Shown one piece after another: positions 1-64,000 of a stretch of DNA of 64,000 bases; position 1 is the stretch's first letter, and every line of letters begins with the position of its first letter. This DNA is from Liolophura sinensis. Its lineage: Eukaryota > Mollusca > Polyplacophora > Chitonida > Chitonidae. The stretch spans positions 23,481,608 through 23,545,607 of the forward strand of contig NC_088300.1 of assembly GCF_032854445.1 (NCBI RefSeq). Reading direction: 5' to 3'. The position numbers and the translations under genes are program-made. The notes under the pieces were generated by a model. The model was not told the DNA's origin. It worked only from the letters and a program-made list of their open reading frames with translations, and did no database searches.

Positions 1-588
1 TTTCGCAAAATTAAACAATTTCACTGCTTGGTTATATTAATATTATTATCCCGATTTCCTTACGTGAACTTCACGGTATCAGTCTGTATTCTTCTCCTAA
101 ATAAGACATTATTATTGAATACGACAGTTAGACCCCCAGAGTGCTTTGTTAATTTGAGGAATGTGACAGTCCCCACAGACATGCCTTTGTGAAAGATATC
201 AGATACCTAGATCTGATGCGGAGATAAAATATGCGTCAGAAGAGTTGAGCAAGGACAGATGGAGACAGGGAAATTAATCAATGTATGTTTATGACATAGA
301 ATTTTGGACTCGGGTAAACGAACTCCACGAAAAGTAGGCTACGGGAGGGTCTGGGTATAAAAGCCAGTTGGTATTAATTTGCGAGAGTGTTCGTTTGAGA
401 AGTGTAGTATTTAACATCACCGCATGATTTCCCCGGCTCTGCTTAAGACGTGGAGGTTTTGGACGTTTACAGGATAGGGGAGTTTAGAGTTCAGAGTTTT
501 TGTCGCTCAAGGTAAAAATAGTCCTCCTTTTTCAGGTGAGTTGTCAAAAATGTTAGGCAACTTTTGATAACAATAATTTACCAATCAC

Positions 589-680
589 CTGCCTTGCCAT
601 GTTTTGGATACACAGATGACATCGTTTTCCTTGATGAACTCCTCCAGTTCACGAACATTCATCACCTCAGTTTTCTTCAT
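589..680 (-). CDS. Putative first coding exon of an unidentified gene (possibly glutaredoxin/thioredoxin-like), cut by the window edge
   Basis: On the minus strand an ATG at 680 opens 30 codons reading MKKTEVMNVRELEEFIKEND, then VICVSKTW. An in-frame TAG lies a few codons upstream, which supports this start. The composition looks coding: an amphipathic charged helix followed by a hydrophobic strand. A helix, then V-I-x-V-S-K-T-W, recalls the start of glutaredoxin-type domains, where S-K-x-(Y/W) is followed by C-P-Y-C. Here the frame runs W-Q-G into a GT donor (GTGATT). A GC donor (GCAAGG) directly after ACATG would instead split the Trp codon exactly where C-P-x-C would be expected. No following exon is visible between here and position 1, so the rest would lie outside. 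The family is inference; an isolated chance open frame remains possible. Confidence 0.35.
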
Positions 681-1543
681 CGTTCCTCTACTCTAAATAA
701 CTTTTGAGCAACTTATTTCAAGAGCCTATGATTAGTAAATGTAATCACAAATATTTTTATAACATTTCTGACAGATCACATGGTACAGTAGGAGTATTTT
801 TACCTTCAGTAATAAAAGAGTGTCAACCAATTCTTCCATTATAGTGTTAAGAGGACGAAATGTCACTATTTGCTGTCTACCGCACCGATGTCGATGCCCT
901 TTTTAAAATATTCTACATTGTGGTATGTTACCATGGAAATCAGACAATTTCCATTTGAAAAATAAGTATGAAAATATATAGCTGATTGACCGAGTGACGC
1001 GCTAATTGATTGATCTCTCAATCAGCCGATGGAAGTCAGTCCGACAGAGTCCACAAAAACAGAAATGCCTTATTAACTTACTGAACTGCGTGTTCATTGC
1101 CTATGCAAAGTATTTACCCATTCCATTCAATTTTGTGTTAGAAACTCATTTACTGATATTGAAAGATTTAATACAAAGTTCGCTGGCGTTAATTTATTAG
1201 CTATATAACTGAAATCTGGTTTTGTAATATGAAATTTGGTTTATATTATGATTCCCACTTGACATATGTCGCGACTTTGAGTGACCAGCGCCTCGTGTTG
1301 ATTTCAATTCTGCGTTTCCGTCAAAGCAATTTCACGTATCAAGACATACATGTAAGGTATCAATTTTGTTGATCTGGCTTGTGGTAGAAGAAATCTGAAC
1401 ACTATCTAGGATACATTGATCTTTGTGAGATATCTGTGAGGTTAAGTCTTCTATACTTTACATGCCTCAAAAATCTCCTGTTTTGTTCTCAAGGGCAAGA
1501 AAACTATGGCGATAAAATTAGTCTAACTTTGGATGGCCTGGCA
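681..1543. other. Spacer with no recognised feature
   Basis: AT-rich sequence between the left-edge exon and the candidate globin 3' end. I see only short open frames without splice signals or familiar motifs. The 5' untranslated region and promoter of the left-edge gene should lie at its left side. Confidence 0.4.
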
Positions 1544-1606
1544 TCAAGGAGACTTCCAAACGCTCTTCAAGACTTTGCTCCATGCCTGGGTGTCGCTTGT
1601 CTCAAC
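1544..1606 (-). CDS. Candidate last exon of the globin gene (approximate bounds)
   Basis: The minus strand reads ASVETSDTQAWSKVLKSVWK, then S-P and a TGA at 1544-1546. The pattern D-x-x-A-W-x-K-x-(L/F)-K followed by a short tail resembles the G-H region of globin X-type globins, which commonly ends with x-E-x-A-W-x-x-L-F and about ten more residues. It is on the right strand and downstream of the first globin exon. The upstream boundary is not fixed; an acceptor-like TTGAG lies at about 1597. The match is short and could be chance. Confidence 0.25.
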   Translation of the reverse strand, partial: VETSDTQAWSKVLKSVWKSP

Positions 1607-1921
1607 AGAGGCCTGTTGCTTTGTTCTTTTATGTACTCGCACAACGATTTGGATGATGTGCAGGCCTATCATTTGGGTTAACGATCCGAAGAATTAACCT
1701 AAGGCCTAAGTCAATGCCAGACGGGAATGGCCAATTATTGGGGATCTGATTTATCGTGATTTCGTGTATGAAACATACCGTGATTTGTATCCACGACTTG
1801 CGTCCTAAATGCAGGATCCATAGACTGTATGCTGCATATTGGAGATATAATGCAAAGTCTTTCTTTCTTTTATAAAAATATATACAATTATATATTTCTT
1901 GCGACAAGCAATAAGATCTGG

Positions 1922-1990
1922 CCTGCTGAGTGGTCAGAAGTGCGAGACCAGCCAAGAAGTCCACGGTTCGGGTTCAATCACCGCCTTGGG
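1922..1990 (+). repeat. tRNA-like segment, possible SINE head
   Basis: The stretch contains TGAGTGGTCAGAAGTG, like a D-arm/A box, and about 25 bases later GGTTCGGGTTCAATC, like a B box (GGTTCAATC). Spacing suits a class II tRNA or a tRNA-derived SINE promoter. I could not fold a convincing anticodon stem, so a functional tRNA is unlikely. Confidence 0.3.
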
Positions 1991-2087
1991 TAGGGATTTT
2001 GTTTGGTCCTTTCGCTGTGACTGTTCGCACGTGCAGTGGTAGGAATAAGCAATCTATAGCGCTGGAGGGACCGTTTACACAGCTTAC

Positions 2088-2157
2088 GTTCAGCGAAGGC
2101 CACTTGTAGTCCACCAATATCGTGTACGAGTCTGACCGCAAAATGTGTGACATTCAG
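2088..2157 (-). CDS. Weak candidate internal globin exon
   Basis: Between an AG acceptor (TTATTAAG) and a GTAAGC donor the minus strand reads LNVTHFAVRLVHDIGGLQVA followed by F-A-E. The H-x-A-V-R-L-V-x-x-I run resembles an E helix, where globin X proteins have H-A-L-R-V-M. However, the His is one residue out of register for E7, so it could be non-globin. An alternative acceptor at about 2195 would lengthen it. Phase does not join cleanly to the candidate at 2983-3048. Confidence 0.2.
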
Positions 2158-2982
2158 CTTAATAATCAAATTTATAGCGTCAGCATTGTTCTGGTCTTTT
2201 AAAGATGTTAATTTCAAGAGTAGAACTTTCCAAGTTATTAATATTAATACCTCTGTTTTTATCGGCCGTCACACCAGGCTCATCAGTAAGCACTCAACAT
2301 AGTCCGGAATTATCTATAAGAAACTGTCACAGTTGTGGCTATTCACATAAGCATTTTTTGGAGGTAATTAGCAGAATTTCATCAAAATACAAAGCAGAGA
2401 GCGTATAAACATTGACAAAAACAAGAGTAGAGCGAGTGACATTTATGTGTGTAACGGAATCGTAAGTAATAAATCTACAAGGTAAGGTTGACATGCTTCG
2501 TACATGCTAACTGGTATACCATTCTGTGTTGGAGAATGTTGTGGTTCACATGTATGTGAAAGAGGAAAACGGATTAATGGAGTATCGACATCAGTATGAC
2601 AAGTGTGTCTGATCAAACATAATCCGTGAAGTAAGCAAACTCGACATTTTGCACTAGTCTTTTTTTTTTCATTCTATTATCTGTTCGTGACAATGCTTAA
2701 ATTACGTTGAATGTTTGGTCACGTTTCTTGGCACTAGAATTCAACTGGAATTAGGTAAAATGTTATAATATATGCAGCACTAAATCAAGGAAGGCATACA
2801 GACGACAGACCAGAAACTCACGCTAGATCCGTTATACACGTAAATAATGACTACATTTGATATCGTGAAGTGTAACTAGAATGTCAGAAAATCCTCTGTG
2901 ATGTGCTATGTAAGCTGTAATAGATAGCTATAAACATCACGGCATCATTGTATCGGAGAACATCTGTTAACGAACGACATAC

Positions 2983-3048
2983 AATCTTTCACTTCTTTTA
3001 TGTCGGCCGAATGCGTCAAAATATCGAACAGCTTCGTCAAACAGCAAG
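2983..3048 (-). CDS. Weak candidate second globin exon
   Basis: After an acceptor (GCCACTTAG) the minus strand reads one base, then LLFDEAVRYFDAFGRHKRSE and a GTATGT donor. Its single leading base would complete the split codon at the end of the 5157-5350 exon. L-F-(D/E) and the Phe ten residues later have the spacing of the globin B helix end to CD1 (L-F-E-x-x-P-x-x-x-x-x-F). The usual Pro is missing. The exon is only 66 bp. It is plausible from strand, phase and spacing, but not secure. Confidence 0.3.
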
Positions 3049-5005
3049 CTAAGTGGCAAAAGTCTCATTTTAATGATCATTATTGGGTATTCCTTGGCAA
3101 AGCAAGTGTGTTTACTCCTTAGAGGAGTCTTCATTAAGGGTGGGATAATTGTCCACTAGGTAGCTATCTTCTTCATTTTAATGGACTGGATCGAAGCTAA
3201 GAATGTTGTATACGCATGTTCTCCGATTCAATTAAGGCCTCGAGTGACGTCCCATATGTCACCATATACAGACGGAACCACAATTACGAACAGCAACCCT
3301 TGGATAAAAGAAATGTGCGGTCAAGTATAGTGATGCCGATTGATTTAGCTTTCCCAAATTAGGCTGACCAAGGGAAGACGTCAAGTGATTAGGGAAAAGG
3401 TTACAGGTCAACCGCTTTGGCTGTGTAGGAAACAGTCGGGTGTTTTCGTCTTTTTACCCCAGCGAGTCTTCAGGTTAAAGAGCATCGTGGAAGAGATCGT
3501 AAACAAAGCCTCTCAATAACATTACTTGAATAGACTGACATTAATGAACGAATTGGATTGAGGGTTATTGCAAGCACGGCGATTTCTTTAGTAGAGTCGA
3601 TATCTGACGCCACGACCAAGGCACCGATACTGAGGAGTTGATGTTAAACGTGTGAGGAGATCACTGTTAGGCTTGGACAGGTAGCAAGTCAGAACCGCTA
3701 AAATAGTCGTTTCATAGATGTACGTCTAGAGCCACAAGGCGCAATAACTGAACCTCATGCAATCTGTGCGACTATAACCACTTACCTCTGAAACAAGCCC
3801 TAACAGAAACAAAATTGCCTCCAGAAGCGAAGATTTACACTTCAAAGGCTAGCGTAAACGATCACTCTTCGTAAATATCATTTGACTGAGATCACACGTA
3901 TGTGTACATTGTGATTGGGAATTTTTTTTCATAAAAGAGAACTTTACGTCAAATTACATCACATCCATTTAAGTTCACTAAAGGCAACAAACAAGGATGA
4001 TAGGAGGAGACGGCTGTTGGGCTTTTTCCAACATTTAATATCAACCTCGAGTAACAAAGTAAATATAAACAATGTCTGAGTTAATTTGCGTGTTGAATGC
4101 AATTTAGTTATAAAAAATTATTACCATTTGTTCAGACTATCCAAGCTGTTACTAAGCATTCGTTGAAACACGGTGCTACCTCAAGCATTTTAGATGTCAC
4201 AATTGTGTACTTATCTATTGATAACTTGGTTATGAAAGACGCCGCTTTATTCCATTTTAACCTACGGCGCCGTCGTGTCGAAATATGCCTTGGGGCGTTG
4301 CTTTTAGGAAACGTTTGATAATACGAATCAATATGCATCGTTCCGGTATTCATATGGAGGGACCCGTGTCAGGTGTGTAAAGGATTGCTAGCCATGGATA
4401 CCAGTGATTCCGCTTAACAGTTGTTGATTATAGCCCAGCACGCTGGACTGATATTATGAAAAGCATATTAACCAGGAAATTGAATCTGAATCAGAAGCTA
4501 TTAGTTTGGATGAATAGGCGCATGGAGGCAGCCAGAATACACGCGCCCTTAAATAATAGTGCTGCTGCCGTGGGCTCTGTTCAAAGCACAAGGTTATAAT
4601 ACCCACACTGTTATAGTCTGTTCAGCAGCAAATGTTTACAACTGGTATCTGGATATTGGAAGCTAAAATAATTGGTACTGACGATTAGCTATCGGTATAA
4701 TTAACAGTGGAGGAGCATGTACGGCATCGGGTCGTGGGAAGCCAAGAGCAGACCAAAGCGTGCGGGAAAGCCCGTAGAAATTGGACGTCGGCAGAACTTG
4801 AGCATAAAATCAGGTTTCGTGTCCACTCAACTGATTCAAAGAAACCTAATCACTGTCTGTATTGGTCATCGATACCAATCGGCGTTCTATCATAATATCA
4901 TTAGCCAAATTGTTAGGCGATCGCGAAATCACGACTGTTGGGGTTAATTTTGGTACATGCAGCCACTTACAATGGAATCATTAAGGTAACGGTATTGATT
5001 CTATT

Positions 5006-5062
5006 GTGTATTCACTATTTGTGAATATTATACACTATTCACTGTCTGTGAATATTATACAA
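5006..5062. repeat. Tandem pair of 28-bp units with inverted ATTCAC/GTGAAT
   Basis: TATTCACTATTTGTGAATATTATACAC is followed by a near copy with CTGTC in place of the central bases. Each unit is itself a small hairpin. It lies in the presumed first globin intron. Confidence 0.5.
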
Positions 5063-5156
5063 TTAAGTACAGCAATACAACGTAATTGTATCTATATCTG
5101 TACACAGTGTTTGAATCCTCACGACTGTCCCTTTTTTGATCCTTTTATATACTTAC

Positions 5157-5350
5157 CTAAGAAATGTTACCACCCCAACTCGTGCAATGTCAGCTGCAAT
5201 AATTGTCCAAGTCTGTAAAATAATCACTTTATACTCTTCTTTGAAATCCGGTCGGTTTTCGTACATAATTCTCGAAACCATCGACTCCTTTCTGGCACGT
5301 TTCTCAAGCAAATCCTCCGTCGTGGGTTTCTTCGATTGAAGACAGCCCAT
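5157..5350 (-). CDS. Globin, first coding exon (N-acylated, globin X-like)
   Basis: The minus strand starts MGCLQSKK and continues for 64 codons plus two bases to a consensus GTAAGT donor. Residues 38-64 read FKEEYKVIILQTWTIIAADI and then ARVGVVTFL, a good globin A helix and early B helix (hydrophobic-x-x-T-W, then D-x-x-x-V-G-x-x-x-F-L). The exon ends after the second base of the next codon (AG|N), the B12.2 intron position conserved across animal globins. Met-Gly-Cys at the N-terminus is a myristoylation plus palmitoylation signal. It follows a 35-40 residue extension, an arrangement known from membrane-attached globin X proteins. An upstream in-frame Met would begin MPLFRLKN, but the MGC start is preferred because of the acylation motif. 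Haem ligands lie in later exons. Oxygen binding or redox signalling at the membrane is inferred from the family. Confidence 0.72.
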
Positions 5351-5380
5351 GTTTTTCAGCCTGAACAGAGGCATGGATGT

Positions 5381-7500
5381 TTCACAGCCAATGACCAGTG
5401 GACATCGGTTCCAGGATAACTGAACTCTCCGCTACTAACGTCCGGGCATCATGTCGTATGAACTCCCAAGGCAAAGTTTCCCCTGCATCATAGTACACTT
5501 AGCTTTCCCGTGGAACTCCGGCCGCTTAATCAGTAACAATTCAGCGAGCGTGTGAAGGGTTAGCGGTTCACCACGCCTTACTCTGGGAAGCTGTTGCAGT
5601 CACCTCAACGTCAGACTAAAATACTGGCTGAAAATAGCACAGCTCAGGATAACCGCTGGAAGAAAGATGTCAATCTCCAAGGAGAGAAATTATAACGCCT
5701 ATCTCATTTCGTTTCTTTTTTCACTTCTTCCTCAGTCTTTAACCTTATTGACATACTTTCAATTCTTGGCATAGCTCAGATACTCTAATTTCTTGCTTTA
5801 GATATTTTGTACACAAGTCGCAGTGTTTTCCCCTTCGTCTTTCGTAAACATAACTCTGTGGACCGTTGATTGGTAACGCCAGTATCTGCCTCTAGGTGTC
5901 ACCACATACCCTCCAGGGTATAGATTCTGAGAAAAGTTAACTAAGTCAGTTTGTTGCTACGGAATTCGCTATCTTGATGCCTAGTTTAGTTGACTGGAGA
6001 GAGGAAAAATTACTCTAATCTCAGCAAGTTGAAATTCGTATGATCTTTCAGCATCATCGGTCTGATATTAACTGTACAGGAAAGCTTTCTCCGCTAAGGG
6101 GCCTGGTTACAGTCCCAGCTTTATGAAGCCTCGCTTCCATCAAACCTCTTCCGCCCTTTTACTCATCTGTCAAAGTCACTTCTTCCGCCTCGTCAGATAA
6201 ATCCTTTATACATTTGTGCTGGATTGCCAGGCGTTTTAGTGAAGGGTGCCTTGAGACTGGAACATCGGATACTGAATAGCGTGAATTGAGGTCGTCCGAC
6301 ACAAAATAAACAAGAACGGATACACGCAAATCCAGAACAGAGGCTATACAGAGAACGCACCTTCATGGGTTACAGCTACCCAGCACTTAGTTGATCTATA
6401 CCTACACAGCATGTGACCTAATAGTATATAAATCATTGCGCCAGTGAATGCGTATACAGGGAAAATGCTTTGGCATGTGTCTGACGTTCCATTGTTTGAC
6501 CAATGCGATGTCATGCTTTACCTAATAAACACAACACTGACATAATTACTATTAGGGCCTGCGATAACAGAAATATTATCAACATTGCAGTACTGAATCA
6601 CCGGTAATGTTCATTGCATAATCGTGTCGTTTGTGTAGGTTGTTTTATCATGCGCGGAATCCTTCTTCATGTAAATCTGAAAGTGCTCAATAGGTTTGAC
6701 GCTTTTGCATTTCACCACCACAGGGTAGCGTTAGCCCTGTCTCCTGGAAAATTTCAAAATGGCTATCGCCCGATATAGTTCAACAGAACTGATAATTGAC
6801 ATCGCCTCTACCATTATCACGATAAGCACTCCTGTATTTAAACTCAGATCACTAAGCTGTAAATGAATCGATGAATGTTTGTGACATCAGCTGTAAAAGC
6901 TGAAAGACCTACGCTCTTACACTGTATAGACCTAGTTTCTTACACTGTATATATGTACATGTACGTTGACAAAAGAAGGCAATCTTCTCTTGAGTTATTC
7001 AAAGCAAAAATGATGCAAGTGGCGTTTGCCCTCTGTCCACGTTATCTGAAATACTTCGGCTTTAGGTAAATGGTGTTTATCACATCGACACTGTTCTTTG
7101 TCGATTATTCAGTCAGAATAGTTATGTCATCAGAGAATATGGTATGAAACAATGATAGAGGCGCTAAAATGAAAAGGACGAATTTTACAATGAAGAGCAC
7201 TGGTAGAGAAGTCTCAGAAACAATTACATGATAAACGCCTAGGTTAAGATGCACCGGGTGGCTGAATCAGTATGATTGATGGTTCATGTTGATAGCAGTG
7301 TTTAAAAAATATCACGTACTTTCACATCTGGGTGAAGACAACTTGAGTAAAGCACCAGTCTTCATCAAAAGCCAGGAAAACTTTTTGACATCAAGGCCTA
7401 TCCAAAAGACAGAGAAAGCAGGATTCTAACGCGCGATCTCATTGGTCAAATGCCTGATAATCGCTTTGCGCAAGCGCCTTGATCGTTTCTGTGACACGTA
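5381..7500. other. Intergenic stretch, nothing recognised
   Basis: No long open frames, familiar repeats or exon-like islands seen. The globin promoter should lie near the left end of this stretch. Confidence 0.4.
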
Positions 7501-7504
7501 TTTT

Positions 7505-7842
7505 GGACAACACAACTTATTATAACCTCATCACTGCCTTTGACATCTATATCGCACAACACATTTTAGCCTCATCACTGTCTGTGATATGTATCGCTCA
7601 ACACATATCAGTATGACCTCATCGCTGCCTGTTGCATATATCGCACAACACATATTAGTATAACCTCACTACTGTCTGTGACCACACATATTAGTATAAC
7701 CTCTTCATTGTCTGTGACAACACATATTAGTATAACCTCACTTCTGTCTGTGACAACACATATTAGTATAACCTCTTCATTGTCTGTGACATCTATCGCA
7801 CAACACATATCAGTATGACCTCATCACTGTCTGTGACATATA
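7505..7842. repeat. Degenerate flank of the 47-bp minisatellite
   Basis: Diverged units of the pattern ACAACACATATTAGTATAACC followed by TCA(C/T)TGTCTGTGAC, with variable length (about 40-57 bp). They lead directly into the homogeneous array. Confidence 0.75.
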
Positions 7843-8576
7843 CCTGACAACACGTATTAGCAGAGCCTCATCATTGTCTGTGACATATACCTGACAACAC
7901 GTATTAGCAGAGCCTCATCACTGTCTGTGACATATACCTGACAACACGTATTAGCAGAGCCTCATCATTGTCTGTGACATATACCTGACAACACGTATTA
8001 GCAGAGCCTCATCACTGTCTGTGACATATACCTGACAACACGTATTAGCAGAGCCTCATCATTGTCTGTGACATATACCTGACAACACGTATTAGCAGAG
8101 CCTCATCACTGTCTGTGACATATACCTGACAACACGTATTAGCAGAGCCTCATCACTGTCTGTGACATATACCTGACAACACGTATTAGCAGAGCCTCAT
8201 CACTGTCTGTGACATATACCTGACAACACGTATTAGCAGAGCCTCATCACTGTCTGTGACATATACCTGACAACACGTATTAGCAGAGCCTCATCACTGT
8301 CTGTGACATATACCTGACAACACGTATTAGCAGAGCCTCATCATTGTCTGTGACATATACCTGACAACACGTATTAGCAGAGCCTCATCACTGTCTGTGA
8401 CATATACCTGACAACACGTATTAGCAGAGCCTCATCATTGTCTGTGACATATACCTGACAACACGTATTAGCAGAGCCTCATCACTGTCTGTGACATATA
8501 CCTGACAACACGTATTAGCAGAGCCTCATCACTGTCTGTGACATATACCTGACAACACGTATTAGCAGAGCCTCAT
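7843..8576. repeat. Minisatellite, 47-bp unit, about 15.6 copies
   Basis: Near-identical units begin CCTGACAACACGTATTAGCA and continue GAGCCTCATCA(T/C)TGTCTGTG then ACATATA. The main variation is one C/T position, which alternates between neighbouring units at both ends of the array but is C in a central block. It ends abruptly at CCTCATGTGACAG. Confidence 0.95.
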
Positions 8577-9789
8577 GTGACAGATTTCCTGGTAGTTTTA
8601 GTATCTCATTAATCTTGATATAAACTAATCGTATTCGCCCCTTTTTTCTGTCGTATGCATGTGATTTGGAACAAATCGTGGCATGCTACCCACCAGTCTG
8701 TAAAATTACACGAGATGTGACATGAAAACTAAGTCGGCTTCCCAGGGTTGTCATTGTGGGTGAAATAAAGGTACTTTATGATGATCAATGGCTGATTACC
8801 TCAAAACAACCTTCAGAAATGGCATACATTTCCAAACTGACAAATAACCTGAAACAAACACCCTGCAATCTTTCTTTCTAGCAGTAGTTTTTTTCTTTTC
8901 TTCTAATTTAGCTACTGACGATAACTGACCTACTTTGACGAACATAAAGGATTGTGAGTAATATTTCAGTGGCTGGTTGCCAGTAAAAGGAAATAATTTA
9001 TTTTAAACGGAACTCTCCACGTGGAAGCCCACTTTCCGTTTCCAAGTCGGAATGTCTCCTTCTGACAAATTAATCAATATCCATGTGGAATTACCGTGAC
9101 TTTTCCCCTAGTTCAACGAGGCAGCAGTTTAAGCTGACAGTGACAGCGGATCAGACAGTTCTATCATTCAGGACGCCGACAGAGAAAACGTCAAAGCAAG
9201 TCTTGCGGATACTGAATTAAAAAATTGAAAATAATTCTAGGACAGAATGTCACACGGTCTGCAATAGTAAAGTACATTAAGAAAAGACTTAAACTTCCCT
9301 CAGATTCCAAGTAGGTGTTGCAATTACGGTACTCCAAAAGTTATTGATAGAAGGAACCAATAGAGATAAACGTAATAAGTACGTATAGCATTCACAACAG
9401 ACACCAGCACATTTAAACATTGTACAACTATGTCATTCCTGTGATAAGTATTGTACATAGTAAACCAGAATTTTAATGGTAATAAATGTAGGCCTACACA
9501 TTAAAATCACCCTATATTACCTTCTTCATGCATCTTGACATTATGCGTTATATATACATGTACATGAAAAGAAATGCTCAAATCTTCGACGTTAGTATGC
9601 ACGTATTCATCTGTCTGCAGACAGTTTGCGGTAGATCGAGTGGATTCATGGCTAAAACGGATTAAACAATGGGCCTACTATCACCTTGACCAGTGAGGTC
9701 ACTTGCAAAATCCACTAATCAGCTGCAGGTAACTGACAATGGTCCGTGGTTTCCTCGAACTCCGAATACCCTCTCCCAAAAACCTGAGC
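8577..9789. other. Intergenic stretch, nothing recognised
   Basis: Unique-looking AT-rich DNA without exon-like signals. Near 9722-9760 a phrase like AATGGTCCGTGGTTTCC resembles the body of SINE family 1 and may be an older fragment. Confidence 0.35.
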
Positions 9790-9799
9790 GCTGTGATAT

Positions 9800-9985
9800 A
9801 CAAATGAAAACTCTGAGTTCAAGTCCAGCTGTTGCTGGCTTCCTCTAGGGCCGAACGAGGGTAGGTCTGTCAGCAACCTGCCAATGGTCGTGGGTTTCAC
9901 CCGGTCTTTGCCCTGGTATATGTGAAATATTCTTGCGTACGGCGTACCAATCAAAAAAAAAATATATATATATATATATATAAAT
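9800..9985 (+). repeat. SINE family 1 copy, ending in (AT)n
   Basis: Starts near the B-box-like GAGTTCAAGTCCAGC, then has the family body (ACCTGCCAATGGTCGTGGGT, GTGAAATATTCTTG, TACGGCG). It ends CCAATC followed by poly-A and (AT)n at about 9952-9985. Confidence 0.85.
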
Positions 9986-10234
9986 GAAATAAATCTTGAA
10001 CACGGCGTTGAGCACCTTATTTTGTACAGATACATTTAGTTGAGTACGCATTATTGTTGACATGAGAATCTCACCCATGCAACCAGTTCTCAGCAAAACG
10101 CATTTTTGTTTGGTCGCTGATAGTCACTTTAAGATAAGGAAAAGTATTGCTACACCGGATGTATATGTTTGGATATGATGACTAAATGACCATGGATACA
10201 CATATGGTGAATGGTATTTAATGTTTTGTTCAGT

Positions 10235-10430
10235 GAGATTTTATGCGGTACTCACGAATATTTCACATATATGACGACGACTGATATTGTAGTGGGAGGA
10301 AAGAGTCTGGAAGAAACTATCGCGACTATCTGCAAATTACTGGCAGACTTTCAATCAGACAATCAGAGAGAAAGCCAGCCTGATCCGGAGTTGAACTCAC
10401 AGCGATCGCTTTGGTGCAAGCACGCTAAAC
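10235..10430 (-). repeat. SINE family 1 copy, diverged
   Basis: Antisense copy: GCGGTACTCACGAATATTTC, then GTGGGAGGAAA, CTGGCAGAC, GAGTTGAACTCACAGCGA. It is more diverged than the other copies. Confidence 0.8.
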
Positions 10431-11042
10431 ATAAGTCAGACCCCTGGTAAATGATAAACTTAAACATCATCTTGTGTGACATGATGTGAAATATCTGAAA
10501 TGTTATCTGACGAAACACCCTTTTACCACGTCAACAACTAAATGTGTGCTGTGATGCAAAAAGGAAGACGTGTTTTTTTTTCATTACCATAAGTGGAGTC
10601 TGGCCAAATGTACGACATAGCACTGGGACTTTAGACCAGTCAATTTTCAAGCTAAGCTTCGCTTATAGCGTCCTCTTCATAAGTCATTTATTACGTAGAC
10701 TAATACCAAAGTCCGTGCTAACAAGACTTGGCGACCTCCAGACGAATACCTCGTACCATTAATAGAACGTAATTTGAGTAATCGCACGATTTAACCACCA
10801 TTTATTACTGATTGGTGGACACGTGAACAATGTGAAAGGCCTCCTGCCTTTCTTGAGAGTTCGCTCTTTCATCCGTTGCTCCGTTGCAGAGAGAAGTGCT
10901 GATTTGAACAACCTTTGAATAAGAGGAAACAAAGTTCCACAAATGGGGAAGACACCCATTCCTATAGCAACTAACAATGAAAACCGTTTGGTTTTATCGT
11001 ATCAGCGCGACACAACGACCCAACGAGCCTCTCACCCTCTTC

Positions 11043-11131
11043 CACCGACAATAATGCTGGCCGTCGTAGTATAAGTGAAATATTCTTGACTACGGCATAA
11101 AAGGCCGATGAAATAAATAAATCAAATCAAC
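11043..11131 (+). repeat. SINE family 1 copy, 3' part only
   Basis: AATGCTGGCCGTCGTAGTAT, AAGTGAAATATTCTTGAC and TACGGCATAAAA, followed by an AAATAAATAAA tail. The 5' part is missing. Confidence 0.8.
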
Positions 11132-11559
11132 TGTTTGTCGTCGTAATTCAGATTTCCAAATGAAAGGGTGAAAATCTTGAAGTCACTTAGAAAACTTACC
11201 TTTTTCTCCAATCACCTTTCCCTCGTTGGAAGTTGAATTTCTCTCACGGACGAAAATAACCAAATGCGTTTTTTCTTCACTTTTTGAATAAATCAACACT
11301 GTTCTTACCACAGCTGAAGGTAGTCTACAAACCGAAGAATACTAGCGTACTATTTCAAATTATGAAATATTTCACTGCCAAATATAGAATAAAATAGATT
11401 CGCACAGTGTGAATACGATTTGTAGGGTATTTATTTTTGGCTTTTGTCTTCATAATTAAATAGTATAATCAGCAACATTAGCATAATTAGCAACATTAGT
11501 CAATTTATAATGCTGCTGTGTTCACGCATATGTAGGTATGTTTTTTAAAATGAAAGACA

Positions 11560-11745
11560 GTATCTGAATAATGTTTATGTCCACTGAAAGAATACCATTC
11601 AAAGTATCTTAAACCAGCATTGAATATTTTTTTTAGATTTTTTCAAACCCAGTAAAAGTTTAGTGAAACTTCGTCATGACAGAGCTTCAGCGAGTCTCCA
11701 TTATCGAAAGCAAGGTGACGTCATGTTTACTCTAGCTCTCGAACG
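11560..11745. repeat. Left part of a dispersed repeat (second copy at 59320-59520)
   Basis: Long matching runs with 59320-59520, e.g. AATGTTTATGTCCACTGAAA, AAAGTATCTTAAAC, CAGTAAAAGT, GTGAAACTTCGTC, GTCTCCATTATCGA and TCATGTTTACTCTAGCT. The homology stops at about 11745 and resumes at about 13872. Confidence 0.85.
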
Positions 11746-13871
11746 ATCAACTTATTGTATTATGTATTATTTGATGATTTGGCAATAATTGAAGAGTTTT
11801 CACTCCCTGAGTTAAAACAAGCTCTTTCAGCTAAGAAGGACTCTTCTCCTGGAGAAGACCATACAAGGTACTCAATGATTACGAACTTGTCAGATAAATG
11901 TCTGAACGTTTTGTTAGTTCTGTACAATTCTGTGTGGAATAAAATGTATCTCCCCTTAACATGGAAGAGGGCAATTGCCAAACCTGGAAAAAACACATCG
12001 TTTCCACCATCATACCGACCAACTGCACTGACGTCTTGCCCTTGTAAAGTCTTGGAGACTATGGTGAATCCCAGGTTGGCTTGGTTTCTGACCAAAAAAC
12101 AACATTTATTCGCCCACCCAAAGCGGATTTCAAGCTAACAGAAGCACCACTGATCATATTATAACACTTGAGTCAACCTTTCTTAGATCCTTGGCCAATA
12201 AATAGTCCGTCTTTGCACTTTTCTTGGACATCGTGAGAGCTTATGATATGACATGGAAACACGGTTTCCATGTCATATGGAGACAGAAGCCGTAATCCTC
12301 ATAAACAAGAGGTTACTACCTTCCATGTTGGTATATCTGAATGGTAGTGAGGTTAAGATTGTACAATAATTTCATTATTTGGGTGTTTTGTTTGACTCTA
12401 AACTTACTTTAAATGCTCATGTAAATTCCATTGCAGCAAAATCTCAGAAAGCTCTCAATCTGATGAGAGCTGTATCTGGGAAAGGTTGGGGCGCTGACAC
12501 TTATTGTCTATTGTTAATGTATCGAGCGCTTATTCGGTCACGGTTAGATTATGGATGTAAAGCCTACGATTCTGCCCGTGCTTCAGTTACCGCTAAGCTT
12601 GACAGTATTTGACGTTCAGCGCTTCGTGTTAAAACGCTTAAAACAACTCCATTAAATGTACTTCAATATATATGTAATGAATGGCCTCTTTTTGTTCGAA
12701 AACATTTTCGATCACTGTAATTTGTTGTAGTTGATGGCTTCACATGGGAACTCAGCAACGGACATTTTCAGACCATCTTATTATGATATTCTGCTTGAAG
12801 GTACAAGAAGAAAAAGAGAGCCCTTTAGTGTACTAGCGAAATATATGTACGACACAATGCAGATCTCCGGCATTCAAATCTGGTACAATTTTATTCCTGC
12901 TTTCCTCCATGGAAGTTAAGTCTACCGAATATTTCACAAGTGTCACACAGAGAAGTGAAAAAGTCAGATAACTGCGAGTTTGTCTCCCTTTTCTCTAGAG
13001 ATTATATTGCCTGAACGTGGAGCCACTATCTACAGGTTTTTACAGATGCCTCAAAGTGCCCGGATACTGACAAAACCGTTTGTGCATTTTGTGTCCCAGA
13101 AATTTCACCATAGTAAGGCGTTTAGACTTACGGATGCAGTATCGGTATTTACTGTTAAATTGACTGGGGCTCGTTGTGCGTTGCATTTTTTAGCAGATTT
13201 TAAGCCAGCAAGAGCCGTTATCTTCACGGGATTCTGTAAGTGCGATACTTGCTTTAAAGAAGTTTACGCCAAGAAAAGGTTCTCCAATCATTTTTGATAT
13301 ACTTCATTTATGTACCTGTTTATTCTACCAAGGTGTGGAAATCTGTTTTGAGTGGGTCCCAGGCCGTTCTATTACTTGCAGGTAATGAATGAGCGGACAA
13401 GCTAGCGAATCAAGCGCTGTCTTATTTACATATTGCTCAACATGTGTCTGTGTCTGTTTGGGAAGCAATATCTATATTTAAGTTTAAAGAATTTTGTTTC
13501 AATTTGGCAGGAAGACTGGGACACCTCCATTAAAGGGATGTATTTTTATAACGTTAATAATAGTGTTTCTAATTCTCACCTTGTTAGCCTTTCTTCCAGG
13601 CGAGCAGAAATCCTATGCAACAGATTGAGGACCGAGCACATTCAAACGAATTCTTATTTAAACAGACCCCCGAGAAGTCTGCTAGAGTCTTCCAAGATAC
13701 AGTAAGCTTCCTGCCTCCGTTTGTTAGGAGAAAATTTAGAGTATAGTTCATTCTCATCTCCATGTTATAATGCATTAATGTGAACACTACTTGGTTTCAG
13801 CACTGATCGTGGCGTGCATCATTCATTAGCATGGAAACACCATTAAACCAACTACCACCAATCACCACGTT
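11746..13871 (+). mobile_element. 5'-truncated LINE of the I superfamily (RT plus RNase H), inactive
   Basis: Translating 11755-12138 gives a reverse-transcriptase N-terminal part: KDSSPGED, then NLSDKCLNVLL, SYRPTALTSCPCKVLE and MVNPRL. At 12200-12250 F-L-D-I-V-R-A-Y-D is the motif A region. 12379-12612 reads GVLFDSKLTLNAHVNSIAAK and YRALIRSRLDYG, the thumb region. The catalytic motif with two adjacent Asp is absent between these, so an internal deletion is inferred. 13030-13440 encodes, with frameshifts, an RNase H domain (F-T-D-A-S-K; then G-N-E-stop-A-D-K-L-A-N-Q-A). RT followed by RNase H is typical of I-superfamily LINEs. Stops and frame changes show it is dead. Boundaries come from comparison with the uninterrupted paralogue at 59.5 kb. 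Confidence 0.85.
12246..12278. repeat. Perfect 15-bp inverted repeat with 3-nt loop
   Basis: ATATGACATGGAAAC, loop ACG, GTTTCCATGTCATAT. It sits inside the dead LINE where the catalytic RT segment is missing. Confidence 0.95.
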
Positions 13872-14934
13872 CAGGTTATTTCCTGTATAACAGTCCAAGC
13901 AGTAGCCTAGGGTAGATAAAAGCTATGGATTTCAGTGATGAAGGTGATAAATATAGTTTTCTTGGAAACGGGACACACTGGGAGGATATTTCTTCCACTA
14001 CCTGAACTGTTGATACAGTAGGCCTACTATAATATTTACAAGGAGCTCCAGCGACCCTGTTTCAATAGCCTACCTGCTGATGCACGGCCGGGGTATTCCT
14101 GGTTCATGTCGTAGCCTCCGGAGGAGTTGCGCTTATGATTTTGACTCATTTTAATATTTAAAAAACTGGATTGTTATACTAGATTCATGCTCAAAGCAAA
14201 TTCTGAAGCAAATGGAAACAAAGCTAAGCACCACCGGAGCTGCATGCTCTAGGCAGTCGACTGTCGCTGGGATTTATGCTTCTATTTTGTAGCAGTGGCT
14301 CCTAACATGAAAGCAGTGCTGAGGACGTGGACGTCAGGCTTGAACAAGGCGTTTCAATACTTTTACTGTATTTTATGAAAGTAAACAGTAAATACATTCC
14401 TTGTATGGTAGAAAGACGAAGGAGCAAAATTTAAATTCTTCAGTTGTAATATAATATTATCTCATATCATAAAATTTAATTGATTTTAAGCGTTGTCCGC
14501 TGAGATACCGTCTTGTCATTCCCATAAACCTTCGGCATCCCAAATGAATTTTGCACAAACTCTGATATTTAAGTAGAAACTGCTGACTGGCAAAAAATGT
14601 ATTTGAGGAGATAAATGAGGCTTGGGCCGAGACGGAATATGCTACTGTCTGACATAATTTGTGATACCGTCGTTGAATATTTAACCCGTAAGAGATACAG
14701 ACCTGTTCCAAAACACTTTGTGAAATGGCCTTTCGGCTACATGTAACTAAATCGTTGTAAACGATCCCAAATTGATGTCTTATGCAGAAGTCCTATGTTA
14801 TCATATGTCACTTCATGGAGTGAATAGGTGCAGGCTGCGTCACAGCTTAAGCCGCGTAATCTGATAACAACGTGTTTGATTGGATAAAAATAATTCTCAA
14901 GATGGCTACCCCGACTCACACCAGTCATTTGTGC
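13872..14934. repeat. Right part of the dispersed repeat shared with 59530-60400
   Basis: Matching phrases with 59530-60400 include AAGCAGTAGCCTA, GATAAAAG, TTTCTTGGAAAC, CATAAACCTTCG, GTGATACCGTCGTTGAATAT, TCATGGAGTGAAT and TGTTTGATTGGATAAAA. Order and orientation are kept. It carries no coding region that I can recognise. Confidence 0.8.
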
Positions 14935-15124
14935 AGTACTCAAGAATATTTCACTTATACGACGGCGGCCAGCATTACGGTGAGAGGAAACCGGGCAGAG
15001 CCCGGGGGAAATCTACAACCATCCGCAGGTTGCTGGAAGACCTTCCCACGTACGGCCTACATGAATATGTAGCACAATAACTAAAGAACAAGTGTGTGAA
15101 AAATTGGAGTGATGCGATTTGTGC
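14935..15124 (-). repeat. SINE family 1 fragment inserted in the dispersed repeat
   Basis: Antisense body (GTACTCAAGAATATTTCACT, GGAAACCGGGCAGAGCCCGG, CATCCGCAGGTTGCTGG) up to about 15066, then about 50 bp of other DNA. ATTTGTGC occurs on both sides (14927-14934 and 15117-15124). The paralogue at 60.37 kb has ATTTGTGC once, as an empty site would. Confidence 0.8.
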
Positions 15125-15477
15125 TTTTTGTTTTACCAAAAGACAAAACTAGGGTCAAAAGCAGATTTTGCAATTTTAAGACCTTTTCCTGCGGGCATTC
15201 CCTTTATAACAGGAATATGAGTACATGAACCAAAATCATTTCCACATATTTGGTGTCTAGTTAGGGAGAAATAAGTTATAACAAAGTTTTGTGTTTTTTT
15301 ACGCAATCATATATTTATGAATCAAAAAAAAAGGAAATAATTTGGAAGTTCAGAGACAATACGCCATAATATTTCGTGGTTTCTAACGCATTGTCCCTGT
15401 TTATTCAATAGTAACATGCGTGCTTAGAAACCGTTGTGTGGTATAGGCTAACCAGTTCGATTCCTATAATTGCATAC

Positions 15478-15640
15478 TCCGGCCGTAAGTGGGGAGGTCT
15501 GCCAGCAACCTGCGGATGGTCGTGGGTGTCCCCCCGGGCTATGCCCGTTTTCCACCCACCATTATGCTGGCCGCCGTCGTATAAGTGAAATATTCTTGAG
15601 TACGGCGTAAAACACCAATCAAATAAATAAATATATATAA
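15478..15640 (+). repeat. SINE family 1 copy
   Basis: CCGGCCGTAAGTGGGGAGGT, AACCTGCGGATGGTCGTGGG, ATGCTGGCCGCCGTCGTATA and GTACGGCGTAAAACACCAAT, then an AAATAAATAAATA tail. The tRNA-like head is absent. Confidence 0.9.
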
Positions 15641-16390
15641 TTGCATATGTTTTTAGTGCTTAACAAAGTGAGGTAATGGAAGAGAGAATTAATTTGAACC
15701 ACACAAGAAATTCTTATTTTATATTTCTTCACATATTGTCGAGCTATATGTTAGATAAGTGTAGATATATTATTTCAATTCTATACAGATTAGATACAGT
15801 ATTCTACCAATGAAAGCTCAACCCTATTTATTTCAGCTAACAGCACATCGTAAAATAACACTGAGAAAGGGGGCATCTGTTTATCAATTTAGCTTCGTAA
15901 TAAATGTCTTTTAAGGACACTCTCATATATTCACGTAATAAAAAACTTGTTTCAAATGAGGAAAAGGATATTATCCTATCCACGAATATTTTTGTGTGGC
16001 CTGTTTCATCTGCTACACTAACAACTCCAACTGCTTACCGGGAAAGGCATTGCGTCATTTCACCTGTCACTGTGAGCAGGTTAACAATCGACCTGAGCGA
16101 CAGAGGAATGATTTCTATCTGGTGTCATCCAATATGATGAACGTCTGCTATCATACTCGATTCCACACGAGCTCAGACTGAATTCACGAAATGAACGATG
16201 TTAACAGTTATAGTTACAATATTAAATATGTTGACAAAGATCTAAATTATCCTACAAAATGTAAACATTTATATCGTCATTTGGTTTTAATTCATGTGGC
16301 CCTTTTTACTAAAATTAATCGCTTTAATGGGGGATAAAAATTAGGCGAATTCCCTTCGGGAAACTCAGCGCAAGGCCTCCCTGTGCCTGT
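15641..16390. other. Intergenic stretch, nothing recognised
   Basis: AT-rich DNA with short open frames only. No splice-supported coding segment seen. Confidence 0.35.
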
Positions 16391-16399
16391 TTAGCATTT

Positions 16400-17345
16400 G
16401 CTTTATGATACCAGTACAGTGTGTTGTCAGCAATTAGCCTCATACAGTACTCATATGAAATGCCATGGTATCACTAACACAGGTGGCACAAATTGCCGCT
16501 CGCCAGACTCTGCATTACAGAGCGTTTGGAGCAAATATTCGAGGTTACTGACTACTCAGCGGCTGACAACACGACATGTTTAGTCACACGATCATATTAG
16601 GCCCTCCAATACCCTTACGAACACCCTTCGAGAAATCTCCTGACGACAAACACACTCCTGGTGGAATCAACATGGCTTTTCCATTTTGAAACTCTAAGCA
16701 ATTTTCAGCCGGTCTTTTCATTCTCGTTTGATTCTCACCATGTCTAATGGTCAACGACCGTAGCGTGCCCCACAATTCGCGGTAAACAGACATACTTTAC
16801 TTCAGGGATACTGCGTGATTTATTTTCTGGAAAATTTGATCTCAGTTTTAATCTAAATGACACGTCACAATAATGGTATCCCTGTACTAAAGACAGAACG
16901 CATGATGATTTATCCCCCCACCCACCCCCCCATACCCCAACCCCGCCACACCACACCACTCCATTTCGGGATCATTTCTGGTTTGATTAATATCTCAATT
17001 TGTTAAAAGAAATCGACTGATAAATGTACGAGTCTCTTTTGGACAGCATTGTGGTTGATAAAAGTTCACATTCTTCCACGTTTCCATCTGGTATTTCAAA
17101 ATTGAAGATGATGTGTTTAGGTGTATGATATGTGTCTATCTATATAACGGTGATATGGGACAGCATGGGGTTGGTAAGTTATCGTTTTTGTAGTGCATTG
17201 TGAGACAAACCAGCCCAACGTTGGGTGATAATGGTGAAGTTACATTTAACGCCATTCAATTAAGACAATTTGCAAAGGTACTTTTTTGTGGTATTAATGC
17301 CATCAAATATTGGCTCTCCTTGGCTCATTAATGTAATACGAACGT
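16400..17345. repeat. Diverged duplication, copy A1 (partner 21045-21905)
   Basis: Shares CAGTGTGTT(G/A)TCAGCAA, GCCACAAATTGCC-like runs, CTGACGACAAACACAC, AACATGGCTTTTCCATTTTG, GATGATTTATC, CGACTGATAAATGTACGAGTC and TTGGCTCA(T/G)TAATGTAAT with 21045-21905, in the same order and orientation. The copies differ by many substitutions and indels. A C-rich run lies at 16915-16960. Confidence 0.8.
16913..16962. repeat. C-rich low-complexity run
   Basis: Runs of C4 to C8 separated by single A or T bases, then repeated ACCAC. It is absent from the partner duplicate at 21.5 kb. Confidence 0.9.
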
Positions 17346-17582
17346 CGACTGTTGATTAAGCATGATGAAATAAACCGACTGCAGCCTTAAATCAGCTATT
17401 TAATGTACCTGGTTGTGTGAGGTGGTGTCCTCCAAGCTTTATTTGTTTTCATTTCCCTCCAAAGCTTATCCCTGTCATATGAAAAAAATAATTTGAAGAG
17501 AGGAATAGATATAATTTCAATCAAATAAATAAATAAATACATACACGAAGAGAATATAAGTTAATCCTATACTTATAAAACA

Positions 17583-17758
17583 CCAGCTCATGCTGCCTTC
17601 CTCTCCGGCCGTACGTGGGAAGGTCTGTCAGCAACCTGCGGATGGTCGTGGGTTTCCCCCGGGCTCTGCCCGGTTTCCACCCACCATAATGCTGGTCGCC
17701 GTCGTATAAGTGAAATATTCTTGAGTACGGCGTAAAACACCAATCAAAAAAAAAAAAA
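17583..17758 (+). repeat. SINE family 1 copy
   Basis: Starts CAGCTCATGCTGCCTTCCTC, followed by GGCCGTACGTGGGAAGGTCT, GGATGGTCGTGGGTTTCCCC, ATGCTGGTCGCCGTCGTATA and TACGGCGTAAAACACCAATC, then poly-A. It lies within the duplicated block but is missing from the partner, so it inserted after the duplication. Confidence 0.92.
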
Positions 17759-18489
17759 CTTATAAAACACAATTTGTTAAAATCTAAATTTAAATGTTTA
17801 AATTTGTTAAAACTCCGCCCCAAATAACCAGGTTTAGCAGTTTACTCTTGAAATTTTCACACCTAAACCTGATGTGTACATCCCCTACGTATATCCACAG
17901 GGAGGTATATGCCTTTAACTTCTTTTGATTGTTGAGTATAGCCACAGCGAAATATTTTTAAGTCACACTATGACGGTCTGTGTTATGTGTGGTAGGAACT
18001 GATGTACCTGCAATAGATCACCAACATTTTTGAAAGTGTCTAACAAGGATTCCATTGTCTGAAATTCACTGGAATCCAACGCTATATATTGGCAGTCTTC
18101 ACTGAGAGACTACCAAAATTAGACTGCACAAATGGCCTCACGAGCGCAGTCTTCTCACTTATTGTCACCAATCAACAGGAGAGAATCTCTAGATTTCCCG
18201 TCGAACGTCGGAATTGAGACTACGTCGTGTGTGCCAGAGCTTAGGGATTTGCGAATCACTTCCCATAAGCAGAAATTAGACAAACCAATGTGATATATAC
18301 GTGTACAACAACCAATTTCTTCAATGCCAGTTTACATTTCTGCTTTTACTCTACTCTGTTCCTTCTATAACGATAAATCAGATGTGAAATGGCGTGACAA
18401 ACCGTCAAGAATGAAACATAAATGAATGGTGATCCACATCAATATACCAACCTTTATGATTGATATAATTTATTTGACTATAATCCCTG

Positions 18490-19090
18490 TGTGCTTAGTA
18501 TCAGGTGAGAGCAATGAACGAACCATGGTGAGTTTTCATGTCTTATTTTGTAAAGAAACCTCTCACTTTAAATGCATATACAACCACTATGGCGGCTTGA
18601 GTTGAGCTATGCCTTAAGACTGGTGCTCTTTGCCATGAAGTGCCCACCAGTTTTGCACATCAGTTTGCAGGTGATTTATGTCTCAGTGTCTTTAGCTGCA
18701 GTTGTGTACAGCTGCAACGTCGAATTGCGATTCGGGGATTAAATCTACATACTGGAAAAATGCCCATCCATTTCAGCTAATGTTTATTGGACATGTTAAC
18801 GGCTTTATGCATCAAACTCATGTTCATGTTCTATTTATCATCTGTCAGCATTCTGTGACGTCAATGGCAACCGCATTTCAAACGTACTATTTTACACAAA
18901 TCAACATGTAAACCAAGCAAGGAAGTAAAGCACGCCTTGTGGTGTTATTACACACTGCAATGTGGCTGCAACGGCAGCTGTAAAACACCTGGCATTTATC
19001 ATGTCTAGGCCTGATGGCAACCCTTTAACACCTGGGAAGCGCAAGCACTTCTTAAGAAGACATAAGTTGTTAGGGAAAAAATTGTTATAC
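18490..19090. repeat. Diverged duplication, copy A1 continued (partner 22680-22960)
   Basis: GAGAGCAATGAAC(G/A)A, ACTGCAATG, (C/T)TGGCATT(T/A)ATCATGTCTA and CC(T/A)ATAT/GATGG-type segments recur at 22690-22930 in the same order. No protein family recognised. Confidence 0.7.
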
Positions 19091-19219
19091 ACATGGTGTA
19101 AAAAATGGATATATATTTATTACATTGTTTTCTGCATTATTAAACCGTTTTAATCAATTTTATGCCCTAGTGAAATAAAAATGAGTTGGATAGAACCAAA
19201 CATGTCAGAGCACAAAAAG

Positions 19220-19352
19220 CTTATAACAGAGCGAGTAACACCGGATCTGCAAGAACAGTGTCGAATACAGGTTGGCAAAATGTTACAACAGAGCGAGTAA
19301 TACCGGATCAGTAAAAACAGTGTCAAATACAGGTTGGCAAAAAGTTACAAGT
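19220..19352. repeat. Tandem duplication, about 64-bp unit, two copies
   Basis: TAACAGAGCGAGTAACACCG, then AACAGTGTCGAATACAGGTTGGCAAA in shortened quotation, repeats at once as ACAGAGCGAGTAATACCG with AACAGTGTCAAATACAGG. The copies are about 90% identical. Confidence 0.85.
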
Positions 19353-19519
19353 AATCAGCGAGATCCAAGCGACCCCCGTGAGTCAATGCTCGTGACAAAC
19401 ATCAAAGGAGCAAAATGTCCCGCACATCTGGAATATCAAGGGATGGATCGCAGCTGGATTGCAGCAAATTGCCAGATTTTGCTAGAATGGTGTTCTGCAT
19501 GATTTGACTTTTCTGTTCA

Positions 19520-19990
19520 AATGGAACGTTTGGACATTGATGAAAACACGTGGTTTCCTTTGATATTTTCCTGTCTCGTTTATCCTCACAATATTTTCTT
19601 TTCCTTAAAATATATAACCCGTGTCCTTTTGTTCTTTGTCTCACCTATTGTTTACCCATAATGCAGCCTTTTGTCCGTGCTCGGCAGTTGCTAACTTAAT
19701 TCGTCAAACCGTTAAATATTAATCAGTAGTATATAGTCTCTTGGGTATGTTATAAACACAGATATAACCGGTGTAGGGTGGCTACTGGTTATAAACTCCA
19801 GCTAGATGGGGGCCGTTATGAGAGATATTGGCAGATTTAGTAGAATGGAGTGTAGAAGAAAAACAATGTACACCATAACAATTCCTGTTGGCAATTAGAG
19901 CTGTGAGACTGTGCCGGACTGACTCGCTGTTTACGGGCTAACATTGACCAGCTCGATGGCAGGATATTGTAGATTAGGCTCTTTCATATT
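19520..19990. repeat. Dispersed repeat B, copy 1
   Basis: GATATTGGCAGATTTAGTAG, ACAATGTACACCATAACA, AATTAGAGC and ATATTGTAGATTA recur in diverged form at 27000-27290 and partly at 28640-28860. TTTTGTCCG upstream recurs at about 27770. Confidence 0.6.
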
Positions 19991-20014
19991 GTCTGCGTAT
20001 CAAATATTGGAAAT

Positions 20015-20565
20015 TCTACACGGCTGTCATATGCGGGTCCGTGTCCAAATATACATAGTGAATAGAGAGCACCCTTCAAACAACATCGAGTGTGTCACCC
20101 AACATGCCGACTTGTATGTTTACCTCCCCGAAGAATACTCCGTCTTGTTGTTTATTAGTGGAAATAAAAATGGACTTAAACGTGCTTACGACTGAGGTTT
20201 GGTTTTATGATTTATATACAGGCCGAGATAAAATATAATGATTTTTTTTCAGTCAGAAAGATGCTACATGTTATTCGCATAATTCATAATCACTATCGTC
20301 ATTCTACAAATCTTTTACATCTCTACGTGTACGTCAATCAACAATAAGAAACGATTTTACTTTGGCATATATAGGTCAACTGGTCAGACTGACGTTGACT
20401 GGCATAAGATTCAAGACCTCTGGGAAAGTTGAAGGGAAAGGCAACATGCTGTTTTTTCCACTTTTTCTTCATTTTTCGGGGAAGAATAGACTTTAACACC
20501 TTCTTAATGGTGATTGTTGTGTAAATATGATGCCGCTGAACCTTGTTTCATGCCGAGTCAAAGGC
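20015..20565. repeat. Dispersed repeat C, copy 1 (second copy 58245-58860)
   Basis: CCAAATATACATA(G/T), AATAGAGA, CCTTCAAA(C/T)AACATC, GTGTCAC(C/G)CAACA, TTTACCTCCCC, CAACAATAAGAAACGAT, GGTCAACTG, TTTTTCTTCATTT and TTGTTGTGTAA are shared with 58245-58860 in the same order and orientation. Confidence 0.85.
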
Positions 20566-21044
20566 ATTTGAGGTCCAATGGTTAACAATACCAGACATTG
20601 TTGTTTGGAATCTGCATCTTGAGTACAATAACACTGACCCTATGATCTGGTTTGTTGACATAACGGCTTGTTCTACCAAAACCAGTGATCAATCAATGTG
20701 GATAAGGGGGTAAACTAAGATAAGATAGATTCAATATATTTTACTTTTAAAACTGGAGTAAAATAAATTTTTCAACCCGACTATCTGTTTCGGGACCAAC
20801 ACGAAGCTTGTAGTTCGAAAAGTGAATAAACCCTTTTGAACAAACTATGTGACCAATGGCAGACGGGAAAAAGCTTACACTGTATAACGCCAACATTCTG
20901 TGAAAATGTTCGGCACATGTAAATGAGGCCATAGTTAACATCTCAACCTAAATGTGTTTGTTGGTGATTAAATCGGATTGCTAAGAGGTCGACTTCCTTC
21001 AGTAAACCCAGCACAAGTCCTCCCCATGTATGTGTAGGACTTGC

Positions 21045-21905
21045 GTCATTCTACCGGTACAGTGTGTTATCAGCAAGCGCCACACACAGCTCTCATGTCA
21101 AATGCTTTGGTTTCACGGACACAGCTGCCACAAATTGCCACCTGCTATACTCTCCGTTGCAGACTCTCACGGGCTTCTTTCGTCATATGACCATTTTAAG
21201 CCCTGCACTACCCTTAAGAGTATCCTTGATGCAAGCCCCTGACGACAAACACACCTCTTGTGGAATGAACATGGCTTTTCCATTTTGGCACCATGTTCAA
21301 TTTTTGGCCTGCCTTTCGACTGTATTTTGGTTCCCGTTTATGTCTCAGAATCAACAAATATTGCGTGCTGCCAAATATGTCCTAACGAGACTGATTTTGT
21401 GGTGATAATATGGGTTCCTACACTGGTTCGTCGATAGGGATACTCTCATTTTTACAACAAAACGGAATGTCACGCGACAGTAGTAGTAGGCCTATCCCTG
21501 TCACGAATGCAGAACACACGATGATTTATCACCGCTCTCCTCTTTCTCGGTTAGCTTGTTTAATATTTTACCATGTCATAAGCAATCGACTGATAAATGT
21601 ACGAGTCCCTTCACAACATCTCGAATGATACATTTTCAGATTCTTTCTATGTTTTTCTATGCCTAGTGTTCAAAATATTACATATTTAGGCTGCAGGAAT
21701 AAAATCTTGTAAAACAGCATCGAGAAGTTCAACTATCGTCTATCACTGTGACTACTGGAGCAATTGACAACATAACAGAGTAATATTAGCTGAAATTCCT
21801 AAGGTAGTTCACTGAAAGACGATTTGGAAAGGTATTTTATTAACATTGTTTGTTACACAATGTATTTGCCCTCGTTGGCTCAGTAATGTAATTCTTGTTT
21901 TCACT
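21045..21905. repeat. Diverged duplication, copy A2 (partner 16400-17345)
   Basis: Same order of matching segments as at 16.4-17.3 kb, offset by about 4.6 kb. Several short open frames here are remnants of shared non-coding sequence, not conserved between the copies. Confidence 0.8.
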
Positions 21906-22679
21906 ATTGTCAGCCAACTGTAATTTTAGATCAGGAGGTATATCATATATACTTAGTTGATTTGCTGGTAGGCTGTACTCAGTTTCTACAACTTATAGCT
22001 GTCATTTGAATAACGTATTCTTAAATGAGCAGCAGAACCCCTGTAAATTAGGCAAATAATAAGTAACGAAAATAAATAAATAAATATTAGATCGAAAAGA
22101 ATGAGATAATTTTGCCGTGATAATGTTATGAAACAAATCGAGCAAGTGCATAACACATTCCGAATGGCCACTTGTAACATGTACTTACACAAAATTCACC
22201 CACTATCGTCATCTGTACATCCTCAGGGTAAACTCTGTTGTGTAGGCTTGGATAGAGCCTGCACTTCGATGAACAAAAGGTGTGTTTTAGATGATGTGCA
22301 TGAAGACATTTTGTAAAATGTTTCCTCAAGAGACACAGATTTGCAGATATATTGTGGACCAAACATGACTACTGGAAGGTGTATATGTTGCAAACAACCA
22401 ACTGATATCATTGCCTAAAAACTCGAGAAGTAGTTTTTGATTTTGCATCTTGTCAGCCATGATGGACAGAGTGAGTAGGCTGGTCCGGGGCTTTACGACA
22501 CATATGGACGCTAGGGGATGTGTATTGTATCACTTTTCATGCATTCCGTGAGGATTTGCCATTATTCAGCCTGCGGTTATCAAGAATACGACGTGGTAAA
22601 AATCGTTGTCAGATTCCTTCAAAAGAGAATACTTTGCTAGCTATTATGATTTCTCCAAGTCATTCATTTACCATTAACC

Positions 22680-22960
22680 TCTGATGATTGGTGTTATTTG
22701 AGAGCAATGAACAAGTAATGGTAAGTATTGGCGTCAAATTCGCATACCACATTTTACACATACTAATATGTAAAGAAAACCAGTAAGTACAGAATGTCTT
22801 TTGGTAGAATTGCATACTGCAATGAGCCTTTCTCAGCGGCCAAACATCTGGCATTAATCATGTCTAAGCCTATATGGGTCCATTCAGGTAATGCAAAAGC
22901 CACGTATTTCTTATGAATATCTAACCTGTCGACAATAGTACGTTTAGCCATTGTGGATGC
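22680..22960. repeat. Diverged duplication, copy A2 continued (partner 18490-19090)
   Basis: GAGAGCAATGAACAAGTAAT, TACTGCAATG and CTGGCATTAATCATGTCTAA parallel the 18.5-19.1 kb segment. The copy is shorter by about 300 bp. Confidence 0.7.
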
Positions 22961-22966
22961 TAATGA

Positions 22967-23140
22967 AATGTGGATATAATTTATTAAAATATTCTTTTCT
23001 CTTTTTTTCACGGTTTTGTATGGTATTCAAATAAACAGTAAGATTATCGGTTAAGTGAAATGTGGCTACAATTTATTAAAATGTTCTTTTCTCTTTTTTT
23101 GCACGGTTTCGTACTTTATTCAAATTTTCGGGTCAAGTGG
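22967..23140. repeat. Tandem duplication, about 88-bp unit, two copies
   Basis: TGAAATGTGGATATAATTTA with AATATTCTTTTCTCTTTTTT is followed directly by TGAAATGTGGCTACAATTTA with AATGTTCTTTTCTCTTTTTT. Confidence 0.85.
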
Positions 23141-23192
23141 GTATACTTGACAAACATGTGCGACAACATTCCCTCTCCATAATACCAGGAAA

Positions 23193-23540
23193 TAGATGAG
23201 TGAGTGAGTGAGCGCTTGGGGTTTAACGTCGTACTTAACAAGTTTTCAGTCATATGACGACGAAGGAGCCCTTAGAGTAAATGTAATGTGCCTCCTTGTT
23301 ACAGGGTGGATTTCCACTGCTCTTTTATCTAGGGCTGCATTATTGAGACGCCTTACGGAATGCAAGTAAGCCGCACCGCCCGAGCCATTATACTGATTTG
23401 GGTCAACCAGTCGTTGCATTATCCCCTTCATGCTAAACCCCAAGCGAGGAAGCTGCAACTTCCTCTTTTACATAGATGTGTGACCCGAGCAAGGGTTGAC
23501 CCTGGATCCACCGTCCTCGAAGCGGACACAGAAAACGGGT
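23193..23540 (-). repeat. SINE family 2 copy, nearly full length
   Basis: Read on the minus strand it runs from the box-B-like region (GGTGGATCCAGGGTCAACCC) through the body to a (CTCA)n tail, seen on the plus strand as TGAGTGAGTGAGTGAG at 23196. On the plus strand: GCTTGGGGTTTAACGTCGTA, CAGTCATATGACGACGAAGG, GCCCGAGCCATTATACTGAT, GGGTCAACCAGTCGTTGCA. Confidence 0.92.
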
Positions 23541-24850
23541 TTGCTGAAACTTGTCAGCTTCGCGCGTGCCGCTATGGTAGATATTGATCTGATTCTGAAG
23601 CACAAAGACAATATAATGTGTATGATTGAAAAAGGCAAATAAATATCTGAGCATATTACTTTTGCTGCCGACAGAACAATTAAATGTACACAGACGCAGG
23701 GGGTCAATTGTAGGATACAGGCTGTATTCAGACAACAGATCTGACGTGAAACGAACTTAGACGCCACTATGATGCTTCTGCGAAAGCACATTCACTTTGT
23801 CATCACACACCCACAAGTAATAATAATGTAGTAGTAGAGAATGTCCAGATGGTATTTATTATTCCGATATAAACATATGTAAGCAAAGGGTCTGTGTAAT
23901 ACTGACGACATCTTAGCTGCAGAATAGAGGGCTAATATATAGCCCTTTCAAATTCCTTTGAATTAGTTTGCCTATATGATATTTGTCGATCTCTCTCGTT
24001 GCTGACAACAGCTTGTAATTCATGCCATATCGCTGTATTCGTCCAGGGAGTTAATATAACAAAGAGTCCATTATGTAGATTTAATAGGTAAACAGCCATT
24101 AAATTGTTCACTGCCCTTTAGCCAGTTGCCCTTACCTCGCCAGCAATAGTTCGTCCTTGGTAATTATATGATATTTTCAGACAGAGTTACTGAAAATTTT
24201 GATATACATCATTGTAACAATTTAAGGTCAAACAAACAATGCATCTGAAAGCATGGGGGAACGGGTACTGAACACTAGTTACTAACAATGGATACTGACT
24301 ACTAGTTGTTAACAAGGGATACTAAATACAAGTTGTTACTAGTTATTACAAGAATGTGATATAACAACATGATTTTTCTGTCCTGCAAGTTTCTTTCTCG
24401 TATCTAACCTCCCACTAACTGTCCCGTTAGAGATAACCGGCGCCATTGCCCCCTGAGAATCTGAATTGACGATAAACAACATATCACCTGGTGAGTTTTA
24501 CGCTTAAATCTGCCAAAACGACGAATACACCTGCGCAAAAGTAAAACAGGAATCCCATATCACGAATATATACAGGTGAAGTTGTGTACATTTATCAGCT
24601 GGAATTTACTATTCCTATATAAAAAATAGACACAAAATCTTAATCTTTATAATGCAAGTGCCTCAGCATAAACAGTTGATATATATACGTGGTGTAATCT
24701 ATATACGTGGAAACAGACATCAATACTCCAGCCCTCAACCAAAATAGATATTCCGGGGAGATCATTGTAAGCATTTACGAAAAACGACGCTTAGCACAAC
24801 CCCTAAAGAACCAAGAAAAAGTATATAGTGCTAAATTAAAATGGATATCA
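23541..24850. other. Intergenic stretch, nothing recognised
   Basis: At 24270-24350 there is a short run of loosely repeated TGGATACT and ACTAGTTGTTA phrases. Otherwise only unique AT-rich sequence. Confidence 0.35.
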
Positions 24851-24852
24851 TG

Positions 24853-25192
24853 AAAAGAGTGAGTGAGTGAGTGAGTGCTTGGGGTTTAACGTCGTACTTA
24901 ACAATTTTTCAGTCGTATGACGACGACTGGGTCCTTCGAGTGCATGTGCGTGTAATGTGCCTCCTAGTTGCAGGACGGATTTCCACCGCTCTTTTATCTA
25001 ATGCTGCTTCACTGAGACGAATTACCGAAGGCAAGAAAGCTGCCCCACCCAAGTCATTATACTGATACGGGTCAACCGGTCATTGCACTATCGCCTTTAT
25101 GCTGAACACCAAAAGAGGAAGCTACAACTTCCTCTTTTAAAGTCTTAGGCGTTACCCGACCAAGGTTTGACCCTGGATCTACCGCTGAAAGA
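24853..25192 (-). repeat. SINE family 2 copy
   Basis: (GAGT)n tail, then GCTTGGGGTTTAACGTCGTA, GTATGACGACGACTGGGTCC, TCATTATACTGATACGGGTC and AACTTCCTCTTTTAAAGTCT. It stops before the tRNA-like head (CCCTGGATCTACCG). Confidence 0.92.
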
Positions 25193-26195
25193 CGCAAAGA
25201 ATGTTCAGGCGAATGAATGAGATCAGTATCCCAATCGTGCGGTTTGCTAGCATATTATGAGGGTATGATATAGCATTTAATGGAGAATTATTGATATCAG
25301 TAAACCATTTATTTATTGATTGATTATTCATTTATCTATATCAATAATGGATTATCTATATCGATAATTGATTTATTAATAAATGAATATTTTATTAATC
25401 GATGAAATATTAATATCAGTAAATGAAATAGCGATATCCTTAAATGAATTAACGATATCGGTAAGCGAATGAATGATTTGGATAAATCCCACTACATGTA
25501 TTTATCGATATCGATAATTCTGTCTTTGAACCCAAAGTTCAAACACTTTAGTGGAACCAAGTAAAGGAATGAAATTTGCATACTGTTCTACAGGTATTAC
25601 ACTAGTACCAGTATCACTCATGCTACCTTGTAGGCGCTATAAGCCCTGCACGGACAGCTGCATTAAACCACTAAACCACTGCAGACAACAGTTTTCGATG
25701 ATGTTTGAAAGACGCAAAGAATGTTCCAGGCGAATGAATAAGATCAGTATCCCAATCGTGTAGGGTGCTAGCATATTATGAGGGTATGATATAGCATACA
25801 GCATATAATTATCGATATCAATAAATCATTTATTTATTGATTGATTATTCATTTATCTTTATCGATAATGGATATCATATTATTATATAAATGATTTATC
25901 GATATCGAAAAATATTTTATTAATAAATGAAGTAATAATATCAGTAAATGAATGAGCGATTTGTATACTTATCGATATAGATAATTCTGTCTTTTTAGAT
26001 TACCGATAATAGCTGCTCCTTACTGATATCTCGTAATATTTTGAACCCGAAGTTCAAACACTTTAGCGGAACCAAGTAAAAGGAATGAAATTTGCATACT
26101 GTTCTACAGTTATTATACTAGTACCTGTATCACTCGTGCTGTCTTGTCGGCGCTGTAAGCTCTGCACGGACAGCTGCATTAAAGCACTGACCTAG
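25190..26195. repeat. Tandem duplication of about 510 bp, rich in ATCGAT palindromes
   Basis: GAAAGACGCAAAGAATGTTC at 25190 recurs at 25706. GATCAGTATCCCAATCGTG, GCTAGCATATTATGAGGGTA, TTTATTTATTGATTGATTAT, AGTTCAAACACTTTAG and GCACGGACAGCTGCATTAAA recur at matching offsets. Between the shared ends both copies are full of GATATCGATA-type self-complementary runs with different lengths. Confidence 0.9.
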
Positions 26196-26999
26196 TTGAG
26201 ACGAACCTGATTCTGCTGCCTTGTTTCCTCGTTGGCTTACTCTGCTACGCCATTCACTGTAAATACAGGTATTTTCTCTCTACTTTTCTTTCGAAGTAAC
26301 GAAGAAAGAGTAGTCATTTCCATAGAAACCATCAGAAAGCACTATTTGTAGATACCAGTAAATCATATATCAATCATTTATTCATTACATCAAAATATAT
26401 TTCCTAGTTACACTGTAATTCATTGTGTTCATATATCCAACATGGCGATCTAATCCAACACGATGAATATCGTCACCCAAACCTTTCGGTTATGCGGAAT
26501 TAGACACAGTCATGAAGCACAGTGCTAAAGATTCTGGATGCGCTGTCCACATTTACCTACAACAAAATTATACACATTGTAAAACTTAAAAACTTAGAAT
26601 CGTCATGTATCCAGCATTTATCGAAGCGTGTCATCCATATGTCCGCACAAATCGGGTATAGCGGTACATGAACTGTGTTGGATAAAAATCCCAAAATACA
26701 TTTTATGATGACGGAAAAAATATGCTAGTATAGTACACGATCTGGATACAGATTAAATGTATACTTTCAAAGAATATTCGTTGTATATATTCGGCATTAT
26801 TGATTGAAAACTGTTCACTTCTTCTCTTTACATGAAGCCCAAAATTTCTTATTTTATATTTGGTGGTTTTTGCTAAATGTTGTTCTAGAAATTGGCCTAA
26901 TGATTTCACCTCGAACGCGTATTGTTGTTGATGATTTATATCCGAATGTCTGTTTCGATGCCTAGGTTTTACATTTCTCTAGTTTTGTTTTGTCGTCAT

Positions 27000-27290
27000 G
27001 ATATTTGTTTTATTGGTCGAGCCTTTAAAATTCTTACTGGTAATATCTAGTCTCTCGTCTATGACTAGGGCGAGGCACTAAACAGATATAATTGTTCTAG
27101 TGTGGTTGCTGGTTAGAAGTGTCAGTTAAGGGGGATTTTGGGAGATTTAGTAGAAGTGATTCTACTGCAGAAAAACAATGTGCGCCATAACAGTTACTGG
27201 TGGGAAATAGAGCCATGACTGCTAGTTTTAATAGCTACCAATGGAGGAGTTTTGTTGGATGATTTTGTAGATTATACTCTACATTCCGGA
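27000..27290. repeat. Dispersed repeat B, copy 2
   Basis: GGGAGATTTAGTAGAA, AAAAACAATGTGCGCCATAA, AAATAGAGC and TTTTGTAGATTATACTCT match repeat B copy 1. Confidence 0.6.
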
Positions 27291-27390
27291 TATAATCCTC
27301 TGTTTAAAAACTTATGTAACAATTGTTTCGTTAAAATGAAGTCCTCCCTAAGCCTAAGCTTAAACAGTGTGGAGAAAGGGTTAATATTGT

Positions 27391-27406
27391 CGGGGGGGGG
27401 GGGGTG
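27391..27406. repeat. Poly-G run
   Basis: About 14 consecutive G bases after TTGTC. Confidence 0.9.
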
Positions 27407-27575
27407 AGCTGCAACAGGATACATTGCAATACATTGACCTTTGCTACATCAGAAATAACAATTTTAATGATTTGAAATTTTGACTTAAGTCTAAGATACT
27501 CCTTTATTGAGGATGTAGCTTTTTGTCCACCAAACAGCCAGAGAGTGTATACTGGATTAACTTTTTCCAACATCG

Positions 27576-27640
27576 ATTGAGTGAGTGTTTGGGGTTTAAC
27601 GTCCAACATTAAAGATGTCAAGATTGTTATATGATATCCG
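27576..27640 (-). repeat. SINE family 2 fragment (tail end)
   Basis: GAGTGAGTGTTTGGGGTTTAACGTCC, the 3' end of family 2 in antisense, with little of the body following. Confidence 0.7.
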
Positions 27641-28639
27641 ATGATTTGGGGTGTCATTTTCCGTCCTCGTTTCCGTTGACATTATTTCACTTCTACTCAA
27701 TAAATGTAGATCATCTTATTTTTATTTCCTTTTCGTAGTCCTTCTTCATCCTGTATGCCACATTCACCCTCTTTTGTCCGAGCCAGACGGTTGTTTATAG
27801 ATGTTAGTTCGCTTAAGAGACGAACTGTTGGACTGAGTCATAAGCAAAGCTTTAGCATACTCTATACATTACCGTAATGAGTCATACCTACTGGCTTTGT
27901 CCTACGTTCCCCATGATTTATACACTTAATTACGACTTGAGCCACTAAATAGAAATGAAAGCCATACAGGCGTTATATTTTTTATACTTTGCTTATGTAT
28001 TTATCGTGCTTTGTGGTCGTTTTTTATTTTATTTTATGTGTTATGTTGCAAAATTGGAATAATTCAGGTTTCAGGCATTTTACTTAGTGCTACCGTCTTG
28101 TGCATATGCTAGATGACTTCAAAGGGAATCTTATTATTATAAAAAAAGCCATGATCTGAGCTAAAGCTATGGTCGCTACTGTTTGACGTTGATTTAGTCT
28201 ACAAAGGAAGTTGATTTCGTGACAGTTAAGTGTAGGTTACAGGCTATGTTTTCAGAAGATCCAAGATAAAAGAAATTTAGCCCCGGCCAACATACCAGAT
28301 GTTTTATAAAATATAAAGGGATCTTATTAGCTGATAACAACACTTGGTCTACAAACGCACGAAGAAAAAAGTATAGTAAATATCTAGTTGTCCAAATTTA
28401 CCAGGTGTGTAATTATTATTCTGGGCAGAGGAGGTAGAAGCGAAATCTCACAACGACATTTTAACCGAAGAGCATGCAGGCAGTTTATATTTGAAGCAAG
28501 ATTTTTTTCCTAGTATGATATTTGTCTGTAGGGGAGTTTGAACAAGTTGGAATAGTATAAGTGCTCTTTTATGAGTCAAATCGAATGATGCTCATCCGCA
28601 TAAGCCTATATACTGTCTCCTGGCGAGGACACAAAGACA

Positions 28640-28860
28640 GCTGTGGCTGTTCTGGGGTGGCGACTGACTATTAAGTGCCAGCTTGGCTGGTGCCGTTATG
28701 GGATATATTGGCAGATTTTGCAGAGGCGATTGCCACGGAAAGACGATATATGCCATAACACGTATTTCTGGGGAGTAAAGCTGAGACAATGTGTGGAGCA
28801 AACTCACGATTTACAAGCTAGCATTATCCGAATTTGGCGGCTGTATGAGTACTACAGATA
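28640..28860. repeat. Dispersed repeat B, copy 3 (most diverged)
   Basis: GGCTGGTGCCGTTATGGGAT, ATATTGGCAGATTTTGCAGA, ATATGCCATAACA, GTAAAGCTGAGACAATGTG and TTTACAAGCTAGCATT parallel 19800-19950. Confidence 0.55.
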
Positions 28861-29252
28861 TACACCCTACGATGCGATGTCTAAGATAATGCCGATATGC
28901 TAGCGATTGTCCTTTGGAATTAGCGTCCTGAGTAGAGTGGCATCAACCCTCTGAGGGAATGTGTTATCGATAGCTCGGCTTGTTTTCCCGGCCCCGCGAT
29001 CACGAAGCAATCCTGAACTTAAGTCAAAATTTCAAGGTCAAAATATTGCTTGATAACTTAATTTCGGAGTAAGTTATTGTACAATAAATTTCAGCTAAGA
29101 TAACGGAAAGGAACATATCAAATTTAATGATTTAATGACTTACGTCTAAGATCATTTCGCAGTCCCTGGGGCTTGAAGCCTGGATAGAGGCAGTGCGGAG
29201 ATGACTAGTTAATCGTAAGTCTATATGGTTGTAGAATGAGATTCATTTATAT

Positions 29253-29470
29253 GATTGGTGTTTTACGCCGCACTCAAGAATATTTCACTTATACGACGGC
29301 CGTGGAAACCGGGTAGAGCCCGAAGGAACCCTATGCTCATCCTCAGGTTGCTGGAAGACCTTCCCACGTACAGCCGGAGAGAAAGTCAGCATGAGCTGGA
29401 CGAACTCACAGCGACCGCATTGGTGAGCTAGCGCGCTAACCAACTGAGCTACGGAGACCCCCGGGGCCCG
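29253..29470 (-). repeat. SINE family 1, near full-length with tRNA-like head
   Basis: Antisense copy: TGATTGGTGTTTTACGCCGC, ACTCAAGAATATTTCACTTA, GACCTTCCCACGTACAGCCG, GAACTCACAGCGACCGCATT. It ends in the tRNA-like head, whose complement reads TAGCTCAGTTGGTTAGCGCG, an A box. Confidence 0.93.
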
Positions 29471-29519
29471 TTCTATATATGTGTGTAAAAACATATGAGT
29501 AACCGTTGGTGAATGTGAG

Positions 29520-29660
29520 ACGTTGCCGATTTATGTTCTCGATTACAGAACACAGGTGTTCACAGTTTATATCCTTGGAAAATACATCTCCAAAGCAGAC
29601 ACCCTCAATGCCTGTGCCCACCGGCCACCAGACATTTGGCAAACCCACCAACACTATTAC
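29520..29660 (+). pseudogene. Fragment of a Ty3/Gypsy-type RNase H region (degenerate)
   Basis: One frame reads TVYILGKYISKADTL followed by HRPPD. This resembles the end of the Gypsy RNase H domain, G-K-x-x-x-x-A-D-(A/T)-L-S-R; here the S-R is replaced. The remainder of pol is not visible, and the frame ends at about 29744. The match is short. Confidence 0.45.
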
Positions 29661-29737
29661 CACTGGAACTGTCTCAAAACGTCACAAAACCATGTGGATA
29701 GTCTGCATCTCGATTGCTTACATTATCTTACAGAGTA

Positions 29738-30246
29738 TGCGTAAGGATACCAGTATCGGAGAGTAAAGATGAGAAACAACTGGCTTGTTCAACTCTCAGA
29801 TCAGGATCACACAAGATCAAACAAAGAAACACGAAGACGACTGAATAAGTTCAGTACATATATTTGAACAAAACAGACAAATAACGCAACTGACAATAAT
29901 ATACAGAACAACACCAATAATCCAAAAAAAAAATATAGCAAGTGGCGAAACACAAGCTGCTCTCAAGTGGGCTTGAGTAAATGACTGCGAGCTTCACAAC
30001 TCCGTCGCTCATATTTATAGACTGACGTACAGAAAATTCGAGATGGTTTGATCGTAAAGATGTTTACAACACCGATCCATTTTTTCAGCAGGTATACCCT
30101 ATTTACAATGACAGGAAATAAACACGGAAGCCTCGAGAACACTCCACTGAATTACGGTGCAGGCTATAACGTACACAAACGGGAAATGTGACCCGGTAAA
30201 TGTCAAAAAAAATATAATTCAATATTTAAAGAAGGTGTTCGTAACA
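29738..30246 (-). mobile_element. LTR-like segment (approximate left end)
   Basis: Read on the minus strand it starts TGTTACGAACACC, a start common in Ty3/Gypsy LTRs, and contains GTCTATAAATATG, a TATA-like promoter, about 215 bp in. It shares TGGCTTGTTC and a GACTG(A/G)...AGAAAATTC arrangement with the LTR at 33502-34264. The left end at TGCGTAAGG is a guess from a TG/CA rule. It may be a 3' LTR of the pol fragment beside it or an independent solo LTR. Confidence 0.4.
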
Positions 30247-30249
30247 GTA

Positions 30250-32060
30250 AGTGTAAAGTGAGAGTTTAATGACGTTTAAGTCATCATGCTATTGGGTGTG
30301 TAATTTGTTACTACATGTATTCAAGCATTTAGACAGTTAGAATAAAACCTTAAAGGAGAAGAAAACTTAAATATCAAACAAATACCATTGAAAAGAGCAT
30401 GCATTTCCTCGCAGGTGCATGTCATAAACAAAATTCAAATATGTACATTAAGTTGATAAATTATAAATAAAGTCAGCGCCAAAATCCGCTGTGAGTGACT
30501 CCATTTTGCCTAAGAACTAGTCCTGAAGTCTTCTGTGTTAGGAGGAGAAATGCCGTCGGAAACCGCCGAAGTGCAGTTCGTACATTTTCGATAGAACTCT
30601 TCTTCTTAGAAGGTAGCGAACAGTACAGTTCGTTTTCCGCTTGACGATCGGGAAACCAGAATGTTGGACGTAGAATCCGAGTTTACACGAACAAACTGGC
30701 AGTTTTAACGACTCTCACTGGCTAAGTGGCAACACACCCCCAGCATAAATTACAGGGTGTTAAAGATGGAGGACGCAATGAACTCAGCGATTTATGCAAG
30801 CTTTGCCGTTTTCAGACTTTACTTCTATGGCGAGGAAAAATCGCAAAATTGTGCAGCTGGCACCACCAGAATGAAAAAAATGTGCTCTTTTCAGCCTATA
30901 GCGTCATTGTTTTAAGTTTTCTTCTCCTTTAATATGATGCCGCATTTCACCGGTAACGTGTGACCAATTACCAACAATCCCACTGCTCTTGTTGTACTCT
31001 CTATGCCGTAAGTCTTTTAAAATTTGTCGTAAGTGAAATAATCAGGTCTTCATGGTCGTCCTCCAAGAATCTGAATGTCGTTAGCGCGGAATTTCAATAA
31101 CCCGCGGATCAAATTGCCATCAGATTTCTAGTAATTTTCCAAAAAGTGAGAACGTTAACGCTTAGTACTATCATTTAACCCCAACCATTGAATGCACTGG
31201 TTACTATACGTTGCCTAACTCGTGAGAAGCAGCCATAAAAATTTTGACAGATTATAGACTGAGGTGATTTTCGACCTAAGCACGCAGTTAAGACCAGCTG
31301 GCTCAGATGTTGTCCATTTTACAAAATCAGGGTCCAGCGAGTAGCGCTAGTGATATGAAAGTGTTTCACTTGGACGCGCTAGTCTCCTGTAGGAATCCCA
31401 AATAATTAGTGGTCAGTTCGGGACCGTTTACTGCTTAACCGTCTGTAAATGACCAGCTGAACGAGTAGGCAATATTAACCTCGTTATGGGTATAGAATGA
31501 AATAGACATCTTCGACAGTTTAGTGCATGGCTAAAAAGGAAACGGATTCAGATGAAGTGCTGATTGAACTGGTAGTGACGCGTCGTAATTAAATTACATT
31601 GCATGACATAATCCAGAAATGTTTTTATATGTTAGCTACTTTTTCCAGATATAACGACCAAAGGCATGAAAAGTAAAATTCCGGCATTCACGGGAACTTA
31701 GTACGCGATTCAGCTGTATAAACTTGCTGTGCAGAGTTGGTCCCAGTTGAAGATGGCCTGAAGGTCGGCACACACGCGATTCAACCTAACTAAGCTGTTC
31801 ATATGGCCTTGGTCCCAGTCGCTGTTGGCCATATGACTATAAAACTGACCACATAAACTTGACATAAACTTAGTGGCAAGTCGGTAGATAGCATACACGA
31901 CCGACGTAAGCGTCCAGTTAAGTTGAGCTGGGTCTTAAGCTGCCGTCATTGCAAACTACCAGTATCACGATTCTAGCCATAACTTACACGCTCTTGCACA
32001 AATGGATTTTAAGCTAAGGCAGTCGTAACTTACAATCAAATATTACAATCGGGTCGACCC
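30250..32060. other. Intergenic stretch, nothing recognised
   Basis: Unique-looking sequence. The longest open frame (30726-30932, plus) lacks splice signals and familiar motifs. Confidence 0.35.
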
Positions 32061-32065
32061 TGTTT

Positions 32066-32276
32066 TGTTTATTTATTTATTTACTTGATTGGTGTTTTAC
32101 GCCGTACTCAAGAATATTTCACTTATACGACGGCGGCCAGCATTATGGTGGGGGAAACCGGGCAGAGCCCGGCGGAAACCCACGACCATCCGCAGGTTGC
32201 TTGCAGACCTTCCCACTTACGGCCGGAGAGGAAGCCAGCATGAGCTGGACTTGAACTCACAGCGACCCTGTTTTGG
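32066..32276 (-). repeat. SINE family 1 copy
   Basis: TTTATTTATTTATT tail, TTGGTGTTTTACGCCGTACT, GACGGCGGCCAGCATTATGG, GGCCGGAGAGGAAGCCAGCA and TGGACTTGAACTCACAGCGA. The outermost head is lost. Confidence 0.95.
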
Positions 32277-32471
32277 CCTAAATATTTACAATCGCCCCAA
32301 ATTCAACTTTAAGAACAAATACTTGCCCTAGGCAAACTGTTGAAAAATTTTTAACTAGACGTGCAAAGATGTACAATTTAATTGTCACAAAGGATGCTTA
32401 AAAAAATAAATTCCACACGTTGTTGTTGTTAGCTGCTAAATGATTATAATGTAGGACTCTTTTTTTTTTTA

Positions 32472-32837
32472 AATGAGTGAGTGAGTGCTTGGGGTTTAAC
32501 GTCGTACTCAACAATTTTTCAGTCATATGACGACGAAGGAATCATTAGGGTGCATGCACGTGTAATGTGCCTCCTTGTTGCAGGACGGATTTCCACCGCT
32601 CTTTTATTTAGTGCTGCATCACTGAGACGACTTACCGAAGGCAAGTAAGCCGCCCCGCCCGAGCCATTATACTGATACGGGTCAACCAGTCGTTGCACTA
32701 TTCCCTTCATGCTGAACGCCAAGCGAGGAAGTTACAACTTCCTCTTTTAAAGTCTTAGGTGTGACTCGACCAAGGATTGATCCTGGATCTACCGGTCCCG
32801 AAGCGGACGCTCTACCAACTGTGCTATCCGGGCCGGT
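32472..32837 (-). repeat. SINE family 2, full length with tRNA-derived head
   Basis: The minus strand begins CCGGCCCGGATAGCACAGTT with GGTAGAGCGTCCGCTTCGGG, an A-box region (TAGCACAGTTGG), and then GATCCAGGATCAATCC, a B box. The body runs to AAGCACTCACTCACTCATTT. This head establishes family 2 as a tRNA-derived, Pol III-type SINE. Confidence 0.95.
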
Positions 32838-33327
32838 CTTTTTTTAAATGAAGACATCAAAAAGTTATCGACTGGTACATTTTCTGTTTATACAGACCAC
32901 CATTATGTACGAGTCAACTTCGACATACGATCGCCATTGTAACTACGAAAAGTTGTAACCATCAGACAGTTGCTTTAGGCATGTGACGTAACTTACTTTA
33001 GCAGTCATTTGTAAACTTAATCGTACGGTTTACAATCGATTGCAGCTACTATGTCTTTATGTAAGTTGACCCAGAGCAGGGACGAAAGTGTGATAGTTGG
33101 CAAATGGTCATAAGCAACAGGTGCAATCGGGCCTCTTGCCCGTTTACCTGGGTTATGCTTCTTTTTTAACTGTTCAGGTTTAAACAGTAGCAACTCCCTT
33201 CATCAGTCAAATAACACAATGACTAAAGCCAACATGGCTATGGACGGATTTTGCGGTCCACGTGTAATACTGACCTTTACTTTTGTTTTTCCTTTTTTCC
33301 TTTGTAGGCTTTGTTTCCTGTCCTGGT

Positions 33328-33501
33328 TTGAACAAGTGTAAATTCTGGCCCCACTTCTATACTCCTCACAGTGCAGATTTCAACAACTGTGTGTTTAGGT
33401 TACACTTTCATACTCCTCACAGTGTAAATTCCACAACTGTGAGTTTAGGTTACACTTTCATACTCCTCACAGTGCAAATTCCACAACTGTGAGTTTAGGT
33501 T
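33328..33501. repeat. 50-bp minisatellite, left block
   Basis: Units AGGTTACACTTTCATACTCC, TCACAGTG(C/T)AAATTCCACAA, CTGTGAGTTT. About three copies, the first diverged. Interrupted at 33501 by the LTR. Confidence 0.95.
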
Positions 33502-34264
33502 TGTTACGACCCAAACTGTCTGTATTATAAAGAGATGGCTTGTTCGAAATACACGACAGTTTAGCCGCACAAAAAAAGCAACCAAAACCAGCAGATTTTA
33601 TTTTACAACAATTCATTAGGTTTAACAAGAACAGATAACAAGACTTTTACAAATACTAAAGTACTTAAGTTTAACAAGAAAGGATAGCAGTATCTATACA
33701 AATAATAAAGTACTTACATGTACAACGGTGTCAAGTCCAAACGGACGCATATATCCCACAATGCTGAAAACCATACAGGCATAAATGCACAGAGGCAATA
33801 TTCATAAGAGGGAAAATCCACAGTATAACTGAGTGTATGACGAAATATACACAAAATTCCACAGACAGGGTCCGTGTACTAATAAGCACTGTGTAAACAA
33901 GAGCACAAATTAAATACAAGTTCAGACTGAACAAGTGCTCGGTGGAGATAAGACATAACAAAGCCAGAGGCTATAAAGACACCAAAATTCAGCAGGAAAG
34001 GCCTACTAAAGTAATACACAGCGAAAGCATCCAAAACTCTCAATAATTCTCCGTTCTCCTCCTTTGACCTTTTATAGGTCTTATATAGACTGGTGGAATT
34101 TCTAGAATAAGAAAATTCTTGAACACTTCTTGTTAACAAACAGGCACCGAACTGAGGGTATTCTGGAACATTCTAAGGCAAAGGCAGACAGCAGGCCCTG
34201 AACTCAGCATATGTAAACAGTGGCAAGCTAAATTTAGAAGCTGACGGCAGTCGTTCACATAACA
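33502..34264 (-). mobile_element. Solo LTR of a Ty3/Gypsy-like retrotransposon inserted in a minisatellite
   Basis: The 763-bp segment begins TGTTACGACC and ends CACATAACA, giving TG...CA with inverted TGTTA/TAACA ends. It is flanked by GGTT at 33498-33501 and 34265-34268, a target-site duplication. It splits a 50-bp tandem repeat whose units continue on both sides, so both edges are certain to within a base or two. On the minus strand a TATATAAG box (34081-34088) and CTATAAAAGG follow about 175 bp after the start, favouring that orientation. There is no internal coding sequence, so this is a recombination-derived solo LTR. Confidence 0.85.
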
Positions 34265-34690
34265 GGTTACACTTTCATATTCCTCACAGTGCAAAGTCCA
34301 CAACTGTGATTTAAGGTTACACTTTCATACTCCTCACAGTGCAAATTCCACAACTGTGAGTTTAGGTTACACTTTCATACTCCTCACAGTTCAAATTCCA
34401 CAACTGTGAGTTTAGGTTACACTTTCATACTCCTCACAGTGTAAATTCCACAACTGTGATTTTAGGTTACACTTTCATACTCCTCACAGTGCAAATTCCA
34501 CCACTGTGATTAGGTTACGCTTTCAAACTCCTCACAGCGCAAATTTCAACAACTGTGATTTTAGGTTACACTATCATTCTCCTGACAGCAAATTTCAGTA
34601 CTTGTTATTTTCATCTACACTTCTGTACTCCTCACGGTCCAGGTTTCAGCGGCTGCTATTTTCTCATGAACTTTCATACTCCTTACCGTA
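34265..34690. repeat. 50-bp minisatellite, right block
   Basis: About eight units of the same 50-bp repeat. The first six are regular; the last two decay (CTCACGGTCCAGGTTTCAGC). Confidence 0.95.
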
Positions 34691-35159
34691 AAGTAGCAGT
34701 TCACATCAGTTTCCTCTAGCCCTGTTAGACGTTATATTTCACAAAAAAATTCCTGCTAACATCATAGACCTATTCTCAACGCATTACAAGGTTTTGTGAC
34801 ATTTGACATATGATAATACCGTTTTGTTTGTATACCACCAACGTGTTAATAGACCGATTAAAAGTGATTTTCTCTGTGGGGTCACACGATAATTGACGTT
34901 TCTATGCGGCTGACATACAGCCAGTGCAATGTATGCTTTATTAAATCGTAGTTTTCATTTATTATGCGTTTGATAAAGTGGCAAGTATTATTTCACTTGA
35001 ATAAATGTCAAGGCAAGCAAGTTTAAAAGTTTTAAGATAAGTAAGGAAACTTAAAACAACCGTTACCTATAACACAAAACTTAGCTGAAAATTATTTTTG
35101 TTCAGAAATAAATATTCTTGTAATAAATATGATATAACACATGTTTTATAACCAACCCG

Positions 35160-35390
35160 GGGGCCCCCGTGGTTCAGTTGGTTAGCGCGCTAGCGCAGCG
35201 TAATGACCCAGGAGTATCTTACCAATGTCGTCGCTGTGAGTTCAAGTTCAGCTCATGCTGGATTCCTCTCCTGTACGTGGGAAGGTCTTCCAGATTTCTC
35301 TCGTTATAATGCTGGCCGCCGTCATATAAGTGAAATATTCTTGAGTACGGCGTAAAACACCAATCAAATAAATAAATAAAAAATAACCAA
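35160..35390 (+). repeat. SINE family 1, full length in sense orientation
   Basis: Begins GGGGGCCCCCGTGGTTCAGT TGG with GTTAGCGCGCT (A box), then CGCTGTGAGTTCAAGTTCAG (B box), the body and the 3' end GAGTACGGCGTAAAACACCA with an AAATAAATAAATAAA tail. It lacks the CCCGGGCTCTGCCCGG middle segment, so it has an internal deletion of about 50 bp. Confidence 0.95.
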
Positions 35391-36450
35391 CCCACGTAAA
35401 AGGGGGACTACTCCGTCAAGCTTAGCAGCCACCGGGGCCACTTCACCAAACCCATGCATAATTACGTTCACTGTTACAGCGTGCAAAGCGTATTAGTCTT
35501 CAACCCTTATTATCTTGCCGATTAATTTAGGAAAACCTTTGGGGAAAATACCGATACACCAGTACAAAACTACTTTGGACATGTAGCCTAGTATACCTTC
35601 CAGGGATATGGGACGGATTAATAAAAACACAGTTAACATCACCGCAATTCATTTTTTCTTAATTCACAGTGCTTCTTAACCATGTGTAATTTGCCACTGT
35701 TTAAGCATTTGCATGAACAGTTAGAATGACACCTGAATTAAGGCAAATTGAAAAGAAGCCGTATTTCACCAGTTTCACTGGTTTCACCGATTTTCACAAG
35801 GTCATCGCTGCTCTGTTTTTCTCTCTACGCTGCATGTATTTAGTTATGTTATGTACGTCTATATTCAAGGCCTCTTGAAAATATATTTTTGTACAACAGC
35901 TATTGTAGGTATTCACATACAGGCGAATACAACACCTGTATGCGGTCTTAAGTCAGGAGATTGGTGGTGCTTTACAATACCTTCACTCTAGTTTCTTCCA
36001 CCATTCAAACTGACTGAAATTAATTTAAAAAATTCTTGTGAACGGTGTTAAACACAAGTCAACATTATAAGAATTAGGAAAATTAGGACAAATTAGGAAA
36101 TACGCTTAAATAACCAAAAAGCAGTTCAGGTAAATGGTATCATTTCTTATGCTTATATTGTTTACTGAACACGATGTAAAGCCCCAATACTACATACAGG
36201 ATACATCTGTACATCTACAGGAGTGGTTCCCACACCATGACTTGCGAAATTCGATCGTCCTAAACAGCTCGCCTTATCTATACACGTGTTCACGGTTCAA
36301 CAGCCACAAGTTGCAAGGCGTACATATTTATCCCATGTTATTGTACAGTGTAGTCATGTAGAAGGTGAATCGTTCTGAAGGATTGCAAAATTCGGTCATA
36401 CAAATTTTTTGAGAGTAAGGACGCATGCACTATATGTAAGATACAAGCGC
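35391..36450. other. Intergenic stretch, nothing recognised
   Basis: AT-rich unique DNA with no splice-supported coding segment or known repeat recognised. Confidence 0.35.
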
Positions 36451-36795
36451 TGAGAATGAATTATGAAACATTATATGAATCGGACAGAATAGTGAAACAT
36501 TGTGTAAATCAGACAGAACAATGAAGGAGTATATAAATCAGACAGAATAGTGAAACATTGTGTAAATCAGACAGAACAATGAAGCAGTATATAAATCAGA
36601 CAGAAAAGTGAAACATTGTGTAAATCAGACAGAACAATGAAGCATTATATAAATCAGACAAAATAGTAAAACATTGTGTAAATCAGACAGAATAAAGAAG
36701 CATTATATAAATCAGACAGAATCATGAAATATTATATAAATCAGTCAGAATAATGGAACATTATTTCACTCAGACTGGATAATGAACCATTACAT
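36450..36795. repeat. Tandem repeat with 29-bp monomer arranged as 58-bp dimers
   Basis: AATAGTGAAACATTGTGTAA ATCAGACAG alternates with AACAATGAAGCATTATATAA ATCAGACAG for four dimers, then decays into single ATTATATAAATCAG(A/T)CAGAAT monomers toward 36790. Confidence 0.95.
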
Positions 36796-37017
36796 ATTAC
36801 AATGAGACAATTAACCGATAGAGGACAACGTGGAAACCGTTATTATTAGGAGATGATTTCTCGCCTTCACCGGTTTCAAAATTTTCTGCAGTTATGAAAA
36901 GAAACTGGAGGCAACAAAGCTGTGCGTGGTAAAGTGGAAGGTTTTATGTACAAATGCATTGTAAAACAACAAAACGCTCATCTCTATACCTGAAAACTCA
37001 TTTTCGGGATATATCAC

Positions 37018-37125
37018 ATAATCAGCAGATTTATTACATTATCAGCAAATTTACTACATTATCAGCAAATTCCTTTCGTAATCAGCAGATTTGTTACATT
37101 CTCAGCAGATTTATTACATTAGCAT
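37018..37125. repeat. 20-bp tandem repeat, about 5 copies
   Basis: ATCAGCAGATTTATTACATT with small variations, including one unit with a shortened core. Confidence 0.95.
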
Positions 37126-39580
37126 AGTATGTTTCTAATGACAGCAGTTAACGATGGTAACATTTTGCATCAACTGTTACAAGCATATGACTGAAAGGTA
37201 ACTCATCTATTCCCAAAAAGTCTACGTCTTAAAGCCGCACGTGTTCTCATCAAAAAAGTAATTTAATCGTTACAAAGGTTAAGTAAAATAACAGGAGTTT
37301 TAAAAACGTAAGTTAACATGCACTACTTAGATCACTTGCATTTTGATCAGCGGAAGTATTACACCGTTTGGCGTGAAGTGAGAATGTAATCTATAGCCTA
37401 CTATCCTTACTTTCCTCACCCTCTGTGTGACAGGTGGCTTACTATATCCCGCTTCTCTGTATGAATTTATGTAAAGTGAATTCAAGCTTCCGTGCAAAAT
37501 TTTCATGCTATCAGATAGACAGGTGTTCACGATGTCCTATATTCTGAAGGCCATTCAAGCTGAGAAACGGCGTTTCTCATTGTATACATGATATATATTT
37601 CGATTAATCACGGGCTCAATATAGAATTTTCATACCCATGGGTGTGACAAGTAGCTCTTTCGTATAATTTATATACCATTTGGTTTCAACATGAGTATAA
37701 CCAGTGTAGCTATAAGGAATATAAGTTTGTAGCTGAATGTCGCATGCCCCCCAGTCGCCGATACCACACGACACTCGGAGTTCTCTGGGAGAGGTTCCTG
37801 GATGCTCGGTATAGCTTCCATGCTGAAACTTTCCTAGAAAAAGGATTCATAAAAAAGAGCGATTAATACATATGTGTAGTAATGACAGACTAATGTTTGT
37901 TTTGAGGTGCTCTTACATTTTACCAAGCCGTTTTTTTTTTCACGATGTAGTACCGATCTTGGTCTGATTTCGTTCGTTGTATTCCGATATTGCCCCGATT
38001 TCGTCCCTATGACGTGCAAAAAAATGCTGGAAAAGTCACTGATTGGGTATTTTTGTTTTCTATGACCAGCACCGGACCTTCACGATTTCAAGCTATTTGC
38101 GGTGTCAGCTGTTTTCGTCATCAAGAATTTAGTCCATGCTTCCCGACGTACTGCGCTATATCCTGATGTTTCCCGAAGGACCCCAATGTTTCTCGATGTA
38201 TCCTGGTGTATCCCGCCTACACGGAGGTTATACCAAGAAAATTAGGAAATATTTCACCAGTTTCAAAACTCTCGCAATATGCTTTAGATATGAGACTGTG
38301 CTACGAGCTGCATCCCGATTTGACCACCGACTTCTTATCGATGTTTTTATTTTCCCCGATTTTACATTGGGACACATCTGTGACGCGCAACGCAAGTCAA
38401 TTATAGATGAATCTCATACTAATGGCTCTTAACATACTACCTGACATAATTTGACGTCCTGATGATGAATCCCGTCATATTTTTGTCGCAAGTTGCGATC
38501 AAAACGCGAAAAGCTCAATTTCCCCTATTTTTGCAGGTCACGTGACACAACACTGTTACAGCTGTAAAGCTGAAAACTGCTGTGTATAAAGGGCTATATA
38601 TGCACTGTATGTTGAAAATATTTGACCTATGTCAAAAAACACATGGCATGCACGCTTTCGACAATGTCCAAAGGCTGAAGTGTTGACACGGCGTCTTTAG
38701 TCCATACCAATTGGTGTTTAATGCGATCATACGTTAAACCCATGCATGCAAGTCAGACAGCTGGTAATGGTCATATATATTTCAGGCGCAACGTTGGAAT
38801 CTGAAGTACAGAAGGCCCTATGTCGCTATCTACTCTCTGTACGACGGACCCCTATACCTGTATGGTTTCAGTTTCTGTCGAGAGACACTAGTTTTTTTCT
38901 GACACAAGTGGTGAGCACTCGTACAAGCTGAAAGTCTTCGAGAAAGACTGCGAATTTTCATTGGTGGAGGGATAAAGATTAAATCTATACAAGTCTATAT
39001 GAATCTATCTGAGTTAACGATAATATGACCTGTTCACAAATGATGTACTAAAACCCCAGCACGTCTCCCCCGTACAAGGATTTGTAGGATGTTTTGTAGG
39101 GTGTTTCGGCAGATGTTGGCAGACTGTAAGGCTACGGCCTCTGCTTAAGGAAAGTAGTCGGTATATAAAGTGGCCATTAGCCTAAAGGTTTATCTCGAAG
39201 AAGTATCAGTGAAGGTCATATTATAACTTACACTCAGCAGGTATAGCATGCATCTTGCTTTATGAAACTCAGTTCCAACATGTATGTATACAGTTTGTAT
39301 TCCTGACATCTAATAGACATTCCCAACAGTTATAACCATGGCATACACTTACTGGGTATCTAAGATGACTTACGTAACGTAGGAGCCATAATCACAATTA
39401 TTCACTAAATCATAATCAAAATCGTTAATTAAACCATAATCATTCATTGTATCTGTTGTCGATTCAACGAACAGTTTAGCATATAATACATGAGCTAAGT
39501 TACTTCGAAGATATTCATTTAAATAAATTTAATATTACACTTCTTACGATGATTGCTTACGTACTGTTCCTTTAGTAGTT
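37126..39580. other. Downstream flank of the MOXD1-like gene, nothing secure
   Basis: The final exon and 3' untranslated region of the copper monooxygenase gene should lie here. On the minus strand at about 39060-39137 a frame reads LPTSAETPYKTSYKSLYGGD and then stops, recalling the L-P-x-x-x-x-x-P-Y-K tail of MOXD1 proteins. Its phase does not join the last secure exon, so I do not include it. Confidence 0.3.
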
Positions 39581-39589
39581 TAGACTTAC

Positions 39590-42500
39590 CGAAGATGGTC
39601 TATACTCATCAATGCAGCCTGCGATGTGAACAGGGTAATTCTTAAGGAGTGAATACTTCTGGAAGTCCTCTCTAACCTTACGGTCTGACCAGTCAATGGC
39701 GTTCTCGAAGAAATCCTTCCAGCTCCTCCCTTGGTACTCGAGTGGGGTCAGGATATTAGGGCTCCACTGACGGCTGTGTGCAAATAATATTTGTCGTAAT
39801 AATTAGATTTGTAAAAATCCCTGACGACGGAGGTGGAGAATACAGCACCCATTTAAAACTTGTTACGACTGCCGTCTAAGTTTTAGTCCAAGGACGCTCA
39901 TTATATGAGCTTGCATCGCAACTTGTTTAATTCTCGAGGGAAGGATGTGGGGCCTAAGCATAATGACTGTTTTAAGAGAAGAAGAGGGTGACTAACGCTG
40001 TGGCTAAATCGGTCAAAATGCGAAAATAGTCATACTTGGGATGAGTATTCTCAGCGTGTAAAGAGCGATGCAAACTGATGCAGATAAACATGCTCCAATA
40101 AACATGTTCCAATAAAATGGGCAAGTCTTGCCTTTTTCTGGATGAACATGCTCCATTAAAGAAAGGAACAACACTCAACACTCAGTAATAAAAATGTTAA
40201 AAGTTGTCTGAGTGATGGTAGAATGTATTCTGCTATTGCAGCAGATTATTCTGTTAAAAATAACTCACATACTAGTGTTCTATTAATTCAATATAATGAC
40301 TCTATTATACTAACAGAATATTATGTTGACTATAAAAGAATATTGTGTTATAATAACAGAATACTTTCTAGCATCACTTAGACGAACCACTTTCTGTTAA
40401 ATTTAACAGATTTTTTTTTGAGTGAAGCTGATCATACTCAGGTTGAACAGAGTTATATGACCGTAAAACGGAACAAGCTGCTATAACCAGGATGAAGCAT
40501 TCGGATTTGAATGTGTTTAGTTAGTTCTAATTAGAATGAACATACTCAGCTGTAGCGTTTCTGAAGGCAAGGTTGAAATGTACGGAAGGGTGACTTGCAC
40601 ACTGGATCAGCGGTATTTTGGGATAATACATCACAAAGGCGATGCACATCTCCTCTCTTGTGCTTAATCCGGACTATAAAGAAACGAAAACACAAAAGAT
40701 AGATTTGAGACTTATACAACCTTCAAGTGCTAGATGATGTTGAGAACATTACAGTAGGTTACAGAAATCTAGAAAAGCGAGTAAAACCAAAACAGCGATG
40801 GCAGTGTGGTGGCAAATAGTTACAAATTCCGCCACATATCAGACATACCACATTCATACCCTTTGCTCAGTCAATATCATTGGCTTCCCTCTTGAACATA
40901 ACAAAGTCTATTTTATAGACTTAAAAGAATGAAGCCCATTCGGACACACGAAAATCAATTGTGCACTTTCGCCAACAACACGCGTTTTCAGGAAACAGCT
41001 AAATTTTGCCAATCAAGATATTCCAAAAAAGTAATTTAACCAAAATAAGTAGTTTATATTCTTATGAGAATGAGCTTTTAAAATGACCACTAAAATATCA
41101 GAATTTTTCAGAAACTATTTCCAGTGGACTTTCTGACAACAGCACATATGCACAGATCTTACCAAGTTTAGTCATTGAAAATAATATCAGAGTTAAATTT
41201 TTGATTAATCAACAAATCATTCAGTGATGGATGGCCAGTCACTTATTGATTTTACTGCTCACAACGGATGAGATACTTACATATGTCATATCAGTTCTGT
41301 CTTCCGTGTTGTAGACACATTGTATAAGCGTTCTGTCTCCCTTTTCAACGACAGCATAAAACAGAAGGATCTAATATTTATTCTGTACGGAATCCATCTT
41401 ACAATGTTATAAAGGTGATTTTTCTATGTTTTAGGTGTTGTTAACATATTTAATATCCTGTATTCGACGAATATTTCACTTATGCAACAGCAGCCAGCAT
41501 TGTGGTGGGAGGAAACCGAGCAAAGTCCGGAGAAAACCCATGACCATCTGCAGGTTGGTGGCAGACCTTCCCACGTACGGCCGGAGTGGACCGAAATAAT
41601 TGGAGAAGATTATGTTAATTCAATTCCATTGTGGGCAAGTCCATTTTCAAGTATATGGTGCTCAGTTAGCAATGTGGTAAAACAAAGCAATGTTCCATCA
41701 GTCTCGGGGTACCCAGTGGAATGTGCTTACCTTTTGGATAACCCTTTCCTCTGGCAAAAGCCGTGTTTCTTGAAAATTGAAGTCATAATTGTTGTCCTGG
41801 GCAAGTACATCCAGCTCCTTACCATCCCGGATGTGACGTAACCGAATTTTATGGCCGGCCAGATGTGAGTGAAGTATGGCAGCAAAGACGTTGAGTTTGT
41901 CAGTCTGATTTCCCATTCCCTGAAAGGATGTTGGGATAATTTGTTTTAGCCGGCCTGGCAGCGGTTTATGTGCTCAAGATTACTTTCTCTATTAAATGGA
42001 GGTTTGAGTAGCCAAGGAAAAACCGGCACATTATTTAGACGGATCGCTCATACAAACTATATGAAAACCTATGTCTCTGGAAATTTTGGCTGATGAACAC
42101 TTCTTGATGAATTATTTTTGGGTGAAGTGCCCGCAAGCATGAACCTCGGTTATCCAAAAGAACATAGGACGTGTTTATAGCGCATGAATGCCTACAAATA
42201 CACAGGTAGAGGCGCTGGTGGTAAGGTGCAGAGGTTTCGAAATATATCGTTACGACAACTGAGTGACTTCCCCCTGATAGTTGACGTCATCACTTCACGG
42301 CAGGGTTGAGTTAATCTGTCAATGTTAACGTGGGATGGTATTTAGAATATAGAAAACTAACTGAACAGGACTATATTCATCTTTTGAATTATGTTCTGGG
42401 ATGGATTCGGTTCCCATTGTTGCAAAAAAATAATGATTGTCTGTAGTTCGATATAAACAGAAATATTTCCATGTTTTAAGATAGGGAAGTATAGCCTTAC

Positions 42501-45500
42501 CATGTCGTAATAATATAATAAAGAAAACTGCGTATGCCACCCTTTTGCAAAAGTTCTAAGAGAGTTTTGAGCTCCTGGAAAAATAACTGTCCCCTTTTTC
42601 TTTTCCGTCGATTTGTCAATGGAATAACATCATACCTGACTCAGACAATCGCTGGAGCAAGCACCCTCGCTAAGAAACTCTTTATAGTACGGCGGGATGA
42701 CGTGGGAGTCCCAGACGTTCATACCCATGTAGAGAATACCAGCGTCATACTGGCGTAGTTGTGACGTCATGATCAGTCGGAGGCCTGAGGAATCCCGCAT
42801 TCCTAAACACACATACTTATTTATGTTTTTGGTACCTACGCAATGCACTTATAGCAAGTGCTGAAAAGTTATATTTACATTGTAAAAAACGACAATGCAA
42901 AATAAAATCATGCGGCCAAATATTTGTTTTTAACGTGTAACACCTTTTGGGGTTTCCCCCGGGCTCTGGCCGGTTGAATCGCATCATAATGCTGACCACC
43001 TATAAGTGAAATATTTTTGACTGCGGCGTAAAACACCAATCAAATCAATCAATAAATAAATATTAACAACAAATGGATTTTTCAGATTTGTAAGCACTTT
43101 GATTAATTCAGTCATTTGAATATATGGTACTCTTTATGAGTCAATGACATAATAACCTAATCTGCTATTGTAAAACTATACCTGACAGTAAGCGAGGATT
43201 ATCATAGTGCACCTCCATTAGAAACATCATAGGTTTCTCGCTGTCTCCAATTGGCATACCAACATGGACAGGGAAGGAAAACACCTGGTCAAAAAGTAAC
43301 ACGTGCTTTTGAAATTTATACAGTCATTCGTTATTAAACCCCGGATTTTCTCCACTAACAAAGCTGACCGCCGTAGCATAAGTGAAAAGTATGGCGTTAA
43401 ACTCCAATCAATTAAGTAAATAACTTTACAACCACTCACGTAATCAGGATGATGGGAAAAATAGACTATAGAGACTGTTACGAAATAATACAGCAACAGT
43501 TACTGATTACAGTATTCGTTAATCTGATTCTTTTTAATGCCACACTTAAAGAAATTCATCTGATGCAATGACAGACATACTCATGGACGGAGGAAACCGA
43601 AGCGCCCGGAGTAAACCAACGACCTGTGGGAAACATACGTCGTATTTTCAACAATTTACAATGTACTTCACGTAAGATCAGGCAAAGGAGTGCCGTCGAC
43701 CGCTTTCTATTATAGGAGAATATAAGCGAAATTGGTAGAAATCACCAGAAGAAAACAACCCAATCATAGCTGTCTGTTTAAAATTATGGTAAAATCAGCT
43801 CCCACTGATAAAGTATTTTATTGTACAACAGAATAATTAACCACAATCACAAATACGAAAAAAATATCCAAGGATACTCACCCCTCCGCCAATGGCCCAG
43901 GCAAAATAGTTCGCCTCACAACGCCACCACTCTGGGGGCATGTTACGATGGCGACACTGGTGGCTGACCTCCAAACTTTCGTTAGAGTAGTAAGGACATG
44001 CATGCAGAATTATGTGATGTACTTCCGATTCACGGCCGGGCTGAATAACGGGCTCCACCTGTGGACAGAAAATACTGGAGTAAGACAGCAAATGTGGCCT
44101 GCGTGGTTCCATCAACACGTAATAATATAGCCGTTTTCGTTGTTTTGGTTTGGCTCCATAAGAGTTCTCAATGTTACCTTTCACAAGAACATTTTTGTTT
44201 GATCAGTCGTTAGCAATCCAACTCATTGTTTGGTGCGATCAAAAATACGGTTTAACTTAAATTAGCTTATGAGAGCTAGTCGAATTTTGTGTTAACCAGT
44301 GGTATTTGCAGGTAGATTAATATTTGTGTTGTTCATTTGTTTGTTTGTTTTTTTTTTATACATTAAAGTGGCTCTCAGGCATTCTGACAAACTTCAATAC
44401 ATAATATGACAAAAAGGCACATTTTGGCAGCTTGCATGGCGATGTATCCAGCTGAAATATTTGGCACACTTTGTTACACTATGGAGTGAAACCATGGGCA
44501 TTATTAATTTCCGAAGAAGTCCAGGAAGAGAGAAGAATCGTTTACCTGTATGACGTGGTGCTTTCTGGTTAGGTCGGGAAATTTAAAGGACGAACATAAG
44601 TAAGTGGTATCCGTTGCTGGTATAAGAACCTGAGTTAAAAACAAGAAGAAAAGAGGAATCAAAAAACACGCATTACAGCAGTGTAATCAGTGTATTGTTG
44701 GTTTGCGGAGTTTTGTCACAGTGTTTGAGCGTCAGTAGCCTAAAACATGTCACAAAAAAGTCATTGTCGACCTCCACATACCTGCCTAAGTAAATGGTCT
44801 GTGTTAAAAGCTACACGATATAGGTACTGAAAGCTTGTCGTATGTCGCAGCTAAAAATGGACGATAGTGGGCAGAAATGCAAATGGGAACGCTTGACAGA
44901 AAACAAATGGACATCACATGACAGAAAGTAAAGTACAATAATCGGCAGCCAAAAATTAACATTAGCAAAAATGGACACCACCTGGCGAAAAAAAAAAGGA
45001 ACACAGGTATAACAGGAATGAAATGCACCAAACGTGTTCTTCAAAATATAAAACGCCATATTATATACTAACATTTGGGCTGAGCAGATCCAGAGTGACG
45101 GTATCAGCGGGTAATGGGGGCAGATCCTGGGTGTAGGTCAGTAGGTACATACTCCTCACCCCTCTGTTCTGGAAATGGTACATTAAATGTCCATCCGGAC
45201 CCGGCTCAGAGTCGCTATAAGCCCAGATAACACGGGCCGTGTCATTCTGAAATATTCAAAAATTGTTTTTTTTTTCTAAAACAGGCATCGAAAATGATAA
45301 TTGGTCATTGATAATTTTAAGGAATTTCTGGACTAGCACGCATACACTTCAGCTATACTGTTATCTTTTTAAAGCTCTTTCACGAAAGCAAATGGTTGTT
45401 TAAAATTGTCATAAATTGATATGTGTCCTTGAAACATCTTAATGCCAAAAAGATGTAAATATGTACGAAGCACATTGTTGACCACATGTACATTCATAAC

Positions 45501-47228
45501 CTTATGTTTTTCAAGACATTTGAAATTACGCCTGCATGTGCCTTTGACAGTATTTAGTTGTCATCCTTGGTCTAATCAAAGAAAAACGTCTGTGCATTAT
45601 ACTAGCATTTTACATTTGGTCATACTAGTGAAAATATAGTGTTTCAACATTATCTCAAGATGTTTTACTTTTACTCAAGCCCTAATATCTTTGTGAAAGT
45701 GTAAAAAAAGTTATTTTAGTATTTGCTCAATGCAAATGTCTATATCTTACGTTGATGCTGAAGTCATTGTTTGAGCATAGGATGAGCCGCCGACTGAACC
45801 TGAGTGTGGTGTGTGTACCGTTCTGGGAGCCGCTCAATAGGTTGTAGTCAGACATCATGTCAACGACAGGCTCAAACTTCCCGGGGGCAAAGCGGTCCTG
45901 AAAAAAAAAAAAACACTGAGTAGTTAATCTCATGGTTTGTTTCCCAAAATAGTTATTTAATATAAATGTGGATGGAGTTTACCAATAGAGAAAACTGTAC
46001 AAAAGTGACAAACTTCACTCTAAGAACCAATTTGGTAAACTCACAAGGCAAATATATCATTATAAAACTATGAAGGTGCACTGCGAGGAGTTTGAAGCTG
46101 AACTGATCATCATTCTCTTGCTCTGCATGCATGAGTAAAACTTAAAAGAAAAGAGCGCTTATATAACTTATATCTTAAATGAAAGCGTTAACAGATTACA
46201 CGTCATGGTGCTTAGCTTTGCCCAGTAGCTATTCGGGACATGGCATTCCAGGCAGTTTGTATAGCTTTTCTATTTAAGTTATAGTATTGTAAGGTGTGTA
46301 TTGTTGTGTGGTGGGGTGGAGGTTGGGGTGGAGGTGGGGTGGGGTGTAGGGTGTTGTGTGGTGGGGTGGGGTGGAGGTATGGTGGAGGTGGGGGTGGAGG
46401 TGGGGTGGGGGGTGGAGGTGGGGTGGGGAGTTGTTGGGGGGAGGTGGGGCAGGGTGTATTGGTTGTGCAGGGGTAGGAGGTTATTTGAACTGGCATTTTC
46501 AAAGACTAGGTGATGCATTCGTTGACCACTGACCTACTCCTCAGATGTTCGTTGTGAAAAGGAGGTGCTTTATTAATTGACGTCACTCTACCACTTGACA
46601 TAAACCTAGTTTTTAAAACAGCCGACTCGTCTTCAAATGTTAGCAAGATTTAGTATTAGTATTAGTATTAAGTTACGGCCCTTACGTCCTTCAGCTGCAT
46701 CGCAGTGGCAGAAGATTTGACGCCAGTTCGTTGAAGAATTTACTTTTCACATTAAACACGGGAGAAGTTGAAGGACAAATGATACACAGGAACTTCAGTT
46801 TAACAACACTTAATTACAATACTGTACAACATTTTCGGCGGTTTGTACCATTACACTCACATCATATGTTTTCAAACTAGCCTTGTAACCACTTATCATT
46901 GTCAAGTTACCTGTAAATTGGCTTTTCCTGTGGCGTCCTCTACCCAGCCAGTCGCCATATCCGAGCCGGTCATATCCCCGTTGGGAGAGAACCCCAAACC
47001 TACATACCCCAGGGTCATAACCTGGACTTCAAAGGTGATTTCATTGTCGTCAAAGTCCCAGAATAAGTGGAATTTATTTCCTGGATCCAACACCACATGA
47101 TGAGGTAAGGAGTTTCCACCAATGCTATGGGCATATACCGCATAAAGGGTACAAACGATAAACACTCCCTGCGAAAGCATGTTTAACACAGATCCAGATA
47201 TGTAAGCTGCCTTGGGTTTGTACTCCAA
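39590..47228 (-). CDS. MOXD1: DBH-like copper monooxygenase (MOXD1 family), 11 exons, C-terminus incomplete
   Basis: Exons (minus strand): 47228-46911, 45897-45751, 45246-45073, 44629-44546, 44058-43882, 43284-43182, 42802-42636, 41919-41731, 41340-41281, 40673-40546, 39773-39590. All junctions are GT-AG and the phases join to 577 codons; human MOXD1 is about 613. Residues 1-34 are a signal peptide. A DOMON domain follows (about 40-200: FWDFDDNE, GYVGLGFS, GSDMATGW), then both copper-monooxygenase domains. Copper ligands are all present: His255/256 (VHHIILHAC), His326 (EVHYDNP), His407/409 (HSHLAG) and Met482 (EEMC). The family hydroxylates small substrates with ascorbate and oxygen in the secretory pathway; the substrate of MOXD1 is unknown. 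The last donor is consensus GTAAGT, but no following exon is certain; reading through it gives VSLNY and a stop. The assignment is strong; the choice between MOXD1 and dopamine beta-hydroxylase rests on recalled sequences, notably the L-S-T-R-x-E-M-C segment. Confidence 0.95.
40207..40388. mobile_element. MITE-like element with terminal inverted repeats
   Basis: The left end TGAGTGATGGTAGAATGTAT TCTGCTATTGCAGCAG is matched by the complement of the right end, TAAGTGATGCTAGAAAGTAT TCTGTTATTATAACAC. About 35-45 bp are inverted with roughly three-quarters identity around an AT-rich centre. It lies in the last intron of the MOXD1-like gene. Confidence 0.55.
40393..40410. repeat. Perfect 18-bp palindrome
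   Basis: TCTGTTAAATTTAACAGA, followed by T9 and GAGTGA just outside the MITE-like element. Confidence 0.9.
41468..41590 (-). repeat. SINE family 1 fragment in a MOXD1 intron
   Basis: ACGAATATTTCACTTATGCA, GTGGTGGGAGGAAACCGAGC and GACCTTCCCACGTACGGCCG, diverged. It lies between exons 8 and 9 of the copper monooxygenase gene. Confidence 0.85.
42948..43068 (+). repeat. SINE family 1, 3' part
   Basis: GGTTTCCCCCGGGCTCTGGC, TATAAGTGAAATATTTTTGA and GCGGCGTAAAACACCAATCA, then an AATAAATAAA tail. Located in the intron between exons 6 and 7. Confidence 0.88.
43330..43425 (+). repeat. SINE family 1, 3' part, strongly diverged
   Basis: AGCTGACCGCCGTAGCATAA GTGAAAAGTATGGCGTTAAA, CTCCAATCAATTAAGTAAAT. 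An older copy in the intron between exons 5 and 6. Confidence 0.7.
46290..46480. repeat. G-rich (GGGGTGGAGGTG)n low-complexity tract
   Basis: Repeated GGTGGGGTGG and GGAGGT phrases on the plus strand; the transcribed RNA of the MOXD1-like gene would carry C-rich repeats here. It lies in the first intron. Proline- or glycine-rich open frames across it are compositional. Confidence 0.9.
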
Positions 47229-48505
47229 GCTCGAGGTTCTGGTCTATACACCTGACGGGTAAAGGACTGTTCACCCAGGGGAACACGTGACGAACACACC
47301 TTGTATAACCTGGCTAAGGTCGGACATTGAGCAGTTCTAATGAAAAGGGTAGACCTTACAATGATAGACTCAAACATCCGGGTGAGTAAGGCTCGCAAAA
47401 CAAGACACAGACAAATTCTTTCAGCATGTATTATAATATATGTATGTAACCACAGACCAAGAAGTTTATTATTGGTATAGCAGCAAGCGAACTTTTTATA
47501 TTATTTATTTATTTATTTATTAACGTATTAAATAATTAATTAATCTATTTATTCAGTAAGTTGTTTATATTGTCGCTATTTGACTCCATATACAAGAATA
47601 TTTTGACGGCGGTCAATTATTACTAGTCCGCGCTCATGTTCCCGCCTTTATGAAACTGCAGCGTTGAGTGCAGAAAGTAGAACGGCTGGGTGACGGTTTC
47701 TCGTTCCCTGTCACACTGACCGCACACGAGAGCAGATACGCTTTACTGAAGTTAGACAATGCACTGTCTGACACTTGGCAGTGATCGGTTTTTCCACATG
47801 GTGACTTGAACTTCGTGTGTAAACACAGCCATTCGTTACAGATAAATATGCACGTACAGTATATCCTTGCCGCCAAGACTGAAATCTCATGCGTGATTTT
47901 TGGAACCGAGGAAATAAATTGTCAATATATTAATATATGTCAATATTCATTAAAAAAAGTCTGTTGTCTTATCTTTTGTCTTCTCCTTATGTGTTTCTCC
48001 ACGCTCAAGTAACAAAATAAATACACAAAAATCAATAAATGACATATTTGGAATCTAAACAAGATGGAAGTTCCCCGGTGTGAAAAGTAGGCTCTTCAAT
48101 GAATTAACGTTACCTGACTCCCCGTGCAATTTAAGTCCGAATGTCTCTCAAGTCCCTAACGAGGATGGGGACATGGATTGCTATGCGCACTCCGGATTGC
48201 TAATGCCCATAAATCTAATCGACGTCGCATATGTGGAAAAATTATGAGTACTTCGGGTGTGTACACCGTGAAATCGGGGGACCTCTTGTGTACTTCTGCT
48301 ACGCAGATCCACAACAGGGTTGTGAAGTTCCTTGGTGTTCTCCACGTTTCTCGTATAACCCACAAACGCATCCTGTTCAATCTGTAGTTGACATGTTGCT
48401 TGAAATCTGTACTCAAGCAACTTATCCGACATCGATCTCACTTAATGCTCACTAGAAAATAGTGTGTCGTTCGACTGGTCTGTTGACACTACATGTACCT
48501 ATCTC
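47229..48505. other. Upstream flank of the MOXD1-like gene
   Basis: Expected to hold its promoter and 5' untranslated region; I cannot place a TATA box or start site securely. Open frames at 48156-48455 overlap on both strands and match nothing I know. Confidence 0.35.
47500..47522. repeat. (TTTA)n microsatellite
   Basis: Five TTTA units about 270 bp upstream of the MOXD1-like start codon. Confidence 0.9.
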
Positions 48506-48507
48506 TG

Positions 48508-48636
48508 TGACGGTCGTGGGTTTCCACGGGGCTCTGCCCGGTTTCCTCTCAGCATAATGCTAGCCACCGTCCGTATAAGTGAAATATTCTTGAGTACGTG
48601 TAAAACACCAATCAGATAAATAAATAAATAAATGTC
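48508..48636 (+). repeat. SINE family 1, 3' part
   Basis: GGTCGTGGGTTTCCACGGGG, CTCTGCCCGGTTTCCTCTCA, ATAAGTGAAATATTCTTGAG and GTAAAACACCAATCAGATAA with an ATAAATAAATAAA tail. Confidence 0.92.
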
Positions 48637-48726
48637 TCTGTGGCAGCGACAGCCTCTTGTATACAGGCCTGTTAAGCACGAGTAACTTGGCTCCTCGTGT
48701 TAACCCAGGAGGCTATTCTGTAAGGT

Positions 48727-48990
48727 GAAGTATTGAATGCGCAAATGCTGTTTAAGGCCGCGCTCAAGAGTTGTTCGCTTAAATGGCGGTCAGGTTTAAC
48801 CGCCGATCCCCGACGAAGTACTGAATATGCAAATGTTGTTTAAGGCCGTGCTAAAGCATTGTTCACTTATATGGCGGTCGGGTTTAACCGCCGACCTCCG
48901 ACGAAGTATTGAATGCACAAGTGCTGTTTAAGGACTGTGCTGAAGAACTGATCGCTTATATGGCGGTCAGGTTTAACCGACGATCTTCGC
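48727..48990. repeat. 88-bp tandem repeat, 3 copies
   Basis: GAAGTATTGAATGCGCAAAT, GCTGTTTAAGGCCG and ATGGCGGTCAGGTTTAACCG in shortened form recur three times with about 80-85% identity. GCGGT...ACCGC gives each unit a small hairpin. Confidence 0.95.
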
Positions 48991-49202
48991 CAAGTAGAGC
49001 CCTCATTGCTGCCTTGGAGCTGCACCCGAAACGATTCAGTCGCAGAGAGCCAGCCCTTTAACTACTGAGCCAGCGAGGACAACACTTGGAATGTTTACCA
49101 CTGTAGAATTCCCATGTGTCCATTCTAATAATGAAAATAAATTTACTGCTTATATGTAGGGGATATTCGATATACTTGAGGCTCAAGTATTAACATTGTT
49201 TA

Positions 49203-49233
49203 TGTCTTATGTTATGTTATGTTATGTTATGTC
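49203..49233. repeat. (TTATG)n microsatellite
   Basis: Five TTATG units in succession. Confidence 0.95.
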
Positions 49234-49239
49234 TTTATG

Positions 49240-50490
49240 TTTAACTTAGATAAACAGTTTATCAATGGGAAAACGATATACGCCCGGACAAGTTTTAGTT
49301 ATTTTTAATCCGTCTCAGGTATGGAATCTGACTGACAAGTTAAAATGTAACTTTCAAAACGCAGCTATAATCAGATTCATGAGAACGTCTGCCCGGTTGT
49401 CTTGATGCCTATCTTCACACAACGCAAAGAGCCAAACTGCGTTCCTTATTCATGCACATTTGCATATTCTATACAACCGTATTTCGTCCAATCGTAAATT
49501 TCAACACGAAATGGAATATCCCCTACTTCTTCCGAATAGTATATGTACATAGACATATTCCGAAACCAAAATTGTACTGCATGTAAGATGTCTTCATCCA
49601 CGCACTTTAATTATTGGGAGACACAGATCGATTTGTTATGTTTCTTCTAAAAGAAAGAGTGTGTAAGCAATAAGCTGTCCAAGAGTTGAAATGAAAGCTT
49701 TGCTAATAACTACATGTAGGCCTTACGGAAATCTTTGCACTGCAATGTCACGATTATGTACAGGTACAACTGCACCCACAAAAACTCTAATTAAAACAGT
49801 TTGTCGGTGGTGTGCTTGTCGTGTTAAAATCGTCTTGCAAAAACTCTAGGCTAGTGTGTATGCAAAAAAAAAATGTTTTCCCTTCTGTATACATCTTTGC
49901 CATACCTCTGCATGCGTTATTTAGAGCTAAACAGGATACATCCTTTTCACCGCAAGAGAGGTTTCGCTATATCACGTATACTTTCGCGGGGACCGATACG
50001 GGATGTCGCTTTTGAGCGGCCCGTTACGAATACCCATCGTACCCTGGACTTCACGTGTGTGTAGAACGATTATCTTGGAAGGTATTTTTTTCATTCTGCA
50101 AGGAACGTTATGGAGACCATTAGTATACCTTTGCTTGTTCTCGGTAGTAAATTTGACAAAAATTTTAGTTAAAAAATGAGCAAAAAACATTTGCTGATCA
50201 AGAGGGGCATCAACAACATATCCGTCTCGAAGTACGACGGAAATAACGAAAAATCAGTTTCCTCACCTTTGCACGCAAACAATTACGGTTATCTTATTCG
50301 TATCCGTATATGTTTAAGTAGACTACATTACAGCAAATGTTAATAAAACGTTAGGTTTTATCCGAACATGATGCAAGAGTTTAGTAATCCAATTTACACT
50401 TCGTCAGTATATTAAAGTCTATTAAAACCTTTTTGTTTAAGCAAAAGACCTTAGAGGAGTTTTGTGCCGAGCCCTGAGACTTTTACGCAG
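49240..50490. other. Intergenic stretch, nothing recognised
   Basis: Unique-looking sequence between the MOXD1-like and formin genes; no exon-like segments found. Confidence 0.35.
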
Positions 50491-50495
50491 GATAT

Positions 50496-50755
50496 ATTTA
50501 TTTATTTGATTTGTATTTTACGACATACTCCAGAATATTTCACTTACACGACAGTGGACAGTATTACAGTATGAGGAAAATAGGCACGAACCGGCGGAAA
50601 TACACGACCATCCGCAGGTTGCTGGTAGACCTTCCCACCGGAGAGCCCAACACAAGCTGGACTTGAACTCACGGCGACCGCACTGGTGAGAGGCTCCCGA
50701 GTCATTGCGCCGCGCTGGAGAGCTTTTACGCCCGCAGGCTACGGAGCCCCCCTAT
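50496..50755 (-). repeat. SINE family 1, full length, diverged
   Basis: TTTATTTATTTGATTTGTAT tail, TACTCCAGAATATTTCACTT, CCATCCGCAGGTTGCTGGTA, GGACTTGAACTCACGGCGAC and the head near TACGGAGCCCCCC. Confidence 0.9.
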
Positions 50756-53320
50756 AAGGCAGGAGGTAGCCTACCTAGCAATTTGAACGTGTTTGAGTGA
50801 ACCACCCTCGTACAAGTGTTAAAGATATCCTTGAGAACTTTTAAACCCCAAATACACAAGCGTACAAAAATAAATGAATGTACAATGTACATTACAAATG
50901 ACATCTCGATAATGCACAAAATCCCAATAAAAAGTAATCGATGAGGGAATGAATAAAATGGTGAGGTGTTAAAGAAATGCCACAGGAGAAGGTCTGTTGG
51001 AAGTTGCGGGATAACAAAGAGAGATAGCTTCCCACATTCGTCATTTCATTACATCGGTATGATTAGTCGTACTTAAACGAAATATATCGACGAATCGCCT
51101 GAACAGTACATATTCAAGTATCTGGATCCTGTATGCTTGTTTTTCAAATTTAATGAGTCCTAATTTCAGGCCAAACTGAGTAATATCTTCCAGAAGGATA
51201 CGTGCACACGTGCAAAGATTATCGGTTCAGAAATCTTAGGCATGACCATACAGGGGTTTGAACCACCGTATCCCCCCCCCCCCCCCCCCCACCACCACCT
51301 TCCTTCCTTCCTCACACATACACGATGAGGAAATTTTACATCTTTGACACTTTATGTTACAATTTTAACAGCTGTGTCCGAAAAGTAACATTTTAGACAT
51401 GTATTTACCAATTTGATTATCTTACACCAGGTTTGTAAAATCATCGCGAGATATCAATCAGTCAGGGAATACCTTTCTTATGATCACAATTCGCGCGTCC
51501 AAAACACATGCACACGTATACGGAATAACAGAAAACTTCACAACATGTATTTAAATATATTCATGTTTTAATCGTGTTTGTGAAAAAGTTTTATTGTTTA
51601 GGCTTTGTTTTATCCCTTTTAACAACAACCCGCTTTTTGTAATTTGTATACCCCCTTTCATACTGTTGGGCACGCTTATTTCGCAGCACTGTACCTTTGA
51701 AGAGTAAACCAATATCACTTTATTACCTGAAAAAAAATACTAAACAAAAAAAAAACTTAATGGATATAAAAATGTACTTAAACAAACCTGGAAAGACATA
51801 TGGTGAAAGTATAAATATTCTGTTGATCCTCAATATAACAGAAAAACATACAAAACTGGAATTGATCAATAGAGCTTAACCAAACATGTTTCTGCAGAAC
51901 AAATGACAGCCTTTTGTCTTAGGGGAAAAAAATCCCAAATTCTACAACTCGACATTAATTATCACCATGGAATCTCTTAACATAATTAAATAACATAATT
52001 ATAAATAACAGCAATTTAGTTTAAAATTTATAACCACCTCCACTTTATGAAAACTTAATCTATCAACAGTTTTGAGTAAAATACTTTTTACAAGGCAAAT
52101 CTTGTGTCTTTTACCTGAATTTTGGTATGTAAAAATGCACTAAATGTGCTTTAAAATGCTACTTTTGATGCCAATGGGTGGTGGAAGTCAGTTTCTGGAG
52201 TAAACCACTGACCTTTGGTAAGCTTTACTGGTGAACTTTTCCACCTTTGACCTATGTCATACTGCTGGAAGGCAATTATTTGGTCTCCAGTAAACTTCAT
52301 GCAAGACTACACCATAGACTGCCATCAACCAAGGCCCTTAGAATAATAGAAACAGGTGACAAATCCCTGATTGAGAATAGTACTGATTAAGATGCAGCTA
52401 CCATAGCCACTCACTCAAAATGGGTTCTTCCCTAACACAAGGGTTTGGAGATATTAATTAATGCGACAGTTATTGCATACTGATTGATAAACCAATTCCC
52501 ACTGATTAAACCAACATGTGTGATAAGTGGGAAACACATATATAAACTATCACATTACCTAACACAGATTAGCTAAGTATGGCTAACTAGCACCTGTTAC
52601 ATGCATAAAACTGACCAGCACCGAATGCTATCTACAGGCTAATTACAGTTCTAAAAGCCTCTATGATCCATAGGTCATTGCATATTTACATGTTTTGTAT
52701 ATATATTTTTTTCTGTCCATTATTGCCTCAGGTAGAGTTAACTCTATAAACAGCCATGAAATACTGCCATTTCTGTCAAGAGTCAGCAGTCTTTGGGGGT
52801 AATGGGAAGTCTCAGTATAAAGACTGGATAGAGTTCCACACACATCGCATCCCTCACTCTTTTAACTAGCAAGGTAAAAAAAAAAAATGTACTTGGCAAT
52901 TACTCCTTCACTTTTCAGATGTACAAAACACTTTAAAAAAACAACACTGTTTTCTTCCTTAACAGAGTAACAACATTCAACAAATTAGCCCCCATTTACT
53001 AGAATGTTGGAATAGCATACAAGTAAAATCCCTTTTTGTACAGTTGTATATTGTAGACTTTGTCTGTTGGCATAGAAGCACTATCATCCTGACATACATG
53101 CATTTGAATTGACTTCTTTCACCATGTCCTGAAGATATACATGTATGTAGCTTACTAGTGCCAGCCAATAAATTCACTTCTATTATTGCTTTTTAACTCA
53201 TGTTTTACTCACAACATGGTAGTCCGCTTAACAGACCTACAAAACTAAGCAAAGCCTGGAAGAAACCACTGCACAGTGCCTTGTATCTGAAATCCTGACT
53301 GAAAACCGGAGACCGTAAAG
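50756..53320. other. AT-rich intergenic stretch with a poly-C/CCTT tract
   Basis: About 20 C bases at 51271-51290, followed by ACC and CCTT repeats. A long formin 3' untranslated region may reach into the right side. No coding segment supported. Confidence 0.4.
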
Positions 53321-53322
53321 CA

Positions 53323-53515
53323 TTTTATTTATTTGACTGGTGTTTTATACCATACTCAAGAATACTTTACTTATACAATGGTACCCAGAATTAAAGTGGA
53401 AGAAACCTGGGCAGAGCCTGGGGGAAGCTCACAACCAGCTGATCATCCCCATGTTGCCGGCAGACTTTCCCACATAGAACAAGAGAGAAAGCCAGCACAT
53501 GGAACTCACAAAATG
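53323..53515 (-). repeat. SINE family 1 copy, diverged
   Basis: TTTATTTATTTGACTGGTGT, CATACTCAAGAATACTTTAC, GGGCAGAGCCTGGGGGAAGC and GAGAGAAAGCCAGCAC. The head is lost. Confidence 0.88.
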
Positions 53516-53785
53516 TTTTTAAAACTGAAAACAAAGACTGTGATAAGAATCTTTGCAGATATGGCAGTTAATCAACTGTAAAATTTTTTTTTTTTTTTGG
53601 TTGAAAGAAATAACTGGTATAGAATTCGCTCAAAATCAACATCTGACTGGACATTTTAAACATCGCTTCAATATGATGTTGGAACACTACATTTATACGT
53701 AGCAGAATAACTTCCCATATGTCCCGTCTGAATGACATTTGCAGTTTTAATAGCACAAAGTACACATACATCTGTACAGCTAATA

Positions 53786-53791
53786 TTTATT
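53786..53791 (-). terminator. Possible polyadenylation signal of the formin gene
   Basis: AATAAA on the minus strand about 430 bp past the formin stop codon. Several other AT-rich candidates exist nearby, so this is only the most canonical near one. Confidence 0.3.
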
Positions 53792-54221
53792 ACATCCTTC
53801 CACTCCACATCAAAATCATTTACTCAACCTTCATTCAATATCTTTGATTCCACCCATTCCCACTATTGCACTTTATATAACACGTACTGATTGCAAATAT
53901 TAAATAACTAATTATTCTCTTCTATAAATATTACCTATAAAATACGTTGCATATATACGTACAATGAAGGGCGACAAAATGATACAATCTGGACCTATTT
54001 ACAATGGAAAACAGATCTTGCACTAGTGAAGGAGACCTTTCTTCAGGTTTTTGACAGATCTTTCAGCAAACATCACTGGCTATGAAGATGAGTAAAATCT
54101 TTTTATATACAGTTATTATAAACAAAAATGTTTTAAAAAAAAATGTATGATGTGAAATTCATCTGAATGGAGTTCTCTTGGTGTATGTGCATAACATCCA
54201 CCTATTCCTGTCTAAACTAGG

Positions 54222-57200
54222 TTAAATTTTGCCTTTGGCAGCCAGTCTGTCTTTCTGCAAAGAGACAAAATAGAGGAAAAGGGAGGCGATGAATACTTTT
54301 TTCAGCATATAACATATCTAATCAGTCTTTTCCTGTTCAAAGTCATACCTATGGGGAATATGGCCTTCTTGTTGTACACAGGTAGCTTAACACAACATTC
54401 TGCCTAGAGCTGAGTGATTGGTGTTAACGGACTGCTCAAGAATTATTCCCTTTAAAGGCAGACAAAACACTACAATGAAGCATACATGTATATCAGATAA
54501 AATACCATTCAACATTATCCAGTAAAATCATTTCTATACAGCAGATTCTGCGGATGTCTGTAGTGATCCAGAGGGTATCAGTAAATCTTGGTGATTCTTG
54601 AACACAGATGGCAGGACAGAGATGCCTGACCAATAACAGTATTTATGCACCTTTCAAGCTGAAAAGTTTACAGTAAAAGAAATTAATGCATGATTAAAGC
54701 AAAAATAACATCTTACCAATCCACCTGCTTTCTTGGCCCTTGTAGTTGGGGTTATTTTTGATTTCTTCTCTTCCCGAATTTTCTTCACCTTGTTTTGAGC
54801 TTCTCTGCATCTGCAAGGAGATACCACCATGTTATAATATCTCACGTCTTGATGTAACAGGTTTAGTGACAATGTTCACATGCTCTCATAACTTGTGCTA
54901 TAATATCTCACATCTTGATGTAACAGGTTTAGTGACAATGTTCACATGCTCTCATAACTTGTGCTATAATATCTCACGTCTTGATGTAACAGGTTTAGTG
55001 ACAATGTTGACATGCTCTCATAACTTGTGCTATAATATCTCACATCTTGATGTAACAGGTTTAGTGACAATGTTCACATGCTCTCATAACTTGTGTTATA
55101 ATATCTCACATCCTGATGTAACAGGTTTAGTGACAATGTTGACATGCTCTCATAACTTGTGCTATAATATCTCAAGTCTTGATGTAAAAGGTTTAGTGAC
55201 AATGTTCACATGCTCTCATAACTTGTGCTATAATATCTCACGTCTTGATGTAACAGGTTTAGTGACAATGTTGACATGCTCTCATAACTTGTGTTATAAT
55301 ATCTCACATCTTGATGTAACAGGTTTAGTGACAATGTTGACATGCTCTCATAACTTGTGCTATAATGTCTCAAGTCTTGATGTAACAGGTTTAGTGACAA
55401 TGTTCACATGCTCTCATAACTTGTGTTATAATATCTCACATCTTGATGTAACAGGTTTAGTGACAATGTTGACATGCTCTCGTAACTTGTGCTATAATAT
55501 CTCAAGTCTTAATGTAACAGGTTTAGTGACAATGTTGACATGCTCTCATAACTTGTGCTATAATATCTCAAGTCTTGTTGTCAGAGGTTTAGTGACAATG
55601 TTCACATGCTCTCATAACTTGTGCTATAATATCTCACGTCTTGATGTAACAGGTTTAGTGACAATGTTGACATGCTCTCATAACTTGTGCTATAATATCT
55701 CAAGTCTTGTTGTCAGAGGTTTAGTGACAATGTTCACATGCTCTCATAACTTGTGTTATAATATCTCACGTCTTGATGTAACAGGTTTAGTGACAATGTT
55801 GACATGCTCTCGTAACTTGTGCTATAATATCTCAAGTCTTAATGTAACAGGTTTAGTGACAATGTTGACATGCTCTCATAACTTGTGCTATAATATCTCA
55901 AGTCTTGTTGTCAGAGGTTTAGTGACAATGTTGACATGCTCTCGTAACTTGTGCTATAATATCTCAAGTCTTAATGTAACAGGTTTAGTGACAATGTTGA
56001 CATGCTCTCATAACTTGTGCTATAATATCTCAAGTCTTGTTGTCAGAGGTTTAGTGACAATGTTCACATGCTCTCATAACTTGTGCTATAATATCTCACG
56101 TCTTGATGTAACAGGTTTAGTGACAATGTTCACATGCTCTCATAACTTGTGCTATAATATCTCAAGTCTTGTTGTCAGAGGTTTAGTGACAATGTTCACA
56201 TGCTCTCATAACTTGTGTTATAATATCTCACGTCTTGATGTAACAGGTTTAGTGACAATGTTGACATGCTCTCATAACTTGTGTTATAATATCTCACGTC
56301 TTGATGTAACAGGTTTAGTGACAATGTTCACATGCTCTCATAACTTGTGTTATAATATCTCACGTCTTGATGTAACAGGTTTAGTGACAATGTTGACATG
56401 CTCTCATAACTTGTGCTATAATATCTCAAGTCTTGTTGTCAGAGGTTTAGTGACAATGTTGACATGCTCTCATAACTTGTGCTATAATATCTCACGTCTT
56501 GATGTAACAGGTTTAGTGACAATGTTGACATGCTCTCATAACTTGTGTTATAATATCTCACGTCTTGATGTAACAGGTTTAGTGACAATGTTGACATGCT
56601 CTCATAACTTGTGCTATAATATCTCAAGTCTTGTTGTCAGAGGTTTAGTGACAATGTTGACATGCTCTCGTAACTTGTGCTATAATATCTCACATCCTGA
56701 TGTAACAGGTTTAGTGACAATGTTGACATGCTCTCGTAACTTGTGCTATAATATCTCACGTCTTGATGTAACAGGTTTAGTGACAATGTTGACATGCTCT
56801 CATAACTTGTGCTATAATATCTCAAATCTTGTTGTCAGAGGTTTAGTGACAATGTTGACATGCTCTCATAACTTGTACTATAATATCTCACGTCTTGATG
56901 TAACAGGTTTAGTGACAATGTTCACATGCTCTCATAACTTGTGCTATAATATCTCAAGTCTTAATGTAACAGGTTTAGTGACAATGTTGACATGCTCTCA
57001 TAACTTGTGCTATAATATCTCAAGTCTTAATGTAACAGGTTTAGTGACAATGTTGACATGCTCTCATAACTTGTGTTATAATATCTCACATCTTGATGTA
57101 ACAGGTTTAGTGACAATGTTGACATGCTCTCATAACTTGTGCTATAATATCTCACATCTTGATGTAACAGGTTTAGTGACAATGTTGACATGCTCTCATA

Positions 57201-60200
57201 ACTTGTGCTATAATATCTCAAGTCTTGTTGTCAGAGGTTTAGTGACAATGTTGACATGCTCTCATAACCTGTACTATAATATCTCAAGTCTTGTTGTCAG
57301 AGGTTTAGTGACAATGTTGACAAGCTCTCACAACTTGTTTTTAGACTAAAACTAAAATACATCTCATGACTCGATCACATGGACTACTCTGTTCCAGTTT
57401 TTTTTCTGTATTAAAGTACTAGTACCTCTAGTACAGTTTCTGTCACCAAACTCCTGCTTTTGATATAATACCAAAAATAGCTATAAGCAATATGAAGAGG
57501 TATGCGGCCTTCTTAAGAAGAAGTAGTAGTTCTTCCATGTAGAAGGAGGGTATAAGGGAGGAAAACACCAGAGGTGACATTTAACCCATACCAGTTGACT
57601 GGTACTGTACAGTTACATGTGCCTACTTCTAATAACTGAAGTTAACAGAACCATTTTCTCCCAAATGACTTACTCAGCACCAATGACTGATTTATTTATT
57701 TGGAATATTCAAATTACGTGACAGCCTTCTTGGTTTGTGGAAGACATCAAATACATAAATACATATTTCCCAAAGGAAATAGACCTTGACCAACAACCTT
57801 ACAGTTTACACTTCTCCTCAGAGAAAATCTCACCTCTGTTTAACCACTTTCTGTTGCTCCCTCTTCCATAAATCTTTAAAGTCTGAGGTGAATGATGTCC
57901 ACAAGGAGAAGAAGGTTTCTGGAGACACTTCAGTTTCTCCTGATCTAGGCGACACGCAGTAAAATACCGCGAGCTCTCCAAACCTGAATAAAAACATAAA
58001 TACAGTAACACACTGACAGCTCAACATAGAGTAATATATGTGCATTTACAGAAAACACTAACAACTCAATAACTATAATAACTTGTAACATAATTACAAG
58101 TTTTTGATCATTTCATATTTTTAACAGTCCTTGTGTGGACACTCTGAGACCTTGTATCTAAACCTGATACAGTAAAATACCTCAAGTTCCCAAAATATTA
58201 ACTCACTAACATATTACAACAAAAATAAAAAATCACCATTCTACCCTGCTGTTAGTTGCAGGCCCTGTGCAAATATACATATTAAATAGAGATGACCTTT
58301 CAAATAACATCAAATGTGTCACGCAACACACCTGCCGGTACATTTACCTCCCCAAATAATATCATTCCACGCTGTTTATTTCTACAAATAAAAAAATTTG
58401 AGTTTGTTTGTTAGATTTGCTTTTATGTTTAATACAAAGGCGAACTATAGAAATTTCCTACAGTAATAAAAGTGTTGATTATTTTGTACAGTTTATCGAC
58501 ATCACTTTTGATTTTACATTTTTAAACCCAGAGCCTATGATGTGGAAAAAACTCATTTGTTTTATGACGTTCCAATCTAAGCTCAGAGGTATGATGTCAT
58601 AATACATGTACAGTAAACTTCTACATTCCTACGTCACACAACAATAAGAAACGATGTCACACATATGCAGCTTTGAGGCAGCTAGGTCAACTGCAGTGGC
58701 CTAAGCTTATCGCTGATTGGTCTAAAAGCATCACCATCACCAAGCATCACAAAAATGGCAGTATGAAATATGCCATTTTTTCTTCATTTATGCACATTTT
58801 CTTCATTTTCTGGGACAGAATAAACACCTTCGTCATAGTGTTTGTTGTGTAATCCAAGACCCCTGGCCCTTATTTTATACCTCAAAATCCTCAAATTTGA
58901 CTCGGTACAAAACACCGTTCAGTGGTATAGGGATATGCAACCAATCTTATTGCATGGCATTTTAAATAACATGTCAGGATGGAACACAGATCTGCGTGAA
59001 TTAGTTGCTTTAAAAAACTAAAACATTTATGTAATTATATGTGGCTAAATTACATATACATATGCATTTCGGTGTATTATTTGTACATTTCAACAGCTAC
59101 ATGTATTAGTTTTAATTTACAAGGAGGTCCACAAAAGCCCTCCACAAAGGGAAGCAAACCTTGATTAACTGTGCCCTCTACCAACTAAAATAACAATAAC
59201 AGTGATTTCAATAACAATACATGCTATCATGAACAACCATAGTTGTTGTTATTAGGCAAAGGTCATGAGATGTAAGATTTGTCTCCCTTTGTATTAGGTT
59301 GGTTAAAGCGAAAAACAGTACCTGACTAATGTTTATGTCCACTGAAAGATTACCATCCAAAGTATCTTAAACAGGCATTATATATTTTTTTTCGTTTTTC
59401 TAAAAACCCAGTAAAAGTCTGGTGAAACTTCGTCTTCACACAGCTTCGGCATGTCTCCATTATCGACAGTAAGGTGACTTCATGTTTACTCTAGCTTTCT
59501 AACATCAAAGATATTTTCTGTATCATTGTCAAAGCAGTAGCCTATGGCAGATAAAAGGTGTGGACTTCGGCAATGAATGTTCAACTGATAAATAGCTTTC
59601 TTGGAAACTTCTTCCACTGTTTGAACTGTGATAAAGTAAGCCTATGGCTGATCTATATGCTTCCAAGATGAGAGCAGTGCTGACCTAGTTATCGTGGATG
59701 TCAGGGAAAGCACCTCGCCTTCAACATAGCGTTTCAATAGTTTTACTGTATTTTATAAAAGAAAACAGGCCTTGTATATGAAAAAGACAAAGAAGCAAAA
59801 TTTAAATTCTACAATTCTAATAAATTTAGAGAAAAAATAATTATTTCACGAGCATTCATTAATTTTAAGCATTGTCCAGTGCGATGCCATCTTATTCCCA
59901 TAAACCTTCGTCATCCCTAATGAATCTTTCACTGACTCTGATATTTGTTATTTATAAAATGCTGACTAAACACTAAAATGAGCAACAAAACATGTATTTG
60001 AATAATTTGAACAGTGTGTCTAAGTAGGCCTTGGGTTTACACAGGAGATGAATGCGGTGTGACATAATTTGTGATACCGTCGTTGAATATTACATGGCTT
60101 GTAAATCAACCACTTGTACATCAGTGGTGATCTGTAAACAGTACACACCTAGCCCACAACACTGTGTGAAATGGCCCTTTGGCTACACGAAACTTAATCG

Positions 60201-63200
60201 CTGTAAATGATTTCAAAATGATATCTTATGCAGTAGTTTTGTGTTATCATACGTCACCTCATGGAGTGAATGGATAAAGGCTACCACACATCTTAGGTCG
60301 CTCAATCTGATAGCAACATGTTTGATTGGATAAAATTTCCAAGATGTCTGCCTCGATTCACCACAGCCATTTGTGCCTTTTGTTCTATACGTTAATTGGT
60401 GAAATCTCACTGAAATAATAAAGTATGATACTTTTTAGACAGCTTGAGAATCCTGCTTTCCACTGAAGTATGTTTTAGCCAGGTACTGTCTTGTCCTTTA
60501 AACTTTATCATAGCAGACTCTACTCTATTTATATCTTACAATGTTTTGCATTCCTGAACATTCTCCTCTTGATCAGTAATGTCCTGTGAAGCTGAAATGA
60601 AGAATACGATAAAGGCAATGCATAAGTAACATTATCACAAACACATACAAATATTACACACATCAGAATGTTTCTTTCTGTTCGAGTTATGCTAAAGTTC
60701 TTAAATTTCATTAGATAATTATTATTCAGTACACATTCATAGATTATCGAACAAATGAATTCAAAGCTGGGTAAACTGACATTTGTACCAGAACATGTAC
60801 CATGTATGACAACAACAACAAACAAAGTTCTAAATTACACATCATATATGAACACTTACCCTTGGTAAAAAATGTTGTCATGATAGATTTGAAGGGCTCC
60901 AGATACTGTTCACTAGAACTTGAAATTATTTTCTCAGACTTTCGTTGACAGCCTACAGAAAAACAGATGAAGTCAAATGTGTTGTGGTATATCATACAGC
61001 TAAAGATATTCCCAGGCTTGGAAACTGTGTTATTTTGCAATTTGTCTCAAGACCACAGAAAATTTGCCATGGCGGATATCTAAATCGATTTCAAGTACAA
61101 GTACACTGATATATATGATCATATATAAAATTACACTGCACATTTTAACAATATTTACTAACACTTTTTTTAAATACTTCCTCAGCCTACAACATTTGAG
61201 TAATCACTTGTCAAGAAATTCATCATTTCAATGTCACTTCTTTTCAGAAAACTTCACAAAATTGTTTTACATGAGATATTACGGTTTTTATCACCTTCTA
61301 AGTTTGTTTTAAGTTTCCCAATCTCAGCTTCAACTTCATCAAACTTAACAAGAGCTGCCTGTCGAATGTCACTGGGGTCAGGAAGGGGAAGCTTGACCTT
61401 GTCAGTACCAGCATCATCCTTCTCAAACCTGCTCACGTATTGTGTCACCACATACTGAAGTAAGCTCACATGGTTATCCTGGACAGTAAACAGAACAGAC
61501 AAAGAGAGAAATTCAACATGTGGAGCTCTTCTGTACCGACATTGTCCTTCTCAAACCTGCTCACGTACTGTGTCACCACATAGTTCACATGGTTATCCTG
61601 GACAGCAAACAGAACAGACAAAGAGAGAAATTCAACATGTGGAGCTCTTCTGTACCAACATTGTCCTTCTCAAACCTGCTCACGTACTGTGTCACCACAT
61701 AGTTCACATGGTTATCCTGGACAGCAAACAGAACAGACAAAGAGAGAAATTCAACATGTGGAGCTCTTCTGTACCAACATTGTCCTTCTCAAACTTACTC
61801 ACATATTGTGTCGCCGGTACTGAAGTAAGCTCACATGGTTATCCTGGACAGCAAAGGGAATTGGAAAAGAGATACATTCAACATGTGGAGCTCTTCTGTA
61901 CCGACATTGTTCTTCTCAAACTTACTCACATATTGTGTCGCCGCATACTGAAGTAAGCTCACATGGTTATCCTGGACAGCAAAGGGAATAGGAAAAGAGA
62001 TACATTCAACATGTGGAGCTTTTCTGTAAGAGAACTGTCTAATGTATTGCTGCACCACATGCTGAAGTATTAAAGCTCCCACAGTTATTCTGGATGGTAA
62101 AGAAGACAAGACATATATTCAACAATTTAGCTTGTCAGTGCATCATACTTCTTAATTAAATGTGCTCAGGTATATCGTTAACAACAACTTTTCACAAACC
62201 TGTCCACCTGTCTCACATGTTTCATTGTAGTAGAGAAGAAGTTCCTCTCACAATGAGTTCTGACTTGATATAGCTTCAAACAAATGACCCTTGCTACCAC
62301 CAATCCACTTCAATTCCCTTACCTTACTCTTCACATCTTTGAGTTTAGCTAGGATGTCCAATCCGAATCCATCTGCCTGGCCCCCTTTGACCATTCCCTA
62401 GGAAAAAGAATTACATGCATTTCTACATGAACATGTATGTACATATCTGTCATGCAAAATGTCATGTAACAGCTGTTAAAAGAAGTCACATGATCATTTC
62501 CTTAGTTAGACTTTTTGGAACAAAGTGACAAACCTGCACTGCTGGGTTTTTCATTATAAACAGGAAAACATTTATTGTTACTTGTTACAGGTCACCATCT
62601 CTTTGCTTTTTTAACATAACTGTAACTTAACTGTGACGTAACATACTTTAATTCTTCTTGTCTTAGAACCTTGTCCAGCTTAAGTAACAACAGCACCAAA
62701 GCTGAAAAATTACCTCCATTCATGTAATTTCCTAGAGCCAAAATTATTCCCAAAATGTTCTTGATGCTGTTGCCTGACATCAGTGTCTGTAAAAGGAATC
62801 AGATGAGTCTGTAAGGGTTTAAAAATACTGTAAAACATTATATGTACATGTAATATATTTGAACTTCCCCCTCCCCCCACCTCTAAATCGAGGCATGAGT
62901 ACTGGTGTGAAAGAATTCAGATTTTAAATAAATCTTTCCTCAAAACAGAGTTGTCCTCCCTTCCCTGAAATTATGCAGGACAAAGTATTTGGTGTAATCA
63001 AGAGTGTCTGAATGTAGTCTGTGATACACATACAAGTGAGAGATAACCTACATAGAAGCTTACCTCACATGTCATTTTCAAGTTGTTCAGCTTATTATCA
63101 ATGGCTGACACATTTTCCTGAAAAGTGGAGTGAAATATGAAACAGAAGATTCGGTCTGCATAGTTTGGAATCTGGGACATATCGTAAAGAAACCTGCAAA

Positions 63201-63709
63201 AGACAGAAACAAATTCTAATGACACTCAAAAGTGTTATGTACATCTACATGCTCTATTTAGAAATCATTTGCTGTATTTGCTCTAAGTATTCACACAAAT
63301 AGAGCATTTTCCAAAGGAAATACAGATCATAACATACTACTTTTCATGCTGAAACTTATATTTCTGACCTATATATAAGCCTACTCATCCTAATTTAATC
63401 ACGGACAAAACTTTAGGCCCAATACTGTATTTCATTTTTTCATCTAAAAGAACATCCTACCTCTGCCTTATCTGAGAACAGGTGCCCAAAAGGACAATCT
63501 TGGGCCCATCTCCTGAAACCTATTAAAGAGGTTTTATGACAAACAGATTTATATCTTGTACATTTTCAAACTATAAAGATCCCAATACGAGTTTTCAGAT
63601 ACATGTAAGCCTTCCACAATATAACTCACTGTTCAGGTTTATCCAGTGCTATGTCACTGTTCCGTTCCACGTGGTTTTTGATCAGCTTCAGTTCATCTGG
63701 CTCTGGTCT
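54222..63709 (-). CDS. Formin, FMN/cappuccino class: FH2 domain and C-terminal tail (5' part outside the window)
   Basis: Ten exons on the minus strand: 63709-63630, 63193-63064, 62786-62714, 62384-62323, 61478-61295, 60952-60860, 60591-60540, 57983-57834, 54810-54717, and 54254-54222 ending in TAA. Phases join throughout. The FH2 domain shows [43 protein letters not shown], then [19 protein letters not shown], which marks the FMN1/FMN2/cappuccino class, and [10 protein letters not shown]. Late FH2 has [19 protein letters not shown]. The tail is basic ([12 protein letters not shown]) and ends [11 protein letters not shown], like the L-K-(E/D)-R-L end of FMN proteins. FH2 dimers nucleate and cap actin filaments; the tail of this class binds Spire. 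The FH1 region and N-terminus lie beyond 64000. At the fourth exon the nearer acceptor (exon start 62397) breaks the frame. Using AAAG at 62385 keeps it but shortens the loop after NYMNGG by about four residues. Confidence 0.95.
54831..57340. repeat. 66-bp satellite, about 38 tandem units, in the penultimate-side formin intron
   Basis: Units read CATAACTTGTGCTATAATAT, CTCACGTCTTGATGTAACAG, GTTTAGTGACAATGTTCACA, TGCTCT. Three main variants alternate: the form above, one with AAGTCTTAATG, and one with AAGTCTTGTTGTCAGAG. The last is absent from the first eleven units (left side) and common from unit 12 to the right end. The unit is 22 codons long with no plus-strand stop, so one frame stays open for 867 codons. 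The array ends 20 nt upstream of the 54810 splice acceptor. Confidence 0.97.
58245..58860. repeat. Dispersed repeat C, copy 2, in a formin intron
   Basis: Partner of 20015-20565 with shared segments in the same order. No coding capacity seen in either copy. Confidence 0.85.
59320..60400. repeat. Dispersed repeat D, uninterrupted copy, in a formin intron
   Basis: Partner of 11560-11745 plus 13872-14934. Here the LINE and the SINE fragment are both absent, so the copy shows the pre-insertion structure. It spans from shortly after 59300 to about 60390. Confidence 0.85.
61479..62100 (-). repeat. Tandem array of about five partial copies of an FH2 exon
   Basis: Relative to the true exon (acceptor at 61478/61479), copies of the acceptor and the first 24-30 codons recur with acceptors at 61597, 61716, 61843, 61971 and 62090, a period of 119-128 bp. 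Each keeps CTGTCCAG or a near form followed by GATAACCATGTGA; the most distal one is most diverged. Translations resemble [20 protein letters not shown]. None contains the second half of the exon (KLPLPDPSD onward) or its GTGATA donor. Two copies have lost three codons and one has a one-base deletion. Confidence 0.93.
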
Positions 63710-64000
63710 CTGTACAACAGGCAGATATACAGGTGAATCCCATGATAACTATCACATCAGGGTCTTCAGATACTTTTGCTTTTGTTTGTGACTATACTTG
63801 TATAAATACAGACATCTTCATAACATAGCAGTAAAAACAACTGGGTTATGGCTATTGAATTACATTGCACCTCCTGAAATTCAAATCCAATCATCCTACA
63901 TGTATGTAAACATAGCCGTAGCTATAAACATCACAGGTTATACATTCAGAATTCGACATCAAATATTTTTTACAGGTTTTTCATTTATTAACTGGAAAAT

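Follow-up and report, generated by a model that had tools for sequence, protein, structure and literature searches.

A probable mirage-type minisatellite on the edge of an FH2 exon in a chiton formin gene

Why does an intron of a formin gene in the chiton Liolophura sinensis contain five extra beginnings of the FH2 exon that follows it, each behind its own splice acceptor, and do they matter for splicing? We analysed a 64,000-nt stretch of DNA (the window) whose minus strand, from 64000 to ~58000, carries FH2 exons of this gene and, by eye, its C-terminal end; the proline-rich FH1 segment and more exons lie in the adjoining stretch of the contig. A joined reading of seven exons, with an X placed at a frame break, matched PF02181 with an E value of 9.9e-50 (170.1 bits, cut-off 34.8), and the solved structures matching it best were DAAM1 (6.2e-24) and diaphanous 1. 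The exons of this gene were absent from the 28 matches of a whole-genome FH2 search in which exons were scored singly. We take the gene to resemble the FMN (Formin-1/2, Cappuccino) subtype. The real exon at the edge of the array, here called E0, is the sole site matching the full exon peptide and has its donor GT at 61294 (Table 1). The donor of the FH2 exon upstream, with a consensus score of 11.27 (99.9th percentile of GT sites), could pair with E0 or, in principle, with the acceptors of the copies.

Table 1 Coordinates of the array units and of the FH2 exons on either side of the intron
Feature	Position	Strand	Remarks
E0, real FH2 exon	61295–61478	−	184 nt; open frame and FH2 homology
Intron-derived part before E0	61479–61524	−	46 nt; pyrimidine tract and CAG; equivalents precede c1–c5
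c1, exon-derived part	61525–61597	−	73 nt; 9-nt in-frame deletion relative to E0; AG just upstream
c2, exon-derived part	61644–61716	−	73 nt; near-identical to c1
c3, exon-derived part	61763–61843	−	81 nt; 1-nt deletion; donor-like GTGAGT at 61802
c4, exon-derived part	61890–61971	−	82 nt; donor-like GTGAGT at 61929
c5, exon-derived part	62018–62089	−	72 nt; diverged; 14-nt deletion
c6, likely decayed copy	62131–62189	−	In register with the intron part of c5; E0-type unit end
Upstream FH2 exon	62323–62397	−	75 nt; donor GT at 62322

A tandem array with a period of 119 (5.0 copies, 90% matches) spans 61405–62028. The first ~81 nt of E0 form its 3′-most unit, and upstream of these lie five copies (c1–c5), with spacings of 119, 119, 127 and 128 nt in the array. 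Each unit of 119–128 nt combines 46 nt of intron end, holding a pyrimidine tract and a CAG acceptor, with 72–82 nt of exon start. The original prediction had described five copies that keep the acceptor and the start of the exon and lack its second half, and on both counts it was borne out: the exon-derived parts correspond to 24–27 codons, and 5/5 copies continue from there into the intron part of the next unit. The acceptor positions it gave were correct at 61478, 61597, 61716, 61843 and 61971, while the most distal one lies at 62089 rather than 62090. Even c5 stood out from chance: its alignment scored 26.5, and the best of 5000 shuffles scored 19.5. When the E0 peptide was searched against the chiton's own genome, the matches were E0, c1, c2 and c4 only, the copies matching residues 1–29 of 62; c3 and c5 were not reported by this search. 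Whole-exon tandem duplication and mutually exclusive exons were rejected, as all five copies end after the exon start.

Identity peaks between neighbouring copies and the distal end of the array is decayed. The copies c1 and c2, already flagged as nearly identical, differ at 1 of 119 compared positions (1/73 in the exon part, 0/46 in the intron part) and have the 9-nt deletion in common, while c3 and c4 differ at 4 of 127 positions plus one 1-nt gap and c5 is 66–73% identical to the other copies. With gaps left out, the exon part is 84–89% identical to that of E0 in c1–c4 and 73% in c5; for the intron part, the corresponding values are 98% in c1 and c2, 80–83% in c3 and c4, and 68% in c5. Near-identical neighbours together with a decayed far end are as expected of unequal exchange with conversion. 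These relationships fit the earlier suggestion of a failed tandem duplication still being homogenised, except that it is the acceptor and exon start that were duplicated, with no trace of a whole exon. Judged from their sequence, the copies bear signs of lost coding constraint, namely deletions of 1 nt (c3) and 14 nt (c5), two V-to-A differences (c4) and stops in five read-throughs.

Beyond c5, the segment 62189–62131 is likely to be a sixth copy of the array (c6). Aligned to the exon start of E0, it scored 24, a value reached by none of 5000 dinucleotide shuffles and, with the same query, by none of 4892 other 190-nt pieces of the window (5000 minus-strand pieces were drawn and 108 starting in or near the array were removed). 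Significance was limited to E0 as query: 2870 of 5000 shuffles reached the score with c4 and 327 of 5000 with c1, neither of which is significant. This test used exon-part queries and a longer region, the end of which was chosen after the first alignment had been seen; an earlier test, with unit queries, a region five bases shorter and 1000 shuffles, gave p values of 0.044 (E0), 0.545 (c4) and 0.184 (c5). By eye, no acceptor was recognised in c6. Its unit ends as that of E0 does, while c1–c5 have another end in common. The E0-type end is therefore probably the ancestral one, and the array would have grown from an internal variant.

How strong the splice signals of the copies are was gauged with an approximate splice-site consensus table for donors and by pyrimidine counts alone for acceptors. 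All six acceptors (E0, c1–c5) read CAG, preceded by 11–12 pyrimidines in 15 positions in the copies and 11 in 15 in E0; as had been proposed, it is possible on this basis that the copy acceptors compete with that of E0. The copies had also been said to lack a donor. The true donor is indeed absent, but c1–c4 hold GTGAGY sites that score, by this approximate table, 6.65 (TAT/GTGAGT in c3 and c4) or 5.98 (TAC/GTGAGC in c1, c2 and also E0), next to 5.96 for the real donor of E0 (AAG/GTGATA) and 3.71–11.27 for six other inferred donors of the gene. By the same table, E0, c3 and c4 have a stronger-looking donor-like site, CAT/GTGAGC (8.42), 9 nt from their start, and a scan of c5 found no site above 3.2. 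Were the GTGAGY sites used as donors, mini-exons of 42 nt (c4, 61971–61930), 41 nt (c3), 33 nt (c2) and 33 nt (c1) are predicted. The window has 4138 GT sites on this strand, of which ~2.7% reach 6.65 and ~4.5% reach 5.98, so the donor-like sites in the copies are no proof by themselves.

Splicing to a copy acceptor followed by reading through to E0 would have a different outcome. In the phase that suits E0, a stop is met after 16 (c5), 46 (c4), 14 (c3), 43 (c2) and 43 (c1) codons. Because all five read-throughs meet a stop, an extended exon would leave the formin truncated, with no whole FH2 domain, and the idea that extended exons are useful products was not upheld. The original prediction also had an open frame running through the two most distal copies. 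Although one frame is free of stops from 62118 to 61834, splicing from the 62322 donor to 62089 leads into another frame, which meets a stop after 16 codons; the open frame is entered only by the copy at 61971, which stops after 46 codons.

Repeats of similar architecture have been described in lancelets as mirages, minisatellites lying over intron–exon boundaries, in the BflGb6 globin, Adh3 and TnC genes (PMC3087553). In BflGb6, tandem units of 150–160 bp comprise the 3′ end of an intron and the 5′ part of an exon, with 6 and 3 units in two haplotypes; the units are reported to be 81–100% identical and to evolve in concert within clusters, boundaries excluded, and many contain AG/GT signals, with RT-PCR suggesting regular splicing (PMC3087553). 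Similar repeats are described in lancelet PGBD5, where splicing is apparently undisturbed (PMC3902484). The chiton array is like these in having tandem units that span the boundary, in containing AG/GT signals (CAG in c1–c5, GTGAGY in c1–c4) and, by distance comparison, in having homogenised pairs (c1/c2 and c3/c4) that leave out c5, c6 and the E0 unit end. It is unlike BflGb6 in its host gene (a formin), its phylum (Mollusca), its unit length of 119–128 nt and its more decayed far-end copy (66–73%). Among the open-licence papers examined, repeats called mirages were lancelet cases only, two further papers using the word in unrelated senses, and the term is not universal; the chiton array would place a boundary-spanning minisatellite of this type in another phylum, the molluscs.

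Other known systems are more distant. Internal tandem repeats at exon–intron boundaries of recently duplicated human genes are reported to alter splicing and form new introns (PMC2812944); they share with the chiton array a minisatellite scale and a position over splice boundaries, but are described as having units averaging 30 bp, lying in segmental duplications and giving rise to RNA-supported new introns. Intron gain by tandem genomic duplication is described as starting from a duplicated segment that includes splice-site-like sequence (PMC3443670), whereas the chiton array duplicates an existing acceptor. We rejected such intron gain for this locus, where the copies precede the real exon and E0 is one open stretch.

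We consider it most probable (about 80%) that the array is a local and neutral mirage-type minisatellite anchored at the edge of an exon. A segment of ~128 nt, made up of 46 nt from the end of the intron, acceptor included, and ~82 nt of exon start, would have been duplicated in tandem; unequal exchange, slippage and conversion would then have turned the units over. Selection would hold E0, the sole copy with the second half of the exon and its donor, leaving the others to drift and the distal ones to decay. The array itself would do nothing that is needed, and the splicing machinery would have to ignore the copies. Under exon definition, the E0 acceptor is expected to be used in most transcripts, since its donor lies 184 nt away and the copies would need stop-bearing exons of 303–795 nt. 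Leaked transcripts that use a copy are expected to be degraded by nonsense-mediated decay. Two points speak against neutrality: the 9-nt deletion of c1 and c2 is in frame, as are the mini-exons of c1, c2 and c4. These could hint at coding use, although each has a one-in-three chance of arising in frame and c1 and c2 are not independent of each other.

Selection on E0 presupposes a working gene. The FH2 exon upstream of the array does not, as assembled, continue the frame of the preceding 73-nt, phase 0 exon, and with the TAG acceptor before 62397 the FH2 peptide is recognisable across it in two frames. This break could reflect a base-level error (coverage is 14x), a real allele or frameshift, or the use of another acceptor, and it leaves the function of the gene in this haplotype in doubt; if this gene copy is not functional, nothing need hold E0. 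By eye, splicing to an AG 13 nt further into the exon would shorten it to 62 nt and preserve the frame at a loss of ~4 residues.

The copies might instead act as regulatory decoys, their acceptors diverting transcripts into stop-containing forms or intron retention and thereby lowering formin output, with repeat number tuning expression. We regard this as unlikely. The copy acceptors do resemble that of E0 and are transcribed first, and every one of the read-throughs carries a stop; decoy exons in SF3B1 and OGT, which likewise are extra splice sites inside an intron, are reported to cause intron retention (PMC8706089), although those are described as non-coding exons tested in reporters. The reportedly undisturbed splicing of the lancelet mirages (PMC3087553, PMC3902484) points the other way, and c5 and c6, being decayed, give no indication that the copies are maintained. 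A related proposal, which we hold to be quite improbable, is that the array is a length-variable brake on the formin: repeat number would set the share of transcripts lost to stops, each added copy bringing another acceptor of similar strength that is transcribed before that of E0, and c4 (and c1 and c2) would occasionally provide in-frame mini-exons. If this were true, chitons, like lancelets, would owe some of their splicing variation to boundary-spanning minisatellites. The locus is also a natural competition assay: one intron has six acceptors of similar sequence, of which only one leads into a complete exon, and the published chiton RNA-seq could therefore reveal the extent to which exon definition overrides transcription order.

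That the copies are nascent mini-exons seems very unlikely. The GTGAGT of c4, or the GTGAGC of c1 and c2, used with the copy's own acceptor would add 14 or 11 in-frame FH2 residues; these candidate exons are stop-free, their lengths are divisible by 3, and by the approximate table their donors score no lower than the real one. Scores of that size are nonetheless unsurprising among the GT sites of the window, the c3 mini-exon is out of frame, and inserting a repeated FH2 segment would probably be harmful. We consider it equally far-fetched that the array is an assembly artefact with an inflated or wrong copy number. The near-identity of c1 and c2, a published HiFi coverage of 14x (PMC11068029) and the precedent of one lancelet mirage reported as aberrantly assembled in a draft genome (PMC3087553) would suit such an error, but c3, c4, c5 and c6 carry private substitutions and indels that a miscount of copies would not generate.

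The wider genome was consistent with a local origin. An 841-nt region covering the locus matched a single place in the assembly, in a search that skips very common words. As both this region and the E0 peptide match this locus only, the array appears to be local rather than a dispersed element, and a mobile or dispersed repeat was rejected within the reach of that search, which returned no second place. The window contains 18 merged arrays with a period of at least 15, covering 9.8% of its bases; with arrays this dense, one would occasionally be expected to fall on an exon edge. Arrays with a period of 15 or more also occur in 7 of 12 other formin loci (L002–L013), and in five of these seven the array lies 657–1266 nt from the locus's own FH2 match. 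At L013, a 62-bp array of 8.3 copies (950–1463) lies 38 nt from the FH2 match and is intronic, just beyond the exon. At L007, by eye a DAAM-like formin, only 3 nt separate the FH2 match from the end of a 30-bp array of 2.2 copies (1758–1823, minus-strand reading). The last unit of this array extends over the likely acceptor; as the unit before it has no AG, this small boundary repeat is a lead only, possibly to a second case.

Several further features were noted in passing. Opposite the array, the plus strand has a 165-codon open stretch (61459–61956) that is probably a by-product of the repeat. Another array of the window, at 54833–57338, consists of a 66-bp unit repeated 38 times; because 66 is divisible by three, the plus strand stays open there for 867 codons, and this openness is no evidence of a gene. 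On the minus strand, an exon with an open frame at 46902–47243 contains a DOMON domain (Pfam E value 3.1e-13) and presumably resembles the start of a dopamine beta-hydroxylase-like gene. A 139-codon open stretch on the plus strand (11719–12138) looks by eye like a fragment of a retrotransposon reverse transcriptase. Elsewhere in the assembly, COX1 matches occurred at seven places ~15.5 kb apart on one contig (C99; loci L019 and L020) and at one place on another (C632); C99 is probably the mitochondrial genome assembled as a concatemer.
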